Below, in pieces: positions 1-64,000 of a DNA stretch of 64,000 bases (position 1 is the first letter of the stretch; every line of letters begins with the position of its first letter). The DNA is from Kordiimonadaceae bacterium (GTDB lineage Bacteria; Pseudomonadota; Alphaproteobacteria; Sphingomonadales; Kordiimonadaceae). The notes below the pieces were generated by a model. That model saw nothing but the letters and a program-made list of their open reading frames with translations, was not told where the DNA came from and made no database searches. The stretch is taken from contig JAEPQB010000001.1 in the NCBI GenBank assembly GCA_017640725.1, positions 1,736,001 to 1,800,000 of the forward strand. The letters are read 5' to 3'. Position numbers and translations under genes: made by a program.

Positions 1-669
1 GTGAAGCATGGCCATGGCGGCGCCGGGTTGATGCAGCGAGGCATAATTGGCTGGTGTGCAGGAGGCCGCAACCATGGCGCGGATTTTGGGGCTTTCAAAC
101 CATTTGTTAATCAGCGTGATAGGTGCGCCCACAAACAACTGAAGCAGTCGATGCCGTGCATCGTCATCCAGCTTATAAAAATCCACGCCGAGTTTTGCAG
201 CGCTAATCAGGTCGCCGATGCCGCGCGCAGACAATTTTGGTGGCTCCTTGAGCCATTGGCCTGAAACGATGCTGCCAACCTGATCGACCACTTCATAGAA
301 TTCGTTGAGCGCGTCATAGTCTCGGTTGGAGAATTTCGCGACTTCTGCCTGATTGTTCGCTTCGTCTTCATTGAGGAGAAGATAATCACCGTTCAAATCC
401 GGGTACAGGGAATTGGATAGGGGTATGGGTTCGTATCCGTATTTCTTCAACTCCAGCTCATTAACCACTTCGGGTCGCAACAAACTAACCACGTAGGAAG
501 CGATAGAATTACGAAAGCCTGGGTGAAACTCTTCACTGACCGCTGCCCCGCCAACGATGTGGCGTCTTTCAAGCACACAAACACTCAGGCCGCCCATCGC
601 CAAATAGTTGGCTGTTGTGAGGCCATTATGTCCTCCACCGATGATAACGACATCATAGTCGGCTTTCAT
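1..669 (-). CDS. FAD-dependent oxidoreductase, phytoene-dehydrogenase/PYROXD2-like (3' end missing)
   Basis: Reading leftward from an ATG at 669, the frame stays open for 223 codons and runs off the left edge, so only the N-terminal part is present. It begins MKADYDVVIIGGGHNGLTTA, a Rossmann FAD-binding motif (GGGHNG), followed by an E-R-R dinucleotide-binding acidic residue and a GGAAVSEEF segment typical of the phytoene-desaturase-like NAD(P)/FAD oxidoreductases related to human PYROXD2. An ATG at 687 is an alternative start. The 669 start has GAAGGA about 10 bases upstream and gives the short N-terminus usual for the family. The gene diverges from the aminotransferase at 897 across a TetR-type inverted repeat. 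Two relatives lie at 5352 and 6880. The substrate is unknown. Confidence 0.85.
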   Translation of the reverse strand, partial: MKADYDVVIIGGGHNGLTTANYLAMGGLSVCVLERRHIVGGAAVSEEFHPGFRNSIASYVVSLLRPEVVNELELKKYGYEPIPLSNSLYPDLNGDYLLLNEDEANNQAEVAKFSNRDYDALNEFYEVVDQVGSIVSGQWLKEPPKLSARGIGDLISAAKLGVDFYKLDDDARHRLLQLFVGAPITLINKWFESPKIRAMVAASCTPANYASLHQPGAAMAMLH

Positions 670-823
670 GGTTTTGTGGTCCTTCATGCTCGTTTTCTAC
701 GGTCTTGCGAGGCACCTTTTCAAAATTCGGGTGCCGTCAATGATTTTTAGCAAATCTATCGGCAAGATTGAACAATAAATATTGCCCTTAACGCCCACAT
801 TCCGTACAATAGAGTAAATAAAA

Positions 824-843
824 CTGAATGAATGTTCATTCAG
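824..843. promoter_or_regulatory. Perfect 9-bp inverted repeat, TetR-type operator candidate
   Basis: CTGAATGAA and TTCATTCAG form a perfect inverted repeat separated by two bases (TG). It sits in the 227-base divergent region between the FAD oxidoreductase (leftward from 669) and the aminotransferase (rightward from 897). Size, spacing and the TGAATG half-site resemble operators of TetR/AcrR-family repressors. No TetR gene lies in the window, so the cognate regulator would be to the left or elsewhere. The rest of 670-896 shows no gene. Confidence 0.55.
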
Positions 844-896
844 ATATGTAACTTAAAGCAAGTAAAAACTCAACTGAAAAGAAGGGCGGGTTTGAA

Positions 897-2231
897 ATGG
901 CAAATGATCAGACACTTCCGGGCAAGAATGACTTGATTGAACGGTACTGGTTGCCTTTCACGGCGAATAAGGCATTCAAGGCTGATCCGCGCATCATGGA
1001 GCGTGCCGAAGGCCACTATTATTTCACGCAGGATGGCCGAAAAATATTGGATGCCTTTTCGGGCTTGTGGTGTTCCAACATCGGGCACAATCACCCCAAA
1101 ATTGTTGAAGCGATTCAAAAGCAGGCTGCCAAGATTGACTATTCGCCGGCGTTCAACTTCGCCCACCCGGATATTATTGAGCTAGCAAACACTATTGCGC
1201 CGCAGTTTCCCGGCGACCTGAACCACATGTTTTTTGTCAATTCGGGTTCCGAGGCGGCTGATACAGCGCTCAAGCTTGCGATCGCTTACCACCGAATTCG
1301 CGGCGAGGGGTCTCGTACCCGTCTTATTGGGCGCGCGCGGGGATACCATGGTGTAGGTTTTGGCGGCATCAGCGTTGGTGGCATGGTCAATAACCGCAAG
1401 TTTTTCGGCAGTTTGTTGCCCGGCACTGACCATATGAGCTTCCCTTACAAGCAAGACGAGCAGGCATTTACCAAAGGCATGCCTTGCATCGACGTTGAAC
1501 CCTACATGCGCGAATTGGAAGAAATGATCATGCTGCATGATCCGTCGACGATTGCAGCTGTGATGGTTGAACCATTTGCCGGATCGGGCGGCGTTTATGT
1601 GCCGCCAGAGGGTTATATGAAGCGCCTGCGTGAGGTCACCGAAAAACATGGTATCCTGCTGATTGTTGACGAGGTGATTTCTGCATTTGGGCGACTGGGT
1701 GCAGCAAACGCTGCGACAAAATTCGATGTGGTGCCGGATATCGTGACCATGGCCAAAGGCATCAACAATGGCACAGTGCCGATGGGCGCTGCCATCATCC
1801 AGGAAAAGATTTACAACACCTTCATGGAAGGCACGGCCTTCGGTGTTGAGTTTTTCCATGGCTACACATACTCAGGGCACCCACTTGCCGCGGCCGCTGC
1901 ACTTGCCGCGCAAGATGTTTACCAAAGCGAAGGGGTGTATCAGCATGCTGCTGAAATGATCCCTTATTTTGAAGACGCGGTGCATAGCCTGAAGGGTGAG
2001 CCAAATGTCGCTGACATTCGCAATATCGGGCTAGCGGCGGGTGTTACCATTCGCAACAGGGGCAAAGCTGGCGACCGCGCGACGGACGTGTTCAAAGCGA
2101 CCTATGCTAACGACGTGTATGTGCGCAACAACGGCGACGACTTGGCGATTTCACCGATCCTGACTTTTGAGAAGGCAGACATCGACCGCACAATTGAAGC
2201 GATACGGTCAGCTATAAAATCAGTGGATTGA
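897..2231 (+). CDS. Class III (omega-amino acid--pyruvate type) aminotransferase
   Basis: This 444-residue protein is full length for PLP-dependent class III aminotransferases. The PLP cofactor-phosphate loop NSGSEA is at about 115-120, the pyridine-binding Asp lies in IVDEV (Asp258), and the Schiff-base lysine is Lys287 in TMAKGINNG. The early motif YWLPFTANKAFKADPR and the order of segments fit beta-alanine/omega-amino acid:pyruvate aminotransferases. It probably moves the terminal amino group of a diamine, beta-alanine or similar amine to pyruvate. It stands alone on this strand. Its TGA stop abuts the stop of the convergent gene with no base between (TGATCA). The amine substrate is inferred from the neighbouring polyamine-type genes. 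Confidence 0.88.
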   Translation: MANDQTLPGKNDLIERYWLPFTANKAFKADPRIMERAEGHYYFTQDGRKILDAFSGLWCSNIGHNHPKIVEAIQKQAAKIDYSPAFNFAHPDIIELANTIAPQFPGDLNHMFFVNSGSEAADTALKLAIAYHRIRGEGSRTRLIGRARGYHGVGFGGISVGGMVNNRKFFGSLLPGTDHMSFPYKQDEQAFTKGMPCIDVEPYMRELEEMIMLHDPSTIAAVMVEPFAGSGGVYVPPEGYMKRLREVTEKHGILLIVDEVISAFGRLGAANAATKFDVVPDIVTMAKGINNGTVPMGAAIIQEKIYNTFMEGTAFGVEFFHGYTYSGHPLAAAAALAAQDVYQSEGVYQHAAEMIPYFEDAVHSLKGEPNVADIRNIGLAAGVTIRNRGKAGDRATDVFKATYANDVYVRNNGDDLAISPILTFEKADIDRTIEAIRSAIKSVD

Positions 2232-4139
2232 TCAGGTCAGTTCGCTAACGGCCCTATGGGCTTCGTCGATGGCGGAGTCCAACAATGCAATTGCCGCTGA
2301 GTCTGAGTTTGCAAAGGCAATGCGACCGAATTTTTTGCGTGCCCTAACATGTGCGGTGCGCGGATCGTCCCAGTCATCATACGTTTCATCGAACACCGGG
2401 CTGGGTGAATAGGCATAGCCATGTGCCCAGCGGTTTACCGTAATGGCTTCGATGTCCCTGGCTGGATCGAAACCGCCGGGCCCCAGTATTTCGCCCAACT
2501 CACTGCGGATATGCTGCTCGATATCTTCAAATGGCGTCGTTAAAAGCTCATATCGTCCGGCTTGTGACTGTTCGCGTTTGGTCATGTTTGCATTGTTGAC
2601 ATGGGGGAATTTTTCCATATGCACGATAGCAGGCTGGCTTGGATCAGACCCATGCTGATAACCACCAATGCTGACAGGGAAATCAAGCGCGGTGTGAATA
2701 TGATAACTGCCCGGTGCATACAGTGCACCGATGCCAATGTTTTTCCACGCCTCCCAGTTTCGAATAGCAACAGTGTTATAAAGAATTGGCACCCGCTCGG
2801 GGAAGCTCAGCGCCTCTTTTTGCGCTTCAGGCAATTCCGGGCACAGATGGGGAACAATTGAGTGCTGGCATGCCATGATGCAGGCTTTACCAGTGACAGC
2901 ATGCGTTTTGCCGTTTTGAACATATGTCACGGTAACAGGGCCATCACCAGCTTTGGTGTGTTTTGCCTCGACAACTGTGCTGTTGAGGCGGATGCGTATG
3001 TCAGACGAAGCTTGGTCCAGTTTCGAATAGTCAAACTGCGCTGTGACAATGTGCTCAGCGTCCGTTTTGGGCGCAACGTCCGGGATCATTTCCCGAACCA
3101 AGAGCCGTGCAACTGACGCGTTGCCGTCCGGGAAATGGTGGATATAGTTTTCGAAGTGCTCGGGTTCAGGTAGCCCCGCGATTTCGCGGCCTGGAAGGCC
3201 AGCGTATTCCATCACGCCGAGTGCTGGGGCAGCATCAATTCCAACACCAAAGTCTCCTACTACATCCTGAAGGACCGTGAAGACTTCCTCTTCGGTAATA
3301 CCGACAACATCTTCCAGAAATTGCCGGTAGCTCATATAGTAGATAAGCTCGTATTTTTCTTCGAGGCTGAGGTGCGAAAGCCTGTCATCCTCAGCAGTCA
3401 TCAGATCCAGAAACTGTTTCTTGGCGGGGTCCGATATGGGTAGTTGGTCGACAGCTTCCTGAGTTGTGAGACTGGTATCTGCAAGTGGAAGGTAATCATC
3501 GAATAAGCCCAGGTTGATGGGTACCATGCGGCTTTCGCCCCAGACCTCTTTGTTGAAAAACAGGCCCGGGCGCAAGCCATTGCGTTTGTAAAAGTCCTGA
3601 TCATAGGCCTTGTCAAAACGCTTTGGTTTGATGCCCAGATCACGCAAGAGCTTCTTGGCGACACGGCTGTATTTAGAGGGCTCCTGAATGGTCTGGCTGC
3701 CCCCGTACCCCAGCACCGTTTTACCGCCGATTTCAAATTCATTGCGTTTTGCGTGGCCGCCAAAATCATCATGATTGTCAAGGATCAGGATTTTCGCGTT
3801 TCGTTTTTCTTGCCGAAAGAAATAAGCCGCCGACAGGCCACTGATGCCACCCCCAACAATGACAAGGTCGTACTCGGTGGGATCGGAAAAACTAGGGGCG
3901 CCAAAATTGCGTACGCCCTCGCGCCCCAGTTTGTGCGCTACTTCGAAAGAACCCGGGTGGTTGCCTCGCATGCCAGTTAGGGTGGGTGGGTAATAAGGCT
4001 TATTGCCTTGTGCCCACGCCCGGCCCAAAGAGCTGCCGCCCGCCATCAGCCCAGCAGCCATTAACCCAGCACCATGCACAAAATCGCGGCGAGAAATACG
4101 CCTGTTCATCCCTAGGCCTTTGGCAGCTTTCTTCGTCAT
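2232..4139 (-). CDS. Tat-exported FAD oxidoreductase, spermidine dehydrogenase-like
   Basis: A 635-residue flavoprotein. The N-terminus carries a twin-arginine signal (NRRISRRDFVHGAG, residues about 12-25) followed by a hydrophobic segment ending near AWAQ. The FAD-binding Rossmann motif YDLVIVGGGISGLSAAYFF is near residues 89-107. Length, the twin-arginine leader and the segment HPGSFEVAH before the Rossmann fold resemble the SpdH spermidine dehydrogenase family (about 620 residues in Pseudomonas), which cleaves spermidine in the periplasm. The match is from memory, so the substrate is tentative. It is the last gene of the leftward operon, 16 bases after the GcvT-like gene. The start at 4139 has GGAG about 6 bases upstream. 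Confidence 0.8.
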   Translation of the reverse strand: MTKKAAKGLGMNRRISRRDFVHGAGLMAAGLMAGGSSLGRAWAQGNKPYYPPTLTGMRGNHPGSFEVAHKLGREGVRNFGAPSFSDPTEYDLVIVGGGISGLSAAYFFRQEKRNAKILILDNHDDFGGHAKRNEFEIGGKTVLGYGGSQTIQEPSKYSRVAKKLLRDLGIKPKRFDKAYDQDFYKRNGLRPGLFFNKEVWGESRMVPINLGLFDDYLPLADTSLTTQEAVDQLPISDPAKKQFLDLMTAEDDRLSHLSLEEKYELIYYMSYRQFLEDVVGITEEEVFTVLQDVVGDFGVGIDAAPALGVMEYAGLPGREIAGLPEPEHFENYIHHFPDGNASVARLLVREMIPDVAPKTDAEHIVTAQFDYSKLDQASSDIRIRLNSTVVEAKHTKAGDGPVTVTYVQNGKTHAVTGKACIMACQHSIVPHLCPELPEAQKEALSFPERVPILYNTVAIRNWEAWKNIGIGALYAPGSYHIHTALDFPVSIGGYQHGSDPSQPAIVHMEKFPHVNNANMTKREQSQAGRYELLTTPFEDIEQHIRSELGEILGPGGFDPARDIEAITVNRWAHGYAYSPSPVFDETYDDWDDPRTAHVRARKKFGRIAFANSDSAAIALLDSAIDEAHRAVSELT

Positions 4140-4155
4140 ACTCTACTCCGCGCAA

Positions 4156-5346
4156 TTAATAGGCGTCAGGGGGCGTGATACTTCTACGTTTGGGTGTCCA
4201 GAAAGGTTTATCTGTAACCTCTGCCCTGGCCCAGTGAAGTTTCCATGCAAGCTCCTTCTGGTAGTAGATTTCCACAGAAACTTCTTTGGGTACTTGGCCG
4301 TTGATCAGCTCTATGTCCGCGTAGGCAATGGCACGCTTCAGGATCGGCGACCAGGAATGCGCCATAACGGCGCCAATGTTCTTGCCGTCTTTGCGGTCAA
4401 AAATAAACGACCCCGATGGTACTTTGTTGCCATCCAGAATGAGCTTCACCATTTTTCGCTTAAGCGGCTGTTTGTTGGCCGCAGCCAGCGCCCGTTTTCC
4501 CGTGAAGTAAGGCTTGTTCAGATTAACAAGCCAGCCCAGATCCAACTCATACGGAGTGCGGTCATAACCATCTCTGATCACTGTTTCTGCTGTGTTGAAA
4601 TCCCAGCCAGGCATAATGAACCCGGCCTCAATACGCACCATCTCCAGTGCGTCTAGGCCGATAAGGCGAATGTCATATAGGCCACGTTTTTTGACTTCGA
4701 AAATCGCGTCCCAAAGCGCCAGGGCATTTTCCGGTTCGGTCCATAATTCATAACCCAGGTCACCCGTAAAGCCAGTGCGCGATACCGTAATGTCAAAACC
4801 GTCGAGTTGTGTGTGCACAATGTCGAAAGGCTTAACGGTCTCTAGTCCCGAGATGCCAGCTTCGGTGAGCACGGAATATGACGTTGGGCCCTGGACTGAC
4901 AGCGCCGCAACATCATGAGTTTCCAGCTCAATGGAAACATCAAATCCAATGCTGGAGAGCCGCAACCAGTCTAGTTGATGATGCTGCGCGCACAGCCGGT
5001 AAACACCCTCAGAAAGATGGAACACGGTGCCATCGTCAATGACTTTGCCTTCGTCATTGCACCAAACCACGTAGGTCACCCGGCCGGGCTTCAGCTTGGA
5101 AACATCTCGCACCACAAGGCGATTGAGGAAGGCTTTGGCATCAGGCCCAGTGATCCTGTATTTTTCCATCGGCGTCAGGTCCATGACGCTGCAGGAACTA
5201 CGCACGGCAAAATACTCAGACGCAACAGTATCTACAACGCGTGGTGTTTGATATCCGTTCCAATGCGCCCAGTTCTGGGTTTGGCTTTGCGCAACAATTC
5301 GGTCGTAAAAAGGGCTGGGCGCCAGGGTTTTGGTGAAATCATGCAT
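4156..5346 (-). CDS. GcvT-like folate-dependent aminomethyltransferase/demethylase family protein
   Basis: A protein of 396 residues from ATG 5346. It shows the GcvT fold signatures VMDLTPMEKYRITGPDA, LNRLV, a central QGP segment (SVQGPTS), SRTGFTGDLGYELW and a C-terminal barrel region. GcvT relatives bind tetrahydrofolate and accept a one-carbon or aminomethyl unit; the family includes glycine cleavage T-protein, sarcosine/dimethylglycine dehydrogenase domains and DMSP demethylase. A GTG at 5352 is an alternative start overlapping the previous stop by one base. ATG 5346 has GGAGG eight bases upstream and is preferred. It follows two phytoene-dehydrogenase-like oxidoreductases in one operon, so oxidation and C1 transfer may be coupled. 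The substrate is not identifiable from sequence. Confidence 0.85.
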   Translation of the reverse strand: MHDFTKTLAPSPFYDRIVAQSQTQNWAHWNGYQTPRVVDTVASEYFAVRSSCSVMDLTPMEKYRITGPDAKAFLNRLVVRDVSKLKPGRVTYVVWCNDEGKVIDDGTVFHLSEGVYRLCAQHHQLDWLRLSSIGFDVSIELETHDVAALSVQGPTSYSVLTEAGISGLETVKPFDIVHTQLDGFDITVSRTGFTGDLGYELWTEPENALALWDAIFEVKKRGLYDIRLIGLDALEMVRIEAGFIMPGWDFNTAETVIRDGYDRTPYELDLGWLVNLNKPYFTGKRALAAANKQPLKRKMVKLILDGNKVPSGSFIFDRKDGKNIGAVMAHSWSPILKRAIAYADIELINGQVPKEVSVEIYYQKELAWKLHWARAEVTDKPFWTPKRRSITPPDAY

Positions 5347-5351
5347 AGCCA

Positions 5352-6887
5352 CTACCTCCGCCCTTTGAGGTCAGCGAGAATTTGTTTTGCCGCGTTCCTG
5401 CCGGGCAGGCCGGTTATGTCGCCACCCGGGTGGGCAGCTGCACCACAAAGGTAAAGTCCCGGAACCGGAGTGCCATACTGGCCGGCACCTGGCACAGGCC
5501 GCATCATAAAGGACTGGTCAATCGCCATTTCCCCGTGGTGCCAGTGCCCGCCTTCGATGTGGAAGGATTTTTCGATATCTGTTGGTGACCAGAGTTCACG
5601 GCACGCAACCTGAGACGCAATACCGGGTGCGTACAATGATAATATGTCTAGGATTTTGTCTTCAAAAGCTGCACGGCCCGCCTCCCAGCCTTGCTTCAGG
5701 TTATAGGGCGCGAACATAGCGTTGGCCGACAACAGGCTTTTACCATTGTCCAGGGTGGTCAAATGAATGTCCAGCACTGGGGCCTCGGAAAACTCGCCGT
5801 ATTTGCAATGGTTAAAGGCCCGTTCCACATACATCAAAGTCGGGGCCACCAGGAACCGCCCACTTGACGCGTTTTGCGAAAGGTTCGTGAATTTCGGCGT
5901 GGCATCAAAAGTGGCAAAAAACTTTGCCACATCACCGTTGGTGCGAGTTTTGGTGACGCGGTGCGTGAACATGCCATCTAGATTGCGCGCACCTACCAGT
6001 TTCAGGAAAGTTGTTTTTGCATCGGCATTGGAGACGATGATATCGGCATTCAGGATATCGCCATTTTCAAGCATAACCCCAGTTGGCTTATCATTGTCCA
6101 TCACGACAGAATGCACAGTAGTGCTGGTTTTTATTTCAACGCCAGCAGATTTGGCAGCTTCCGCCAGCTGACCTGCGAGGTTGTCAACTTGGGCAACCTG
6201 GCGACTGGCGGTTGAGCCAGTTTCCTGGAACAGGCGCATCAGCATCGGGAGCACAGTTGTGGGTGTTTTCGGGCCAGCGTGATTGCCAAACAAGGCATCG
6301 GCAGCAATGCCTCCCTTCAACAATTCAGAACTGAAACGTTCTTCCAGCACGTCAAACAGGTTCATGCCTGCTACGCGAAGAAACTCGTTCAGGCCTGCTT
6401 TGCCCAACCCGAACCGGAGGTCCAGGCCAAGCTTCGCAAACACGGTTTTGTCACTCCAGTCGAAGTGCTTGAGCCGGGGCGGCGTGTTGAGCATCAAAGA
6501 CTTCAATGCCTTGCCATAACTCAGGTATTCTTCACGGAAAGCTCTGTATTCCGAGATATCCCTTGCAGAAACACCGGCGCCTGAAACCTTGTCGCCCATC
6601 AGCGTGATATGTTCGCCGCTAGTGCTCAAAAGGGTTGTTGGCAACGGTTCGCAAGGTGTGCTTTGCAACTTCAGCTCACGCGCTATTTTGTCATTCAGGG
6701 AATGGTGTGTCTGGATCAGACCCGGCACCGCTGTCCCGTCCCGCAGTGTTTGTTTTGACAGGCCACCGCCCAAAGTTTCACGCGCTTCCAAAAGGGTCGT
6801 TTTAACGCCAGAGCTCGCCAGATAAGTGGCGCAAACCAATCCATTGTGTCCGCCACCAATAACAATTGCAGAGAGGTTTTTAGTCAT
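5352..6887 (-). CDS. FAD-dependent oxidoreductase, phytoene-dehydrogenase/PYROXD2-like
   Basis: A protein of 511 residues. The N-terminal FAD motif is LSAIVIGGGHNGLVCATYLA with a downstream glycine-rich LGGGLSK loop. The C-terminal FAD-contact segment is GLYLCGAAAHPGGDITGLPGRNAA. This is the phytoene-desaturase-like NAD(P)/FAD oxidoreductase architecture, full length. A TTG at 6893 is possible as start, but ATG 6887 with GGAGG nine bases upstream is better. The gene overlaps the end of its upstream relative (6880-8505) by 8 bases, so the two are translationally coupled and perhaps act as a pair. It is followed within 5 bases by the GcvT-like gene. There is no carotenoid gene nearby, so carotenoid chemistry is unlikely and an amine or methylamine substrate is an inference only. 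Confidence 0.88.
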   Translation of the reverse strand: MTKNLSAIVIGGGHNGLVCATYLASSGVKTTLLEARETLGGGLSKQTLRDGTAVPGLIQTHHSLNDKIARELKLQSTPCEPLPTTLLSTSGEHITLMGDKVSGAGVSARDISEYRAFREEYLSYGKALKSLMLNTPPRLKHFDWSDKTVFAKLGLDLRFGLGKAGLNEFLRVAGMNLFDVLEERFSSELLKGGIAADALFGNHAGPKTPTTVLPMLMRLFQETGSTASRQVAQVDNLAGQLAEAAKSAGVEIKTSTTVHSVVMDNDKPTGVMLENGDILNADIIVSNADAKTTFLKLVGARNLDGMFTHRVTKTRTNGDVAKFFATFDATPKFTNLSQNASSGRFLVAPTLMYVERAFNHCKYGEFSEAPVLDIHLTTLDNGKSLLSANAMFAPYNLKQGWEAGRAAFEDKILDILSLYAPGIASQVACRELWSPTDIEKSFHIEGGHWHHGEMAIDQSFMMRPVPGAGQYGTPVPGLYLCGAAAHPGGDITGLPGRNAAKQILADLKGRR

Positions 6888-8505
6888 CGCCAAAATCCTC
6901 CGGTGTTGTGTCAGTGCGTTTCAGGTCACGCAATATTTCACGCGCGGCGTTGGCGCCCGGCGCCCCCATCACACCACCTCCTGGATGGTTTGATGAGCTG
7001 CACATATACATGTTCCGCACCGGCCCGCGGTACTGCGCATACCCCGGGAATGGACGATTGAATAAAAGCTGATCAAGGGTGAGTTCGCCCTGGAAGATAT
7101 TGCCACCTGTCAGGCCCACCTCTTCTTCCAGTTCTTTTGGTGTGCGCACTTCCGCATGCACAATCATATCCTTAAAGCCGGGGCTGTAGTCATTGATCTG
7201 ATCTATGACTGTTTTACCAAACGCGTCTTTCTTTTCCGGGGTCCAGCCGCCTTCAGCTTCCACCGGGCAATACTGAACGAAAACCGACATCATGTGCTTG
7301 CCAGGGGGCGCGACGGTTGGGTCATATTGTGATGGGATGAGGGTATCGGTGTAAGGGTCCGCTGACCAGCGGTCCTCTTTCCAGTCATCGTAAGCACGTT
7401 CCAGGCGTTCAAGCGTGTCTGTGAAGTGCATATGCCCTAGCGTCAGGGGTGAACCTTCAGGCAGGGTTGGAAATTTCGGCATGCCATCCAGCGCAATATT
7501 GAGTTTGCCCGATGATCCCCGGATTTTGAAATTCCTGGCCCGCGTCAGCACATCTGGCGGCACGTCTTTTTCGTTCATCACTTTGAGGAACGTGCGTTGC
7601 GCGTCCAGGTTGGAGACAACCTTCTTGGCTTTGATAACCTCGCCGCTCGCTAGTGTCACGCCAGTTGCTGTTCTGCCTGATACATTGATTTCTGCCACCT
7701 CGGCGCCTGATCGGATTTCACCGCCATGGGCTTGAAAGGCCGACGCAAGGGCACCAGACACAGCTCCCATGCCACCCCTGGCAAAGCCCCATGATCCAAC
7801 GTTGCCATCGACATCGCCCATCGCATGATGCAGCAACACATAGGCCGTGCCGGGGGAGTAAACGCCCAGGCCAGTGCCGATAATGCTGCCACCCGAAAAG
7901 TGCGCCAGCAAAAGGTCGTTCTCAAAATATTCTTCCAGATACTCAGCGATAGACATCGTAAAGAAGCGGATGAATTGATAGATCTGGTCTTCGCTCAATT
8001 CATGGAATTTTTTGAGAAGGAACGCGAACTCCATGAAGTCCCGTGGTTTGAATGATGTTGGATCGGGTGGGGTCCGCAGCAGCATGCCACGGATCAAACG
8101 GCACCATTTCATCAGGTCTGCGTCGAACCGGATTGAGGCATCCGCATCGCGCTGCGAATGGCGAGCGATTTCCCGGCGACGGATTTCCGAGTGGTGATAA
8201 CTGCCAAAATAGTCACCGGACTGAGAGAAGGTGACGCTGCCCTGCAGGGGAACAATCTCCAGTCCGTGGCGTCCCAGGTCCAAGGCCTGATAGATTTCCG
8301 GCCGGAACAAACTGCAGACATAGCTGCAGTTTGAATAAAACCAACCGGGCTCAAGCTCTCGCGAAACAGTTGCGCCGCCGATATAGTCATTTTTTTCCAA
8401 CACAAGTACATCGAGGCCCGACTTCGCCAGAAAAGCAGCGTTGGTCAGCCCGTTGTGCCCTGCACCAATAACCACAACATCATAGGTTTTATTCGAATTG
8501 CCCAT
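6880..8505 (-). CDS. FAD-dependent oxidoreductase, phytoene-dehydrogenase/PYROXD2-like
   Basis: A protein of 541 residues beginning MGNSNKTYDVVVIGAGHNGL, with an FAD-binding GAGHNG motif, an LEKNDYIGGATVSREL segment and the C-terminal NMYMCSSSNHPGGGVMGAPGANAA FAD contact. It is the closest local relative of the fragment at 1-669: both have SREL/SEEF after GGA, and YSNCSYVCSLFRPE matches that fragment's NSIASYVVSLLRPE. It starts two bases after the GNAT gene stop and overlaps the next oxidoreductase by 8 bases, so it is firmly inside the leftward operon. Two adjacent, non-identical members suggest a heteromeric or sequential oxidation step. The substrate is unknown. Confidence 0.88.
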   Translation of the reverse strand: MGNSNKTYDVVVIGAGHNGLTNAAFLAKSGLDVLVLEKNDYIGGATVSRELEPGWFYSNCSYVCSLFRPEIYQALDLGRHGLEIVPLQGSVTFSQSGDYFGSYHHSEIRRREIARHSQRDADASIRFDADLMKWCRLIRGMLLRTPPDPTSFKPRDFMEFAFLLKKFHELSEDQIYQFIRFFTMSIAEYLEEYFENDLLLAHFSGGSIIGTGLGVYSPGTAYVLLHHAMGDVDGNVGSWGFARGGMGAVSGALASAFQAHGGEIRSGAEVAEINVSGRTATGVTLASGEVIKAKKVVSNLDAQRTFLKVMNEKDVPPDVLTRARNFKIRGSSGKLNIALDGMPKFPTLPEGSPLTLGHMHFTDTLERLERAYDDWKEDRWSADPYTDTLIPSQYDPTVAPPGKHMMSVFVQYCPVEAEGGWTPEKKDAFGKTVIDQINDYSPGFKDMIVHAEVRTPKELEEEVGLTGGNIFQGELTLDQLLFNRPFPGYAQYRGPVRNMYMCSSSNHPGGGVMGAPGANAAREILRDLKRTDTTPEDFGDD

Positions 8506-8507
8506 AC

Positions 8508-8981
8508 TCAGTCGGCGTCCTCATCGTCGGCTAGGTGATAGAAATACGTGTAAAAGTCTTCGTCTTTTTCCCAACCAAGTTTTTCGTAAAGCGTTTGTCC
8601 GGGAATGTTTGAATGGGCTGTTTCAAGCCGCAGCCAACAAGCGCCGGACTGGTTGGCGAAGCGCTGTGCGGCATTCATGAGTTGTTCCGCCACGCCCTGG
8701 CGGCGCGCATTTGAAGAAACATACAAGTCATAAAGCACCCATGCTTTTTGGGCCTCGACCGAGCAAAAGGATGGGTAGAGTTGAGTGAAACCCACGGCGG
8801 TGCCATCGGCGCCTCGCGCGATGAACAGTACACTCTCATCATTCGCCAAACGCTCTGAAAGATAGGTGTGCGCGAGCCTTACATTGGAAGCTTGTTCATA
8901 GAATTGACGGTAGGCATCAAACAGTGGCGCCAAGTCATCTACGTCTTCAGCACTTGCCTGCGCAATAGTGAGTTTGATCAT
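8508..8981 (-). CDS. GNAT family N-acetyltransferase
   Basis: 157 residues from ATG 8981 (a TTG at 9008 would add nine residues and is less likely). GNAT signatures are present: a beta-strand pair VLFIARGADGTAVGFTQLYP, the WVLYDLYVSSNARRQGVAEQLM segment containing the acetyl-CoA pyrophosphate loop (R-R-Q-G-V-A), and a C-terminal LRLETAHSNIPGQTLYEKLGW motif. It transfers an acyl group, usually acetyl, to an amine. Between a putrescine-type aminotransferase and amine-oxidising flavoproteins it could acetylate a polyamine or detoxify an intermediate, but this is only positional. The gap to the upstream aminotransferase is 54 bases and to the downstream oxidoreductase 2 bases. Confidence 0.85.
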   Translation of the reverse strand: MIKLTIAQASAEDVDDLAPLFDAYRQFYEQASNVRLAHTYLSERLANDESVLFIARGADGTAVGFTQLYPSFCSVEAQKAWVLYDLYVSSNARRQGVAEQLMNAAQRFANQSGACWLRLETAHSNIPGQTLYEKLGWEKDEDFYTYFYHLADDEDAD

Positions 8982-9035
8982 GGCGGCCAAAACTCTCAGT
9001 CCTTGCAATGGAAGTTAGACTAAGCCAATTCGGCG

Positions 9036-10448
9036 TTAACCGTTCAGCGACTGATGAGTGAGGTCGAGGCTCGTTTTGATCAGGTCGAACATCTCGTCGA
9101 TCTCGTCTTCGGAAATGACCAGAGGCGGTGACAAGAACATGGTGTCGCCTACGGCGCGCATCACAACCCCTGTATTGAAACAGTGTGTGCGGCAGGTTGC
9201 GCCTGCATGGCCTTCGGGGTCAAAGCGCTCTTTAGTACCTTTTTCTTTAACGAGTTCCAAAGCACCCAGCATGCCAATGCCTCGGGTTTGTCCCACCAGC
9301 GGATGGTCAGCAAGCTCGCTGAGGCGTTTTTGGAAATGTTCCGATGTCTTTTTGCCCCGCTCGCCGACCAGGTCCCATTCTTCGAGTAGTTGAATATTTC
9401 GCAGTGCCACGGACGAGCAAACAGGATGGCCTGAGTAGGTAAATCCGTGGGCCATTTCGCTGTCAGCTTCAACTATGGTACTTGCGATTTCTTCGTTTAG
9501 GGCCACCGCTGAAATCGGCACATAGCCGCTCGACATACCTTTGGCCATGGTAATGATGTCAGGCGTATAGCCATATGTTTGGCACCCAAACCAGGACCCG
9601 GTGCGACCAAAACCGCAGATCACTTCATCAGACCAAAGAAGAACATCATATTTCCGGCAAATGGCTTCAATTTTTTGCCAATAGCCTTTGGGTGGGGTCA
9701 TCAAACCACCAGCCCCCATGACAGGCTCGCCAATGAAAGCGGCGACATTCTCGGCTCCCAGCTCCAGGATTTTATCTTCCAAGGCCTGCGCGCATCGACC
9801 AGCGAATTCTTCTTCGCTTTCGCCGTCTTCTCCATATTCGAAATAATGGGGGGTTGGGCCAATGTGATGGATGCCCGGCAGCGGCAAATCGAAAATATCA
9901 TGCATGAACGGCAAGCCCGTCAGGCTGGCGGCACCAATTGTGGTGCCGTGATATGCCTTCTCGCGCGCGATAATTGCTTTCTTCTGAGGTTGGCCCTTCA
10001 GGTTCCAATAATAATTAATGAACTTGATGGTCGTGTCGTTGGCCTCGGACCCTGAGCTCGCGAAGAAAATCTGATTGAGGTCCGCCGGTGTTTTGGAGGC
10101 TACAAGCTCACTAAGAGCCGCCACAGCTGGTGTGGTGGTCTGAAAAAAGGTGTTGTAGTAGCTCAAGGATTTGATGGCATCGCTTGCGATGTCGGCCAGT
10201 TCTTCAACGCCGTAGCCAACCTGCGTGCACCAGAGACCGGCCATGCCGTCAATGATACGGTTGCCGTCACTATCCCACAGATACACCCCTTTGGCTTTGC
10301 TGATCACGCGCGGATTTTGATCCCGCAACTCGTGGTGCACAGTGAAAGGGTGCAAGTGGTGAGCGTTGTCCTGAGCCTGTATCGCATCAGTTGTTGGCGA
10401 CAGGTCATTGCGCAGTGTTTTTGACAGCGTTCCTTGATCGGGGGTCAT
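9036..10448 (-). CDS. spuC: Class III aminotransferase, putrescine--pyruvate type
   Basis: A 470-residue PLP enzyme. The phosphate loop SSGSEANDT is at about 131-139, the PLP-pyridine Asp is in WSDEVICGFGRTG (Asp274) and the Schiff-base lysine is Lys303 in TMAKGMSSGYVP. The N-terminal segment HHLHPFTVHHEL and the overall length match the SpuC/PuuE-like polyamine:pyruvate aminotransferases, which convert putrescine to 4-aminobutanal. It heads the leftward operon with GAGG six bases before the ATG. The 375-base upstream region carries a TGTGATCACA palindrome that also recurs before the PuuC-like dehydrogenase gene, suggesting shared control by the adjacent GntR protein. The exact amine is not proven. 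Confidence 0.85.
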   Translation of the reverse strand: MTPDQGTLSKTLRNDLSPTTDAIQAQDNAHHLHPFTVHHELRDQNPRVISKAKGVYLWDSDGNRIIDGMAGLWCTQVGYGVEELADIASDAIKSLSYYNTFFQTTTPAVAALSELVASKTPADLNQIFFASSGSEANDTTIKFINYYWNLKGQPQKKAIIAREKAYHGTTIGAASLTGLPFMHDIFDLPLPGIHHIGPTPHYFEYGEDGESEEEFAGRCAQALEDKILELGAENVAAFIGEPVMGAGGLMTPPKGYWQKIEAICRKYDVLLWSDEVICGFGRTGSWFGCQTYGYTPDIITMAKGMSSGYVPISAVALNEEIASTIVEADSEMAHGFTYSGHPVCSSVALRNIQLLEEWDLVGERGKKTSEHFQKRLSELADHPLVGQTRGIGMLGALELVKEKGTKERFDPEGHAGATCRTHCFNTGVVMRAVGDTMFLSPPLVISEDEIDEMFDLIKTSLDLTHQSLNG

Positions 10449-10634
10449 TTCATCCTCACACTAAAATCACTCACGACGAGGTGAGCGCAAAAATCTGTTA
10501 ACTTTCGAGATCGCATTCAAACGCAGTTTGTCGATCATCTGTCGAAGATTGCTTGTTGGCAGAACACCAATATCTTGCTCGTAATTTCATTAATACGGAA
10601 GATAATCGATATTAGACCAATTTGCCGGTATTAA

Positions 10635-10644
10635 TGTGATCACA
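10635..10644. promoter_or_regulatory. TGTGATCACA palindrome, GntR-operator candidate
   Basis: A perfect 10-bp palindrome flanked by A/T (AA before, AAA after). It lies about 190 bases upstream of the spuC-like start and 180 bases upstream of gntR. The same word recurs at 11634-11643, and a 9 of 10 match at 11517-11526, both before the PuuC-like gene. The absence of the 6-bp spacer distinguishes it from a CRP site. Confidence 0.6.
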
Positions 10645-10745
10645 AAATTCTGCTCAGGTCAATGGCTGGTGGAGGGTGGCCGTCAAAAGAAACACCTCCT
10701 CATTTAAGCTTGGAGCATTTGAGCTTTTCAAAGGCAATTGGTGTG

Positions 10746-10757
10746 CTATCTAGATAG
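10746..10757. promoter_or_regulatory. Perfect 12-bp palindrome in gntR upstream region
   Basis: CTATCTAGATAG is its own reverse complement and lies 66 bases before the gntR start codon. I did not notice a second copy in the window, so it may be an operator for a different factor or chance. Confidence 0.35.
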
Positions 10758-10823
10758 GCGCCTGTGAAAACCGGTGCAGCTCTTTCCTGGGCACGCACAA
10801 AACTATTATCGGTAGATTCCTAA

Positions 10824-11516
10824 TTGTCTGATCAAGCACCAAACAACCCGAAAGAGCTGGCATCTTATGTTCACGAAACCGTCTACGATCGGTTGAGAGA
10901 GGCCTTGATGGCCGGTGAATTAGCACCAGGTCGGGCGATTTCTGTTAGGCGGCTGGCCGCACAATTTGACGTGAGTGCCATGCCTGCCCGTGAAGCAATC
11001 CGGCGTCTTGTTGCCCTTGGTGCGCTCGAACTAACCGCAACCAGGCGCGTTATGGTTTCCCAAATGACCAAGGAAAAGCTGTCGGAAATAAAAGCCGCGC
11101 GCCTTGCATTAGAGCCACTTTTGGCGACAAAAACCATTGAGCGAATTGGGACAAAAACACGAGAGCGGAACAAACTTGTTCGGCGCCTGCAAGAGTGGGA
11201 TGACAAACTGGATGGGGCCATTCGTGAGGGCGACATAAACGGGTATGCGCGCTACAACCGGCAATTCCATTTTGAACTGTACGGTGCCTCGGGTGCTGCT
11301 GTCATGTTTGGCCTTGTGGAAAGCCTGTGGCTGCAAATTGGCCCCTTCATGCGGCAGGTCGTCGGCCGCCTTGGGACCACAGTGCTGGTTGATGACAAGC
11401 ACAAGGACATTATCGGGGCTTTAAAAGCAGTGGACGCCGAAGCGCTTGCAGCAGCCGTTGCAGCAGACGTTGACCAAGGCATGAACACGATCGATGTCGA
11501 CGACCTCGAATCATAG
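10824..11516 (+). CDS. GntR family transcriptional regulator (FCD-type)
   Basis: 230 residues. The N-terminal winged helix-turn-helix is clear: VYDRLREALMAGELAPGRAISVRRLAAQFDVSAMPAREAIRRLVALGALEL (quoted in parts: VYDRLREALMAGELAPG, RRLAAQFDVS, MPAREAIRRL). The C-terminal helical domain looks FCD-like (about 85-225), which binds a small carboxylate ligand, often with a metal. The start is TTG 10824, just after an in-frame TAA at 10821, because the first downstream ATG would cut into the DNA-binding domain; no strong ribosome site is visible. It sits between the leftward amine operon and the rightward PuuC-like gene, both with TGTGATCACA palindromes, so it is the natural regulator of both. The inducer is unknown. 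Confidence 0.88.
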   Translation: MSDQAPNNPKELASYVHETVYDRLREALMAGELAPGRAISVRRLAAQFDVSAMPAREAIRRLVALGALELTATRRVMVSQMTKEKLSEIKAARLALEPLLATKTIERIGTKTRERNKLVRRLQEWDDKLDGAIREGDINGYARYNRQFHFELYGASGAAVMFGLVESLWLQIGPFMRQVVGRLGTTVLVDDKHKDIIGALKAVDAEALAAAVAADVDQGMNTIDVDDLES

Positions 11517-11528
11517 TTTGATCACAAA
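11517..11528. promoter_or_regulatory. TTTGATCACAAA, variant of the TGTGATCACA site
   Basis: Begins right after the gntR stop codon and matches 9 of 10 positions of the palindrome. With the copy at 11634 it brackets 117 bases upstream of the aldehyde dehydrogenase, a layout compatible with cooperative repression. Confidence 0.45.
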
Positions 11529-11633
11529 ATAATATCCTTTGAGAAAAAAAGCGTCCGCGATCGACGATTGAACGTCTGCGGAACCAGTAAACTCGAATAC
11601 GATCTGCCAGTTTTCGAACATTTTCTTCCAAAA

Positions 11634-11643
11634 TGTGATCACA
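11634..11643. promoter_or_regulatory. TGTGATCACA palindrome upstream of puuC-like gene
   Basis: A perfect copy of the palindrome at 10635, again flanked by runs of A, 77 bases before the start codon of the aldehyde dehydrogenase. This position would suit a repressor site overlapping the promoter. The intergenic region 11517-11719 shows no other gene. Confidence 0.6.
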
Positions 11644-11719
11644 AAAATGAGAATTCGTTGCTTTTTGCCCCAGTGGCTTATAGGTTCCCGCGCAACTGAT
11701 TGGTCGATAAATTTCACTG

Positions 11720-13243
11720 ATGGGTGACGTTATGAATGTGCAAACCGAAATCAACAAACCACAAACCGTAGCCGACGCACGGAAAATTGTGAGCCTCAGA
11801 ACTCAAGCTTTTATTGGCGGAAAGTTCGTTGATAGCCTGTCAGGCAAAACTTTGAGTTCTTCATCTCCGATTGATGGCTCACATCTTGCGAATGTTGCGG
11901 CGTGTGACCACAGAGATGTCGACCGTGCTGTTTCGACAGCAAGGGCCGCTTTCGAGGCCGGTCATTGGCGCAATGCAAGCCCAAATGACAGGCGTAAAAC
12001 CCTGCTGAAGTTTGCTGACACTCTCGAAGCCAATGCGGAAGAATTGGCTTTGCTGGAGACTCTTGATCTGGGTAAGCCGATTGCGAACACAACGTCGGTT
12101 GATATTCCCCTGACCATTGAAACCGTTCGCTATTATGCCGAAGCAATCAATAAGGTGTATGACGAATTGGGGCCGTCACCATCCAACGCGGTCTCCATGA
12201 TTGTTCGCGAACCTGTGGGCGTTGTGGCTGCCGTCACGCCTTGGAATTTTCCACTTCTGATGGCGGCCTGGAAGTTCGCGCCAGCCCTTGCGACGGGCAA
12301 TAGTGTGATCATGAAGCCCGCCGAACAGACCAGCCTGTCGCTGCTGCGTGTTGCAGAGTTAGCGGCGGAAGCCGGCATTCCAGCTGGTGTCTTCAACGTT
12401 CTGCCAGGCGATGGTCCTTCGGCTGGCAAGCCGCTTGCCCTCCATATGGATGTTGATGCCATTGTTTTCACAGGCTCAACAGCCGTTGGTAAGCTCATTA
12501 TGGGGTACGCAGCGCAGTCCAACATGAAAAGGGTAGGGCTGGAGTGCGGCGGAAAAAGCCCACAGATTGTGATGGCCGACTGCGACAACCTGGGCGCGGC
12601 GGCCAATGCCGCCGCCTGGGGCGTATTTTATGACCAGGGTCAGGTGTGTACCGCTGGCACCCGTCTTTTGGTTCAGAAAGACATCAAAGATCGATTCCTC
12701 GAAAAAGTTGCTGGTATTGCCACCGGTTTAAAACCGGGCAACCCCCTTGATCCCAAAACGGAATTTGGCTCGCTGGTAGATGAAACACAATTGAATACAG
12801 TGCTCGGCTACATTGAGAAAGGCTCTGCGGAAGGGGCACACCTGCGTGCTGGCGGCAAGCGAGCCATGACGGAATCAGGCGGCTTTTATGTGCAGCCGAC
12901 ATTGTTTGACGGCGTGACCAATGAAATGACAATTGCCAGAGAGGAGATCTTTGGCCCGGTAATTTCAGCAATTGAGTTCGAAACTTTGGATCAAGCTCTA
13001 TCGATTGCCAACGATTCCATCTATGGCTTGGCAGCGGGCATCTGGACCAGCAATGTAAACACAGCTCATATTGCAGGACGCGCGCTGCGCGCCGGAAACG
13101 TGTGGATCAACTGTTGGGATGGCAGCGACATCACCACACCGTTCGGTGGTTTCAAACAATCTGGCTTTGGCCGCGACAGGTCCTTGCATGCGTTCGACAA
13201 ATACACAGAACTGAAAACCATTTGGTTGCAGCTGTCGAATTAA
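11720..13243 (+). CDS. puuC: NAD-dependent aldehyde dehydrogenase, PuuC-like
   Basis: 507 residues, full length for the ALDH superfamily. Visible motifs are the NAD-binding VTPWNFPLLMAAWKFAPAL, FTGSTAVGK, the general-base glutamate in LECGGKSPQIV, and the catalytic cysteine in GQVCTAGTR. The C-terminus, WDGSDITTPFGGFKQSGFGRD (read in two parts) then SLHAFDKYTELKTIW, is very like gamma-glutamyl-gamma-aminobutyraldehyde dehydrogenase PuuC of the putrescine pathway. It would oxidise an amino- or glutamylamino-aldehyde to the acid in the cytoplasm. The start at ATG 11720 or ATG 11732 cannot be separated by ribosome site. It is followed 40 bases later by the amidotransferase gene and probably shares its transcript. 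Confidence 0.88.
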   Translation: MGDVMNVQTEINKPQTVADARKIVSLRTQAFIGGKFVDSLSGKTLSSSSPIDGSHLANVAACDHRDVDRAVSTARAAFEAGHWRNASPNDRRKTLLKFADTLEANAEELALLETLDLGKPIANTTSVDIPLTIETVRYYAEAINKVYDELGPSPSNAVSMIVREPVGVVAAVTPWNFPLLMAAWKFAPALATGNSVIMKPAEQTSLSLLRVAELAAEAGIPAGVFNVLPGDGPSAGKPLALHMDVDAIVFTGSTAVGKLIMGYAAQSNMKRVGLECGGKSPQIVMADCDNLGAAANAAAWGVFYDQGQVCTAGTRLLVQKDIKDRFLEKVAGIATGLKPGNPLDPKTEFGSLVDETQLNTVLGYIEKGSAEGAHLRAGGKRAMTESGGFYVQPTLFDGVTNEMTIAREEIFGPVISAIEFETLDQALSIANDSIYGLAAGIWTSNVNTAHIAGRALRAGNVWINCWDGSDITTPFGGFKQSGFGRDRSLHAFDKYTELKTIWLQLSN

Positions 13244-13283
13244 TAGTCCTACTGTTCCAGCGAGCGAAGCAGGTGAAAAATCA

Positions 13284-13976
13284 ATGCCAAAAATAGCAGT
13301 TCTACAGTGTGGCGAGGCAATCGAAAGCGCGCGCGGCGAGTTCGGGGACTATGACGACATGTGCAAAGCGATGTTGGGCTTGAAGTCCGCTGAAGCACAG
13401 ACGTTCCGTGTTTTTGACCATCAGCTTCCAACTGTCGCTGACTATGACGTGTTTGTCGTAACGGGCTCGAAGTTTGGTGTTTATGAGCCGCATGACTGGA
13501 TTCCGCCGCTCGAGACTTTGATCCGCGGTATTAAAGATGCTGGCAAAAAAATGGTTGGCGTTTGCTTTGGTCACCAGATTATCGCGCAGGCGCTGGGTGG
13601 ACGTGTCGAAAAAAGCGACAAAGGCCTTGGGGTTGGTCTGATGCAGTATCAAATGCGGCGTAGTAACAAAAGCGCCGAAGAGATTTCTCTCTATGTTTGG
13701 CATCAGGACCAAGTATTGGAAGCGCCCGCAGGTGCTGAAGTCATCGCAAGTTCTGATTTCTGCCCCATTGCCGCGCTAAAGTACGGCGAAGATATTCTGA
13801 CGTTTCAGGCGCACCCAGAGTTCACAGCGGGCTACGAACGCGCGCTTTTGACCGAGCGCAGAGGCGTGACGTTAACTGAAGCGCACGCCGACACGGGTCT
13901 AAAATCTTTGGAAAAGCCTTCAGACTCCGAGCAGATCCAACAAATGCTTACTCGTTTTGCATTTGCAGCCAACTAA
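13284..13976 (+). CDS. Class I glutamine amidotransferase-like gamma-glutamyl hydrolase candidate
   Basis: 230 residues forming one class I amidotransferase domain of the GMP-synthase type. The triad is visible: nucleophile Cys94 in GVCFGHQIIAQALGG, His177 and Glu179 in QAHPEF. There is no synthetase partner domain, so it is probably a stand-alone hydrolase. In gamma-glutamylation pathways a hydrolase removes glutamate from the oxidised gamma-glutamyl product. In E. coli this is PuuD, a peptidase C26 protein of different subtype. Here the role may be filled by this GMP-synthase-like protein, which resembles plant gamma-glutamyl peptidases. It lies between the PuuC-like dehydrogenase and the permease/ligase genes. 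The substrate is inferred. Confidence 0.8.
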   Translation: MPKIAVLQCGEAIESARGEFGDYDDMCKAMLGLKSAEAQTFRVFDHQLPTVADYDVFVVTGSKFGVYEPHDWIPPLETLIRGIKDAGKKMVGVCFGHQIIAQALGGRVEKSDKGLGVGLMQYQMRRSNKSAEEISLYVWHQDQVLEAPAGAEVIASSDFCPIAALKYGEDILTFQAHPEFTAGYERALLTERRGVTLTEAHADTGLKSLEKPSDSEQIQQMLTRFAFAAN

Positions 13977-14011
13977 GTTTCTCATTCTGGCAGGGCTCGG
14001 GTCAAAGAACA

Positions 14012-14035
14012 TGCAAGGATAATTCAGTCCTTGCA
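14012..14035. repeat. 8-bp inverted repeat (hairpin or operator)
   Basis: TGCAAGGA and TCCTTGCA are perfect inverse copies separated by eight bases. They lie in the 252-base gap between the amidotransferase and the permease. No U-run follows, so a terminator is weak; a regulator site for the permease operon is an alternative. Nothing else is seen in 13977-14228. Confidence 0.4.
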
Positions 14036-14228
14036 GGTAAGCTTCCCGCGTGCGGCACCTATCAAACAGGCCGTCCTTGTTCCGTAAAAGAAGAAAGTTG
14101 CTGCATTTCAGGTTTGAATTGCGGCAGGATGTTGTTTCCAGTGGTTTTTGGCCTGGTATTGAACAGAGCGCACTGGACTATGTCTTGAGTGTTGCTTTTC
14201 GATTTTCATTGGGGCGGGGAGGCTCACT

Positions 14229-15701
14229 ATGGCATCAGGGAACCGGTCGGTTACCTATAGCAAGACTGAAGATGGCTATCTTGAGAAGCGTGAGCTGAAA
14301 CGCTACGCCGGCAGCTGGTCGCTGTGGGCGCTTGGTGTCGGCGCAGTCATCTCGGGTGATTTTTTCGGCTGGAATTTTGGCCTGAGTGTTGGCGGCTTTG
14401 GTGGGCTTTTGGTGGCCACCATCATCATTGCCGTTATGTATGTTGGGCTGTGCTACTCGATTGCTGAAATGTCCCCGGCACTGCCCCACACAGGCGGTGC
14501 CTATTCATTTGCCCGCACAGCGATGGGACCCTGGGCGGGATACATTACGGGCCTCGCTGAAAATATGGAATATGTGCTGACACCAGCGGTGATCGTTGTT
14601 GGTATCGGTGGTTACATGGGGGCCATTTTCAACAGCCTTTTTGGCATTGATCTGGCGGCCCCAATTTGGTGGCTGATTTCCTATGCCATCTTTGTAGGTA
14701 TCAACATCATTGGTGTTGAGGTCACGTTCAAATTCACCGTGTTCATCACGTTCCTTGCGCTCGCTATTCTCGCTGTTTTCTGGGTTGGCGCCATTCCCCA
14801 TTTTTCTTGGGAACATGCTTTGAATATCGCGCCTACTGAGGGCAATTCAATCTGGTTCCCGATGGGGCTGTCGGGCATCGCGGCGGCCCTGCCATTCGCG
14901 ATCTGGTTTTATCTGGCCATTGAGCAACTGCCGCTGGCAGCGGAGGAGGCTCATGACCCTGTCCGTGATATGCCAAGGGGGCTTCTCTATGGCATCTTAA
15001 CGCTGATTATTGCTTCGTTTCTGACCCTGTTTCTGAATGCTGGAATTGCACCTGGCGCTGAAGCCGTGGGTCAGTCCGACGAGCCGCTGTTCCTCGCTTT
15101 CCAGACCATCTTCGGCGATGGAATTGGAACATCATTACTGGCGCTGGTTGCCGTCGCTGGACTGATAGCGAGCTTTCATTCCATCATCTATGCCTATGGC
15201 CGCAACATTTATTCGCTTTCGCGCGCAGGCTATTTTCCGAAATGGCTTTCGGTTACTCATTCCACACGCAAAACACCCCATGTCGCGTTAATTGCTGGTG
15301 CGGTACTTGGTTATCTGGTGGCACTCGCAATCCAGTACGGTGAGGCCGTCTTTGGTTCTGTTCCAGTAGGCGCAGTCCTGCTGAATATGGCGGTTTTCGG
15401 TGCGGTAATTGCTTACATTATGCAGATGCTTGCCTTTCTGAAACTACGCGGTATGGACCACATTGATCGACCCTACGTCAGTCCGCTTGGAAATGCAGGC
15501 GCCGTTATTGCTGGGGTGATAGCCCTTGTTACCCTCGTATTTCTCTTCCTGAACGCTGACTACAGGGTCGGGGTGTATGGGTGTGCTATTTGGTTCGCGT
15601 TGGGCCTTGCTTACTTTGCCTTTTATGCCCGCCACAGGATGATTTTGTCGCCTGAAGAAGAATTTGCCATGGACCACAACCAAAATGGGAAGGATGCCTG
15701 A
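14229..15701 (+). CDS. APC-superfamily amine permease, ethanolamine permease family
   Basis: 490 residues with about twelve hydrophobic segments. The N-terminal stretch SWSLWALGVGAVISGDFFGW, followed by NFGLSVGGFGGLLVA, is characteristic of the ethanolamine permease branch of the APC amino acid/polyamine transporters. Further on, CYSIAEMSPALPHTGGAYSFARTAMG is the usual APC segment. It would take up ethanolamine or a related amine by cation symport across the inner membrane. The start at 14229 has GGGAGG eight bases upstream. Its TGA overlaps the ATG of the ligase gene by one base, so uptake and glutamylation are coupled. Substrate assignment rests on family resemblance. Confidence 0.85.
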   Translation: MASGNRSVTYSKTEDGYLEKRELKRYAGSWSLWALGVGAVISGDFFGWNFGLSVGGFGGLLVATIIIAVMYVGLCYSIAEMSPALPHTGGAYSFARTAMGPWAGYITGLAENMEYVLTPAVIVVGIGGYMGAIFNSLFGIDLAAPIWWLISYAIFVGINIIGVEVTFKFTVFITFLALAILAVFWVGAIPHFSWEHALNIAPTEGNSIWFPMGLSGIAAALPFAIWFYLAIEQLPLAAEEAHDPVRDMPRGLLYGILTLIIASFLTLFLNAGIAPGAEAVGQSDEPLFLAFQTIFGDGIGTSLLALVAVAGLIASFHSIIYAYGRNIYSLSRAGYFPKWLSVTHSTRKTPHVALIAGAVLGYLVALAIQYGEAVFGSVPVGAVLLNMAVFGAVIAYIMQMLAFLKLRGMDHIDRPYVSPLGNAGAVIAGVIALVTLVFLFLNADYRVGVYGCAIWFALGLAYFAFYARHRMILSPEEEFAMDHNQNGKDA

Positions 15702-17053
15702 TGCAAACCCATGATGATGTGATTGCTCTGATTGAAAAAGAGGGCCTGGATTATGTCAAAGTTGGCGCTTTCGACATCGATGGTATTTTGCGCGGCAAAT
15801 ATATGGGCCGGGAAAAAGTCGTCTCGGCACTGAAAAAGGGCTTTGGTTTTTGCGATGTGGTGTTGGGCTGGGACAGCAATGACCAGCTCTATGACAATAT
15901 TTCATTCACCGGGTGGCACACAGGCTATCCAGATGCCAGTGTGCGGCTGTTGCCTGAGACTTTTCGCCGTATGCCCTTTGAAGATAACTTACCGCTCATC
16001 TTGGGTGAATTTACTGGCGAAGGTGAAGCAATCTGTCCCCGTGGGCTATTGCGCCGAGTGGTTCAAAAGGCAAGTGACATGGGCTTTGTCCCATTTGCGG
16101 GTTGCGAGTTTGAGTTCTTCTTGTTTGACGAAAACCCCCATAGCGTCCGGGAGAAACACTATCGCGGCATGCAGCCGATCACGCCAGGTTTCTTTGGCTA
16201 TTCTGGATTGCGATCCGGCGTTCACAACGAATTTTACCGGGAGTTGATGGACACTTGCAACGCTATGGATATGGCCTTGGAGGGCTTGCACACTGAAACG
16301 GGCCCGGGCGTTTTGGAGGCCGCGATTAGTGTGGACGGCGCACTTGAGGCAGCTGACAAGGCTGCGCTTTTCAAAACAGTGACCAAAATCCTCGCGCAGC
16401 GGCGCGGATGGATGGCCACTTTCATGGCAAAATGGTCGCCAGACTGGCCGGGTCAAAGCGGTCATATTCACATTTCATTGCAGGACAAAGATGGCTGCAA
16501 TGTTTTTTATGACGACACGTCAAAGCACTCTATGAGCGAGACGATGCGCCAGTTTATCGGTGGCCAGCAAGCACTGATGCCTGAATTGCTGGCGATGGTG
16601 GCGCCGACAGTAAACAGTTACCGGCGATTGATCCCCGGATTTTGGGCACCAACAGAGGCAAGCTGGGGTGTAGAAAACCGGACATGTGCACTGAGGGCAA
16701 TCCCAGGCAGCGCGAGTTCTCAGCGTGTTGAATATCGTGTGTCAGCGGCTGACATTAATCCCTACATCACTGTTGCTGCTGCGCTTGCAAGTGGGCTGTA
16801 TGGCGTCGAACATCAAATCGAACCGGGCGCCGCAGTAACCGGCAATGCGTATGAGCAAAGTTTCCCTGCTGAGCGACAGTTGCCGCGAACCCTGATGGAG
16901 GCAGCGGGACGCCTAAAATCAAGCAAGGCGGCTCGTTCAATGTTTGGTGATGCCTTTGTTGACCATTATTCTGCAACCCGGGAGTGGGAAGAAAGAGAGT
17001 TCAGGAAAGCGATCACCGATTGGGAAATGGATCGTTACTTCGAAATTATCTAG
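15701..17053 (+). CDS. Glutamine-synthetase-like gamma-glutamyl-amine ligase
   Basis: 450 residues of the GlnA fold. Recognisable pieces are the N-terminal beta-grasp segment VKVGAFDIDGILRGKYM, the metal-binding FVPFAGCEFEFFLFD, the LHTETGPGVLEAA glutamates, the SGHIHISL histidine motif, the NSYRRLIPGFWAPTEASWG loop and the RVEYRVSAADINPY region. It is shorter and more divergent than true GlnA and belongs with PuuA/GlnA4/IpuC-type enzymes, which use ATP to join glutamate to an amine such as putrescine, ethanolamine or isopropylamine. The gene overlaps the ethanolamine-family permease by one base and precedes an ALDH and an Fe-ADH, so an amino alcohol is the likely amine. Confidence 0.87.
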   Translation: MQTHDDVIALIEKEGLDYVKVGAFDIDGILRGKYMGREKVVSALKKGFGFCDVVLGWDSNDQLYDNISFTGWHTGYPDASVRLLPETFRRMPFEDNLPLILGEFTGEGEAICPRGLLRRVVQKASDMGFVPFAGCEFEFFLFDENPHSVREKHYRGMQPITPGFFGYSGLRSGVHNEFYRELMDTCNAMDMALEGLHTETGPGVLEAAISVDGALEAADKAALFKTVTKILAQRRGWMATFMAKWSPDWPGQSGHIHISLQDKDGCNVFYDDTSKHSMSETMRQFIGGQQALMPELLAMVAPTVNSYRRLIPGFWAPTEASWGVENRTCALRAIPGSASSQRVEYRVSAADINPYITVAAALASGLYGVEHQIEPGAAVTGNAYEQSFPAERQLPRTLMEAAGRLKSSKAARSMFGDAFVDHYSATREWEEREFRKAITDWEMDRYFEII

Positions 17054-17067
17054 GGGCAGTGCAAACC

Positions 17068-18459
17068 ATGTCACAAGATCTCGTGTGTATCTCTCCCATT
17101 GACGGTGTAGAAATTGCCCGCCGTGCCAGCCTGTCTGACGCTGCGCTGCAGACCAAAATTCAAAAAGCGAATGAAGCACAGATGGCCTGGCAACTTACGT
17201 CCATCGAGGAACGTGCAGGCTATTGTCTTAAGGCTGTTGATGCCATGCTCGCGATGACCGATCAAATTGTACCTGAACTCAGTCGATCCATGGGGCGTCC
17301 TGTTCGCTATGGGGCGGGGGAAATGAATGGGTTCAAAGAGCGGGCGCTATACATGATCGACGCCGCCAAAGAAGCCCTGGCACCTCACAGGCCAAAGCCT
17401 GTGGAAGGGTTTGATCGCTATATTAAGCGGGTGCCGCTGGGCACCGTGATGACGGTCGCACCGTGGAATTATCCCTATCTGACGACGGTGAATTCGGTGG
17501 TGCCAGCTTTGATGGCGGGCAATGCGGTGATGTTGAAGCCGGCTCAGCAAACTCTGCTGACCGGGGACCGTTTTCAGATGGCGTTTGACGCTGCGGGACT
17601 GCCTGAGGGCCTGTTTCAGACACTCGCGCTGACACATGATCAAACAGGCGAGCTGATAGGGTCCGGCGCGGTCGATATGGTTTGCTTTACTGGCTCCGTC
17701 AATGGCGGTGTTGCTATGGAGAATGCCGCCGCTGGGCAGTTCATCCCGGTAGGTTTGGAGCTGGGCGGCAAAGATGCTGCGTACGTCCGGGCCGACGCTG
17801 ACATTGCGATGAGCGTTGAAAACCTGGTTGATGGTGCCTTTTTCAATTCAGGGCAAAGTTGCTGCGGCATCGAGCGCATTTATGTGCATGAAAGCCAATA
17901 TGATGCATTCGTTCGCCGGTTTGTTGAGGGCACAAAAGCTTATGTGCTTGGTGACCCCATGGATGACGCCACCACTCTTGGCCCGATGATCAATGCGCAT
18001 TCCGCAGCGTTCGCGCGAAAACAAGTAGAGGATGCAATTGCTGCAGGGGCAGTTGCTCATGTCGATGCAGGCCATTTCCCGAAGGACGAAGTTGGCAGCC
18101 AATATATGGCGCCGCAGGTTCTAACAAACGTGGACCACTCAATGTCCGTCATGAAAGACGAAAGTTTTGCGCCCATTGTGGGCATCATGCCTGTCGCAAG
18201 CGATGACGAAGCAATCGCGTTGATGAACGACAGCGAGTTTGGCCTAACAGCCAGCATCTGGACACAAGACCAAACAGCTGCAGAGATGCTGGGTGACAAG
18301 CTGGAGGTAGGCACGGTGTTTATGAACCGATGCGATTATCTGGACCCTGCGCTCGCCTGGACAGGTGTTAAGAACACCGGTCGCGGATGCACGCTCTCGG
18401 CGCTCGGCTACGAGCAGCTCACGCGTCTGAAATCCTACCATCTTAAAGTATCACAATAG
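17068..18459 (+). CDS. NAD(P)-dependent aldehyde dehydrogenase
   Basis: 463 residues from ATG 17068; an open frame extends upstream to 16984 but overlaps the ligase gene and lacks ALDH homology there. Motifs are VAPWNYPYLTTVNSVVPALMAGN, read in two parts (VAPWNYPY, ALMAGNAVMLKPA), FTGSVNGG, the general-base Glu in LELGGKDAAYV, and the catalytic Cys in SGQSCCGIERIYVHE. The C-terminal end LEVGTVFMNRCDYLDPALAW matches the shorter ALDH subfamily. It starts 14 bases after the ligase stop and would oxidise the aldehyde made by the following alcohol dehydrogenase, giving a gamma-glutamyl amino acid if the pathway reading is right. Confidence 0.87.
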   Translation: MSQDLVCISPIDGVEIARRASLSDAALQTKIQKANEAQMAWQLTSIEERAGYCLKAVDAMLAMTDQIVPELSRSMGRPVRYGAGEMNGFKERALYMIDAAKEALAPHRPKPVEGFDRYIKRVPLGTVMTVAPWNYPYLTTVNSVVPALMAGNAVMLKPAQQTLLTGDRFQMAFDAAGLPEGLFQTLALTHDQTGELIGSGAVDMVCFTGSVNGGVAMENAAAGQFIPVGLELGGKDAAYVRADADIAMSVENLVDGAFFNSGQSCCGIERIYVHESQYDAFVRRFVEGTKAYVLGDPMDDATTLGPMINAHSAAFARKQVEDAIAAGAVAHVDAGHFPKDEVGSQYMAPQVLTNVDHSMSVMKDESFAPIVGIMPVASDDEAIALMNDSEFGLTASIWTQDQTAAEMLGDKLEVGTVFMNRCDYLDPALAWTGVKNTGRGCTLSALGYEQLTRLKSYHLKVSQ

Positions 18460-18469
18460 GACGAATTGA

Positions 18470-19630
18470 ATGGACCTGACCGGCACCTGGAACTATCCCA
18501 CCAGCTATCATTTTGGCGCTGGCCGCATCAAAAGCCTTCCAGAACAGGCTGCCGCGCTGGGTGTGAAACGTCCACTTGTGGTAACGGACCCTGGCTTGGC
18601 GGACCTCGATATCGTCAAAGATATTGTTGCCAACCTGATGTCTGCGGGACTTGGCGCAGGCGTGTTTTCAAACATCAAAGCCAATCCAACGGGCACGAAC
18701 GTGATGGATGGTGTCAGGGCCTTTAGGTCAGGTGAGCATGACGGAGCGATTGTGGTTGGCGGTGGCAGCGCCCTGGATGCCGGAAAAGCGATCGCGCTGC
18801 TGGCTGGCCAGTCGCTTGATATCTGGGAGGTCGTTGATGAAGGGGATAACTGGACGCGCGTTGACGTGAGCCTGATCCCGCCCATCATTGCTGTGCCAAC
18901 AACCGCCGGGACAGGCTCTGAAGTGGGCCGCGCGTCGGTCATTACCGATGAAAAGGCGCATGCCAAGAAAATTATCTTTCATCCCAAAATGCTGCCAGGA
19001 CTGGTGATAGCGGATCCTGAACTGACAGTCGGCCTGCCACCAGGATTGACAGCGGCCACAGGCATGGATGCTTTGTCCCACAATTTGGAAGCTTTTTGCG
19101 CACCGGGCTATCACCCGATGGCACGGGGAATTTCGATTGAAGGCATAAGGCTTATCAAACGGTGGTTGCCCAACGCTTTCGCAGACGGTCGCGATATCGA
19201 AGCGCGATCACACATGTTGGTGGCGTCTTCGATGGGGGCGACCGCATTCCAGCGCGGTCTTGGCGCCATGCATGCACTTGCGCATCCCCTTGGCGCTCTC
19301 TACGACGCGCACCATGGAACGCTGAACGCCATACTGATGCCCTATGTGCTACTCGCCAACAAAACAGCGATCGAGGACGACATCGCAGAGCTTACCCAGT
19401 CGCTGGGTTTCAAGAAGACGGGTTTCACACCGTTTCTTGATTGGGTTCTGGCGATACGAGAAGAGCTAAAGATGCCGCACACGCTTGGTGACATTGGGAT
19501 CGACGACACCCGCGCCCAGGAGATAGGCATAATGGCAGTCAACGACCCAACAGCGTCAACCAATCCGATTTTGCATGATGCGACAACTTATGCGGATATT
19601 CTGGAGCGCTGCGTTGCTGGCAAGCTTTGA
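18470..19630 (+). CDS. Iron-containing (group III) alcohol dehydrogenase
   Basis: 386 residues. The nucleotide-binding GGGSALDAGKAIAL motif is at about 100-113. The metal ligands are visible as Asp and His in GMDALSHNLEAF and two further His residues in MHALAHPLGALYDAHHG. PTTAGTGSEV is the conserved Fe-ADH loop. It should oxidise a primary alcohol (or reduce an aldehyde) with NAD. It is the last gene of the permease-ligase-ALDH-ADH operon, 10 bases after the ALDH. An alcohol oxidation step makes sense for ethanolamine or alaninol after gamma-glutamylation but not for putrescine, which is the main reason to favour an amino-alcohol substrate. Confidence 0.88.
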   Translation: MDLTGTWNYPTSYHFGAGRIKSLPEQAAALGVKRPLVVTDPGLADLDIVKDIVANLMSAGLGAGVFSNIKANPTGTNVMDGVRAFRSGEHDGAIVVGGGSALDAGKAIALLAGQSLDIWEVVDEGDNWTRVDVSLIPPIIAVPTTAGTGSEVGRASVITDEKAHAKKIIFHPKMLPGLVIADPELTVGLPPGLTAATGMDALSHNLEAFCAPGYHPMARGISIEGIRLIKRWLPNAFADGRDIEARSHMLVASSMGATAFQRGLGAMHALAHPLGALYDAHHGTLNAILMPYVLLANKTAIEDDIAELTQSLGFKKTGFTPFLDWVLAIREELKMPHTLGDIGIDDTRAQEIGIMAVNDPTASTNPILHDATTYADILERCVAGKL

Positions 19631-19804
19631 TGTAGGTTCGGCAGAATTGCGAGCGAACCACCTGCCATTTCTGACGAAACCTGCGGCTTTACTTGTATTT
19701 TAGACACCAATAGAACATGCCTAAATTTGGCCGCAACCCTCAAAAAAAGGGAGCATTTGCTTCCAGTTTTGCTACCATGAATTGAGAATGACTTAATTTA
19801 GCAC

Positions 19805-21616
19805 TTGGCATTGGGGGCGAAGTTGGTTTCAAGTCACTATGACGCATCTGCGTGTGGTCAGGTGCTGCACAAAGATGTGCTTATTCTAAAAATATTACGC
19901 GTGGCGGTTTGTCTCGTTCTGTTGACTGTGGCCCAACAAGTCAGTGCTGATCAGACACTGCTTTTGTCGGATACTCCAGAGCAAATAAAAGTTACTTCTT
20001 ATCTCGGTTTGCTCGAAGATGCAGAACACAAATATGCCAGCGAAAATATTACTGATCAGCAGTTTAACGATCTTTTTGCGCCGTTAGCTGACGGCACATC
20101 GAACTATGGATTCTCGGATTCTGCCTGGTGGGTGCGTCTTAAGCTCAAGAATGACGGCGACAGTGACGTCAGTGCGACCCTCAGGCTCGATTATCCGTTG
20201 CTGGACCATGTTGATGTGTGGGTGTTGTCAGCAGGTACGGTAAAAAACTCCTGGCAAACCGGCAATCGCCGCACATTTCTAACCCGGGCTGTTCCGCATC
20301 GGGATTTCCTGTTTCCGCTCACGTTATCTGAGCAGGAAGAGCAGACCGTCTATTTGAGGGTTAAAACCAACGGCCCCGTCAACATCGGCCTCACATTGTA
20401 TGGTGAACAGGCACTTCAGCTCACAACCCAACTTGAGTACCTTGTTCTAGGGGCTTACTTCGGCGGGTTTTTGTTGCTCGCATTATGCCTTTTGCTGCTC
20501 TACTTGATGGATCTGCAAACCGCGTTTCTGTACTATCTGGCCTATATTGTCAGCTATGCCGGATACATGCTGACCTTCAATGGATTAGCGTCTCAATACA
20601 TATGGCCCCATGCCCCTGAAATTGGTCAGATCGGTCGCCCGATACTTTTGACACTGGCCATTCTTTTTTTACTTCAATTTTCTCGGTCACTTTTGGGCAT
20701 TGGCAGCATTTCAAAAGTACTTTTCAGGTGTGTATCCGCGCTTCAGGGCATACTGGTGCTGATGCTGCTCGGCATTCCTTTGTTTGGCTATGGCTCACTT
20801 GTCATGCCATTTGCTGCGATTCTATTGATCGCCCTGGTTTTGGTTCTCGCCATGGGGGTAACTGCTCACCGGGCCGGTGAAGCAGCAGCAAAATACTATT
20901 TGCTAGCCTGGTCGGTATTTCTTGGTGGCTTGCTGATATATTTGCTGAAGGTGTTTGGATGGCTTCCCCATAATTTTGTTACGCATTATGGCTTCCAGAT
21001 TGGCTCATTCTTTGAGTTTATTTTCCTGTCCGGGGCGCTAGTTGTGCGTGTGCGGGAACTCAGGCAGCAGTCTCATGCAGATGGGCTAACGGGTCTCGCC
21101 AACCGCCGCTGTTTTGATGAACAGCTGACGGAAGAATTTTTGATGAGCGCTCGCCCAGAATCTGAATTGTCGTTGCTTGTGATCGATGTGGATCATTTCA
21201 AACTGTTCAACGACACCCATGGTCATACATTGGGTGACAAAGTGCTGAAGGAACTCGGCAAGCTGTTCAAAAAACAGATAAGGCGACCGGGTCAAGCCTT
21301 TCGCTATGGCGGTGAGGAGTTTGTCGTTTTATTGCCGCGTACGGGCCAGAAAGAAGCACTCATTCTTGCCGAACGCCTGAGGCAGTGCGCTCAATCCGAT
21401 TTGCCGTATGACAATGTAACCATCAGCGTTGGTGCGGTTAGTCTGCAACAGGGCGGTTTTGAGTGCGCTGACCAGTTTTTTGAGGCTGGTGACCGTGCGC
21501 TATACCGGGCCAAAAACGAGGGCAGAAACAGGGTCGCAATGCATTCTAGCACCCTTGGTCCAGCTGAAGAGATTTTGGAAAAGCAAAATCTGCGCCCAAG
21601 CTTGGAGAGTGGATAA
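19805..21616 (+). CDS. 7TM-DISM diguanylate cyclase (GGDEF)
   Basis: About 600 residues. The layout is a signal peptide (hydrophobic ILRVAVCLVLLTVAQQVSA), an extracytoplasmic DISMED2-like sensor domain (about 55-200, with FSDSAWWVRLKLKN), seven hydrophobic segments (about 205-410) and a C-terminal GGDEF domain. The domain begins DGLTGLANRRCFDE and carries an intact active-site GGEEF at residues 502-506 of this frame, so it should make c-di-GMP. The open frame begins with TTG 19805; the real start may be TTG 19823, GTG 19862 or GTG 19877, which all keep the signal peptide. The gene precedes the patatin gene by only 4 bases, an unusual partner for a diguanylate cyclase. Confidence 0.87.
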   Translation: MALGAKLVSSHYDASACGQVLHKDVLILKILRVAVCLVLLTVAQQVSADQTLLLSDTPEQIKVTSYLGLLEDAEHKYASENITDQQFNDLFAPLADGTSNYGFSDSAWWVRLKLKNDGDSDVSATLRLDYPLLDHVDVWVLSAGTVKNSWQTGNRRTFLTRAVPHRDFLFPLTLSEQEEQTVYLRVKTNGPVNIGLTLYGEQALQLTTQLEYLVLGAYFGGFLLLALCLLLLYLMDLQTAFLYYLAYIVSYAGYMLTFNGLASQYIWPHAPEIGQIGRPILLTLAILFLLQFSRSLLGIGSISKVLFRCVSALQGILVLMLLGIPLFGYGSLVMPFAAILLIALVLVLAMGVTAHRAGEAAAKYYLLAWSVFLGGLLIYLLKVFGWLPHNFVTHYGFQIGSFFEFIFLSGALVVRVRELRQQSHADGLTGLANRRCFDEQLTEEFLMSARPESELSLLVIDVDHFKLFNDTHGHTLGDKVLKELGKLFKKQIRRPGQAFRYGGEEFVVLLPRTGQKEALILAERLRQCAQSDLPYDNVTISVGAVSLQQGGFECADQFFEAGDRALYRAKNEGRNRVAMHSSTLGPAEEILEKQNLRPSLESG

Positions 21617-21620
21617 AGCA

Positions 21621-22517
21621 ATGCCAGACAAGCAGTATGAAAATCTGGTTTTTGAAGGCGGTGGTGTGCGAGGTGTTGCTTATGCTGGCGCGTTGAAGGT
21701 TTTGGAGGAACGAGACATCCTGCCCGGGATAAGCCGAGTGGCGGGGTCCTCCGCAGGCGCGTTTGTGGCCTTGCTTTTAAGCCTTGGATATTCTTCTGAC
21801 GAACTGTTAGAGGCGTTGCATTCCCTGCGGTTCAAGACCCTTGAAGACAAGCCAAACCCAGTTCGAATCGCTACTCACTATGGCCTCTATAAGGGCGAGG
21901 TTTTGTATAACTGGATAGCCGATCAAGTTACCAAAAAAGACCTATCATTGGGTGTGACGTTTGCAGAACTTGATAAATTGGGCGGGCGAAAACTCCATGT
22001 ATTTGCGACTGATTTGTCCGTACGAAATGTGAGAGAGTTTTCGGCTACAACGACACCGGACGCATCTGTGGTTGGTGCCGTGCGGGCCTCCATGTCGATC
22101 CCGTTAATGTATGCCGCGTGGCAGTTTCCAAATGGCATTCCAGACACGCACTATTATGTGGATGGGGGCACCGTGTATAATTATCCGATCAATGCTTTTG
22201 ATGATGTTGATGGTGCTTGCAAAAAAACACTGGGGTTTTGCTTCGAGAAATTGGCGGATAACGCTTCAGCCAATGTGCATGACATCTCCAATCTGTTTGA
22301 TTTTGCCAAAGGTCTGTTTTCAACCTTGCTGAGTGCACAAACCATCGATTTCGAGCAAAATCCGGAACAGCTTCTACGCAGTGTGAGGATCGATGACTTG
22401 GGCTTTAAGGCAACTGACCTTGAGCTTTCAGATCAGGCCTGTGAAAGCCTCTATCAGTCAGGTTATCTGGCAACGCGTCAATTCCTCGAGAAAAGGGCAG
22501 GAAATGCCAGTGCATGA
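21621..22517 (+). CDS. Patatin-like phospholipase
   Basis: 298 residues from ATG 21621; the longer open frame to 21429 overlaps the cyclase gene. The patatin signatures are complete: the glycine-rich oxyanion segment FEGGGVRGVAYAGAL, the nucleophile elbow GSSAG (Ser44), and the dyad aspartate in YYVDGGTVYNYPINAF (DGG motif). Patatins use a Ser-Asp dyad to release fatty acids from phospholipids or other acyl esters. There is no signal peptide, so it acts in the cytoplasm or at the inner membrane. It lies between the diguanylate cyclase (4 bases) and the P450 (78 bases). Released unsaturated fatty acids could feed the redox enzymes downstream, an inference from gene order. Confidence 0.9.
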   Translation: MPDKQYENLVFEGGGVRGVAYAGALKVLEERDILPGISRVAGSSAGAFVALLLSLGYSSDELLEALHSLRFKTLEDKPNPVRIATHYGLYKGEVLYNWIADQVTKKDLSLGVTFAELDKLGGRKLHVFATDLSVRNVREFSATTTPDASVVGAVRASMSIPLMYAAWQFPNGIPDTHYYVDGGTVYNYPINAFDDVDGACKKTLGFCFEKLADNASANVHDISNLFDFAKGLFSTLLSAQTIDFEQNPEQLLRSVRIDDLGFKATDLELSDQACESLYQSGYLATRQFLEKRAGNASA

Positions 22518-22595
22518 ATGCTTAAAATCTGGATTAAATCAACCTAAAATAGTAGTGTGCGCAAAAGACATTTGGGCACTCGAGGGGTACAGCAT

Positions 22596-23834
22596 ATGAA
22601 TTCGCCAACTGGTAACGGCCAAGAATCGAGCTCAGACTCCAGTCGACCCGGAGCCATCGCGCAATTCTTCATTACATTACTAGTTAGGCGCATAATTCCC
22701 TTTGTTTTTGGCATTTTGCGCCGAATAGCGCCTGTATTTCGCTTTCCCTTTACAAACACAGTGATCGTTACGAGCTTTGATTTGGTGCAGGAAGTGTTCC
22801 AGCGGCACAATGATTTTCCCGTGCCCTATCAACGTCAAGTTGATCATCTGGGATGGGAGCCCACCTTTTTGCTGGCGATGAAAGACACGCCCGATTATTG
22901 GCAAACGGTGGATCAGGTCAAAGCGCTTTGGCGCACGGAGGATCTGGATTTTGTCCGGCAAATTGCGCAGGAAGTCAGTGAGACAAAACTACGCGAGGGT
23001 GGTGGTCAACTGGATGCCATTCAAGACTTGATGGTGCCGGTAACTGAAGCTGTGATTGGCCGATATTATGGTGTTCCGATAGCTGAAGACGTAAGGCCGC
23101 AGTTTTTCAACAGTTGCATGCATGTAGCGGGGTTTTTGTTCGGGGCTCAAACAGACGCTCCTAAAGTCGTGGCGCGCGCGCAGAAAGCTATTGCGCTGGT
23201 TTGGCAGGTTATTGATAAAGCCATCGCCGAAGCTCGCAAAAACCCTTTACCAGATTCGACCGTTATCGGGCGTTGCCATGCCATGAATGTGACGGACGAT
23301 AAGCATTTGCGGTCCTATCTAATGGGTATGATCATGGGCTACCTGCCTACCAATACTTTGGCCAATGGTCATGCCCTTGATGTGATTTTGAGCAACCCCA
23401 ATGCTAACGCGATTGGCTGTGAAGCGGCGAAAAAGGGTGACCGTGATCTCGTGCTCAAAGTGGTTCATGAGGCACTTCGCATAAGTTATATTCTGCCAGG
23501 CCTGTGGCGCGAGCTTCCGGACGCCCAGAAACTGGGCATTGGCTCTGATAAAGAATATGAAATTGATAAAGGGCGCCTCGTCTATATCTCTGCCATGTCT
23601 GCCATGCTGGACAAAAGACGCGTCGATCAGCCCAAAAAGTTCGACCCTGAGCGCTCTCCAGATGTCTATATGATTTATGGATACCAGTTTCACTATTGCA
23701 TTGGGGCCGCCATTGCAGACGTGATGATGAAAGAGATTTTCACAGCATTGATGCGCCGTGGTCCAAAGCCGCTAGGCAAAATGAAGTACAACGGCAACTT
23801 CCCCTGGAATTACCATATCGCTTACAAAGATTGA
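22596..23834 (+). CDS. Divergent cytochrome P450
   Basis: 412 residues from ATG 22596, with GAGGGG about 8 bases upstream. The heme-thiolate loop is YGYQFHYCIGAA with Cys368, the K-helix ExxR is EALR in VVHEALRIS, and there is a membrane-like hydrophobic N-terminal stretch (about 22-45). Two features are odd. The I-helix reads GMIMGYLPTNTLANGH in place of the usual A-G-x-D/E-T, so the acid-alcohol pair for O2 activation is missing. The heme loop has Gln where a Gly is usual. Such changes occur in P450s that rearrange peroxides (CYP74 type) or use peroxide as oxidant. A DyP peroxidase and a patatin in the same operon fit lipid-peroxide chemistry. No ferredoxin gene is nearby. Confidence 0.82.
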   Translation: MNSPTGNGQESSSDSSRPGAIAQFFITLLVRRIIPFVFGILRRIAPVFRFPFTNTVIVTSFDLVQEVFQRHNDFPVPYQRQVDHLGWEPTFLLAMKDTPDYWQTVDQVKALWRTEDLDFVRQIAQEVSETKLREGGGQLDAIQDLMVPVTEAVIGRYYGVPIAEDVRPQFFNSCMHVAGFLFGAQTDAPKVVARAQKAIALVWQVIDKAIAEARKNPLPDSTVIGRCHAMNVTDDKHLRSYLMGMIMGYLPTNTLANGHALDVILSNPNANAIGCEAAKKGDRDLVLKVVHEALRISYILPGLWRELPDAQKLGIGSDKEYEIDKGRLVYISAMSAMLDKRRVDQPKKFDPERSPDVYMIYGYQFHYCIGAAIADVMMKEIFTALMRRGPKPLGKMKYNGNFPWNYHIAYKD

Positions 23835-23843
23835 GGAAATTCG

Positions 23844-24497
23844 ATGTCCCTGATTCCGATACATTTTGCAGGGAAGGCCAACCCCTTGACCGTGATCACT
23901 CCGGTTAAGCGTGGATGGCGGCGATGGCTTACCATCGCAATTTTGTTTGTGTTCAAACATTTGCCTCTTGGTGTGGTGAAACAGCTGGCCTTCATTCATT
24001 TTGCCCGGTGGATTCTGGTTCGTGGCGACAAGCTGCCTCGCCTTGACCCTAACCAACCAGAAGAAAACTGGCCCTATGATCTTTATGTGTTTACCACCAA
24101 TTTCAATGGATCATGGGATCAATACATTGATGCCTTTGGGCGGATAAAGTCCGTCAGCAAAGGGCTGAACATGCTGTGGTACACAAGCGCCGGTTTTCCC
24201 GGGCCTTGGCCGATGCGACTTTTCAAGCGCTACATCCACTATTTCGAGCAGCAACAGGAACTCTATTACAATGCATATCCAGGCGCGACCGTCAGGGACA
24301 TTGATGCCGCGCTGAAACTGAGCACCGCCTTCCAGGAATTTCTGGAACAAACAGAAAACGATATGGACGATGAGGAGTTTGCCCGCAGGCACCGCCAGTT
24401 TGTGAACGAAATTGCCCCGTTTCTGGGTCAAAGTGGCCAGCCAGCTGAGCAAACCGCCCATGCACACCGAAGCCTCCCGCAGGAGTTTCGACCATGA
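23844..24497 (+). CDS. Protein of unknown function, paralogue of next gene
   Basis: 217 residues, not recognised with certainty. The N-terminus holds a hydrophobic stretch (RRWLTIAILFVFKHLPLG, about 25-42) that may be a membrane anchor. The core LYVFTTNFNGSWDQYIDAF and GFPGPWPMRLFKRYIHYF is followed by YYNAYPGATVRDI and an MDDEEF segment. The same blocks appear in the same order in the next protein (LLFAVNIDGRIEDFLDCL, FFRRYIRQCFYGG, YAGFPAGVDEI, MDDAEL), so the two are paralogues. The N-F-x-G-x-W-D-x-Y pattern suggests a ferredoxin-like alpha/beta fold, a guess. The gene starts 9 bases after the P450 and overlaps the next by 4 bases. Confidence 0.8.
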   Translation: MSLIPIHFAGKANPLTVITPVKRGWRRWLTIAILFVFKHLPLGVVKQLAFIHFARWILVRGDKLPRLDPNQPEENWPYDLYVFTTNFNGSWDQYIDAFGRIKSVSKGLNMLWYTSAGFPGPWPMRLFKRYIHYFEQQQELYYNAYPGATVRDIDAALKLSTAFQEFLEQTENDMDDEEFARRHRQFVNEIAPFLGQSGQPAEQTAHAHRSLPQEFRP

Positions 24498-25069
24498 GGC
24501 AGCACAGTTTTGTAACAGCATTATCCCCGATTGAATATCAGGCCCACGACCCAGACAACCGAATATCGTCAATTCGGCAAACGCTTATTGACCATGAACA
24601 GGTGAACAGCCCCTTTGCAGATTGCCCGATGGTGCACATGTCGCGCCTTCAAATTATCGATCATTTGCCGCCGCCAATGGGGGATGTTTCGGGCGTGAAA
24701 CTAAAAACAAAATACTTGTTGTTTGCGGTTAATATTGATGGTCGCATCGAGGATTTTCTGGACTGCCTGTACCGAACAAATACGCAATTTGTTCATGATG
24801 TTTGGGGGCGCTGCATTGGGTACCCGGCTTACAAGGGTGCTGTATTTTTCAGGCGCTATATTCGCCAATGCTTTTACGGCGGATCCCTGGGCTATGCCGG
24901 GTTTCCTGCAGGTGTTGATGAGATTCTTCTCGCCTTGGCCCAGAAAACAGAGATAGCGGAATGGATCGCCACTCACCAAGGCATGGATGACGCCGAACTC
25001 AATGCTGCCTGGCGCCGTGACCGTGCAAGATATGCGAACCTCAGACCACCCAAGCCAGGAAGCTTTTAA
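24494..25069 (+). CDS. Protein of unknown function, paralogue of preceding gene
   Basis: 191 residues, no family recognised. It has no hydrophobic N-terminus, unlike its neighbour. Shared blocks are TKYLLFAVNIDGRIEDFLDCL, FRRYIRQCFYGG, GYAGFPAGVDEILLAL and GMDDAELNAAW. The N-terminal part (FVTALSPIEYQAHD... MVHMSRLQIIDHLPPPMGD) is distinct and includes a possible HMSRLQIID strand. It is translationally coupled on both sides (ATGA with the gene before, TAATG with the DyP gene after), which argues that the protein works with the peroxidase. It may form a heteromer with its paralogue. Confidence 0.8.
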   Translation: MRQHSFVTALSPIEYQAHDPDNRISSIRQTLIDHEQVNSPFADCPMVHMSRLQIIDHLPPPMGDVSGVKLKTKYLLFAVNIDGRIEDFLDCLYRTNTQFVHDVWGRCIGYPAYKGAVFFRRYIRQCFYGGSLGYAGFPAGVDEILLALAQKTEIAEWIATHQGMDDAELNAAWRRDRARYANLRPPKPGSF

Positions 25070-26481
25070 TGTCTTACTCTTCCTCTGTTAACACCAAAGA
25101 TGTGCAAGCCCTGTTTCGAGGGTTTGGGCTTAAGTGGCCGCACGCACGCTTCTTCTATTGTCGGTATGCGAACGGCGAGGCCGGGCGGCGACTGCTGCAG
25201 TTCCTCGGTCCACTCACTTCATATCACGACCTATCAAATTCGCCGGACGTTTGCGTAAACGCGGCTTTCACGGTTGGTGGTTTAGCGGCACTGAACTTGG
25301 ACAATGACATCATCAATAGCCTGCCCGATGATTTTCGCGATGGAATGCGTAGCCGCGCCAACATCAATGGAGACTCTGGTGAGAGTGATCCGTGCCAATG
25401 GGAAGATATCTGGCGTGAGGACAAAGTCCATATTTGGGTGGGCGCTTACGCTCGCGAACAGGCAAGCCTCGAAGGCTGGTCGGAGAAGCTATTGCGTTTT
25501 CTAGATGCTGACAGCGACCTTTCCTGTTTGGGCAGCCAGGACGCAGGGCGTATCGTGTCCAGCCCCGAAACGCCCATTTATATTGAAGATGCAGAAACAC
25601 AGCCTCAGGAGTCCGTTGTGCTTGAACACTTCGGCTTTCGGGACGGTGTCAGTAACCCGCCAATCAGTGGCTTGGTCGAAAAGCTGGTTAACGGGGCTGG
25701 GATACTGGATGCCAATGGCAACTGGCATGCTTACCCTCCTGGGGAGTTTCTGCTTGGTCACATAGATACAAACGGCGAAATCCCAGTTGCGCCTAAGCCC
25801 GCCGCTTTTGCCCAAAACGGGTCGTTTATGGTGCTACGGAAACTGGACCAGGATGTTGATCTGTTTAGAGAGTATCTTGAAGAACAGGGTGCCAAGCTGT
25901 CTATGGGACCAGATGAGCTGGCCGCCAGAATGGTCGGCCGGCGCCGCGATGGCACGCCGCTCATGCCTTCAGAAGATTTAAACGATTTTCGATTTTCTGG
26001 TGACCCCGAAGGCCGTGTTTGCCCCATGGGCTCGCATATCCGGCGTACCAATCCACGGGACAGTTTTGGCGCTGATTTTGGTTCCTTGCTTGTGGATCGT
26101 CACCGCATTCTTCGGCGCGCGATCACATATGGAAACATCGTGCCCCGCGGCAAAAAACAGGTGGATGTCAATGGCCCATCTGGGCAGGGGTTAATGTTCA
26201 TAGTGCTCAACGCCAGTATCTCGCGTCAGTTTGAATTTGTGCAGCAGCAGTGGGTCAACTATGGCAACGAGTTTGACCAGGGCAACGATGCTGACCCCAT
26301 CATTGGTACCCGCACTGGCGGCGACCAGATGGTGATACCGGGCAACGAACAAGAGGGCCGTGATGCTGCAATTTGTACCGAGTTAAAGCAATTTGTGCGG
26401 TGTCGTGGTGGTGACTATTTCTTTTTGCCGGGGATTGGTGCGTTTGAAGGCTTGGCCGACAACAGCCAGGGCTGGCAATAG
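25069..26481 (+). CDS. DyP-type heme peroxidase
   Basis: 470 residues, in the longer DyP class. The distal GxxDG motif is FGFRDGVSNP with Asp192, the proximal heme ligand is His323 in CPMGSHIRRTNPRD, and the LVGRRRDGTPL-like segment (ARMVGRRRDGTPLMP) and GSFMVLRKLDQDV are also family signatures. DyP enzymes reduce hydrogen peroxide or organic hydroperoxides and oxidise dyes, phenolics or other donors. There is no Tat signal, so it is cytoplasmic, unlike EfeB. The start codon overlaps the preceding stop by one base. It closes the cyclase-patatin-P450 operon. Confidence 0.92.
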   Translation: MSYSSSVNTKDVQALFRGFGLKWPHARFFYCRYANGEAGRRLLQFLGPLTSYHDLSNSPDVCVNAAFTVGGLAALNLDNDIINSLPDDFRDGMRSRANINGDSGESDPCQWEDIWREDKVHIWVGAYAREQASLEGWSEKLLRFLDADSDLSCLGSQDAGRIVSSPETPIYIEDAETQPQESVVLEHFGFRDGVSNPPISGLVEKLVNGAGILDANGNWHAYPPGEFLLGHIDTNGEIPVAPKPAAFAQNGSFMVLRKLDQDVDLFREYLEEQGAKLSMGPDELAARMVGRRRDGTPLMPSEDLNDFRFSGDPEGRVCPMGSHIRRTNPRDSFGADFGSLLVDRHRILRRAITYGNIVPRGKKQVDVNGPSGQGLMFIVLNASISRQFEFVQQQWVNYGNEFDQGNDADPIIGTRTGGDQMVIPGNEQEGRDAAICTELKQFVRCRGGDYFFLPGIGAFEGLADNSQGWQ

Positions 26482-26522
26482 CCACATGTCAAAAGAAGTG
26501 CGTTCATGAAAATTAGGCTAGA

Positions 26523-26549
26523 CTACTGGACCCTATGGTGTACCAGTAG
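26523..26549. repeat. 7-bp inverted repeat between DyP and diiron-candidate genes
   Basis: CTACTGG and CCAGTAG are inverted copies 13 bases apart. A short T-rich stretch (ATTTTG) follows after eight bases. It may be a weak terminator of the peroxidase operon or an operator for the next gene. Confidence 0.35.
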
Positions 26550-26597
26550 AAGTGATTTTGTCGCTGAAATTAGCTCACGATAGCAAGGGGCAACGCT

Positions 26598-27254
26598 GTG
26601 TTTTATGACCGTCTGGTCGCCGAAGTTCAACCTGAACGAGAGGCCTTTTTGGCCCTCCCGGTCATTCAGGCCGGCATGCGCGGAGAATTCACCAAAGAAG
26701 CCTATATTGGCTACCTGAGTGAGGCTTTTCATCATGTCAGGCACACGGTGCCACTCATTGAAATGGTTCGGTCGCGCCTTGGGCCGGGCCGCGCCTCGCT
26801 GATTGAAGCCCTTTCCAATTTTAGTCTGGAGAGGAAAGGATACGAAAACTGGATTTTGCAGGACATCAAAAACTCGGGCGGGGACTCTGACAAGGTCCGC
26901 GACGGCGAGCCATCTGAAGCGACGGAAGAATTGCTGGCTTATATGTATGACCAGGTCACGCGCCACGATCCAATCGGTATTTTTGGCATGTTGTACATCG
27001 TTGAAATAACCGGCTCAAAGCTTGCCAGTCAGACCGTAAAACAATTTATGGCCACACTCGGGCTGCCGCGAAAATGCTTCAGCTATCTGCTCACCCACAG
27101 TTCTGAAGACATGGACAACCCAGATTATTTCAAAACCCTGATGGCTCAGATAACTGACCCGGCAGAACAAGACTGCATCCTCCGGGTCGCCAAACATGTT
27201 TACGGCCTCTATGGGCGAATTTTTCAAAGCATCGGCAAATCGGCCGGCATCTGA
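26598..27254 (+). CDS. TenA/heme-oxygenase-like fold protein, diiron oxidase candidate
   Basis: 218 residues, all-helical by composition. The first metal-ligand region appears as SEAFHHVRHTVPLIEM (Glu42, His45 or His49), a second around FSLERKGYENW (Glu78), then IVEITGS (Glu136) and a C-terminal HSSEDMDNPDYF (His167, Asp171). This spread of Glu/His and the HxxxD motif fits the heme-oxygenase-like diiron oxidase superfamily and also plain TenA or PqqC-like proteins. The start is GTG 26598 with AAGGGG upstream. It lies 116 bases after the DyP gene on the same strand. If it is a diiron oxidase it could act on fatty acids or amines; no substrate is shown by sequence. Confidence 0.75.
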   Translation: MFYDRLVAEVQPEREAFLALPVIQAGMRGEFTKEAYIGYLSEAFHHVRHTVPLIEMVRSRLGPGRASLIEALSNFSLERKGYENWILQDIKNSGGDSDKVRDGEPSEATEELLAYMYDQVTRHDPIGIFGMLYIVEITGSKLASQTVKQFMATLGLPRKCFSYLLTHSSEDMDNPDYFKTLMAQITDPAEQDCILRVAKHVYGLYGRIFQSIGKSAGI

Positions 27255-27373
27255 GAGTATCAAATTCCATTGATATCGCCGAGTTCAGCTCACTGCTGTG
27301 CGCAGGTTGGCGTTGGTGGCTGTTGCTTGTCCCTATTGCGTCAATTATTGATATTTTCGGACACTTGACCTAG

Positions 27374-28423
27374 TTGTTGCGGGTGGAACAGGACTTAATC
27401 AGACCACCAACTAGCTTGAAAGCGATTTGTGAAACAGCTTCGGAGATGGGCTGTGACCCTGCCACCTGTTTGCACAACACTGGCATCACCCTCGATGAGT
27501 TGAACCAACCAAACCTGAGGCTCACGCTCGGACAGGAGGTTCTCGCAATAGAAAATCTCGTGGGGGCATTCCCTGGGCAAGTGGGCCTGGGTGTTTCCGT
27601 TGCCAAGCGTATGCATCTAGGGTCGTTTGGCATTTATGGGTTTGCCATATTAACCAGCCCAACGGCTCGCGCAGCGGCGGAAACGGCCGTCCGTTTTGCA
27701 AACCTCTCCTATGTCATAGCGGACATGACCCTGATCGAGGATGGCCCGACCGCCAGATTTGAATTTGACTTGTCCAAATTGCCTGAGGCTATCCACTGGT
27801 TCATTCTTGAGCGGCACTCCTTCGTGGCGATGACTTTCTTCCGCGACTTTCTACAAGAAACCCAGTTCTCAGATTTTGCTATCAAATCAACACACCCGGA
27901 CCAAAATCATGCGTCGTCTCTTGCCAGCTTGCTGAAGCTGCCCGTTGAAGCGAATTCAAATAAAGACTCATTGGTGTTTCCAGCTGCGATGCTCGACCAG
28001 CCTCTGCCCAAATCTGATCCTGTGACACAGCAATATTGCATAGACCAATGTAAGGAATTGCTGGCTCAAACCATTGGAACTACCGCAAACTGGTCGCTAA
28101 AAGTCCGCAATCATCTCGTGGAACTTATTGGACAAAACCCCAGAATTGGCGATGTCGCCGCTCATTTTAATGTGACTGAACGAACCCTGCGTCGGCGTCT
28201 GCAAGAAGAAGGAACGACTTATAGAAAGCTGTCTGCGCAAGCCCGCCTAACTCTGGCGCGGCAACTGCTTGAGCGTGCCGGGTTGACGGTTGAGGCAGTT
28301 TCCTGGCGTGTGGGGTATTCGGAACCGGCCGCATTTGTGCGGGCCTTTGTGCAAGAATTTGGCACCACACCAGGATCGGTTCGCGCAAATGTCCGAAAAC
28401 ATCAAGAAATTGTCCGTATCTGA
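27374..28423 (+). CDS. AraC family transcriptional regulator
   Basis: About 349 residues. The N-terminal 180-200 residues resemble the arabinose-binding-like sensor domain of OruR/ArgR-type AraC regulators. The C-terminal pair of helix-turn-helix motifs is clear: IGDVAAHFNVTERTLRRRLQ and, after ARQLLERAGLTVEAVSWRVGYSEPAAFVRAF (read in parts), the second HTH with the G-Y-S-E-P-A-A-F motif. Start codons TTG 27374, TTG 27377 or GTG 27383 are all possible and none has a clear ribosome site. It follows the diiron-candidate gene by 119 bases and precedes DoxX by 67. The target is unknown; the upstream redox operon or DoxX are the nearest candidates. Confidence 0.88.
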   Translation: MLRVEQDLIRPPTSLKAICETASEMGCDPATCLHNTGITLDELNQPNLRLTLGQEVLAIENLVGAFPGQVGLGVSVAKRMHLGSFGIYGFAILTSPTARAAAETAVRFANLSYVIADMTLIEDGPTARFEFDLSKLPEAIHWFILERHSFVAMTFFRDFLQETQFSDFAIKSTHPDQNHASSLASLLKLPVEANSNKDSLVFPAAMLDQPLPKSDPVTQQYCIDQCKELLAQTIGTTANWSLKVRNHLVELIGQNPRIGDVAAHFNVTERTLRRRLQEEGTTYRKLSAQARLTLARQLLERAGLTVEAVSWRVGYSEPAAFVRAFVQEFGTTPGSVRANVRKHQEIVRI

Positions 28424-28490
28424 CATTCAGGGCAAGTCACTTTCCGGCAACCATAAATGGAATTGCCTAGTTTCGACGCGGGAGTGAAAA

Positions 28491-28904
28491 ATGCAATTGG
28501 AAAAAAAGCTGCCAAACAATCCTAACCTGGCTGTTTTGGCGCGTTTAATGTTCACATCTTTATTCCTCATTTCTGGTGTCACACATTTTACTGATATCGC
28601 CTATTATGTTTCGCTGATGCACGAAGACATCCCATTTCCTGTGTTCTGGACCTTGACTTCCGGCATCGTGGAATTGGCAGGGGCGCTGATGGTTTTGTTT
28701 AACTGGCGCCCACGGCTTGGTGGTTGGTTGCTAGTCGCATTCCTGGTGCCAGTAACCCTGTTGGTCCATGGGTATCAAATGATTGTTGCAACAGAAGAAG
28801 CCGTACGCGTGATGCAACAGGCGCACTTCCTGAAAGGTATTTCCCTGACGGGTGCAGCGCTGCTTATTACGCAAATTGGTGTCAGTTCTAGCCCGACAAA
28901 ATAG
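28491..28904 (+). CDS. DoxX family membrane protein
   Basis: 137 residues with four hydrophobic segments (about 14-32, 48-68, 74-93, 110-128). The N-terminal LARLMFTSLFLISGVTHFTD matches the DoxX pattern (R-L-x-x-x-x-x-F-x-x-x-G-x-x-K/H). DoxX-family proteins are small inner-membrane proteins of uncertain function, some linked to redox or thiosulfate metabolism. The start is ATG 28491 with GGGAG about 8 bases upstream. It converges with the NmrA-like gene on the other strand; the 98-base gap holds nothing obvious. Confidence 0.82.
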   Translation: MQLEKKLPNNPNLAVLARLMFTSLFLISGVTHFTDIAYYVSLMHEDIPFPVFWTLTSGIVELAGALMVLFNWRPRLGGWLLVAFLVPVTLLVHGYQMIVATEEAVRVMQQAHFLKGISLTGAALLITQIGVSSSPTK

Positions 28905-29002
28905 GCGCAATAGCAGTCTGATTGATTGCCCCTGTTGATGTCAGGTTTCGAGAGTTAGCCCCTGGTATGAAAAGGTCGACAGCTGGTCGCGCCTTTGGCC
29001 CT

Positions 29003-29848
29003 TCACCCTGACCTTTGCCACATGCCACTTGCTGCAACTTTCTCTGCATACTCCCGGAAACTGGTGGGTTGGCGGCCAAGGGCACGCTCGACGCCATCGC
29101 TAAGGTAAGCATTATGTCCATCAAGGACTGTGGCAAACAGATAGTCGAGCATCCACAAAACATCCTTGGGGGCGCCTGATGCTGCAACTTCATCAATAAA
29201 GCCTTGGTGGGGCACCTTGGTGAATTGAATTTCACGCCCGACAACATCACTGAGGATCGACGCCAAATCAGCGAATGTCAGCAACTCCGGGCCCGTTACT
29301 TCATAAAGTTCTCCCACATGCTTGTCAGATGCGAGTGCTTCAGCGGCGATCTCCGCTATGTCATCAATATCAACAAAGGGCTCAGGCACATCTGCAGCAG
29401 GCAAGGTGATATTGCCAGCCTCAATCATGGGCAGAAAAGCGCCTTCGGAGAAGTTCTGGTTAAACCAGCTGGCGCGCACGATGGTCCACTCCAAGCCGCT
29501 GTCCTTAACGATGGCTTCGCATTTTTGTGCTTCTACTTCTCCTCTGCCAGAGAGCAAAACAACCCGTTTGACCCCCGACGCTTTGGCTTGCCTGCAAAAG
29601 GCTTCAATGGCGTCAGGCGCACCCGGCATAGCCAAGTCAGGGGCGTAAGAAATATAAGCCGCAGAACAGCCTTCAAGGCATGGGCCCCAGGTGGCTTCCC
29701 TGTCCCAGTCAAACGGTAATTCTTCTGACCGAGAGCCCACACGAACCTCAATATCCAGTTCGGTTAAAATGTTGACAACTCGCAAGCCTGTTTTGCCGGT
29801 GCCGCCAGTTACAAGGACTGGGCCTGTGGTGTGATTGCTTGTACTCAT
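29003..29848 (-). CDS. NmrA-like NAD(P)-binding protein
   Basis: 281 residues from ATG 29848, which has AGGAG upstream; the open frame extends to 29944 but without a ribosome site. The Rossmann motif VLVTGGTGKTGLRVV opens the protein, and YISYAPDL, VVLLSGRGE and WTIVRASWFNQNFSEG are typical of the atypical SDRs of the NmrA/HSCARG group. Such proteins act as redox sensors, quinone reductases or epimerase-like enzymes. It is transcribed in the same direction as the AraC gene (29960-30994) and lies just downstream of it, so the pair may form one unit. Confidence 0.85.
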   Translation of the reverse strand: MSTSNHTTGPVLVTGGTGKTGLRVVNILTELDIEVRVGSRSEELPFDWDREATWGPCLEGCSAAYISYAPDLAMPGAPDAIEAFCRQAKASGVKRVVLLSGRGEVEAQKCEAIVKDSGLEWTIVRASWFNQNFSEGAFLPMIEAGNITLPAADVPEPFVDIDDIAEIAAEALASDKHVGELYEVTGPELLTFADLASILSDVVGREIQFTKVPHQGFIDEVAASGAPKDVLWMLDYLFATVLDGHNAYLSDGVERALGRQPTSFREYAEKVAASGMWQRSG

Positions 29849-29959
29849 TTCATGCTCCTGTGTTGATGACGCATGAAAAAAGATACTCATCCGGTTGAGG
29901 TGTTTCTTGGCTATGGGCGACAGATTTTTGGCATCAGGTGCCAAATCGAAAATAGGCGC

Positions 29960-30994
29960 TTATTTCCAGCGATTCTCTAAGTCAATGCGGAACGAGCGCG
30001 GCGTTTGTCCCGCCCACCGTTTGAAGGCACGTGTGAAAGTGCTTTGCTCTGCAAACCCAGTGAGGAAAGCCACCTCAGTCAGGCTATACCTGGTTTCCGC
30101 CAGTAGTTTCTCCGCCAGCTGCCGCCTTGCTTCGTCCACGAGGGTCTGAAACGACAGATTTTGTTCCGTCAATCGTCGCTGCAGGGTGCGAACACTTGTG
30201 CCCAGTTGTGTCGCTATTGACGAGAGCGTCGGCACGCCTTCGCTGAGTGATTGAGCCACCATAATGCGAATGCGCTGGCCAAGCACCGTGTCGCTGTGTT
30301 GGTCAGCTAGTTCCTTTTCCAAGTGTGCGTCAAAATATTTGGAGAGTGCAGGGTCACTTAGTTTGTTTGGCTTCAGCGCATTTTCCCAGTCCACGGAAAT
30401 GGCGTTTTGATCAGCGCCAAACTGAACGGGGCAGTCGAAAAATTCCGAGTAGGGGGTCAAGTCTTCCGGAGCCGGGTGCTTAAAAGAAATTCGTTTGAAC
30501 TCTAGGTGTGCGGCTGAGACAGCCCGACATACGTGGGCGATCGCAACAATTGTCTGCTCATTGGATATACAAAGCCCGAGCCGGTGCATTCCATCTCGGT
30601 GCAGCAGAATAGAGACGTCTTCTTTTGTTTCCATGGTCTGATAGAGCGATACATTGGTTAAAATTTTGCCGTACCGTTCCATGCGCTCGAACGAGCTTGC
30701 TAAGTTTACCGAAGACTTCCAGGCCAAACCAAATGCGCCGTAATCGTCAATATCCATTGAGATACCCACTTTGATTGCGATGGCTCGGCCGGACGGCACC
30801 TCTTCAACAATGCGTTCGCACAGGGAATAGTAACTATCGGCCTCAATCATGATTTCGGAATTAAGCGCCTCCGCCGGGTCAATGCCGACAGTTCGCATGA
30901 GTTCATCGTGGTATGACTGTCCGCGCCCAGCAGAGTCAGCTGCTGCACGCGCTACTTTGTGGGCAAATAGAGAAGATACCTGTCCTGTCACCAA
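29960..30994 (-). CDS. AraC family transcriptional regulator
   Basis: 344 residues with an N-terminal arabinose-binding-like domain (about 15-200) and C-terminal AraC DNA-binding domain: LSSIATQLGTSVRTLQRRLT for the first helix-turn-helix and LTEVAFLTGFAEQSTFTRAFKRW (two parts) for the second, ending in GQTPRSFR. The start is TTG 30994 or GTG 30991, with AAGG upstream. It diverges from the Old Yellow Enzyme gene at 31231 across 236 bases and lies upstream of the NmrA-like gene. Regulators of this type often control the divergent oxidoreductase, which is the simplest reading here. Confidence 0.88.
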   Translation of the reverse strand: MVTGQVSSLFAHKVARAAADSAGRGQSYHDELMRTVGIDPAEALNSEIMIEADSYYSLCERIVEEVPSGRAIAIKVGISMDIDDYGAFGLAWKSSVNLASSFERMERYGKILTNVSLYQTMETKEDVSILLHRDGMHRLGLCISNEQTIVAIAHVCRAVSAAHLEFKRISFKHPAPEDLTPYSEFFDCPVQFGADQNAISVDWENALKPNKLSDPALSKYFDAHLEKELADQHSDTVLGQRIRIMVAQSLSEGVPTLSSIATQLGTSVRTLQRRLTEQNLSFQTLVDEARRQLAEKLLAETRYSLTEVAFLTGFAEQSTFTRAFKRWAGQTPRSFRIDLENRWK

Positions 30995-31139
30995 TGAAAC
31001 CTTGCAATAGGTAATTTAAAGGGTTTCAACTTTTATAACGCGCGTGCGTGGCCAAGTAAAAACGACAGAGTGATTTTCCCGAGTAGCTGTATGTCGAAAG
31101 CCGATTAAACGACCAAATGCGGTCATCTCACCGAACTGC

Positions 31140-31170
31140 CAATACTCTTAATTGCATGGTTCCAGTATTG
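31140..31170. promoter_or_regulatory. Inverted repeat CAATACT/AGTATTG in AraC-OYE divergent region
   Basis: Seven-base inverse copies separated by 17 bases, 61 bases before the Old Yellow Enzyme start. The right arm runs into TTGACT, which could be a -35 element. This is a candidate operator for the divergent AraC regulator. The remaining sequence 30995-31230 shows no gene. Confidence 0.35.
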
Positions 31171-31230
31171 ACTTGGTGGAAACAGCCTGTTTCGATCTGG
31201 GCATTGCACAGGATTATGAGGAGCTGCTGA

Positions 31231-32514
31231 ATGAGCATGCCATTGGCGCAAGAGTTAAGCCTGCCTTGCGGGGCTGTGTTGAAAAACAGGCTCTCTAAAG
31301 CCGCAATGACGGAGGGCTTGGCAACACCTGACGGTCGGCCAACCCCAGAGCTGGAGCGTTTGTATGGTATCTGGTCAGACGGCGGCGCCGGCATGCTGCT
31401 TTCTGGCAATATCATCGTCGATAAAGACCATCTCGAGCGCCCCGGCAATGTGGTCATTGAGCAAGAACCTGATGCTGATATGGCAAAGCGTCTCAAAAGC
31501 TGGGCAACAGCTGCCACAAGAAATGGTAATCACTTTTGGGCCCAAATCAGCCATGGCGGGCGTCAGACCCAAAAGCTTGTGAATGCCAACCCAAAATCGT
31601 CTTCGGACGTCACGCTTGCGTTGCCGGGTGGTCAGTTTGGTAAACCAAGCCCGCTATCCAAAGAAGAAATTACTGACCTGGTAAACCGCTGGGCGATTGC
31701 CTCAAAAGCCTGCAAGGATGCAGGTTTCACTGGTGTTCAGATCCACGGTGCACACGGCTACTTGATTTCACAATTTTTGTCGCCTCGCGTGAATTTGCGG
31801 GATGACGAGTATGGCGGTTCGCTTGAAAACCGTGCGCGTTTTTTGCTGGAGATTGTCGCTGCGGTCAGGGCGGTTGTAGGTCCCGACTTTCCTATCTCGG
31901 TAAAACTCAATAGCGCGGACTTTCAGAAAGGCGGTTTCGATTTTGAAGACAGTTTGAAAGTGGTGCAGTGGCTCGAAAAAGCCTCAGTGGACCTGATCGA
32001 AATCTCCGGCGGTACTTATGAGCAACCCAAACTGATGGGCAGTGAAGGTGTGGAGCCGGAGGATGTGCAAAAAGTGGCGCCGTCCACTGCAGCCAGGGAG
32101 GCTTATTTCATCGATTTTGCAAATGCCATGCGGGACAAAGTCAACGTGCCCTTGATGGTTACCGGCGGGTTTCGCAGTCGTGCTGCCATGGAGCAAGCGA
32201 TCGAAAGTGGCGCCGCAGATGTGGTGGGGCTTGGTCGCCCACTGTGTGTCGTAACGGATGCGCCTCAAAAATTATTGGGCGGCATGGAGGTCTTGCCTCG
32301 CTTTGAAGATAATCTTGGCCTTATTCCTGACTGGCTAGGTTTTCTGCGCGGTCTGCAAATGATGAAAGTGATCAACGGTTTTGCAGGAATTTACTGGTTT
32401 TATCAGCAGATTTGGTTGTTGGGCCATGAGGGGCGTGTTGATGAAAACTTCCCTGTTTTTAAAGCTTTCAGAATTGTTGATGCTCGCAACAAGGCGATCA
32501 TGAGGGCGAGGTGA
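31231..32514 (+). CDS. NADH:flavin oxidoreductase, Old Yellow Enzyme family
   Basis: 427 residues with the FMN TIM-barrel of the OYE family. Visible motifs are KNRLSKAAMTEG near the N-terminus, AQISHGGRQTQ, the substrate His pair region GVQIHGAHGYLISQFLSP, RVNLRDDEYGGSLENRARFLLEI in two parts, and the FMN-phosphate loops MVTGGFRSR and VVGLGRPL. These enzymes reduce activated C=C bonds or, in relatives, demethylate or oxidise other substrates. It lacks the C-terminal FeS/FAD domains of the 2,4-dienoyl-CoA reductase type. The start is ATG 31231 with GAGGAG about 7 bases upstream. It diverges from an AraC regulator. Confidence 0.9.
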   Translation: MSMPLAQELSLPCGAVLKNRLSKAAMTEGLATPDGRPTPELERLYGIWSDGGAGMLLSGNIIVDKDHLERPGNVVIEQEPDADMAKRLKSWATAATRNGNHFWAQISHGGRQTQKLVNANPKSSSDVTLALPGGQFGKPSPLSKEEITDLVNRWAIASKACKDAGFTGVQIHGAHGYLISQFLSPRVNLRDDEYGGSLENRARFLLEIVAAVRAVVGPDFPISVKLNSADFQKGGFDFEDSLKVVQWLEKASVDLIEISGGTYEQPKLMGSEGVEPEDVQKVAPSTAAREAYFIDFANAMRDKVNVPLMVTGGFRSRAAMEQAIESGAADVVGLGRPLCVVTDAPQKLLGGMEVLPRFEDNLGLIPDWLGFLRGLQMMKVINGFAGIYWFYQQIWLLGHEGRVDENFPVFKAFRIVDARNKAIMRAR

Positions 32515-32539
32515 AGCAGTTTAGCGGTTTCCAATAACA

Positions 32540-32571
32540 TTAGTGTTGCCATATTATACATGGGACACTAA
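32540..32571. repeat. Interrupted inverted repeat upstream of S9 peptidase
   Basis: TTAGTGT (32540-32546) and ACACTAA (32565-32571) are inverse copies, with CCAT and ATGG inside the loop adding pairing. It lies 45 bases before the S9 peptidase start and 26 after the oxidoreductase stop. No U-run follows, so operator or weak terminator are both possible. Confidence 0.35.
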
Positions 32572-32615
32572 GACTGAACTAAAGGCTAATCATAGCTGTT
32601 GGGGGCCAGTTGGTT

Positions 32616-34643
32616 ATGCGATTGTTCAGGGGGTGTTTTTACGCAGTTTTTGCGTTGTGTCTACCTATGGGTTTCGGTGTTTCGGCACAGCAGGAAGTGG
32701 GTAAAATCAGTGCAGAAGCATTTGCGCGCAGTTCCGTTATCAGCAACTATGATTTGTCGCCAAATGGTGAGCGGATCCTTTATCAAGAGCGAACGCCGGA
32801 AGGCCGGTTCTACGTAGTTTCAAAAGTCACCAGCGAAGGGATCAGGCCTGAAGCGCAGCTGCCCATAGCAAGTGACATTTACGCCAGCGGCGCGTTCTGG
32901 ATCAGCGACAGCAAACTGTTTGGCTATGCAGTGCGCTACATGGACAGCTTGCCTAGACTAGATGAAGAGCCTGCAGTCTCTGCCTGGGTAATGAATGCTG
33001 ATGGCACAGACCGAAAAACCCTTTGGCAGGAGCAGCCCAATCGCCGCAAAAAGAGGAAGAAGGGCCGAAAGCGCAAACCCGCGCACAAAGTCTCCTTCGA
33101 ATTGTTGCATTCGCTACCACAGGAGCCGGATCAAGTTCTTCTGATGCGCGTTGAGCAAACGCCAGAAAAACGCGACGATTCTGAATTGGATGTCGTCAGC
33201 GACGTATTCAAAATGAACATATCTACCGGCGATATGATTCAGGTGACGCCAGAGCATAACGTGACCGGCGCCAGAATGTTCAGTTGGGTTCCGGACCACA
33301 CTGGTGTCATCAGAATGGGCTACGGTGAAGTTGGCAAAGAAGATGAACCTGTGCTGCTTGTTCGCAAAAGTGCAGACAGTGAATGGACCAGATTGCATGA
33401 CAATGACTTGTTCAAGCGTGGCAAGTTTTTCCCGATTGCTTTTGGCGCCGACCCTGACATTCTTTATGTGTCATCTTCGATGGCGACTGGCCGCAGCGTC
33501 ATTTACCGTTTCAGTATCAAGCGCGGACGTCTGAAAGGAAAGATCTTTGGGCACCCATCTGCCAATGCCGGACAATTGTTTTTCTCCAAGGATCGCAGCA
33601 GCATTGCAGCTGTTTCATATTATGACGACGAGTTCCGTCTTGACATAAGGGACGACGAATTTAAGCAGCGTCGGGAACGAATTGCAGTTGCCGTTGGTGA
33701 TGACAATATCGCTCTTTCTGGGTCGGACGATGACGGCATGCGGCAAATCGTATGGGTTGGCGATGAGCGGGGTCCGGGTAAGCCCTGGTTATATTTCGGA
33801 GAAACCGACACCGCCATTGCGTTGCCAGAGCCGGCACCCTGGATAGATCCAGAAGCCATGTCTTCAACTCAGAGTATCAACTACAGGGCGCGTGACGGTG
33901 TTGAAATCCCGGGTTACCTCACCTTGCCGCCAGGCGAGAGTGACGCCAGCAATTTACCGGCTATTGTGATGCCGCATGGGGGGCCTTACGTTCGCGACTA
34001 TAAAACGTGGGACTATTGGGTCCAGTTTCTTGCCAATCGAGGGTATGCCGTTCTGCAACCGAACTTCCGAGGGTCATCTGGTTTTGGTCAACGCTTCTCT
34101 GCGTTGGGATACGGCGAGTGGGGCGACGATATGCAGCAGGATGTTGCCGACGGCGCCAAATGGCTGGTTGCGCAGGGTATCGCAGATGCGGACCGCATCT
34201 GCATCCTTGGCGGAAGTTATGGTGGCTATGCTGCTCTCATGGGCCTTGTTCAAGACAGCGATATCTTTCGGTGTGGTGTCGCATGGGCCCCGGTAACAGA
34301 CCTTAAAAAAATCCTTGTTCAGGACAATGCATGGGACAAGGATTATGCATGGTACTGGCAGGTAACCGGCGGGCGGTCAAAGAAAGAACTCAAAGAGATT
34401 TCTCCAGTTTTTCAGGCCAAAAAAATAACCAAACCGTTGTTGTTGATGCATGGGGTTGAAGACGACATCGTATTTGTGGACCAGTCCCGCATTATGGTGG
34501 CCGCACTCGAAAAAAGAAGAAAAGCTGCGCCGTTCCGCTATTTGGAATTTCCGGGCCTTGGCCATCAATTGGAGACCGAAGAGGCGCGGCTGAAGTTTTT
34601 GCAAGAGGTGGAAAGTTTTCTTTCCGAGCACAACCCCTCGTGA
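32616..34643 (+). CDS. Secreted S9 family (prolyl oligopeptidase-like) peptidase
   Basis: 675 residues from ATG 32616 (a TTG lies six bases earlier). The signal peptide is MRLFRGCFYAVFALCLPMGF up to VSAQ. A beta-propeller-like region (about 35-410) is followed by the alpha/beta hydrolase domain with PAIVMPHGGPYVRDY, QPNFRGSSGFGQRF, the nucleophile GGSYGGYAAL (Ser534), the acid in MHGVEDDIV and the His in GLGHQLE. It should cleave small peptides in the periplasm or outside. A striking basic run RRKKRKKGRKRK sits at about residues 144-155, inside the propeller. The next gene is a paralogue that has lost its catalytic residues. Confidence 0.92.
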   Translation: MRLFRGCFYAVFALCLPMGFGVSAQQEVGKISAEAFARSSVISNYDLSPNGERILYQERTPEGRFYVVSKVTSEGIRPEAQLPIASDIYASGAFWISDSKLFGYAVRYMDSLPRLDEEPAVSAWVMNADGTDRKTLWQEQPNRRKKRKKGRKRKPAHKVSFELLHSLPQEPDQVLLMRVEQTPEKRDDSELDVVSDVFKMNISTGDMIQVTPEHNVTGARMFSWVPDHTGVIRMGYGEVGKEDEPVLLVRKSADSEWTRLHDNDLFKRGKFFPIAFGADPDILYVSSSMATGRSVIYRFSIKRGRLKGKIFGHPSANAGQLFFSKDRSSIAAVSYYDDEFRLDIRDDEFKQRRERIAVAVGDDNIALSGSDDDGMRQIVWVGDERGPGKPWLYFGETDTAIALPEPAPWIDPEAMSSTQSINYRARDGVEIPGYLTLPPGESDASNLPAIVMPHGGPYVRDYKTWDYWVQFLANRGYAVLQPNFRGSSGFGQRFSALGYGEWGDDMQQDVADGAKWLVAQGIADADRICILGGSYGGYAALMGLVQDSDIFRCGVAWAPVTDLKKILVQDNAWDKDYAWYWQVTGGRSKKELKEISPVFQAKKITKPLLLMHGVEDDIVFVDQSRIMVAALEKRRKAAPFRYLEFPGLGHQLETEEARLKFLQEVESFLSEHNPS

Positions 34644-34688
34644 CGGGGTTTTGCTAAGAATTGACGGGGCATTTAGGGGGCTTAAGAA

Positions 34689-36773
34689 ATGTTGATACGC
34701 AAGAGCGTTTACCGCTATGCAAAATTGCTAGTGGCGTGGAGTTTGGTTACATCGTCAACCAACACATTTGCTGATGACACTGTAACAGACCCGGATCAAC
34801 AGGTTATCTACAGCGTGGATGACTTTGTTGGTGAATGGACCGTTAGTGGTATGCGCTTGTCTCCAAACGGCAAGAACTTGGCATTTACCATGCCTCACAA
34901 AGATCAGATTTTGCTTTTGGTTGGAACGTTTGAAGGCGTAGACCTAACCACACATACCAATATCCCCTTCACCCGTGATGCCTACCCGGTAAACGTTCAG
35001 TGGGCCACCGATGATAGGCTGGTCTTCACGTTACGGCAGAAGACAAAAATCAATCGCACAAAATATTATACCTGGTCAGAGATCCTGATGAGCATCAACT
35101 CCGATGGGACTGACCCTCAGTTCCTCAGAACTGACGGCAAAAGCGGAAAGACCCTCAGCCATATTGATAATGCAGATATCATCAGTTTGTTGAGAGATGA
35201 CCCGGACACCATTTTGGTCGGCAAGTCCCGTCGCAAGAACTGGCTACAGGAATACTATCAAGGTGCCATTGACGATGTTTACAAGCTGAACATCAAGACT
35301 GGTGAGATGTCGCTATATTTAAAAGGGCCGAAAATCAATCGGTTCAAGTTTAACGACTGGTACGCAGACCATAAAGGTCACATCCGCTTCGGCTATGGCT
35401 ACGACCATAAGGGCAACAGCGTGATGATAATCCGGGGTCGCGGTGACGAAGACTGGACGGTTCTTAGTGATAACGAACTGTTTGAAGAGGGCAAATTTGC
35501 ACCTCTTCGATTTGGCGCAGGCGATAACGAATTTTACGTGTTGTCGTCACTGGCTACGGGCCGGATGGCGGTCTATCAGTTTGATATCGCCACGGGCACT
35601 TTGGGCGATCTGGTTTTTGAACATGACGAAGTGGATGTAACCGGCATTGTTTACTCTGTCGAAAAGGGGAAAGTGGTTGCCGCCAACTACAATGATGGCG
35701 GGCCCAAAATCCACTATCTAGACGATGACTATGGCGCTTTGAGAAATCGACTAGGCAAAGCTTTGAAAACTGGGTTTTCTATCTGGTCAAAAGGCGACGA
35801 TGACAATTCAATGATTGTGCTTAAAGGTGACGAGCGAGACGCAGGGTCCTACTATTTTTATGACGCTGAAAACCTGCACCTGCACTATCTGGGCTCTCGC
35901 ATCACCAGTTTGCACCCAGAGCAAATGGCTCAGATGGAAAGCGTATCGTATGAAACACGCGACGGCCTGACGATCGATGCTGTTTTGACCAAGCCACGCC
36001 TTAGTAATGATGAAGCTTTGCCATTCATCGTGATGCCGCATACCAACCCGGGTGGGCGCGATTCCGTTGGCTGGGATCGAACAGTCCAATTCCTTGCCAA
36101 TCGCGGCTACGGTGTTTTTCAGCCAAACTACAGAGGGTCCTCTGGGTTTGGTCAGCGCTTCAGATTGCTGGGAGACGGCGAATGGGGCCGGGATATGCAA
36201 AATGACCTTGCTGACGGTGCCGAGTGGCTCATCGACGAAGGACATGCGGCAGAAGGCAAGATCTGCATTATGGGGCGCGGCTATGCTGGTTATGCTGCGC
36301 TTATGGCACTTGCAAAAGATGGAGACTTGTTCTCTTGTGCGATAGCACGAGACGCTCCGGTGGATATCCGTGATATGCTTAAGGATCGGAATGCACTTAA
36401 AGAGGGCACAGCCACCTATCAACAGATTGCAGGCAACCTTAAGAGAAAAGAGCTGGCTACTATTTCTCCGGCAAAACTTGTTCCTGACATTGATGGGCCA
36501 GTGCTTTTGTATCATTGGGAAGATTCCCGGTACAATGTGAAGCATATGCGGAAGTTTGTGAAAGCACTCACAAAGGCCAAAAAGCAGTTTGATTATGTGG
36601 AAATCGAACCGTCTAAAGGCAAAGATCTATATGACAGGAACAAGGACCAAAAACAGTTTCTGGAACTGGTTGAAGCGTGGCTTATGAAGGTGAATCCAAC
36701 ATCACTATTGGTGGCAGCGAGTGAGCAAGGGAAAGCGTCTCCTATGCCTGACACAACCGAGAGCAGCCGGTAA
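34689..36773 (+). CDS. S9 peptidase-like protein, catalytically dead paralogue
   Basis: 694 residues with a signal peptide (cleavage near NTFA-DD) and the same propeller plus hydrolase layout as its neighbour; VQFLANRGYGVFQPNYRGSSGFGQRF (in parts) aligns directly. The nucleophile elbow is GRGYAGY where the neighbour has GGSYGGY, so the catalytic serine is Gly531. The acid loop is HWEDSRY in place of HGVEDDI, and the His region reads SKGKDL in place of GLGHQL. All three triad positions appear lost while the reading frame and the rest of the domain are intact, so it is a maintained pseudoenzyme and not a decaying gene. It lies 45 bases after the active paralogue and may modulate it or bind peptides. 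Confidence 0.9.
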   Translation: MLIRKSVYRYAKLLVAWSLVTSSTNTFADDTVTDPDQQVIYSVDDFVGEWTVSGMRLSPNGKNLAFTMPHKDQILLLVGTFEGVDLTTHTNIPFTRDAYPVNVQWATDDRLVFTLRQKTKINRTKYYTWSEILMSINSDGTDPQFLRTDGKSGKTLSHIDNADIISLLRDDPDTILVGKSRRKNWLQEYYQGAIDDVYKLNIKTGEMSLYLKGPKINRFKFNDWYADHKGHIRFGYGYDHKGNSVMIIRGRGDEDWTVLSDNELFEEGKFAPLRFGAGDNEFYVLSSLATGRMAVYQFDIATGTLGDLVFEHDEVDVTGIVYSVEKGKVVAANYNDGGPKIHYLDDDYGALRNRLGKALKTGFSIWSKGDDDNSMIVLKGDERDAGSYYFYDAENLHLHYLGSRITSLHPEQMAQMESVSYETRDGLTIDAVLTKPRLSNDEALPFIVMPHTNPGGRDSVGWDRTVQFLANRGYGVFQPNYRGSSGFGQRFRLLGDGEWGRDMQNDLADGAEWLIDEGHAAEGKICIMGRGYAGYAALMALAKDGDLFSCAIARDAPVDIRDMLKDRNALKEGTATYQQIAGNLKRKELATISPAKLVPDIDGPVLLYHWEDSRYNVKHMRKFVKALTKAKKQFDYVEIEPSKGKDLYDRNKDQKQFLELVEAWLMKVNPTSLLVAASEQGKASPMPDTTESSR

Positions 36774-36788
36774 AGAGGCAAGCCCCAA

Positions 36789-36817
36789 ACAAGCGTGATA
36801 TATGTCATCGCGCTTGT
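36789..36817. terminator. Bidirectional hairpin between convergent S9-like and glcB genes
   Basis: ACAAGCG (36789-36795) and CGCTTGT (36811-36817) are inverse copies, with TGA/TCA pairing inside. The hairpin lies between two converging genes and is followed on the plus strand by TCTG and preceded by a short A-run, so it may serve both transcripts. Confidence 0.55.
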
Positions 36818-36845
36818 TCTGTCTGACTTTGAAGGTCTGTTTTCG

Positions 36846-39014
36846 TTATGCTGATTTTGCTTCCAGCCTGCGTTGGTGCAACAGCGGTTCTGTGTAGCCG
36901 CTTGGCTGTTCGCGTCCTTTCATGACCAGGTCAACGGCTGCCTTGAATGCGACACTAGCATTAAAGTTCAAGGCCATAGGCTTGTATGTTGGGTCGCCGG
37001 CATTTTGCTCATCTACAACTTTGGCCATGCGCTCGAATGCTTCCATTACCTGTTCTTCATTGCAGATCCCGTGATGCAGCCAATTCGCAACATGCTGGCT
37101 TGAAATGCGCAATGTTGCCCGGTCTTCCATCAACCCAACGTCGTTGATGTCCGGGACCTTGGAACAGCCAACACCCTGGTCAACCCAGCGCACAACATAG
37201 CCCAATATGCCTTGTGCGTTGTTGTCGAGTTCGCGCTGAACCTCGTCCCCAGACAAATTGCGACCTTTAAGCAAGGGAACTGTCAAAATATGGTCGAGGC
37301 TGGCGCGTGGTTCTGACTGGAGTTCGCGTTGACGTTCAGCGACCGACACACTGTGATAATGCTGCGCGTGCAATGTTGCAGCTGTCGGCGATGGCACCCA
37401 GGCGCAGTTTGCGCCGGCTCTCGGGTGTCCGATTTTGTCCCGCATCATCCTTGCCATTTCGTCTGGCATGGCCCACATGCCCTTGCCGATCTGCGCGACG
37501 CCCTTTAGGCCGCACTCAAGCCCGATGTTGACGTTCCAGTCTTCATAGGCGCCAATCCAGGGCTCGCCTTTGATATCCCCTTTAGGCAAAAAGGCACCTG
37601 CTTCCATGCTGGTATGAAGCTCGTCGCCTGTGCGATCCAGAAATCCGGTATTGATGAAGACGAGCCGGTCTTTTACCGCACGGATACATTCTTTCAGGTT
37701 CACCGTTGTGCGACGTTCTTCGTCCATAACACCGACTTTGATGGTGAACCTGTCAAGGCCCAGAATGTCTTCAACCGCGCCCATGAGGTCATTTGTGAGC
37801 GCGACTTCATCAGGTCCGTGCATTTTGGGCTTAACGATATAGATGCTGCCGGTTCGGCTGTTGGCATTGTTGCCACTTTTTTGAAGGTCGTGAAGCGCAC
37901 AAAGGCTTGTGACCAAGGCATCCATCAGCCCTTCAGAAACCTCGCCGCCATTCGGGTCCAGAATTGCGGGTGTGGTCATCAAGTGTCCAACATTGCGCAC
38001 CAACAGCAGGCTGCGCCCCGGCAGTATGAGAACGCCTCCATCAGGTGCCGTGTAGCGGCGATCGGAGTTGAGCGTCCTTGTAAGCTCTTTACCGCCTTTC
38101 GAGAAAGTTTCGCTCAAATCGCCTTTCATCAGGCCGAGCCAATTGCGATACACCACCGCTTTGTCTTCGCCGTCTACGGCTGCGACGGAGTCTTCGCAGT
38201 CCTGAATGGTGGAAACAGCCGACTCCAAAACAACATCTTTAACACCTGCGGCTGAACCAGCACCGACAGGATGACTGCGGTCGATCTGAATATCGATGTG
38301 GAGGCCATTGTTTTTGAGCAGGAGAGAGTTTGGTGAAGCGGCGTCCCCACTATAGCCGGTGAATTGATCAGCATCCTTTAAGCCAACCGTTTCACCGGAC
38401 GTGGTTTCGGCGTTTAGCGTGCCTTCTGCCACTGTGTAGGCGGCGACATCACTGTGACTAGCGCCACTGAGTGGCACAGCTTCATCAAGAAATGCTGCCG
38501 CTTTCGCGACAACGGCGTCGCCTCTCACAGTATTGTAAGCAGCTGTTTTTTCTCGCCCGTCAGTTTCCGGGATCACATCTGTGCCGTAATAGGCGTCATA
38601 CAGGCTGCCCCAGCGGGCATTGGCGGCATTGAGAGCAAAGCGCGCATTCATCACGGGGACGACGAGTTGCGGGCCTGCAATCTCAGCAATTTCGGGGTCG
38701 ACATTTTTTGTGCTGATATGGAAGTCCACGCCTTCCTCAACCAAATAGCTGATATCTTTCAGGAATGCCTTGTACTCGGCGAAGTCATAATTGGGCCCGG
38801 GCCGGTCTTTGTGCCATGCGTCAATTTTGGTCTGAAGGTCTTCGCGGTGTGCGAGCGCCGATTTGATGCGTGGCCCAAAGGCTTCCACCAGACTGGCCAT
38901 TCCGGACCAGAATGTCTGGCCGTCAATTCCAGATCCTGGGAGCGCTTCTTTTTCAACAAACTCATGGAGTGCCGGGTCAATGGAAAGGCCGTTTTCCTCA
39001 ATCCGCTTGTTCAT
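36846..39014 (-). CDS. glcB: Malate synthase G
   Basis: 722 residues, the length of monomeric malate synthase G. Typical stretches include [21 protein letters not shown], the [10 protein letters not shown] segment, [10 protein letters not shown]-like [49 protein letters not shown] (the DEERRTS-type core with catalytic Arg and metal Glu) and [13 protein letters not shown]. It condenses glyoxylate with acetyl-CoA to malate in the cytoplasm. It lies downstream of isocitrate lyase on the same strand with 160 bases and a terminator-like hairpin between, so it is probably a separate transcript. With isocitrate lyase it completes the glyoxylate bypass. Confidence 0.96.
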
Positions 39015-39115
39015 CGTCGATTACCTTATTTACAGATACAAAAGGGTTGGCAGGCAAGAAATGTAGTTTGGGCAAGGATGATATCCAAACAAAACTTCTT
39101 GTGCCCAAAAGCAAA

Positions 39116-39149
39116 CTGCCGCCCTCTTCGGGTAGGAAAAGGGCGGCAG
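39116..39149 (-). terminator. Terminator-like hairpin downstream of isocitrate lyase
   Basis: A 10-bp perfect G+C-rich stem (CTGCCGCCCT with AGGGCGGCAG, 14-base loop) begins 25 bases after the aceA stop on the minus strand. The minus-strand sequence after the stem is T-rich (AGTTTGCTTTTGGG). It separates aceA from glcB. Confidence 0.65.
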
Positions 39150-39174
39150 CTTGATTTAAGCTTCAGTTAGTGGG

Positions 39175-40812
39175 TCAGCCGAACTGGTTCATGGTGTTGT
39201 CTTCACCAGCCGCCTTAAGGGCCGCTTCACCGGCGAAGTATTCTTTGTGATCATCACCGATGTCAGAGCCAGCCATGTTCTGGTGTTTCACGCAGGCAAT
39301 ACCCTGGCGGATCTCTTCGCGCTGAACCTGCTTTACATACCCCAGCATTGCTTCGTCACCGAAGTAGCGTTTAGCGAGATTGTCTGTCGACAGCGCGGCC
39401 GTGTGGTACGTCGGCAATGTAATCAGGTGGTGGAATATACCGGCGCGCTTGGAGCCGTCACGCTGGAACGTGCGGATTTTCTCGTCCGCGGCTTCCGCAA
39501 GCTCCGTGCTATCATACTCAACGCTCATCAAGTCCGCCCGGCTATAGTCAGACAGGTCCTTACCTTGCTCTTCCCAGGCATCAAACACCTGTTGGCGGAA
39601 GTTCAGCGTCCAATTGAAGGAAGGTGAGTTGTTGTAAACAAGCTTGGCGTTTGGCACCACTTCGCGGATGCGGTCAACCATGCTGGCTATTTGCTCAACA
39701 TGTGGCTTCTCGGTTTCGATCCAAAGCAGGTCAGCGCCGTTCTGGAGTGACGTGATACAGTCAAGAACGCAGCGGTCCGCACCAGTACCAGGCTTAAACT
39801 GGAAGAGGTTGGATGGCAGACGCTTTGGCCGCAGCAGCTTGCCGCCGCGATTGATTACCACGTCGTTTGAAGACAGGTCAGTGGCTGCCACTTCGTCGCA
39901 GTCGAGGAAACTGTTGTACTGGTCGCCAATGTCGCCTTCTTCTTTCGAGAATGCGATTTGCTTGGTCAGGCCGGCGCCCAGGCTGTCGGTGCGCGTTACA
40001 ACGATGCCGTTGTCGACACCCATTTCAAGGAAGGCATAGCGGCAGGCGCGCACTTTGGCGATAAAGTCTTCATGTGGCACGGTCACTTTACCGTCCTGGT
40101 GACCACATTGCTTTTCATCAGACACCTGATTTTCAATCTGCAGCGCACACGCGCCTGCTTCGATCATTTTCTTGGCGAGCAAGTAAGTGGCTTCGGCGTT
40201 ACCAAAGCCGGCATCAATGTCCGCAATGATCGGCACAACGTGCGTTTGGAAATTGTCGATTTTGCCCTGCAGTTCCGCTTCAAGGGCTGCGTCGCCAGTC
40301 TTGCGTGCAGCGTCCAGGTCGCGGAACAATCCACCAAGTTCACGGGCATCCGCTTGCTTAAGGAAAGTGTACAGCTCTTCAATCAGCGCAGGCACAGACG
40401 TTTTTTCATGCATGCTTTGGTCAGGTAGTGGCCCGAACTCAGAGCGTAGTGCCGCAACCATCCAGCCAGACAGGTAGAGGTAACGGCCTTTGGTGCTGCC
40501 GAAATGCTTCTTAATCGAAATCATCTTTTGCTGGCCAATGAAACCGTGCCAGCAGCCTAGGGACTGCGTGTAGCTTGCAGGGTCTGCGTCGTACGCAGCC
40601 ATGTCCTTGCGCATGATGTCCGCAGTATAGCGTGCGATATCCAGGCCCGTGTGGAAACGGTTTTGGGCGCGCATGCGCGCGACGGCCTCAGCATCAATGC
40701 CATCCCAAGTGCCTTTATAGCTTTTGATCAGTTCCTGGACGTTCTCAATTTCATTTTGATAGTCCATCGTGTTGGTTCCGTTCAATGTTCCAGCATTGTT
40801 ATCGTAAGGCAT
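39175..40812 (-). CDS. aceA: Isocitrate lyase (long AceA type)
   Basis: 545 residues from ATG 40812, which has AGAGGAGAA six bases upstream; the frame is open to 40863 without a ribosome site. It belongs to the longer (about 530-residue) isocitrate lyase group. The catalytic cysteine is in DEKQCGHQDGKVTVP (KQCGH in place of the common KKCGH), with IADIDAGFGNAEATY for metal binding, RTDSLGA, and the NNSPSFNWTLNF substrate loop. It splits isocitrate to glyoxylate and succinate, the first step of the bypass on acetate or fatty acids. It diverges from an acyl-CoA-responsive type regulator across a region full of TTGTAA motifs. Confidence 0.96.
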   Translation of the reverse strand: MPYDNNAGTLNGTNTMDYQNEIENVQELIKSYKGTWDGIDAEAVARMRAQNRFHTGLDIARYTADIMRKDMAAYDADPASYTQSLGCWHGFIGQQKMISIKKHFGSTKGRYLYLSGWMVAALRSEFGPLPDQSMHEKTSVPALIEELYTFLKQADARELGGLFRDLDAARKTGDAALEAELQGKIDNFQTHVVPIIADIDAGFGNAEATYLLAKKMIEAGACALQIENQVSDEKQCGHQDGKVTVPHEDFIAKVRACRYAFLEMGVDNGIVVTRTDSLGAGLTKQIAFSKEEGDIGDQYNSFLDCDEVAATDLSSNDVVINRGGKLLRPKRLPSNLFQFKPGTGADRCVLDCITSLQNGADLLWIETEKPHVEQIASMVDRIREVVPNAKLVYNNSPSFNWTLNFRQQVFDAWEEQGKDLSDYSRADLMSVEYDSTELAEAADEKIRTFQRDGSKRAGIFHHLITLPTYHTAALSTDNLAKRYFGDEAMLGYVKQVQREEIRQGIACVKHQNMAGSDIGDDHKEYFAGEAALKAAGEDNTMNQFG

Positions 40813-40924
40813 CGCAATTCTCCTCTGCACAAACCCAGCGTATTGGTGTCTCTGGTCAGACACGTCGCTTTCGAGTCAGGAAATACGCTCAAAAAAGGAT
40901 TTTTCGCAGGCAAAAAAAGTGATG

Positions 40925-40983
40925 TTGTAAAAAATTACAAATCAAATTGTAAGAATGTAAAGTTTGTAATAATATTATTGTAA
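40925..40983. promoter_or_regulatory. Array of TTGTAA/TTACAA motifs between aceA and its regulator
   Basis: Within 59 bases the hexamer TTGTAA or its reverse TTACAA occurs at 40925, 40935 (reverse), 40947, 40964 and 40978, with ATGTAA at 40955. The first two form a perfect inverted repeat TTGTAA-AAAA-TTACAA. The array ends 14 bases before the regulator start codon and lies about 110 bases upstream of aceA, so it is the likely operator of the divergent XRE-type regulator. Confidence 0.65.
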
Positions 40984-40997
40984 CAGTTGGGCGATTT

Positions 40998-42389
40998 ATG
41001 GCGAAAAAGCGTAGTACATTTATGGGGCCCCGTATTCGGCGCTTGCGCCGGGACCTGGGCCTCACCCAAACGATGATGGCGGAAGACCTCGAGGTTTCGC
41101 CGTCTTACATCGCGCTTATTGAAAGTAACCAACGGCCTGTAACAGCTTCCACACTTCTTAAACTTGCTGAAATTTATCGCATTGATATTGCCTCCCTTGC
41201 GCGCGGCGCGGGTGAGGATTTTCATGACCAGATTTCTACTGCGTTCAAGGACCCGCTGTTTGCTGACCTGGATGTTTCGCCGCTGGAACTCCAGGATTTT
41301 GGCAGCACCTTCCCAGTAACGGCAGAGGCGGTGCTGCGGCTATACTCCGCGTACCAGCAGGGCCAGATGGCGCTGGCGGACAAATCGGGAGGCGATTCAG
41401 TTGGCCCGGACCCAGTGAGCGAAGCGCGGCGTTTCCTGGCGGTACGCAAAAACTATTTTGCCGAAATCGATGAGAAGGCGGAAACCCTCTCTGCCGACGT
41501 GAAACGAGCGGGTGGATTTGAGCGATACTTTGCGGACCAGCGTATTCGTGTTCGCCACCTGCCAGCTGACCTAATGGTGGGTTTTGCGCGGCGTTTTGAT
41601 GTGCACCGAAAAGAAATCGTCCTTGATGAAGCGCTTGATAAAGCCAGCGCCACCTTTCAGTTGGCTTTGCAGGTTGTCTATCTGGAGATGACAAGCATCA
41701 TCTCGGACATACTCGCCGGTGTAAGTTTCGAGTCTGAAGCGGGTGAGAAATTGACGCGCAGAGCGCTCGCAAGCTATGCCGCAGCGGCACTGATGATGCC
41801 CTATCAAACGTTTGCCAAAGCCGCCAAGTCCCGCATGTATGACATTGAAGCGCTGGCCCGTCAGTTTGGTGCCAGCTTTGAGCAGGTGGCTCATCGTCTG
41901 ACAACTCTGCAAAAACCAGGGGCGGAGGGCGTGCCATTCTTCTTTATAAGAATTGACGCTGCCGGCAATGTGTCGAAGCGGCTTGACGGCGCAGGCTTTC
42001 CGTTCGCGTTGCACGGCGGATCTTGTCCCCTCTGGTCGCTCCATAATGCGTTTGCGAATCCACGAAAAATTCTCACGCAGTGGGTCGAACTCCCTGAAGG
42101 AGAGCGCTTCTTTTCCATTGTCAGAACGGTGACTGCTGGGGGCGGTGGCTATAACCGTCAAAAAGTTGAGCGCGCCATTGCGCTGTGCTGCGCATCAGAG
42201 CATGCGCATGAACTGATATATACTCAGAACCAGGATGTGACGACGGCAAAACCAACACCCATTGGCGTCACCTGTCGGCTGTGCCACCGGTCAGATTGTA
42301 TGGCGCGAGCGGAGCCACCAATTGGCAGGTCTCTCATGTCGGATGATTATCGACGCCCATCCGTCCCGTTTGGTCTCGAAGATACATAG
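40998..42389 (+). CDS. XRE/IrrE-type short-chain acyl-CoA-responsive regulator (ScfR/RamB/PrpR-like)
   Basis: 463 residues. The N-terminal XRE helix-turn-helix is IRRLRRDLGLTQTMMAEDLE then VSPSYIALIESNQRPVTAS. The middle has an ImmA/IrrE-like region without the HExxH metal motif (VYLEMTSIIS in its place). The C-terminal third carries GGSCPLWSLHNAF, RAIALCCASEHAHEL and CRLCHRSDCMARAEPP, the cysteine pattern of the short-chain fatty acyl regulator family. In mycobacterial PrpR such cysteines hold an Fe-S cluster and the domain binds acyl-CoA; RamB of the same family controls isocitrate lyase. The gene diverges from aceA across an operator-like array, which strongly suggests control of the glyoxylate bypass. 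Confidence 0.9.
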   Translation: MAKKRSTFMGPRIRRLRRDLGLTQTMMAEDLEVSPSYIALIESNQRPVTASTLLKLAEIYRIDIASLARGAGEDFHDQISTAFKDPLFADLDVSPLELQDFGSTFPVTAEAVLRLYSAYQQGQMALADKSGGDSVGPDPVSEARRFLAVRKNYFAEIDEKAETLSADVKRAGGFERYFADQRIRVRHLPADLMVGFARRFDVHRKEIVLDEALDKASATFQLALQVVYLEMTSIISDILAGVSFESEAGEKLTRRALASYAAAALMMPYQTFAKAAKSRMYDIEALARQFGASFEQVAHRLTTLQKPGAEGVPFFFIRIDAAGNVSKRLDGAGFPFALHGGSCPLWSLHNAFANPRKILTQWVELPEGERFFSIVRTVTAGGGGYNRQKVERAIALCCASEHAHELIYTQNQDVTTAKPTPIGVTCRLCHRSDCMARAEPPIGRSLMSDDYRRPSVPFGLEDT

Positions 42390-42419
42390 GCTTTGCCATT
42401 AACTTGAAAGCACTGGGAA

Positions 42420-43295
42420 ATGTTTAGCGACTTCACTGCCAACAGATTTCACCATCAAGGCGTTGACATATTCTACCGAATGGCGGGCGAGGGGCCACCA
42501 TTACTGCTGCTGCATGGTCACCCCCAGTCGCATGTCATTTGGCACAAAGTGGCGGACCAACTCAGGTCTGAATTCACCTTGGTATTAGCGGATTTGAGGG
42601 GATACGGCGACAGCTCCAGACCAAAAACTGATGAGCACCACACGCCATACTCAAAACGCGTTATGGCGAGCGACATGGTAGCGCTGATGGCATCGTTAGG
42701 TTTCGAAGAATTTGCTGTACTGGCGCACGACAGAGGCGCGCGTGTTGCGCACAGGATGGCGGTTGATCACCCGAAGTTTGTACAACGCATGATGCTGCTC
42801 GATATCGCGCCCACACTCACCATGTATGAAAATACCGATGAAATGTTTGCGCGGGCGTACTGGCATTGGTTTTTTCTGATCAGGCCCGCTCCCCTGCCTG
42901 AAATTTTGATAAAAAACAATCCCGATGCTTACCTGGACGGCGTTATGGGCGTGCGCAGCGAAGGCATGAAGCATTTTTCACAGGAGGCTCTCGCCGAGTA
43001 TCAAAGATGCATTCGCATTGACGGCACGGCAGAAAGCATGTGCGAAGATTACCGGGCCAGCGCTTCTATCGACCTTGACCATGACAGGGCAGACCGCGCC
43101 TCAGGCATCAAACTCGAAATGCCGATCGAGGTATTGTGGGGCAGCGAAGGCGTCGTAGGGCAATGTTTTGATGTTTTGGCCGAATGGCGCAAGGTTGCAA
43201 ACAACGTGTCTGGCGAAGCGCTGCCGTCAGGGCATTACATCCCGGAAGAAATACCGGACATATTACTGGACCGCGCCTTGAAGTTTTTTCGGTAA
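42420..43295 (+). CDS. Haloacetate (fluoroacetate-type) dehalogenase family alpha/beta hydrolase
   Basis: 291 residues. The full fluoroacetate dehalogenase active site can be read: nucleophile Asp104 with Arg105 and Arg108 in HDRGARVAHR, Asp128 in LLDIAPT, the halide-binding His149 and Trp150 in YWHWFF and Tyr211 in CEDYRAS, and His272 in SGHYIPEE. The HGHPQSHVIWHKVA and DLRGYGDSSRP segments also match. These enzymes hydrolyse fluoro- or chloroacetate to glycolate. It lies 30 bases after the glyoxylate-bypass regulator on the same strand, and glycolate would enter the bypass via glyoxylate. Physiological use on other substrates is possible. Confidence 0.85.
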   Translation: MFSDFTANRFHHQGVDIFYRMAGEGPPLLLLHGHPQSHVIWHKVADQLRSEFTLVLADLRGYGDSSRPKTDEHHTPYSKRVMASDMVALMASLGFEEFAVLAHDRGARVAHRMAVDHPKFVQRMMLLDIAPTLTMYENTDEMFARAYWHWFFLIRPAPLPEILIKNNPDAYLDGVMGVRSEGMKHFSQEALAEYQRCIRIDGTAESMCEDYRASASIDLDHDRADRASGIKLEMPIEVLWGSEGVVGQCFDVLAEWRKVANNVSGEALPSGHYIPEEIPDILLDRALKFFR

Positions 43296-43302
43296 ATACA
43301 GC

Positions 43303-43920
43303 TTAGTCAGCAAGCCAAGGGTTGGCCTGCAAATGCTTTTGTTCAAAATCAACAATCTCTTGACGGTGCTGCAGTGTTGCCCCAATCGGATCAAGCCCTG
43401 TCATCAACGTCTGTTTTCTGAGCTCATCTATTTCAAAACTGAGATCTATTTGCCCAGAGATTGAAATGCGCTGTTCCTGCAGGTTAACCGTTGTTGGTTT
43501 TCCCGGGTTTTCGGCCACAATGCCTGCCAAGTCCTTCAGGTCTTGCTCGGCCACGATCGCCGCCAAAACGCCATTCCGCATGCAATTGTCGAAGAAAATG
43601 CCAGCGAAGGACGTGCCGATGAGCGCGCGAATGCCAAGTTGCTTCAGGCCCCAAACCGCATGCTCACGGCTGGAACCACACCCGAAGTTAGGGCCTGTTA
43701 GCAGGAATTTGCAGTCAGTATATCGGGGCTCGTTCAGCACAAAATCTGGGTTTGGCTGACCATCTGCCACAAATCGCTGATCGAAAAACACACCGCGGTC
43801 CAAGCCTTTGCGGTCCACCCCCATCAGGAATTGCTTGGGCATGATGACATCGGTATCGATATTGGCGTCCAACATGGGGGCTGCAATCCCAGAGACAATC
43901 TCAAACGGTTCCATCATCAT
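43303..43920 (-). CDS. leuD: 3-isopropylmalate dehydratase small subunit
   Basis: 205 residues. Small-subunit signatures are present: IDTDVIMPKQFL near the N-terminus, the TGPNFGCGSSREHAVWGLKQLG swivel-domain motif (read in two parts) and SFAGIFFDNCMRNG. With LeuC it isomerises 2-isopropylmalate to 3-isopropylmalate in leucine synthesis. Three ATGs in a row at 43920, 43917 and 43914 leave the exact start open; the first overlaps the leuC stop by 4 bases. The stop is 7 bases from the stop of the convergent dehalogenase gene. LeuB is not in the window. Confidence 0.96.
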   Translation of the reverse strand: MMMEPFEIVSGIAAPMLDANIDTDVIMPKQFLMGVDRKGLDRGVFFDQRFVADGQPNPDFVLNEPRYTDCKFLLTGPNFGCGSSREHAVWGLKQLGIRALIGTSFAGIFFDNCMRNGVLAAIVAEQDLKDLAGIVAENPGKPTTVNLQEQRISISGQIDLSFEIDELRKQTLMTGLDPIGATLQHRQEIVDFEQKHLQANPWLAD

Positions 43921-45347
43921 TCACCCCGTACCAGTTTGCGAACATCCGTCAGGTGGCCGGTGACCGCCGCTGCCGCCACCATGGCCGGGCTCATTAAATG
44001 GGTTCGAGCCCCGGCACCCTGACGGCCTTCAAAATTCCTGTTGGTGCTCGATGCGCAGCGCTCACCGGGCCGCAGTACATCGTCGTTCATGGCGAGGCAC
44101 AGTGAGCAACCAGACTGCCGCCACTCAAATCCGGCGGCGGTGAAGATATCTGCCAGGCCTTCTTCCTCTGCTTGCTGGCGAACCAATGACGACCCTGGAA
44201 CCAGAATTGCACGCACACCTTTGGCAACGTGTCTGCCTTTCAGAACCTCAGCAACTTGCCTCAGGTCCTCGATCCTGGAGTTGGTGCAGGAGCCAATGAA
44301 AGCATGGGTGATTGTGATGTCTGCAAAACGGGTTCCCGCGCTCAGGTCCATGTATTTTTGCGCTTTTTCAATGGCGGTTTTCTCATGATAAGTGGCCAAT
44401 TGTTCGGCACTGGGAACAACCCCAGAGATGCCGCTTGATTGGTCTGGACTAATGCCCCAGGAAACCATGGGCTCGATGGTCGAAGCATCCAGGTCGACCT
44501 GCATATCAAACTGGGCGTCATTGTCAGATTTCAGCTCGCGCCAGGCTTCAACCGCCTTGGCCCATAATGGCCCTTCAGGCGCGCGCGGTTTTCCTTGCAG
44601 ATAGTCAAAAACCTTGTCGTCGGGCGCCATGTAGGCGCCGCGGGCACCTGCCTCCACAGCCATGTTGCAAATGGTCATCCGCGCCTCAACACTCAGGCTG
44701 GAAATCGTAGAGCCCGTGAATTCCATAACAAAACCTGTCGCGCCTGAAGAGCCGATCATCTGAATAACGGCCATGATCAGGTCTTTGGAGGTCACGCCAA
44801 ATCCGAGCGCACCGTTGATGCTAACCCGCATTGTTTTTAGGCGCTTGTAAACAAGCGTTTGTGTTGCGAGTAAATGCTCTATCTCCGAGGTGCCAATACC
44901 GAACCCGAAAGCGCCTAGTGCGCCGTAAGTGGTGGTGTGGCTGTCACCCGCCGCAATCACCATGCCCGGCAGCACAAGCCCTTGCTCAGGCGCCACTACA
45001 TGTTCAATACCCTGGCGCTTGTCGAGCAAATCAAAAAGTTCGATACCGTATTTTTCGCAGTTTTCGGCCAGATATTTCATCTGGTTGGCACCGGATTCGT
45101 CTGGTGAAAAATTCACCCGCTCCGGCTCTGTAGAGTTCACATGGTCAACAACTGCGAGAGTTGTGGCTGGTCGCCATACCTCTCTGTTCTGGTCCCTGAG
45201 GCCACTGAATGCTTGTGGGCTGGTATACTCGTTGATAATATGCCGATCGATATAGAGCAGCACGTGACCGTCATCATCCAGCGTTTTGACCGTATGGCTG
45301 TCGATGATTTTGTCATACAGTGTTCTGGGCAGGGTTCTGGGTTTCAT
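43917..45347 (-). CDS. leuC: 3-isopropylmalate dehydratase large subunit
   Basis: 476 residues, standard length. It starts MKPRTLPRTLYDKIIDSHTV; aconitase-family Fe-S and substrate motifs include VIAAGDSHTTTYGALGAFGFGIGTSE in parts, the first cluster cysteine in IGSCTNSRIEDL, and the last two in SGCSLCLAMNDD. It holds the [4Fe-4S] cluster of the LeuCD isomerase. It overlaps leuD by 4 bases. A 127-base region separates it from the ABC permease gene upstream on the same strand and contains an inverted repeat (45404-45446) that could end that transcript or regulate leuC. Confidence 0.97.
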   Translation of the reverse strand: MKPRTLPRTLYDKIIDSHTVKTLDDDGHVLLYIDRHIINEYTSPQAFSGLRDQNREVWRPATTLAVVDHVNSTEPERVNFSPDESGANQMKYLAENCEKYGIELFDLLDKRQGIEHVVAPEQGLVLPGMVIAAGDSHTTTYGALGAFGFGIGTSEIEHLLATQTLVYKRLKTMRVSINGALGFGVTSKDLIMAVIQMIGSSGATGFVMEFTGSTISSLSVEARMTICNMAVEAGARGAYMAPDDKVFDYLQGKPRAPEGPLWAKAVEAWRELKSDNDAQFDMQVDLDASTIEPMVSWGISPDQSSGISGVVPSAEQLATYHEKTAIEKAQKYMDLSAGTRFADITITHAFIGSCTNSRIEDLRQVAEVLKGRHVAKGVRAILVPGSSLVRQQAEEEGLADIFTAAGFEWRQSGCSLCLAMNDDVLRPGERCASSTNRNFEGRQGAGARTHLMSPAMVAAAAVTGHLTDVRKLVRGE

Positions 45348-45403
45348 AGGCTGTGTCGCTCGCTTGTCCTAATACAGTGTGAAATAAGACTAAGTTGATC
45401 CGC

Positions 45404-45446
45404 GGATGGGCACAACACGCATTGAAAGTATCGATTGCGCCCATCC
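45404..45446 (-). repeat. 8-bp inverted repeat upstream of leuC
   Basis: GGATGGGC and GCCCATCC are perfect inverse copies separated by 27 bases, between the ABC permease stop and the leuC start. On the minus strand there is no T-run right after it. It could end the permease transcript or be a leader hairpin for leuCD. I saw no leucine-rich leader peptide. Confidence 0.35.
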
Positions 45447-45474
45447 GGCCTAACCTAACAGTCGCCATAATGTC

Positions 45475-47952
45475 CTAGGCTGACAAGAGGTCACGTACAG
45501 AGACTTTAAGCGTGCTGCGGCATGCCAGGTAGCCCACTATGCAAATGGCCAAAACCATTGTTGTGACCGTTCCAATGACCCATAGGATGTCTGGGCTGTA
45601 AGTGAGACCAAACTGTTCTTTATAGATCAAGCCACCTGCTACCCAAGTGCCTGCAATTGCGCCTGTGGCGGCAATCAAAGCAGTTGCGCCCCAGTCATAA
45701 AAATTGAGGTGCAGACAGTCCTTTTCGCGTAGGCCCATGCTCATAAGCAGGCCATTCTTTTGGCGGTCATCCGCCTGAAACCCACTGACTGATGCAGCCA
45801 GCACGAACAAGGCAAGCAACAGCACCATTGCCGCATATCCAACGGTAATTTTGGTTACAATGCCAACCGTCTGGTCAAAGCGATCCGTCAGCTCTTTGAG
45901 CGAAGATAAAGACAGCGTCGGATACTGTTGCCACAACTCGGCGAGCGCATCCCATGCCGTATCAGGCAGCTCCATCGTCCCCATAAACCGCACCGGTGCC
46001 TCTATTTGGTGTTGTGCCGCAAGCGGTACCTGAAACCAAAACGTTACGGAGCCTCCACCTGGGCGGAACCCATGGCTTGCGACAAGTGTGAAGGTGTAAG
46101 CGTTGGTTCCAATCTGATACGTCAGGCTGTCACCATAGTTAAGGCCCAAGTCAGTCATGACTTCTGGTTCTGTTGATATTTGTTGCCAGTTCTGTGTGCC
46201 CTTGTTCCACCAAGTGCCGCCTGTAAGGCGATTGTTGGCGGGAATGTCGTCAGTCCAGCTTAATCGAATCGGGTCTTGCACCGTCGCCAGCGTATCGCTT
46301 GGTTTCTGAGCAAAATCGGCGAGATTCTGACCATTCACTTTTATCAACTGAGCAGAAACAAACGGCCTCAAAGAGCGAATGCTGCTGTTGGTGCGCTCCG
46401 CCCAGTGCCGGATGGCATCCACCTGGTTTTCCTGTGCTTCAGCGATGACAAGGTTGCCATCGTGCGAGCGATTGTACTGGGCAATCGTGCCACCAAGGTC
46501 CCGCATCAGCATTAGGGTGAATAACAGCAGCAGGCTGCACAGACCCAAGCCCATCACTTGTGCCGATTTGGCAAAAAGGCGCTGACGCATCATGAAAAAA
46601 GCGAAGGGCAGTTTGCCAGCACGCTTTTTACCCCAATGATCACCAAGGCGAATGACGCCCCACGTCAGCACCATCATTAACAAGAGGGCAAACCCAAGGG
46701 CAGACAAGGTCATGGCGGTTAGAAGCCAGTTGTCGGAATAAAGGGCGGCGAGCAACGTAACTGCCAACAGGCTGAAGAAAAGCCGCTGCCAAACATAGTT
46801 TCCTTCCGAGTTGCTTCTAATCAGCGTCATGATGGAAGAGCGGGACAGCTGCACGATACTCGGGACTTGCAGCGCCAATATCATCATGAAAACAAGACCA
46901 ACAGTTTTGGCTGCGGCAACCAGGTGCACTGTTGCCTGAATGCCTGGGAAATAGGTCTGAAGCTCAGCAATGATCAATTGGAAGGCCAGTGTTGCTGCAG
47001 CAAATGCAAGCATGACACTGGCGACAAACCCTATCAGCCAAGAGCCAAGCGCAATTCGCATACCGGAGGAGATGCCGGTGCCGAAACTGCTGTAAAGTGC
47101 AAGGCGATACCGCATCTTTGCGAGCCAGCGACGGTTGGTCATGTCTAGCGCAACAGCACCCATAAAAAACAAAATAACTGATGCAAGGCCCAGGAAGTTT
47201 TCAGTGCGCCGCCAGAATCCGGCAAGCGGGTGCTCACCGCCTTGCTTTTTAATAAACTGGGCACCCGGAAGCGAGGTTTTCGCCCAAGCTTCCAGGTCTG
47301 ATACTGCTGCCTCGTCTGCGGCAATAAGATAACGAGACCGTTTGCGGCTGCTTTCAATTGTTTCCTGACCAATACTGGTGGCATGAACCATTGCGCGAAG
47401 GGCCACACTGTGCCCTTCCATGATGCGGTCCGGTTCGTGAAACAGAATTGCGCCGACACGTAAAGTCGTGGAACCGATGCTAATCTGGTCGCCAACCGAA
47501 GCATTGAGCTTGACGGCCAACCGTGACCCCAGCCAGATTTCTCCCGCTATCGGCCCATGGGCCGACCCGCGCTGCGTGGATGCGGGCGTATCTCCAATTT
47601 GAAGTGTGCCCTGCAGGGGGTAAGCATTGTCCACCTGCTTTAGTTGGACGCGTGCCCACTCACCATCATGAGTGAGTGTTGCAGACGTCAGGGTTGTTTT
47701 AGATATACCTGATGCCAAGCCTGCTAACTCAGTTTCAAGGGCTGGTGTCAGATCTGTATGGCTTTCGATAACCACATCAGACCCCAGCATCTGATCCAAG
47801 TTGCCCGCCAGATATTGCTGGATCGATGCGCTCGCCAGGGTAAGCGTTATCAGGAAAAACAACAGGGTGGTTTGGGTGGCGATACTGATGCGTCCGTCGC
47901 TGGAAACCAGATCCTGCCATGCGTTCTCAAATGTTAAACCAAACTTGCTCAT
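45475..47952 (-). CDS. ABC transporter permease, FtsX/YbbP type
   Basis: 825 residues with about ten hydrophobic segments: one near the N-terminus (TLLFFLITLTLASASI), a large extracytoplasmic region, a first FtsX block of three to four segments (about 260-400), further segments, a second extracytoplasmic domain and a C-terminal FtsX block (KITVGYAAMVLLLALFVLAA onward). This two-FtsX-domain layout is that of YbbP-like permeases that pair with a LolD-like ATPase, for lipoprotein, lipid or peptide extrusion. Its ATG overlaps the ATPase stop by 4 bases. The start at 47952 is therefore firm. The cargo is unknown. Confidence 0.88.
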   Translation of the reverse strand: MSKFGLTFENAWQDLVSSDGRISIATQTTLLFFLITLTLASASIQQYLAGNLDQMLGSDVVIESHTDLTPALETELAGLASGISKTTLTSATLTHDGEWARVQLKQVDNAYPLQGTLQIGDTPASTQRGSAHGPIAGEIWLGSRLAVKLNASVGDQISIGSTTLRVGAILFHEPDRIMEGHSVALRAMVHATSIGQETIESSRKRSRYLIAADEAAVSDLEAWAKTSLPGAQFIKKQGGEHPLAGFWRRTENFLGLASVILFFMGAVALDMTNRRWLAKMRYRLALYSSFGTGISSGMRIALGSWLIGFVASVMLAFAAATLAFQLIIAELQTYFPGIQATVHLVAAAKTVGLVFMMILALQVPSIVQLSRSSIMTLIRSNSEGNYVWQRLFFSLLAVTLLAALYSDNWLLTAMTLSALGFALLLMMVLTWGVIRLGDHWGKKRAGKLPFAFFMMRQRLFAKSAQVMGLGLCSLLLLFTLMLMRDLGGTIAQYNRSHDGNLVIAEAQENQVDAIRHWAERTNSSIRSLRPFVSAQLIKVNGQNLADFAQKPSDTLATVQDPIRLSWTDDIPANNRLTGGTWWNKGTQNWQQISTEPEVMTDLGLNYGDSLTYQIGTNAYTFTLVASHGFRPGGGSVTFWFQVPLAAQHQIEAPVRFMGTMELPDTAWDALAELWQQYPTLSLSSLKELTDRFDQTVGIVTKITVGYAAMVLLLALFVLAASVSGFQADDRQKNGLLMSMGLREKDCLHLNFYDWGATALIAATGAIAGTWVAGGLIYKEQFGLTYSPDILWVIGTVTTMVLAICIVGYLACRSTLKVSVRDLLSA

Positions 47953-48608
47953 GCTGCGATCTCCAGCTGACCACGCTCAAGGCGCAGACATTTCTGAGTG
48001 CGAACTGCGAGGCGATTACTGTGGGTCACAAGGATCAATCCTGATCCCACTTCTTTTGCGCAATCGAACATCAGTGCGGCAACACCGTCTGATGTACGCG
48101 CATCAAGGTTGCCTGTGGGTTCATCCGCAAAAATGAACTTGGGTTTGGTCACAAATGCGCGGGCAACGGCAATGCGTTGTTGCTCGCCGCCGCTGAGCTG
48201 GTGTGGTTTGTGGCGGGCCCTGTCTTTCAATCCAACATTTTCGAGCCATTCTGCGGCAATATCAAAAGCCGCCCGGTTGCCCTTCAGCCTGAGCGGCAGT
48301 GCCAGGTTACCGATTGCATCCAGTTCAGGCATCAGGTGGAATTGCTGGAAAATGAATCCCGAATTCGCCCGCATATCGAGCGCGTCCACGCGCTCGCCTT
48401 CAATGACAAAGTGCACCTTGCCAGCGGCCGGTTTTTCAAGGCCAGCCGCGATCGATAGCAGGCTTGATTTGCCAGCGCCAGACGGGCCCACGATGGCCAT
48501 TGTTTCCCCGGAGTGAACTTCGATTGAGAGATCTTTAAACAGCTCAATGCGTTCGCTCGTGGTGTCAAAATGATGGCTGATGTTGTTCAGCGTGATTGTG
48601 TTTTTCAT
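47949..48608 (-). CDS. ABC transporter ATP-binding protein, LolD/YbbA type
   Basis: 219 residues, a single nucleotide-binding domain. Walker A is GPSGAGKSSLL, the signature is LSGGEQQRIAVARAF, Walker B with the D-loop is FIFADEPTGNLDARTSD, and the switch His is in LVTHSNRLA. This is the LolD/MacB/YbbA subgroup that drives FtsX-type permeases. It is the first gene of the ATPase-permease operon and diverges from a response regulator gene. The 137-base divergent region holds 11-bp-spaced TTTGAC repeats, so the two-component system probably controls the transporter. Confidence 0.93.
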   Translation of the reverse strand: MKNTITLNNISHHFDTTSERIELFKDLSIEVHSGETMAIVGPSGAGKSSLLSIAAGLEKPAAGKVHFVIEGERVDALDMRANSGFIFQQFHLMPELDAIGNLALPLRLKGNRAAFDIAAEWLENVGLKDRARHKPHQLSGGEQQRIAVARAFVTKPKFIFADEPTGNLDARTSDGVAALMFDCAKEVGSGLILVTHSNRLAVRTQKCLRLERGQLEIAA

Positions 48609-48681
48609 CTTCTGCTCCTGTCGATTGAGCAGACCCTACAGGTGCGAATGTCAAATGAAGGTGAAACGCACGGCCACCCTG

Positions 48682-48698
48682 TTTGACGCTTGTTTGAC
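48682..48698. promoter_or_regulatory. Direct repeats TTTGAC spaced 11 bp, response regulator site candidate
   Basis: TTTGAC occurs at 48682 and again at 48693, one helical turn apart, the pattern bound by OmpR-family regulators. A reverse-oriented TGTCAAA lies nearby at about 48648. The site is between the ABC operon and the response regulator gene. A similar repeat precedes the hydrolase at 50711. Confidence 0.55.
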
Positions 48699-48745
48699 AT
48701 TGTCGCCGCTATCATTTTTGATCATTCAAGGAAGAGGAATGGCCA

Positions 48746-49420
48746 ATGCGGTTACTGATTGTGGAAGACAACCTAGATATTCAGGCAAACATTGCTGAGT
48801 ATCTGGAAGGCGATCATTATACGCTTGATTTCGCCTACACTGGTGACCAGGGTCTCGAGCTCGCACTCAATAACCAGTATGACGTGATTGTTCTGGATTT
48901 GATGTTGCCGGGAAAAGATGGCCTTGAGGTGTGCGCAGCCTACCGCCGCGCGGCAGGACTGCAGGCGCCCATCATTATGCTGACGGCACGCGATACCATC
49001 GATGACAAAGAAGCCGGATTTGACGCCGGTGCTGATGATTATCTCGTGAAGCCATTTTCACTCAGGGAATTGAAAGCGCGGATCGAAGCTTTAGCACGTC
49101 GTCCAAAAGCGCGCATTCAACAGTCTCTCTCATTCGCGGGCCTGACACTTGATCCCGCCAGTTGCTCGGTGACCTTTGCTGCCAAAACTGTTGTCGTGAT
49201 GGAAAAAGAAGCGAAAATCCTCTCCATGCTTTTGGAGGCTGAATCCAATGTGGTGTCTGGCGAAGACATCAGTTACGCCCTGTGGGGGGACGAGCCACCA
49301 GAATCTGGTGCACTAAGAACCCATATTTACAACCTCAGAAAATCTCTGGCTGGCATCGGGGCACCAGACGCCGTGAAAACTGTTCGTGGCCGGGGTTATG
49401 TGTTGAGGGCCCAGCCATGA
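48746..49420 (+). CDS. OmpR-family response regulator
   Basis: 224 residues. The receiver domain has the acidic pair in IVEDN, the phosphoacceptor Asp51 in VIVLDLMLPGKDG, Thr in MLTARD and Lys in LVKPFS. The C-terminal winged helix ends in SLAGIGAPDAVKTVRGRGYVLR. It is the partner of the kinase whose ATG overlaps its stop (ATGA). It starts at ATG 48746 behind GAGGAA; an ATG seven bases upstream is in another frame. It diverges from the ABC operon, and direct repeats in the shared upstream region and before the downstream hydrolase suggest both are targets, with autoregulation. Confidence 0.95.
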   Translation: MRLLIVEDNLDIQANIAEYLEGDHYTLDFAYTGDQGLELALNNQYDVIVLDLMLPGKDGLEVCAAYRRAAGLQAPIIMLTARDTIDDKEAGFDAGADDYLVKPFSLRELKARIEALARRPKARIQQSLSFAGLTLDPASCSVTFAAKTVVVMEKEAKILSMLLEAESNVVSGEDISYALWGDEPPESGALRTHIYNLRKSLAGIGAPDAVKTVRGRGYVLRAQP

Positions 49421-50652
49421 GCCAGAAATCACGCCGTATCAGAAGCATGATTATGCGCACCTTTTTAGGTGCGATGATCACCAGTTTTTCCATCTTTTCT
49501 TTCCTGGTGGTCATATTTGTCTTCTCCACCGAGGACGAAATTTTTGATCTGCTTGTTGATGCAGCAACCACTGAATTTATTGCGGAGAACCCCATACCCG
49601 TCAAAAACCACGGCTCACTCAAGTCGCTGAATATGACCTATTATGTTGATACCGATGACATGCCAGCCTGGCTGCAGGCGGAAATAGACCCCACATACAC
49701 GGACGGACAGTTTGAAGTTTTTGGCGAAGAAAACGGGCATTTTCATGCGCTGGTGCGGCCGCTCGCGGACGGCAGAAGCCTGTATGTTTTCTTCAACGCC
49801 AGGCGTTTCATCCGCTCCACACCCCAGATCAAATATTTCCTTGTACTCATTTCAGTGATGGCGGGTATTGGCATACTGCTCTCTCTCTTGGCACTGGCCC
49901 GTATGAGCCGGAAAGTTTCAAGCCCCATGGAGGATGTTGCTCGCATCTTGGCCGACGGTGGAAGCGTTGTGGACCGCCTGCGAATCCCGCCGGACGCGCC
50001 CAAAGAGTTGCATGCGTTGGCGCGCGCCATTGAAGAGCGGGATGGTCGCATCCAAGCCCTTATTGAACGAGAGCGGCAGTTCAACCGGGACGCCAGCCAT
50101 GAACTTCGAACGCCGCTGGCTGTTGCATTTGGTGCAGCTGAAGTTCTTGAAGAAAAAGAAATGCGCAGCAAAGCGCTCACGCGCCTAAAGTCGGCGATCA
50201 AAGACATGCAACAGCTGACAGAGGGGATTTTGTGGTTGGGACGTGACCCGGAAACAGCACAATCCTGTCCGGTTGCGCAAGTGTGCGAGCGCAGCATAGA
50301 AGCCTATGGACATCTGGTCGCGGATCGAAACGTTGTCATCAGACTTGAAGGGCCCCTGGAAGGCGACATGCCAGTGCCGGAACCCGTTGCTCTCGTCATG
50401 ATTGGGAACATTCTCAGGAATGCCCTTTCATACACAGAAGAGGGCGAAGTCGTGATCGAGGCCACCAATAACTCGGTTCGCATCACTGATACGGGGGTCG
50501 GGTTTGGCGAAGTGGACCCTGATAAAGAAGGATTTGGTGTGGGCCTGACGCTCGTGGAACGATTGTGCCGGCATTTCGAAATTGTTTTTGCCCTTGAAGC
50601 ACGCGAGGGCGGGGGCACAGTGGCAATGCTTACTTGGCGCGAGGGCATTTGA
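49417..50652 (+). CDS. Sensor histidine kinase
   Basis: 411 residues from ATG 49417; the open frame upstream overlaps the regulator gene. A transmembrane segment (about 15-37), a short extracytoplasmic domain (38-138), a second segment (139-161), a linker, then the H-box RDASHELRTPLAV with His228. The ATP-binding domain shows the N-box IGNILRNALSYTEEG, DTGVGFG and GFGVGLTLVERL. There is no clear full HAMP domain between TM2 and the dimerisation helix. The sensor domain is only about 100 residues and not recognised. It phosphorylates the preceding regulator. Confidence 0.94.
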   Translation: MSQKSRRIRSMIMRTFLGAMITSFSIFSFLVVIFVFSTEDEIFDLLVDAATTEFIAENPIPVKNHGSLKSLNMTYYVDTDDMPAWLQAEIDPTYTDGQFEVFGEENGHFHALVRPLADGRSLYVFFNARRFIRSTPQIKYFLVLISVMAGIGILLSLLALARMSRKVSSPMEDVARILADGGSVVDRLRIPPDAPKELHALARAIEERDGRIQALIERERQFNRDASHELRTPLAVAFGAAEVLEEKEMRSKALTRLKSAIKDMQQLTEGILWLGRDPETAQSCPVAQVCERSIEAYGHLVADRNVVIRLEGPLEGDMPVPEPVALVMIGNILRNALSYTEEGEVVIEATNNSVRITDTGVGFGEVDPDKEGFGVGLTLVERLCRHFEIVFALEAREGGGTVAMLTWREGI

Positions 50653-50664
50653 CGTTGGCTTGAC
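50649..50664. promoter_or_regulatory. Direct repeats TTGACGTTGG spaced 11 bp upstream of hydrolase
   Basis: TTGACGTTGG begins at 50649 and again at 50660, an exact 11-bp period, overlapping the kinase stop region and lying about 50 bases before the hydrolase ATG. The pattern resembles the TTTGAC repeats at 48682, so the hydrolase is probably in the same regulon. Confidence 0.55.
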
Positions 50665-50710
50665 GTTGGTGTCGCTAAAAGGGTCTCAACAAAAAAGGAG
50701 ACCCCGAGTC

Positions 50711-51493
50711 ATGACTACTTCAACTTTCAAAACTTTTGTTGTTCTTGCGATAGCCATATTTTCGGCTGGCGTGAACGCAGCAGCAACTCGCGTAGATCCA
50801 CTGGTGTTTAAAGCCGCCGACGGCGAGCGTGTTGTTGGCTTCACCCTCATCTCAAGAGAAACCAAGGAAGATGCGCCAATCGCAGTACTGATGCACCCGA
50901 TGGCCGCCACTAACCTTTATTGGCTTGCTAAAGACAATCTGATGTCCGGCGATAAACTGACAGCAGATTTGATTGATCGCGGGTACCGTGTAGTGGCCCT
51001 TGAGGCACGAGGACACGGCGCGCGGATGGGTGATATGAGCCCAATGGAATTTTTGAGCAATGCCCGCGAGGGTGACGGTATCGCCTACAAGGCGATGATC
51101 CGCGGCACCATCAAAGACTATCAGCTGATGCTGGACACTATGCTCGAAAAGCACCCTGAAGCCAAAGGTGTGCTCGCGATGGGTTACAGCATGGGTGCGC
51201 AAATGGCGACGTTGCTGGCGGCGCAGGACAAACGCGTAACGCATCTGGTTACCATGGTGCCTCCTTCAGTAACCAATGTACCTGAACTCGCGCCAATCAA
51301 GTTCGCGCCTGAAGTGACCATCCCCTGGCTGTTGCTCACGGCTGACCGCGATCAGTTTGCCACGCCAGCACAAAACGCAGCGCTCTCAGATGCGGCTGGA
51401 CGGAAACCTGAAACTGTGTCTTTCGACAGCAAACACCGCTTGCCGGGCGACTATGTAAACGCTGTCTTCAACTGGTTAAGTGGCCTCAAATAA
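50711..51493 (+). CDS. Secreted alpha/beta hydrolase
   Basis: 260 residues from ATG 50711 with AAGGAG upstream; the longer frame from 50582 overlaps the kinase. The signal peptide is MTTSTFKTFVVLAIAIFSAG up to VNA. The hydrolase domain has the oxyanion segment AVLMHPMAATN, LEARGHGARMG, the nucleophile elbow GYSMGAQMA, the acid in LLLTADRDQFA and the His in SKHRLPGDYV. The substrate could be a lipid, ester or peptide-linked compound in the periplasm. It lies downstream of the two-component system with its own repeat-type operator and ends at a strong terminator. Confidence 0.88.
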   Translation: MTTSTFKTFVVLAIAIFSAGVNAAATRVDPLVFKAADGERVVGFTLISRETKEDAPIAVLMHPMAATNLYWLAKDNLMSGDKLTADLIDRGYRVVALEARGHGARMGDMSPMEFLSNAREGDGIAYKAMIRGTIKDYQLMLDTMLEKHPEAKGVLAMGYSMGAQMATLLAAQDKRVTHLVTMVPPSVTNVPELAPIKFAPEVTIPWLLLTADRDQFATPAQNAALSDAAGRKPETVSFDSKHRLPGDYVNAVFNWLSGLK

Positions 51494-51519
51494 AAGCCAT
51501 TTCAGCAATCTAGTCATAA

Positions 51520-51550
51520 GGGCTCGCCATTTGGCGGGCCCATTTTGTTG
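51520..51550 (+). terminator. Rho-independent terminator after hydrolase gene
   Basis: GGGCTCGCC and GGCGGGCCC form a nine-pair stem (one G-T wobble) with a four-base ATTT loop, followed by ATTTTGTTG. It starts 26 bases after the hydrolase stop on the plus strand. Confidence 0.78.
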
Positions 51551-51635
51551 ACAAGCCCCCTGTTGCATCCAGATTATTGACTATCACCGTATTGATCTGC
51601 GGGTATTTGTTAAAGCGCGAATGGGAAGACTTCTG

Positions 51636-52196
51636 ATGACCGAACAAGCAACTTTCACCGCAATGCAGGACGGTACGGCCGAAGATTGGCAGATCATTGG
51701 TGCCGCCCATATGGAAGAGTTCAAAAACACAGCAGACCGGTTCATCGGAATGTTGAAGTCCCTGGAGCAATACACGCTCGGGTTCGCTTGCGACCAGTTG
51801 CAGCACGCGCTGATGACCGGCACCCTGGCGCGGCGTGCGGGTGCTTCAGATGAGGAAATCGTAGTGGCGCTGTGTCATGACATTGGCAAGGCGATCAACG
51901 TGCCGAACCATGGCCCCATCGCAGCGGAAATGATGCGGCCCTATATCAGCGATGATTGCTATCATGTGATCCGCAACCACCAAGCGTTTCAGGGTGAGCA
52001 TTATTATCATTATCTGGGTGCGCCTACGGACCTCAGGAAACAGTTCAAGGACGAACCTTGGTATGACTTGGCTGTCAAGCTTGTTGACGAGTGGGATGCA
52101 CCCGCGTTTGACCCGGATTTTGAGGTGGATTCGTTAGAGAGTTTTGAACCCCTAATGCGCAAAATATTTCACGATAAGCCCGTAGCCGCGGGCTGA
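51636..52196 (+). CDS. HD-domain protein, PhnZ-like mixed-valent diiron oxygenase family candidate
   Basis: 186 residues from ATG 51636 (GGGAAG seven bases upstream); ATG 51621 is an alternative. The metal ligands of an HD domain are visible: His57 in DQLQHAL, His81-Asp82 in ALCHDIGK, His92, His115 in IRNHQ and Asp151 or Asp154 in LVDEWDAP. The segment QLQHALMTGTLARRAGASDEEIVVAL (in parts) closely parallels PhnZ (QLEHSLQCAYFAQRSGAD), with the same 24-residue gap between the first His and the HD pair. PhnZ cleaves a C-P bond with O2 using an Fe(II)/Fe(III) pair. The PhnZ residues Tyr24 and Glu27 are not conserved here, so the substrate is likely different. Confidence 0.75.
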   Translation: MTEQATFTAMQDGTAEDWQIIGAAHMEEFKNTADRFIGMLKSLEQYTLGFACDQLQHALMTGTLARRAGASDEEIVVALCHDIGKAINVPNHGPIAAEMMRPYISDDCYHVIRNHQAFQGEHYYHYLGAPTDLRKQFKDEPWYDLAVKLVDEWDAPAFDPDFEVDSLESFEPLMRKIFHDKPVAAG

Positions 52197-52215
52197 CACA
52201 CAGGGGCCCAATCCG

Positions 52216-53757
52216 CTACATAGTGCGCAGCGTTGTTTTCAGGATTTTGCCAGACGGATTGCGCGGCAGCGCCTCCAAAAATTCAACGGCTCTTGGTAAC
52301 TTAAACGATGCGATGCGCTCCTTCAGGTGGTCAATCACATCGTCCGCCGAAAGGTCAGCGTCTGACCTGCACACCACAAAGGCTTTGACAATCTCGCCCC
52401 ACTTTTCATCCGGTGCACCAACCATCGCACACTCCAGAACAGCAGGGTGCGAAGACAGGGCATTTTCCAGTTCAGCCGGATAGATGTTCTCACCGCCTGA
52501 GATGATCATGTCCTTGATGCGATCGACAACATAAATGAATCCATTTTCGTCGACCCGCCCCGCATCGCCAGACCAATACCATCCGTCTTTGATGGCCTCA
52601 GCCGTTGCGTCCGGGCGTTGCCAGTAGCCATCCATCAGGTGGCCGGAGCGGGTTAATACTTCGCCGACCTCACCAACTGGCACTTCTGCGCCGGTTGAGG
52701 CGTCAACGATTTTCACCTCGCAGCCCACCATTGCTTTGCCTGCTGCCGTCCGGGTGATGGGATCAAGATGATCTTTGTGTGCCAGGTAGGAAAGCCCACC
52801 GGTCGTTTCTGTCATGCCATAAAACTGCGCAAATATTGTGTCAGGCATAGTGGCCATCGCGGCTTCAAGCAATGCGCCGGGCATTGGTGCTGCCCCATAC
52901 AAAATCTGCGACAGTTTGGTCAGCGACGCCTGCATTTTTTTTGCTGCTTCCAGAACCATCATAATCATGGCGGGCACCAAAAATACGCTAAACGGTTTGG
53001 TGCCTTGTGCGGCGGCCACGATAGCGGCTGGGTCAAATTGCCGGTGCTGGTGAATGGGCATGGATCGTTGGAACGCCATCATGCCGAAGTTTACGCCCGC
53101 CACATGAAAGTGAGGAATGGCGTGAAGAATGGCTTCGTCAGCTGATTGCCGGTGCAATACACCCGTTTTCAACCCAGCATCGCCTAAGGCTTTATAGGCT
53201 GCATTGGAAAGGATAACGCCTTTGGGCAAGCCGGTAGTGCCGCTTGTGTAGAGCTGGATGACAGCGTCTTCGAGTCGAGGGGCATAATCTGGCGCGTTGT
53301 TAGACTGCCCATCTATGATTGCTGTGAGGCTTCTGCCATCGGTGGACTCCACGTCAAAAACGCGATCAGCCTCGATTGTATCTCCCATATCGACAGCATC
53401 TAGAAAAGCGGCTTCCCCTACCGCCAACGTTGGGTTGGCATCCGCCAGGATGGCGGATATTTCAGCTGGCGCCAGCCGCCAATTGAGCGGCGTTAAAACC
53501 GCGCCCATTTTTGCTGCCCCTACAAGAAAATGCCAAAAAGAGCCCAGGTTTTGTGCGAGCCAAACCACCCGGTCGCCCGGTTTTACGCCCAAAGAAACCA
53601 ACGCATTTGCTACCTGGTTAGCGCGCGCATTCAGTTCGCCATACGTTTCAGATTTACCCTCAAACTCAAGGGCCAAAGCGTCCGGGCGCAGCGCCGCCTG
53701 GCGCTCAGCAAGTTCATGGATCATCGCATCTGTGATGAGGTGCGGTGTGTCGGTCAT
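52216..53757 (-). CDS. Acyl-CoA synthetase (AMP-binding, ANL superfamily)
   Basis: 513 residues from ATG 53757, with GGGGAGAG nine bases upstream; the frame extends to 53793. The ATP-binding P-loop is YTSGTTGLPKGV, the second motif is FYGMTETTG, then YWSGDAGRVDENGFIYVVDR (in parts), the hinge DRIKDMIISGGENIYP and the catalytic C-terminal Lys in PRNPSGKILKTTLR. It forms acyl-adenylates then acyl-CoA. Chain length cannot be read from sequence; the length is that of medium- or long-chain fatty-acid or aromatic acyl-CoA ligases. It stands alone, convergent with the HD-domain gene. Confidence 0.92.
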   Translation of the reverse strand: MTDTPHLITDAMIHELAERQAALRPDALALEFEGKSETYGELNARANQVANALVSLGVKPGDRVVWLAQNLGSFWHFLVGAAKMGAVLTPLNWRLAPAEISAILADANPTLAVGEAAFLDAVDMGDTIEADRVFDVESTDGRSLTAIIDGQSNNAPDYAPRLEDAVIQLYTSGTTGLPKGVILSNAAYKALGDAGLKTGVLHRQSADEAILHAIPHFHVAGVNFGMMAFQRSMPIHQHRQFDPAAIVAAAQGTKPFSVFLVPAMIMMVLEAAKKMQASLTKLSQILYGAAPMPGALLEAAMATMPDTIFAQFYGMTETTGGLSYLAHKDHLDPITRTAAGKAMVGCEVKIVDASTGAEVPVGEVGEVLTRSGHLMDGYWQRPDATAEAIKDGWYWSGDAGRVDENGFIYVVDRIKDMIISGGENIYPAELENALSSHPAVLECAMVGAPDEKWGEIVKAFVVCRSDADLSADDVIDHLKERIASFKLPRAVEFLEALPRNPSGKILKTTLRTM

Positions 53758-53882
53758 GGCGGCAGTCTCTCCCCAAACTGCTGCGCGCCCCAATGGATGG
53801 GACGCGAGATTGTTCCAGAACTCAAAACACGGTTTGCACCATACTGCTATGATTGACGGCCGTTCTCAAGCGGACTCTGCAA

Positions 53883-55280
53883 TCAGATAAAGCCTGGGCC
53901 TGCATCAAAATTACCGAGTCGTGGCAGGGCCGTTGTCAGTTCTGATGGGCCAAGGCCAAACCAACTGCCAAGCGGGGCTGCATACTGTTCCACTGAAAGT
54001 GTTGGTATCAAGCGGCCGCCACCAGAATCCTGATCATGGTTCAGCTTTGCCTCCGGCATGGTGCCATAGATTTCTCTCCCCTTCACCGCACCACCGACAA
54101 CCATTTGGTGACCGCCCCACCCGTGGTCCGTGCCGTCTCCGTTCACTGCTAATGTTCGTCCAAAATCGGTGGCCGTGAACAGCGTTACACTGTCATTGAG
54201 CCCGAGTTCTTTCATGGCATTACTGAATGACGACACGCCATCGTTGATCATTTTGAGCCGGGCTGGCAGCGTTGCCGCCTGGGCGTCATGGGTGTCAAAG
54301 CCGCCCAGGGCGATGAAAAATATCTGCCGGTTTGTGCCCAGCACATCGCGCAGCGCAATGGTATCTGCGACCGCTTTCAATTGGCTTGATACCGGATCGC
54401 CGCCAAAGGGCGTGGTGACCGTTTGCGCGTTGCTTGCGGCGCTGGCGAATTTGTCGTTTGCATCAAATGCGCCGCGTAGCGCATTCGCCATATCAAGCTC
54501 AAGCACGTGACCGCTATTGAAGTTCTGGGCAATGAATGACTGCTTCAGTCGGTTGAAAAAATCAGCCTCTTCTGCCGATATATCGTTGCTGCCCAGTTCT
54601 TCCAGCGCGTCAACAGATGCTGGACCGCGAAAGCCAATTTGGTAGGGGAAGGCCTGTCTGCCAATCAGGAACGGGCCCGATTCTGCCACTGTGATGTTGG
54701 TGAAGGTTTCGGCGCCGGAATTGCCGCCAGCATCCAGAATTGCGTCCGCAAACAAACCTCCCCAACCTTCTTGTGCGCCCTCAGGTGCACTGGCCTGCCA
54801 GGTTGCCTGTTGGTCATTGTGCGAAAACAGACGCGGCGGCAAAGCAGCGCCATTTTCGAAACTGGATTTGGTGACAGGTTCAATTAATGGCCCAACGTTG
54901 CTGACGAAAGCTGCGTCGCCACTGTCAAACAGGGTTTTCACGCCTGCCATCTCAGGGGGCAGTGCCATTTGCATGCCGCCAAGATTGGAGGCTGATCCGG
55001 TTTGAAGCGCGAGCAAGTTGCTGCGGGATCGGCTGCCGCCCGCATACTGATTGATCATCGACTGACGTACTGTGCTGTAGCTGTTGTAGCTGTCCTGGTC
55101 GTAGGGGATCAGCATGTCATGGCTGTCCAGCCCGCCATAGAGGAACAGGCACACCATGGCCTTGTAGCCACTGATGCTGGCCGCTTGTGCGCTGAACATG
55201 GAGGGCGTCAATCCGCAGGTGCTGCCAACAAGTGCTGATGCACCAACGGTGCGGAGGAATTTACGGCGAGTGAAGGTCAT
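53883..55280 (-). CDS. DUF1501 protein with Tat signal
   Basis: 465 residues. The Tat signal is TRRKFLRTVGASALVGSTCG. The core MVCLFLYGGLDSHDMLIPYD, PRLFSHNDQQATW, IALGGFDTHDAQ, VTLFTATDFGRTLAVNGDGTDHGWGG (in parts) is the DUF1501 pattern, an alkaline-phosphatase-like fold with Asp and His residues that could bind metal. Its function is not known. It follows the DUF1800 gene by 10 bases on the same strand with its own GAGGAG ribosome site. The two families are often found as adjacent pairs, suggesting a shared role on the outside of the inner membrane. Confidence 0.92.
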   Translation of the reverse strand: MTFTRRKFLRTVGASALVGSTCGLTPSMFSAQAASISGYKAMVCLFLYGGLDSHDMLIPYDQDSYNSYSTVRQSMINQYAGGSRSRSNLLALQTGSASNLGGMQMALPPEMAGVKTLFDSGDAAFVSNVGPLIEPVTKSSFENGAALPPRLFSHNDQQATWQASAPEGAQEGWGGLFADAILDAGGNSGAETFTNITVAESGPFLIGRQAFPYQIGFRGPASVDALEELGSNDISAEEADFFNRLKQSFIAQNFNSGHVLELDMANALRGAFDANDKFASAASNAQTVTTPFGGDPVSSQLKAVADTIALRDVLGTNRQIFFIALGGFDTHDAQAATLPARLKMINDGVSSFSNAMKELGLNDSVTLFTATDFGRTLAVNGDGTDHGWGGHQMVVGGAVKGREIYGTMPEAKLNHDQDSGGGRLIPTLSVEQYAAPLGSWFGLGPSELTTALPRLGNFDAGPGFI

Positions 55281-55290
55281 AATAATCTCC

Positions 55291-57093
55291 TCAGCGTTGG
55301 ATCAGATAATCTGGGCTGGTCATGATGAGCCAGACCGCATGTCGCACCTTTTCATCAAGGACTTCTTCATCCTCGAATTCCTCGAAAAACTCATGCTCAA
55401 GGGCGTTTTCAATGTTGCTTTTGGTGGCTTCCGACATGGTGCTGTAAAGCAGCATAGCGTTCAGGCGTTTGATCAATGCGGCGTTATCCATGGCGAACGA
55501 ATGCAGGGCGCTATAGTCCGGCACCAATGTTGTTTTCGCCTTGGCCTCATCCACATCGATGTCAGACTCGTCGAACTCTTCCTGCAACTCTTCAAGAAAT
55601 TCTTCGTCGGCCTCTTCGCGGAAAATATACTCACCAATGATGTTGATATAGCCTGGAATGCTTGTGGCGTTCACAAGCTGCATTTCGGGAACCGTCATGT
55701 CGCGCGCGCCAGCGAGTGTTGCGGGCGGCACATAACCTGGCCGGTAAAAGTTGAACACCGAACGCGCGCCGTAAGGGCGCTGAGACAAGGCACTTATCTC
55801 ACCCAAACTGAACAGTTCCGGCGCATACTCCGGGTTTTCTGCGTCCGCATTAAACATGCGCGCCCAGTTCGTGAGACGGATAACGGGTTCCCGCACTTTG
55901 CCGTAGTCAGATTTGCGCCAAGCGCCGCCAAGACGGTTTTGACCATCAAATAGAACGGCAGCGAGGGTCGCCATCAAGTCACCCTTTTCGCTGGTGCCCA
56001 CTTCTGTGCCATCTGGCAGCACATAGCGTCCCTGATTGAAAGCACGAGCGACCCTTTTCACATATCCGGGCACCGGATTGCTGGTGGTAAAGCGCTGGAT
56101 CAACTGGCGGGCCACAAAGGGGCCGATATTGCGATGCGACATCAAGCGATCCAGCGTCATATCAATGCTGTCGGCGGCGCTTGTACCGGCTGGAATGGTG
56201 ATACCAAGGAAGCTTTTGGCTTCTGGCGAATGGAGGTCAGGGTATATAGCCATTGGCAATGCCCAAACGTCTGGCCTTACTTCTTCGATATCCTCCGTGC
56301 GCGGTTCCTCCGCAAAATCGAGACCTGTAAAGACACGTGCGAGGCCGGTTATGTCAGCATTGGTGTAGAGTTCAATGGGGTTGCCATCGAGGTCCAGCTT
56401 CGGTTCACCGTCGCCTTTCAGTTCCACAAGACCAACGGTGAAGAGCTGCATCAATTCACGGGCGTAGTTTTCGTCCGGCATGCGGCCCGTTTCAGGGTCC
56501 GCCTTTTCGTTACCTAAATAGGTGAGGTAAAAGCCCATCATGGGCGAATAGGTTACTTCTTCAAGAATATCCCGGTAGTTACCGAAAGCGTGGCGGGCAA
56601 AAATATCCTGAACATAGCCGACCGCCTGGGGAAAAGTTTCAACAGCTTCAGGCAAGTCGGACACCACAATAATCTGCGACAAGGCGTAGGCCATGCGTTG
56701 CCGAAGCTGGTCTTGTCCCTCGATCGCGTTGCGCCACCATGCAGAGTTTCTGGAGCCTGCGATCAGATCATTTATTTCGTCTTCTTCTGTCTCGTATGTC
56801 TCGCGGTATTCCTCGATAATATCCAGCGCATAATTCGTGCTGAGGTTGGTTTGGTTTACGAACCATTCTGATGCACTGGTACCTGTAAGCGCGTTGATTT
56901 CGCTCCATTTTGGTCCAAAAGTCGCTTGTGTTAAAAACCGAGCAGTCCGCCTTCGGTTGGCGAAGTAACTGTAATTTTCAGCTTCAACATCCTGAGCAAA
57001 AGCCTGTTTCGGTTGCCAGCCAACGTCGCTAATTAACAATATCGACGCCGCGAAAATTGTTGCTACCAATCCTGTTGAGAGTTGCCTTTTCAT
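55291..57093 (-). CDS. DUF1800 protein, secreted
   Basis: 600 residues with a Sec-type signal peptide (TGLVATIFAASILLISDVG, cleavage near AFAQ). DUF1800 motifs are visible: RTARFLTQATFGPKWSEI, RQRMAYALSQIIVVSD, YLGNEKADPETGRMPDENYA (in parts) followed by RELMQLFTVGLVEL, and near the C-terminus RPYGARSVFNFYRPGY. The family has no established activity. The protein is acidic near its C-terminus. It heads the two-gene operon with the DUF1501 gene and diverges from a solute-binding protein gene at 57296; the intervening 200 bases show no clear regulatory signal. Confidence 0.92.
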   Translation of the reverse strand: MKRQLSTGLVATIFAASILLISDVGWQPKQAFAQDVEAENYSYFANRRRTARFLTQATFGPKWSEINALTGTSASEWFVNQTNLSTNYALDIIEEYRETYETEEDEINDLIAGSRNSAWWRNAIEGQDQLRQRMAYALSQIIVVSDLPEAVETFPQAVGYVQDIFARHAFGNYRDILEEVTYSPMMGFYLTYLGNEKADPETGRMPDENYARELMQLFTVGLVELKGDGEPKLDLDGNPIELYTNADITGLARVFTGLDFAEEPRTEDIEEVRPDVWALPMAIYPDLHSPEAKSFLGITIPAGTSAADSIDMTLDRLMSHRNIGPFVARQLIQRFTTSNPVPGYVKRVARAFNQGRYVLPDGTEVGTSEKGDLMATLAAVLFDGQNRLGGAWRKSDYGKVREPVIRLTNWARMFNADAENPEYAPELFSLGEISALSQRPYGARSVFNFYRPGYVPPATLAGARDMTVPEMQLVNATSIPGYINIIGEYIFREEADEEFLEELQEEFDESDIDVDEAKAKTTLVPDYSALHSFAMDNAALIKRLNAMLLYSTMSEATKSNIENALEHEFFEEFEDEEVLDEKVRHAVWLIMTSPDYLIQR

Positions 57094-57295
57094 GCTTGGT
57101 CTCCAAGATCCTCATTTTTCTTCGTTGGAATTGTTTCTCCGTAGGCTAACGAACGGCACCAATCTTTATTCCCAATTTTCTGAAACCAAGGTGCGTGCGC
57201 GAAAAGCGGCAGCGCAAAGAGCTTGGCTGCCCGCTTAAGACTTGCTATGGACTGCCGGTAATCAGCCTAAATCGTACTTACCGACCTCGAACCAG

Positions 57296-58051
57296 ATGCC
57301 CAGAATTCCAACCAGCCTTATACTTATCGTGCATGTTTTGATGATGTTTGCCGCGCCTGCCGTGTTGGCGGACAGTGAAACACCATTGCGCGTTGGCCTG
57401 TACCCAGGCATCGCACCTTATGTGATGGAAACCAATCCGCCATCAGGTATTGACGTTGAACTTGTTCAGGATCTGGGACGCCGGCTTGGGCGCGCTATTG
57501 AGCTTACAATGCTGCCGCCTGCGCGGCTTTCGCGCATGGTTCTGGCCGGGCAGCTGGATATGCATATGTTGCACGGCACAACGGGCATGGGCTGCACAAT
57601 AACGCAGCCACTTTCCTTCTGGTCCGATGGTATTACCGTTGGCGAAAATGTGCGTGAACAGGTGAAATCTGTACAAGACCTAAATGGTCTTCAAGTGGCG
57701 GTTTATCCGGCCGGTGAAGCGTTTTTACGCAATCAATTGAACAGCTTAGGGGCAACTGACGCAATTGTTGTGGTGGTTCCCAAAACACAGCTAATGGTGA
57801 ACATGCTGCTTAGAAATCGTATCGACGCCATGTTCAGTGAGGCCCGGATCACGCGGTACCTGTTGCGTTTGGACCCAAGTTCGGCGGACGTTGAACTGCC
57901 CGAACCTCTCATGCAATTTCCGGATGATCACCGCCTTTGCGTTGGCGATCCTGTATTGGCCGAAAAAGTGGATACAGCAATTGACGCGCAATTGGCAGAA
58001 GGCCTTTTTGACCGGCTCGCACAAAAGTACATTGGTCCACCCGCTCACTAG
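57296..58051 (+). CDS. Periplasmic solute-binding protein, family 3-like
   Basis: 251 residues from ATG 57296; an earlier in-frame ATG at 57242 would put 18 residues before the signal peptide. The signal peptide is MPRIPTSLILIVHVLMMFAA up to VLA. The mature part begins LRVGLYPGIAPYVM and contains GIDVELVQDLGRRLGR, a DLNGLQVAVYPAG segment and an RIDAMFSE hinge-like segment, the layout of family 3 amino-acid-type binding proteins. No permease or ATPase gene is adjacent, so it may be an orphan that senses or delivers to another system. Confidence 0.8.
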   Translation: MPRIPTSLILIVHVLMMFAAPAVLADSETPLRVGLYPGIAPYVMETNPPSGIDVELVQDLGRRLGRAIELTMLPPARLSRMVLAGQLDMHMLHGTTGMGCTITQPLSFWSDGITVGENVREQVKSVQDLNGLQVAVYPAGEAFLRNQLNSLGATDAIVVVVPKTQLMVNMLLRNRIDAMFSEARITRYLLRLDPSSADVELPEPLMQFPDDHRLCVGDPVLAEKVDTAIDAQLAEGLFDRLAQKYIGPPAH

Positions 58052-58174
58052 AGCGCATCCAAGCCCCGCTTACATTAACAACAATTAATGTGCCCTCCAT
58101 CTACGGGTAATTGTCAGTGTTGCATTCTTTTCCGAACGTCCGAGTGACGAAAGCGAGAAAAAAGAGAGCAAAAA

Positions 58175-58597
58175 ATGACAATTATGGACAGATTCCTGAG
58201 CTTCTATCAGAAATTGGGCTCTGATGAATTAAGTGCGTTGCCGACCATTTATTCTGACGACGTAGAGTTTGTTGATCCGGTCACACAGCACCGTGGCATC
58301 GCATCAGTTGAAAACTATTTCGCCCGCCTTTTGAAGAACTGCAACGACTGCACCTTCACCATCCGGTCTCACGTAGTGGAAGGGGCAAAAGCCTATGTCG
58401 ATTGGCAGATGACTTTTGCCCATCCAAAACTGCGAAGGGGCAAACCAATCCCTGTTGATGGATTCAGTGTGCTTGACTTTAGGAACGATAAAATCTGTCG
58501 CCAGCGCGACTATTACGACATGGGCGCGATGGTCTATGAGCATGTGCCGCTTCTGGGTGGCTTTATCAGTGGCCTTCGCCGGAGGATGGCAGCATGA
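58175..58597 (+). CDS. SnoaL-like/NTF2-fold protein
   Basis: 140 residues of the NTF2-like fold. The N-terminal helix MDRFLSFYQKLGSDELSALP is followed by IYSDDVEFVDPVTQHRGIASV and later WQMTFAHPKLRRGKPIPVDG and LDFRNDKICRQRDYYDMGAM, typical of SnoaL-like proteins. No catalytic role can be assigned. It is the first gene of a five-gene unit and overlaps the SDR gene by 4 bases (ATGA). The 123-base upstream gap shows no confident promoter element. In other proteobacteria this small protein accompanies SDR, DUF2878, chalcone-isomerase-like and DUF3833 genes. Confidence 0.85.
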   Translation: MTIMDRFLSFYQKLGSDELSALPTIYSDDVEFVDPVTQHRGIASVENYFARLLKNCNDCTFTIRSHVVEGAKAYVDWQMTFAHPKLRRGKPIPVDGFSVLDFRNDKICRQRDYYDMGAMVYEHVPLLGGFISGLRRRMAA

Positions 58598-59349
58598 AAC
58601 GGCTTTTAATCACGGGGGCCAGTTCTGGCATTGGAATGGCATTAGCGCTTCAAGCGGCGGAGCTTGGCTATGATGTCACAGCTTGTGGCCGCAATCAGGA
58701 CCGGCTGAAGGCGCTGACAGAAAAATACACGGCTATCAAAACACTGGCGTTTGATGTCTCGGATGTGGAGGCCTGCATGAAGGCTCTTCATGACAAGACA
58801 TTTGATGTTGTCGTCCTGAACGCGGGCACCTGCGAATATGTTGACATGGACAGTTTTGACCCAGACATGTTCCGCCGCGTGTTTGACGCGAATTTCTTCG
58901 GTGCGGTCAACTGTTTGAACGCGCTATTGCCCAACTTGCAATCAGGCCATCAACTGGTGTTCGTCGATAGCCTCGCGCGCCTATTGCCGTTTACCCGAAG
59001 CCAGGCTTACGGCGCCAGCAAAGCCGCGCTTCACTATCTGGCGAAAACCATGGAGGTGGATCTGGCGAGCCGCGGGGCGGTGGTACAATCCATATCGCCT
59101 GGATTCGTGCGCACCCCGCTCACCGACAAAAACGACTTTGATATGCCCATGCGGGTTGAGGTGGATGCGGCCGCCAACTCGATCCTAAAACTCATCTCGA
59201 GGCAAAAACGTACCGGATATTTTCCAACAGTGTTTGCGGGCATCATCCGAATACTTGGGTCCTTGCCAGTGTCGTGGCAGGTTGCCCTGTGCCGGCACAT
59301 GAAAGCGGCGACCGCTACCAAGCGGGAGGCAGCCAATGAAACTGCCTAA
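58594..59349 (+). CDS. Short-chain dehydrogenase/reductase
   Basis: 251 residues. The cofactor motif TGASSGIGMALAL is at the N-terminus, VVVLNAGTCEYV gives the NAG motif, the catalytic Ser is in VFVDSLARLLPF, and Tyr and Lys are in YGASKAAL. ISPGFVRTPLTD follows, so this is a complete classical SDR. The start codon overlaps the previous stop, and its end overlaps the DUF2878 gene by 14 bases. The substrate is unknown; in related clusters it acts beside lipid-modifying enzymes, a family-level association. Confidence 0.92.
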   Translation: MKRLLITGASSGIGMALALQAAELGYDVTACGRNQDRLKALTEKYTAIKTLAFDVSDVEACMKALHDKTFDVVVLNAGTCEYVDMDSFDPDMFRRVFDANFFGAVNCLNALLPNLQSGHQLVFVDSLARLLPFTRSQAYGASKAALHYLAKTMEVDLASRGAVVQSISPGFVRTPLTDKNDFDMPMRVEVDAAANSILKLISRQKRTGYFPTVFAGIIRILGSLPVSWQVALCRHMKAATATKREAANETA

Positions 59350-59887
59350 CTACACAAAACTGTTGAATTTTCTGTGGTATCAGAGCGTTTGGTTCACCGC
59401 CATTTTGGGCCGCGAAGCCTTCGAGCCCGTGTTGTTTGTTCTCTTGGGTCTGCACCTTTTTTGGTGCGATAACTGGCGGGGTGAGCTCAGGCTCATGCTC
59501 GGCTGCGGCCTGCTGGGCGTATTGGCAGATAGTGTGCTCAGCTTGGCCGGGCTATACCTTTTTGACCCAACACCAACGGTGTTGCCGATCCCTCTGTGGC
59601 TTGTTGGATTGTGGCTTGGTTTTGCCGGCACCCTTAATCACAGCATGAGTTATCTGGTGTCTCGCCCCTGGCTTGCAAGCGCTGCGTCGCTTGCTGCAGC
59701 GCCGCTCAGTTATTTTGCTGGTGAGCGCTTTGGCGCTGTCACGTTCGGTCTTGACGCTCAGGCGGCAGCGATCACGATCGGTGCCACCTGGGCAGTGCTG
59801 ATGTTCATGTTCACCAAATTGGCGGCCGGACAGAAAAATATCTCCCTTCCCCAAAATCGAAATGCTGCGCAGCTGCGTAGCGCATAA
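59336..59887 (+). CDS. DUF2878 inner-membrane protein
   Basis: 183 residues with four to six hydrophobic segments: LNFLWYQSVWFTAILG, EPVLFVLLGLHLFW, LMLGCGLLGVLADSVLSLAG, PIPLWLVGLWLGFAGTLNHS, and two near the C-terminus. The N-terminal N-F-L-W-Y-Q-x-x-W-F and the FAGTLNHSMSYL segment match the DUF2878 family. No function is established. The start at ATG 59336 lies within the end of the SDR gene in another frame (14-base overlap), a sign of translational coupling. The next gene starts 15 bases later. Confidence 0.87.
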   Translation: MKLPNYTKLLNFLWYQSVWFTAILGREAFEPVLFVLLGLHLFWCDNWRGELRLMLGCGLLGVLADSVLSLAGLYLFDPTPTVLPIPLWLVGLWLGFAGTLNHSMSYLVSRPWLASAASLAAAPLSYFAGERFGAVTFGLDAQAAAITIGATWAVLMFMFTKLAAGQKNISLPQNRNAAQLRSA

Positions 59888-59902
59888 CAAAGGAAACGAC
59901 AG

Positions 59903-60427
59903 ATGAGAAAATTCCTGATCACACTCTTCATCAGCCTTCTTGCTGGCACCGGGGCGTGGGCAGACGTTGACGTCGCAACCCGCCATGTGCCGGACGCAAG
60001 CCTGGTGGGCAAAGCGCGCCTCAAGGTCTTGTTCTGGAAAGTTTATGATGCCGAGCTTTATGCACCAAACGGGGACTGGTCGGCAGATGCGCCGTTCGCC
60101 CTGTCCCTGAATTACTTGCGTAAATTGGAAGGCGAGCAGATCGCCAAACGCACTATTGTTGAGATGCGCAAACAGGGCTTTGAAGATGAAGTCACCTTGG
60201 CGCGTTGGTTTGATGATATGCGCAGCATCATTCCGGATGTAGAGAAAAACACACGCATAACCGGCGTCGCTGACGACACCCAAAACACGCTTTTCTACAG
60301 CGATGGAAAACTGATTGGCGAGATCAAGGATCCGCTTTTCACTCAAAAGTTCTTTGATATCTGGCTTGGTGAAAAATCCTCTCAGCCAAAAATGCGTAAT
60401 AAGCTGCTAGGAGGCACCAAGTCATGA
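59903..60427 (+). CDS. Chalcone-isomerase-like secreted protein
   Basis: 174 residues with a signal peptide MRKFLITLFISLLAGTGAWA. The mature part, VGKARLKVLFWKVYDAELYAP, FALSLNYLRKLEGEQIAKRT and SDGKLIGEIKDPLFTQKFFDIWLGE (in parts), is the bacterial chalcone isomerase-like (Chalcone_3) pattern. Bacterial members with a signal peptide are thought to bind fatty acids or other small hydrophobic molecules, with no proven isomerase activity. It overlaps the DUF3833 gene by 4 bases. It belongs to the SnoaL-SDR-DUF2878-CHI-DUF3833 unit. Confidence 0.87.
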   Translation: MRKFLITLFISLLAGTGAWADVDVATRHVPDASLVGKARLKVLFWKVYDAELYAPNGDWSADAPFALSLNYLRKLEGEQIAKRTIVEMRKQGFEDEVTLARWFDDMRSIIPDVEKNTRITGVADDTQNTLFYSDGKLIGEIKDPLFTQKFFDIWLGEKSSQPKMRNKLLGGTKS

Positions 60428-60951
60428 AGTATCTAATTGTTGTTCTATCAGCTTTTCTGGTTTCAGCCTGTTCGATATCCGTGGACGGCGAGAAGTATCT
60501 GGATGCTGGCGCGCCATTTGACCTCTATGAGTTTTTTGACGGCGATGTAAAAGCCTGGGGCATTGTGCAAGACCGGGACGGCAACTTGCTGCAGCGGTTT
60601 GAAGTGGATATAGCGGGCAGCGTTGAAAACGGTGAACTCACGCTGGATGAAACATTCCGTTACAGCCTGGGTGACGGCGCAAAAGAACGCATCTGGAAAA
60701 TCCAGAAACTTGATGGCCCCAATTACACAGGCACCGCTGGCGATATCGCCGGGCCCGCAACGGGTGAGGCCTTCGGCAACGCCTTCTATTGGGCCTATGA
60801 AATGGACCTGCCCGTCGACGACACAACCTACCGGGTGAATTTTCAGGACTGGATCTGGGCGTTTGACAACAAAACAATCGTCAATCGGTCCTACATCAAA
60901 AAGTTCGGTATCGTGTGGTCAGAGGTGACCATCTTCATGCAGAAGCAATAA
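60424..60951 (+). CDS. DUF3833 lipoprotein
   Basis: 175 residues. The lipobox is LVSACS with the lipidated Cys16, so it is an outer-membrane or inner-membrane lipoprotein. The mature part has YEFFDGDVKAWGIVQDRDGN, RFEVDIAGSVENGELTLDE and WAYEMDLPVDDTTYRVNFQDW (in parts), the DUF3833 pattern. The family has no known function. Its TAA stop is directly followed, with no spacer, by the stop of the kinase on the other strand. It ends the five-gene unit. Confidence 0.9.
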   Translation: MKYLIVVLSAFLVSACSISVDGEKYLDAGAPFDLYEFFDGDVKAWGIVQDRDGNLLQRFEVDIAGSVENGELTLDETFRYSLGDGAKERIWKIQKLDGPNYTGTAGDIAGPATGEAFGNAFYWAYEMDLPVDDTTYRVNFQDWIWAFDNKTIVNRSYIKKFGIVWSEVTIFMQKQ

Positions 60952-62304
60952 CTACGAAACACGCTCGAAGGTGAGGTGGCAGCAAAGGCCAGAGCCATCC
61001 TTGCCTTCCGCGAGTTCAAGCCTGGCGCGATGCAGGTCAACGATTGCAGCTACCATCGCCAGCCCCAAGCCGTTTCCAGATTGGGAACGGCTTTTGTCTA
61101 CCCGGTAAAACCGTCTCAGTACCTTTTCCCGCTCTGCCGGGGAAATGCCCTGACCCGTGTCACACACCGAAACCCGCACGAAATTGTGGTCAACTGTTGC
61201 ATCAATCGTGACACCACCGTCGCCTGTAAACTTGATCGCATTGTCGAGTAGGTTCGAAAACAGCTGGAACAACAGGTCACGGTCGCCATAAATGCAAGAA
61301 GGGACGCATGCTAGTTCAAGGGTCAGGGCCTTGTCTTCTGCCAGCGGTTCGTACATCTCCACAACATCACCCAGAAGTTCTTCGACCTGCACATCTGCAA
61401 AGGCGCTTTTGCGCCGCTCAGTTTCAATGGAGGTAATGCGCAGCAAGCTGGTAAAAATATTCAGGATATTATCCACTTCACCCAGTAGCTGATCGCGCGC
61501 GTCGCTGTCGGGCAAGCGGTCCAGGTCGCCGCGAAGCCGGGTGAGCGGGGTGCGCAGGTCATGGGCAATACTGTCAGAGACAGACTTTACGCCCAGCATG
61601 GTTGTCTCCAGTTCTCCAAGCAGGCGATTGAGCACCGCCGACAGTTTGCTCAAGTCATCCCAGGAACTGTCAACCGGCACGCGTTCTGACAGATTGCCGG
61701 TATTGATGATGCGGTTGGCGGTATCAGCAATGCGGTTCATGCGATTGGCCACATACCAACCGACAATCAAGCACGCGACGGCAAAGCTGACAAAAAGGGC
61801 AATCATCACCCAGCCAAAGGTCTGGGCAAACCACTGTGCTGTGTTCAGGCTAGTAACGTCGCGCCCAACCAACAGGAACCGCCCATCAGGCAGCGTCATG
61901 ATACGTGCCACTGCCACCCGGTGTTCATGGCTTGGGGCGCTGGCATACTCAAACCGGATCAGGCCTTCTTTGACGACAACCACATTGTCTGCCGGCCAAG
62001 TAGCAATGTTGCCGGAAATGGTCAGGCTATCAGCACCCTTCAGGGCGTAAAGAAAACCAAGCGGATTATTGGTGAGGGCGTCGTTAAACCATGCCTGAAG
62101 CGGGGCATGCCCCCGCTCGGCTACGGACCGTGCGGTGCGCATTTCTGCAAGAATGGCGGTGTCAGCTTCTTCAACGAAAGTTTCTTCGCTGGCAAAGACA
62201 ATGAAGTAGGCTGCAAACCCAACCCCTAACAGCATTAGGCCTGCCAACAATGCCCCCAGCGCCAAGCTTGAGCTGCGGCTGTAACGGGTAAGCGCTTCTG
62301 TCAT
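60952..62304 (-). CDS. Sensor histidine kinase with HAMP domain
   Basis: 450 residues. A transmembrane segment at about 14-37, a sensor domain (38-160), a second segment (163-186), a HAMP domain (about 187-240, VANRMNRIADTANRIINTGNL onwards), then the H-box SIAHDLRTPLTRLRGDLD with His248. The ATP-binding domain shows LFSNLLDNAIKFTGDGG, VCDTGQGISPAERE, FYRVDKSRSQSGNGLGLAMVAAI (in parts). It is the partner of the regulator at 62301, which it overlaps by 4 bases. The layout is that of QseC/PmrB-like kinases; the signal is unknown. Confidence 0.94.
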   Translation of the reverse strand: MTEALTRYSRSSSLALGALLAGLMLLGVGFAAYFIVFASEETFVEEADTAILAEMRTARSVAERGHAPLQAWFNDALTNNPLGFLYALKGADSLTISGNIATWPADNVVVVKEGLIRFEYASAPSHEHRVAVARIMTLPDGRFLLVGRDVTSLNTAQWFAQTFGWVMIALFVSFAVACLIVGWYVANRMNRIADTANRIINTGNLSERVPVDSSWDDLSKLSAVLNRLLGELETTMLGVKSVSDSIAHDLRTPLTRLRGDLDRLPDSDARDQLLGEVDNILNIFTSLLRITSIETERRKSAFADVQVEELLGDVVEMYEPLAEDKALTLELACVPSCIYGDRDLLFQLFSNLLDNAIKFTGDGGVTIDATVDHNFVRVSVCDTGQGISPAEREKVLRRFYRVDKSRSQSGNGLGLAMVAAIVDLHRARLELAEGKDGSGLCCHLTFERVS

Positions 62305-62987
62305 GTAGGGGCCTGCATGCGGTAGCCTGCGCCGCGTACGGTTTCAATCAATTGCGTGTCAGAGTTTGGGCTAATTTTCTGCCTCAGTCGGCTGATATGC
62401 ACATCGATGATGTTGGTTTGAGGATCAAAATTATAATCCCATACGTTTTCAAGAAGCATGGTGCGGGTCACCACCTGACCCTGATGCCGCAAAAGATACT
62501 CAAGCAGTTTAAACTCTCTGGTTTGCAGCTCCACTGACTGACCTGACCGTGTCACCGTGCGCGCAAGCAAGTCCATTTCGAGGTCAAAGCACTGAAGCTT
62601 GGTTTGCTCGGCGCCTGCTGGTTTGCTGCGGGCAATCATCACCTCAAGTCGTGCTACCAATTCTTCAAAGGCAAAGGGTTTGATCAGATAATCATCTGCG
62701 CCAGCCTTAAGGCCTTTCACGCGTTCTTCCACGCTGCTTAGGGCGCTGAGCACCAGCACAGGTGTTTGAATGTCAGAGGCCCTGAGCGCGTTTAAAATCG
62801 TCAGACCCTCAACCCCTGGCAGCATGCGATCGGTGATAATGGCGTCATAGGTTTCGGTGGTGGCCAGAAAAAGACCATCTTTGCCGTCCGATGCCGTGTC
62901 GACGGTGAAGCCAAGCTCGCGCAGGCCTTTTTCAATATAGCCGACGACCTCTTTATCGTCCTCAATCACCAAAATACGCATTGTCAT
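62301..62987 (-). CDS. OmpR-family response regulator
   Basis: 228 residues. The receiver domain has VIEDDKE, the phosphoacceptor Asp53 in AIITDRMLPGVEG, Ser in VLSALS and Lys in LIKPFA; the DNA-binding domain has LQTREFKLLEYLLRHQGQVV, LLENVWDYNFDPQTNIIDVH and ISRLRQKI. The start is ATG 62987 or ATG 62981; the second has the better-placed AAGAG. It diverges from the hydrolase gene at 63123 and precedes its kinase. Local targets might include the divergent gene; no clear direct repeat was seen in 62988-63122. Confidence 0.94.
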   Translation of the reverse strand: MTMRILVIEDDKEVVGYIEKGLRELGFTVDTASDGKDGLFLATTETYDAIITDRMLPGVEGLTILNALRASDIQTPVLVLSALSSVEERVKGLKAGADDYLIKPFAFEELVARLEVMIARSKPAGAEQTKLQCFDLEMDLLARTVTRSGQSVELQTREFKLLEYLLRHQGQVVTRTMLLENVWDYNFDPQTNIIDVHISRLRQKISPNSDTQLIETVRGAGYRMQAPT

Positions 62988-63122
62988 CTCTTTTGCTTAC
63001 AGGGCGCACTGACTCTACGAGTATTGAAGGCCGATCGGACCATTTGAGGCTTTCTTCTCAGACAGATGCCTATTATTGTATGGATGGTCAATAAGGCGAA
63101 TAGCGGGCACGGGGAGACGCTG

Positions 63123-64000
63123 ATGAAACTTTGGAAGAAAATCCTGCTGATTGTGGTTGCGGCAATTGTGCTTGTTCCCGCCGGCGTCTATCTCACATCG
63201 CTGGATTGGGACAGAACGCACCGGGCTTATGTGTCCAGTCTTCCCCTGTTTGAAACGGGTGTGGCAGACGGTGAGTATCAGATCACTGCCGGTGACTTCA
63301 CGTACCGTGCCCGGGTCGCAGGTTTGAATAATACGGGCCCGAATATTCTGCTGCTACACGGATTTCCGGAGTCGTCCGTTATCTGGGAAGAACTGATCGC
63401 TGCCGCAGCGAGTGAGGGGTTTCGGGTGGTTGCATTTGATCAGCGTGGCTACAGCCCGGGCGCGCGACCAAGCGGCGTTGAAAACTATAAGCTGCCGCTA
63501 CTGATTAACGACGTTTACGCGGTCGCAGATGCCGTGGGGTTCGACACATTTCACTTGGCAGGCCACGACTGGGGCGCTGTTGTTGGCTGGTTCACTGTCA
63601 TGAACAATGACTATGGCCGCATAAATAGCTGGGCGGCGCTTTCGATCCCGCATTCAGGTGTGTTTTTTAAAGGCACGATTGACGACCCGGTTCAAGCTGA
63701 ACGGTCAGGCTATGTGAAGTTTCTGCAGCGCCCGTTTTTGCCAGAGTTTCTGTTCACCATGCGGTCGCAAAAGTCGCTGAAAGACATGTTTGCGCGCGTA
63801 CCTGCCAGAAACCGGGACGAATATATTCGCATCCAGTCTGAGCCAGGCGCCCTTACAGCGGCATTAAACTGGTACCGTGCCGTTGATGTAACCGCGATTG
63901 CCGAAGGGGCAGAGTTTCAGAAAGCAGTTGCGCTGCCGACCCTGTTTATTTGGGGCAAAAATGATTTTGTGATTTCTGAATCCGTTATTGCATCAGCGCG
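63123..64000 (+). CDS. Epoxide-hydrolase-like alpha/beta hydrolase (3' end missing)
   Basis: The frame is open from ATG 63123 (GGGGAG upstream) through the right edge, giving 292 codons and no stop. The N-terminus is a membrane anchor or signal (KILLIVVAAIVLVPAGVYL). The oxyanion motif is LLHGFPESS, then VAFDQRGYSPGARP, and the nucleophile is Asp149 in LAGHDWGAVVGW, the epoxide hydrolase/haloalkane dehalogenase type with an aspartate nucleophile. The final His lies beyond the window. The protein resembles soluble epoxide hydrolases with an extra N-terminal anchor. It diverges from the two-component system. Confidence 0.88.
   Translation, partial: MKLWKKILLIVVAAIVLVPAGVYLTSLDWDRTHRAYVSSLPLFETGVADGEYQITAGDFTYRARVAGLNNTGPNILLLHGFPESSVIWEELIAAAASEGFRVVAFDQRGYSPGARPSGVENYKLPLLINDVYAVADAVGFDTFHLAGHDWGAVVGWFTVMNNDYGRINSWAALSIPHSGVFFKGTIDDPVQAERSGYVKFLQRPFLPEFLFTMRSQKSLKDMFARVPARNRDEYIRIQSEPGALTAALNWYRAVDVTAIAEGAEFQKAVALPTLFIWGKNDFVISESVIASA

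Follow-up and report, generated by a model that had tools for sequence, protein, structure and literature searches.

A six-gene cluster in Kordiimonadaceae

Do a diguanylate cyclase, a patatin, an unusual P450, two unnamed proteins and a DyP peroxidase, encoded one behind the other in a Kordiimonadaceae bacterium, belong to a single pathway? An initial annotation of the window (the whole 64,000-nucleotide stretch of DNA analysed here) had proposed that these genes form one operon for oxylipins or lipid peroxides. We found all six open reading frames on the + strand at 19805-26481, as it had described, and its gaps and overlaps of +4, +78, +9, -4 and -1 bases proved exact with the patatin starting at the ATG at 21621 and the P450 at the ATG at 22596. 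The genes were called with home-made longest-ORF scripts, and because of this some of the neighbours discussed below may have been missed or may be shadow ORFs. In a scan for promoters and terminators, promoters fell below the shuffled sequences and terminators lay within one standard deviation of them.

The gene identities also held. The first gene (19805..21616, + strand) encodes a 7TMR-DISM receptor with a diguanylate cyclase domain (Pfam PF07696, PF07695 and PF00990); its GGEEF motif lies at nt 21308, and its start codon is either the TTG at 19805 or one further downstream. It is followed on the same strand by a patatin-like phospholipase (21621..22517; PF01734, E 1.7e-32), in which both the Ser of GxSxG (GSSAG) and the Asp of DGG are present, and by a cytochrome P450 (22596..23834; PF00067, 40.0 bits against a cut-off of 22.8) with a hydrophobic N-terminal helix by hydropathy. 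Next come two uncharacterised proteins, U1 (23844..24497, +), which is conserved and shows the motifs HxxR and NFNGxWDQYIDAF in alignment A1, and U2 (24494..25069, +), which also carries HxxR. The last of the six encodes a DyP-type peroxidase (25069..26481, +), whose match to the Pfam C-terminal domain Dyp_perox_C (PF20628) reached 27.6 bits against a cut-off of 20.

U1, U2 and DyP form a conserved module, usually with a P450

The initial annotation had named a broad occurrence of the two uncharacterised families away from P450 or DyP genes as a finding that would speak against it. We ran this search, and its outcome did not refute the proposal: a DyP gene was found at 74 of 80 U1 loci, and at the remaining six no more than 519 bp of contig lies beyond the U genes; the co-occurrence with DyP thus extended to every locus where the contig sufficed. 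A P450 was usual, being present at 49 of the 69 loci that could be judged, with no P450 within reach at the other 20. In an unselected sample of alphaproteobacterial genomes, U genes were identified in 10/385, with an adjoining DyP gene in all ten and an adjoining P450 gene in eight (not in G346 and G414). Conversely, a survey that overlaps this sample and scored up to six candidates per genome detected the P450 subfamily (E up to 1e-60) in 4/275 genomes, all of which carried U. Each core part is also fused to another somewhere: we found P450, U and DyP in a single ORF of 1423 aa, DyP-P450 fusions at L024, L099 and L094 (the last with a weak P450 match), U-DyP fusions at L093, L095 and L098, and U1-U2 fusions at L063 and L089. 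The core of U1, U2, DyP and P450 recurs across several phyla, well beyond Kordiimonas.

That U1 and U2 are paralogues, as had been suggested, was borne out by hhalign (U1 against U2, E 1.3e-15). Neither gave a convincing match in Pfam, NCBIfam or PDB, and a Foldseek search with the U fold gave nothing below E 0.017; we tentatively regard the pair as a ferredoxin-like scaffold. Hydropathy predicted two membrane helices in most U2 homologues and none in the U2 of the window. The alignments for this pair were A1 (the window plus 36 of 76 loci after thinning by identity, with L026, L063, L087 and L089 excluded beforehand) and A2 (the window plus 43 of 53 listed candidates). The idea that U1 or U2 is a degenerate half of DyP was rejected, as hhalign of U against DyP came back empty.

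For DyP, the Asp, the proximal His and the distal Arg, which we take to be its catalytic residues, were each kept in 75/75 sequences; the module DyP is a predicted peroxidase with an intact catalytic site. It shares these residues and the C-terminal domain with DyP-type peroxidases, but differs from them in being encoded with U1 and U2 and in falling just short of the NCBIfam model TIGR01413 (100.1 against a cut-off of 100.5); PF21105 scored 23.3 against 27.5. No export signal was apparent by eye in the DyP of the window. Alignment A4 comprised the window and 26 of 74 DyPs.

The module P450 lacks the I-helix acid

The I-helix had been called non-canonical, and we confirmed that a Pro replaces the acid of the acid-alcohol pair, the site being encoded in the window by the Pro-Thr codons at 23346..23351 (+). 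Among 50 module P450s (49 loci and the window; the partial L045 was excluded), this position was Pro in 48, Ala in two and an acid in none, the Thr was kept in 46, and ExxR and the haem-ligand Cys were present in all. The acid-alcohol pair of O2-dependent P450 monooxygenases was thus incomplete in all 50 proteins. By comparison, 18 of 20 control P450s carried D or E, although these controls are not independent, with 11 from genome G358 and four near-identical orthologues from the Kordiimonas group. We infer that the module P450 uses peroxide rather than O2 and an electron-transfer chain; this falls short of proof because some acid-less P450s still use O2.

The CYP152 peroxygenases, peroxide-using P450s of bacteria, also lack the I-helix acid and carry Arg-Pro in this helix. 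The module P450 resembles them in the missing acid and in the Pro, but the aligned block has no Arg before the Pro and so does not show the Arg-Pro of CYP152. Of the 586 PDB matches of the P450 alignment A3 (the window plus 30 of 49 P450s), the best 60 included no protein named as a CYP74, the family of hydroperoxide-converting P450s.

Alpha-dioxygenase and catalase-like proteins beside the module

In three genomes (loci L071, L038 and L153), a homologue of fatty-acid alpha-dioxygenases, 970-1008 aa long, was encoded divergently beside U1-U2-DyP, in place of the P450. The L071 protein matched PDB 4kvj with E 2.6e-62 over several stretches, as compared with 1.2e-5 for lactoperoxidase. The L038 protein is 56% identical to it, and both contain SVYRLH, an instance of YRxH, presumably the functional motif of alpha-dioxygenases. 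Moreover, genome G741 has two copies of the module, one with a P450 and the other with an alpha-dioxygenase. Within one family, U was present in 3/4 genomes with a clear alpha-dioxygenase versus 5/65 controls (Fisher p 0.004, with the seed genome set aside); when three weak, U-less matches to the alpha-dioxygenase profile were added, the figures were 3/7 versus 5/65 (p 0.026). Weak profile matches (best E >1e-7) in G109, G153, G176, G232, G482, G490, G626, G775 and G844 were not counted as clear.

Against the lipid reading, a long alpha-dioxygenase was found in only three of the 78 U-locus genomes searched, adjacent to U in two of them. Alpha-dioxygenases were also found in G655, which has no U, on a contig without U in G541 (a long form), on a contig stretch without U in G243, and on different contigs from U in G648 and G793. 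The plant alpha-dioxygenase is among the nearest known parallels, with such homologues standing beside U1-U2-DyP in three genomes; the parallel is limited in that none was found in the window's own genome or beside the P450 version of the module. An animal haem peroxidase at L089 was considered as a further dioxygenase and not counted, its PDB matches being only lactoperoxidase and eosinophil peroxidase. A lipoxygenase search was also run on the window's own genome, and its control matched nowhere.

Catalase-like genes were found at L038, L091 and L101, in the P450 place or beside U, recalling the catalase-related hydroperoxide lyases and allene oxide synthases. However, these neighbours show distant catalase similarity only, below the Pfam cut-off or missing it altogether, and any such activity is putative. 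With the alpha-dioxygenase neighbour, the idea of a lipid-peroxide role gains its first independent support. That idea is now partly supported, by this enzyme in three genomes, by the catalase-like proteins at three loci and by the loss of the P450 acid in 50/50; its patatin and GGDEF components proved not to be core.

A putative pathway for fatty-acid peroxides

We propose that U1-U2-DyP, in most cases with the P450, is a conserved haem-enzyme module, usually membrane-associated and putatively devoted to fatty-acid (hydro)peroxides, a proposal to which we give a close to even chance; the core may represent a route for fatty-acid peroxides in bacteria that has yet to be described. U1 and U2 would form a ferredoxin-like scaffold, anchored to the membrane through U2 in most genomes, that holds DyP beside a second haem enzyme. 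This second enzyme, usually the P450 and elsewhere an alpha-dioxygenase or catalase-like protein, would make or rearrange fatty-acid peroxides, and DyP would reduce the hydroperoxide or take it as a co-oxidant. In Kordiimonas, the patatin would supply the free fatty acid and the GGDEF receptor would couple the pathway to c-di-GMP, with an oxylipin-type or 2-hydroxy fatty acid as the product. More tentatively, and leaning towards doubt, we consider that U1-U2 may be a new family that holds two haem enzymes and passes a lipid hydroperoxide between them, and that the module may be a bacterial oxylipin system that is widespread and arose independently. Its first enzyme would then be interchangeable between a P450, an alpha-dioxygenase and a catalase-like protein, and the system would connect to nucleotide second messengers.

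We know of no counterpart of U1/U2 in the fungal dioxygenase-P450 fusions (linoleate diol, epoxy alcohol and allene oxide synthases). In these, a haem peroxidase-type enzyme is joined to a self-sufficient P450 (PMC13049297). The joining of DyP and P450 in some genomes is similar, but the peroxidase of the module fusions examined is a DyP instead of an animal-type haem peroxidase, and a match in substrate is putative. What oxylipins do in prokaryotes is still largely unidentified (PMC5155153). The module offers a defined, testable gene set in many genera and a context for two unnamed protein families, and the single-chain P450-U-DyP fusions allow direct tests of the chemistry and of the role of U. 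Should lipids prove not to be involved, a conserved haem module would remain, and we found no function described for it.

Alternative explanations

The six-gene set as a widely conserved system was rejected: of the proposed operon, U1-U2-DyP, usually with a P450, is widely conserved, and the patatin and diguanylate cyclase lie outside this unit as accessories, present regularly in the Kordiimonas-type version alone. They might even be co-transcribed bystanders of a functional unit formed by P450-U1-U2-DyP alone, which we consider somewhat unlikely. Beyond the five close relatives (L010-L014), the patatin profile matched at one locus (L027, opposite strand, several kb off) and the GGDEF query at two (L021 and L076, opposite strand), with an EAL-GGDEF protein downstream at L080. 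Against a bystander role, all five relatives keep the patatin, including a Lysobacteraceae MAG, which also retains the GGDEF gene, though on the other side of the module. The GGDEF gene is full length in three of the five, a C-terminal piece in L010 and not found in L011. Gating by c-di-GMP is putative, although genes for class III nucleotide cyclases are found repeatedly next to other forms of the module.

A fatty-acid role was also weighed against the oxidation of an aromatic or other specialised metabolite, in which DyP would make radicals, the P450 would couple or hydroxylate, U1-U2 would serve as scaffold and lipids would play no part. The best-known substrates of DyP enzymes are aromatic, and the mixed neighbours include a tyrosinase upstream in L096 (with an Exo_endo_phos protein), GST and CMD genes near some copies, and acyl-CoA ligase and transporter genes elsewhere. 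However, among the 25 commonest families listed per neighbour sample, none exceeded 6/94 or 4/79 proteins (samples of 92 of 141 listed proteins plus two added, and 79 of 118 listed), and a role with fatty acids is suggested by the genes for alpha-dioxygenase, patatin and catalase-like proteins nearby, so we regard this explanation as unlikely. Defence against peroxide or haem stress, with DyP clearing peroxides and the P450 and U assisting or sensing haem, would fit the intact residues in 75/75 DyPs and the presence in Granulicella of katG and a Fur regulator roughly 4 kb downstream of DyP; it seems quite improbable, given a patchy distribution (10/385 genomes) and that detoxification leaves the P450-DyP fusion and the P450/alpha-dioxygenase exchange unexplained. 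A part in nucleotide-signalled immunity, as cyclase plus effector, appears very improbable indeed. Class III cyclase genes do lie beside several copies, that of L038 matching PADLOC Pycsar models (E 3.5e-26), and the window's patatin matches PADLOC phospholipase effector models (E 7e-10). Yet these are matches to broad families, the NCBIfam CBASS lipase model, whose cut-off is 200, reached 24.7 bits, and U1, U2, P450, DyP, GGDEF and two scanned fusions had no PADLOC match; with the patatin as the sole match among seven proteins, no CBASS or Pycsar pair of cyclase and effector was found at the window locus.

Lastly, a gene missed by the initial annotation lies 116 bp 3′ of DyP on the same strand (26598..27254, +). 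It encodes a haem-oxygenase-like protein of the TENA/CADD type (PF14518, E 1.3e-12; PDB 3dde, E 3.3e-12), is possibly a seventh gene of the unit in the window, and has a homologue in one of the five close relatives (L010).

The U1-U2-DyP module is a conserved gene association

The closest named relatives of the window genome are Kordiimonas marina and K. gwangyangensis, and the genome is of the Kordiimonas type. The six ORFs of the operon (19805-26481) were all found on the plus strand where the initial annotation had placed them, and its spacings of +4, +78, +9, -4 and -1 bases were reproduced with ATG starts at 21621 for the patatin and 22596 for the P450. Pfam likewise confirmed the gene identities, namely a GGDEF protein with 7TMR-DISM domains, a patatin, a P450 and a DyP peroxidase. 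The description of the remaining two genes, U1 and U2, as paralogues was borne out by hhalign (E 1.3e-15).

We scanned genome contigs with U1, which gave 152 relatives, and retained the best 80 loci. Iterated profiles identified U in 80/80 (by selection), DyP in 74 and P450 in 50 (one partial). All six DyP-less loci have contig ends at most 519 bp from the U genes. A full P450 was missing from 25 DyP loci; because five of these are cut by contig ends within 603 bp, P450 was scored as present in 49 of 69 judgeable loci. By record titles, the loci belong to Alpha-, Beta- and Gammaproteobacteria, a planctomycete and MAGs labelled cyanobacterium and Verrucomicrobia, the contig of the last stopping after U2. 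U1-U2-DyP was also found on an acidobacterial plasmid.

As the 80 loci had been selected by U1, an unselected sample of 385 alphaproteobacterial genomes was added as a test. U was detected in 10 genomes, DyP adjoined U on the same strand in 10/10, and P450 adjoined U in 8/10 (exceptions G346 and G414). The DyP profile matched 15 genomes of this class sample, five of them without a U match in the first U search. Among these five, a U domain was found in G263 with another profile, G187 carried a DyP-P450 fusion (P450 match weak), and the remaining three gave weak or partial DyP matches. In the reverse search, members of the P450 subfamily (at E 1e-60 or better) occurred in 4 of 275 genomes, a sample overlapping the class sample with at most six candidates scored per genome. 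U was present in all four, next to the P450; more divergent P450s of the module, for example in G281 and G358 with E near 1e-44, escape this cut. We regard the module as firmly established as a conserved gene association. In G648 (locus L157, 3411-8221), the DyP between U2 and P450 lies in three overlapping ORF pieces, reflecting decay or sequence error.

Module parts are fused in several genomes. A single annotated protein of 1423 aa in Pararhizobium qamdonense combines P450, U-like and DyP domains, its second U-like stretch being weak (domain E 0.079), and Rhizobium leguminosarum encodes a 976-aa U-DyP protein. Single ORFs also join DyP with P450 (planctomycete L024, L099, and L094 with a weak P450 match), U with DyP (L095, L098) and U1 with U2 (L063, L089). 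These fusions provide strong evidence for joint function.

U1 and U2 share a conserved motif

The window U1 and U2 had no Pfam family, and all their NCBIfam matches were above E 0.04. When 37 homologues of U1 were compared with Pfam and 44 of U2 with NCBIfam, a few gave stray weak matches (best E 0.0058 and 2.2e-4, respectively), far from a common family. Among PDB sequences, none matched the U1 profile and nothing fell below E 0.15 with the U2 profile. An HxxR motif is common to both proteins, with His and Arg each kept in 36/37 U1 and 43/44 U2 sequences. At least one membrane helix was predicted in 36/44 U2 proteins, and none in those of the window, L010, L012, L013, L014, L019, L024 and L072. 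AlphaFold models of the U proteins (mean pLDDT 75 and 88) resembled dimeric ferredoxin-like proteins; since these structural matches were weak (best E 0.017), we tentatively suggest that U may adopt such a fold. A relation of U1/U2 to DyP was also considered and rejected, as sequence comparison with DyP revealed none.

The module P450 lacks the I-helix acid

In ordinary P450s, the I-helix acid delivers protons for O2 activation. Every one of 50 module P450s (from 49 loci and the window) has ExxR and the haem Cys. At the acid position of the I-helix acid-alcohol pair, however, 48 have Pro and two have Ala; 46 keep the Thr. The aligned control of 20 other P450s from U-holding genomes, 11 from one genome and four near-identical orthologues, showed D/E-T in 18, G-T in one, Q-E in one and Pro in none. 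Moreover, four positions ahead of the Cys, where Gly is usual, the P450s of the window and of its five close relatives carry Gln or His. The Asp, His and Arg of DyP were conserved in 75/75 sequences. P450s able to convert hydroperoxides with no need of an electron chain are described in PMC13049297.

Possible lipid-linked genes adjoin some copies of the module

We found that the gene divergent to U1 in L071 (1008 aa) and L038 (970 aa) encodes a homologue of the fatty-acid alpha-dioxygenase of plants. The two proteins share 56% identity, and that of L071 matched PDB 4kvj at E 2.6e-62 (lactoperoxidase, 1.2e-5). Both conserve YRxH, which has a catalytic role in alpha-dioxygenase. A search of 295 genomes from the family of L071 identified a third case, G741, with 262 bp separating U1 from the start of the alpha-dioxygenase; this genome holds two module copies, one with P450 and the other with alpha-dioxygenase. 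A clear alpha-dioxygenase was present in five genomes of the family, four of which hold U: the seed G537, G741 (adjacent), and G648 and G793 (on other contigs). No U was found in the fifth, G655. Control genomes of the family held U in 5/65 cases, one weak. With the seed set aside, U accompanied 3/4 clear alpha-dioxygenases (Fisher p 0.004 against the controls), 3/7 when three weak U-less matches were added (p 0.026), and 4/5 with the seed included (p 6e-4), all for genomes of one family, which are hence non-independent. In the class sample, the sole genome with a clear alpha-dioxygenase, G243, is a U genome with the gene on another contig. Across the 78 U-locus genomes searched (80 loci minus L010 and L015), three hold a long alpha-dioxygenase and two of these adjoin U.

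Catalase-like genes neighbour DyP in L038 and L101, and U in L091; two matched the Pfam catalase model under the cut-off (E 0.021 and 5.3e-4), and the third had no match at 1e-3. A patatin is upstream of P450 in 5/5 close relatives of the window locus, and L075 has a phosphoesterase-family gene upstream of U1. In two Rhizobium-type loci (L093, 9942-11138; L096, 6560-7999), an endonuclease/exonuclease/phosphatase-family gene directly follows DyP, at the place of P450 elsewhere. Downstream of P450 in L089 (5207-8501) are genes for an animal haem peroxidase and for another protein, of 549 aa.

The chemistry of the module is an inference. The initial annotation had suggested an oxylipin or lipid-peroxide pathway, and the most economical reading is that U1-U2 hold a haem pair acting on fatty-acid peroxides, with exchangeable partner enzymes. 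The main rival would assign the module to aromatic or specialised-metabolite chemistry. An open-access literature search gave no description of such a gene cluster in titles or abstract starts among the matches listed.

Signalling genes near the module

In the close relatives, a GGDEF gene is upstream in L012 and L013, downstream in L014 (a Lysobacteraceae MAG) and present as a C-terminal piece in L010; none was found in L011, the other of the five compared. Class III cyclase genes lie near the module in L034, L038, L040, L069, L071, L094, L095, L101 and L153, and, where domains were scanned, are of the cyclase-AAA-TPR type, except L101 with Cache domains. Another class III cyclase gene adjoins the Pararhizobium fusion. 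These recurrences form a pattern that may link the module to second messengers. The window diguanylate cyclase carries GGEEF at 21308; read by eye, the RxxD inhibitory site usual upstream of it is seemingly absent. Downstream on the same strand (26598-28904) are a haem-oxygenase-like (CADD/TENA-type) gene, an AraC-type regulator with QhpR as top NCBIfam match (below the QhpR cut-off) and a DoxX gene; a homologue of the haem-oxygenase-like gene adjoins DyP in L010 only.
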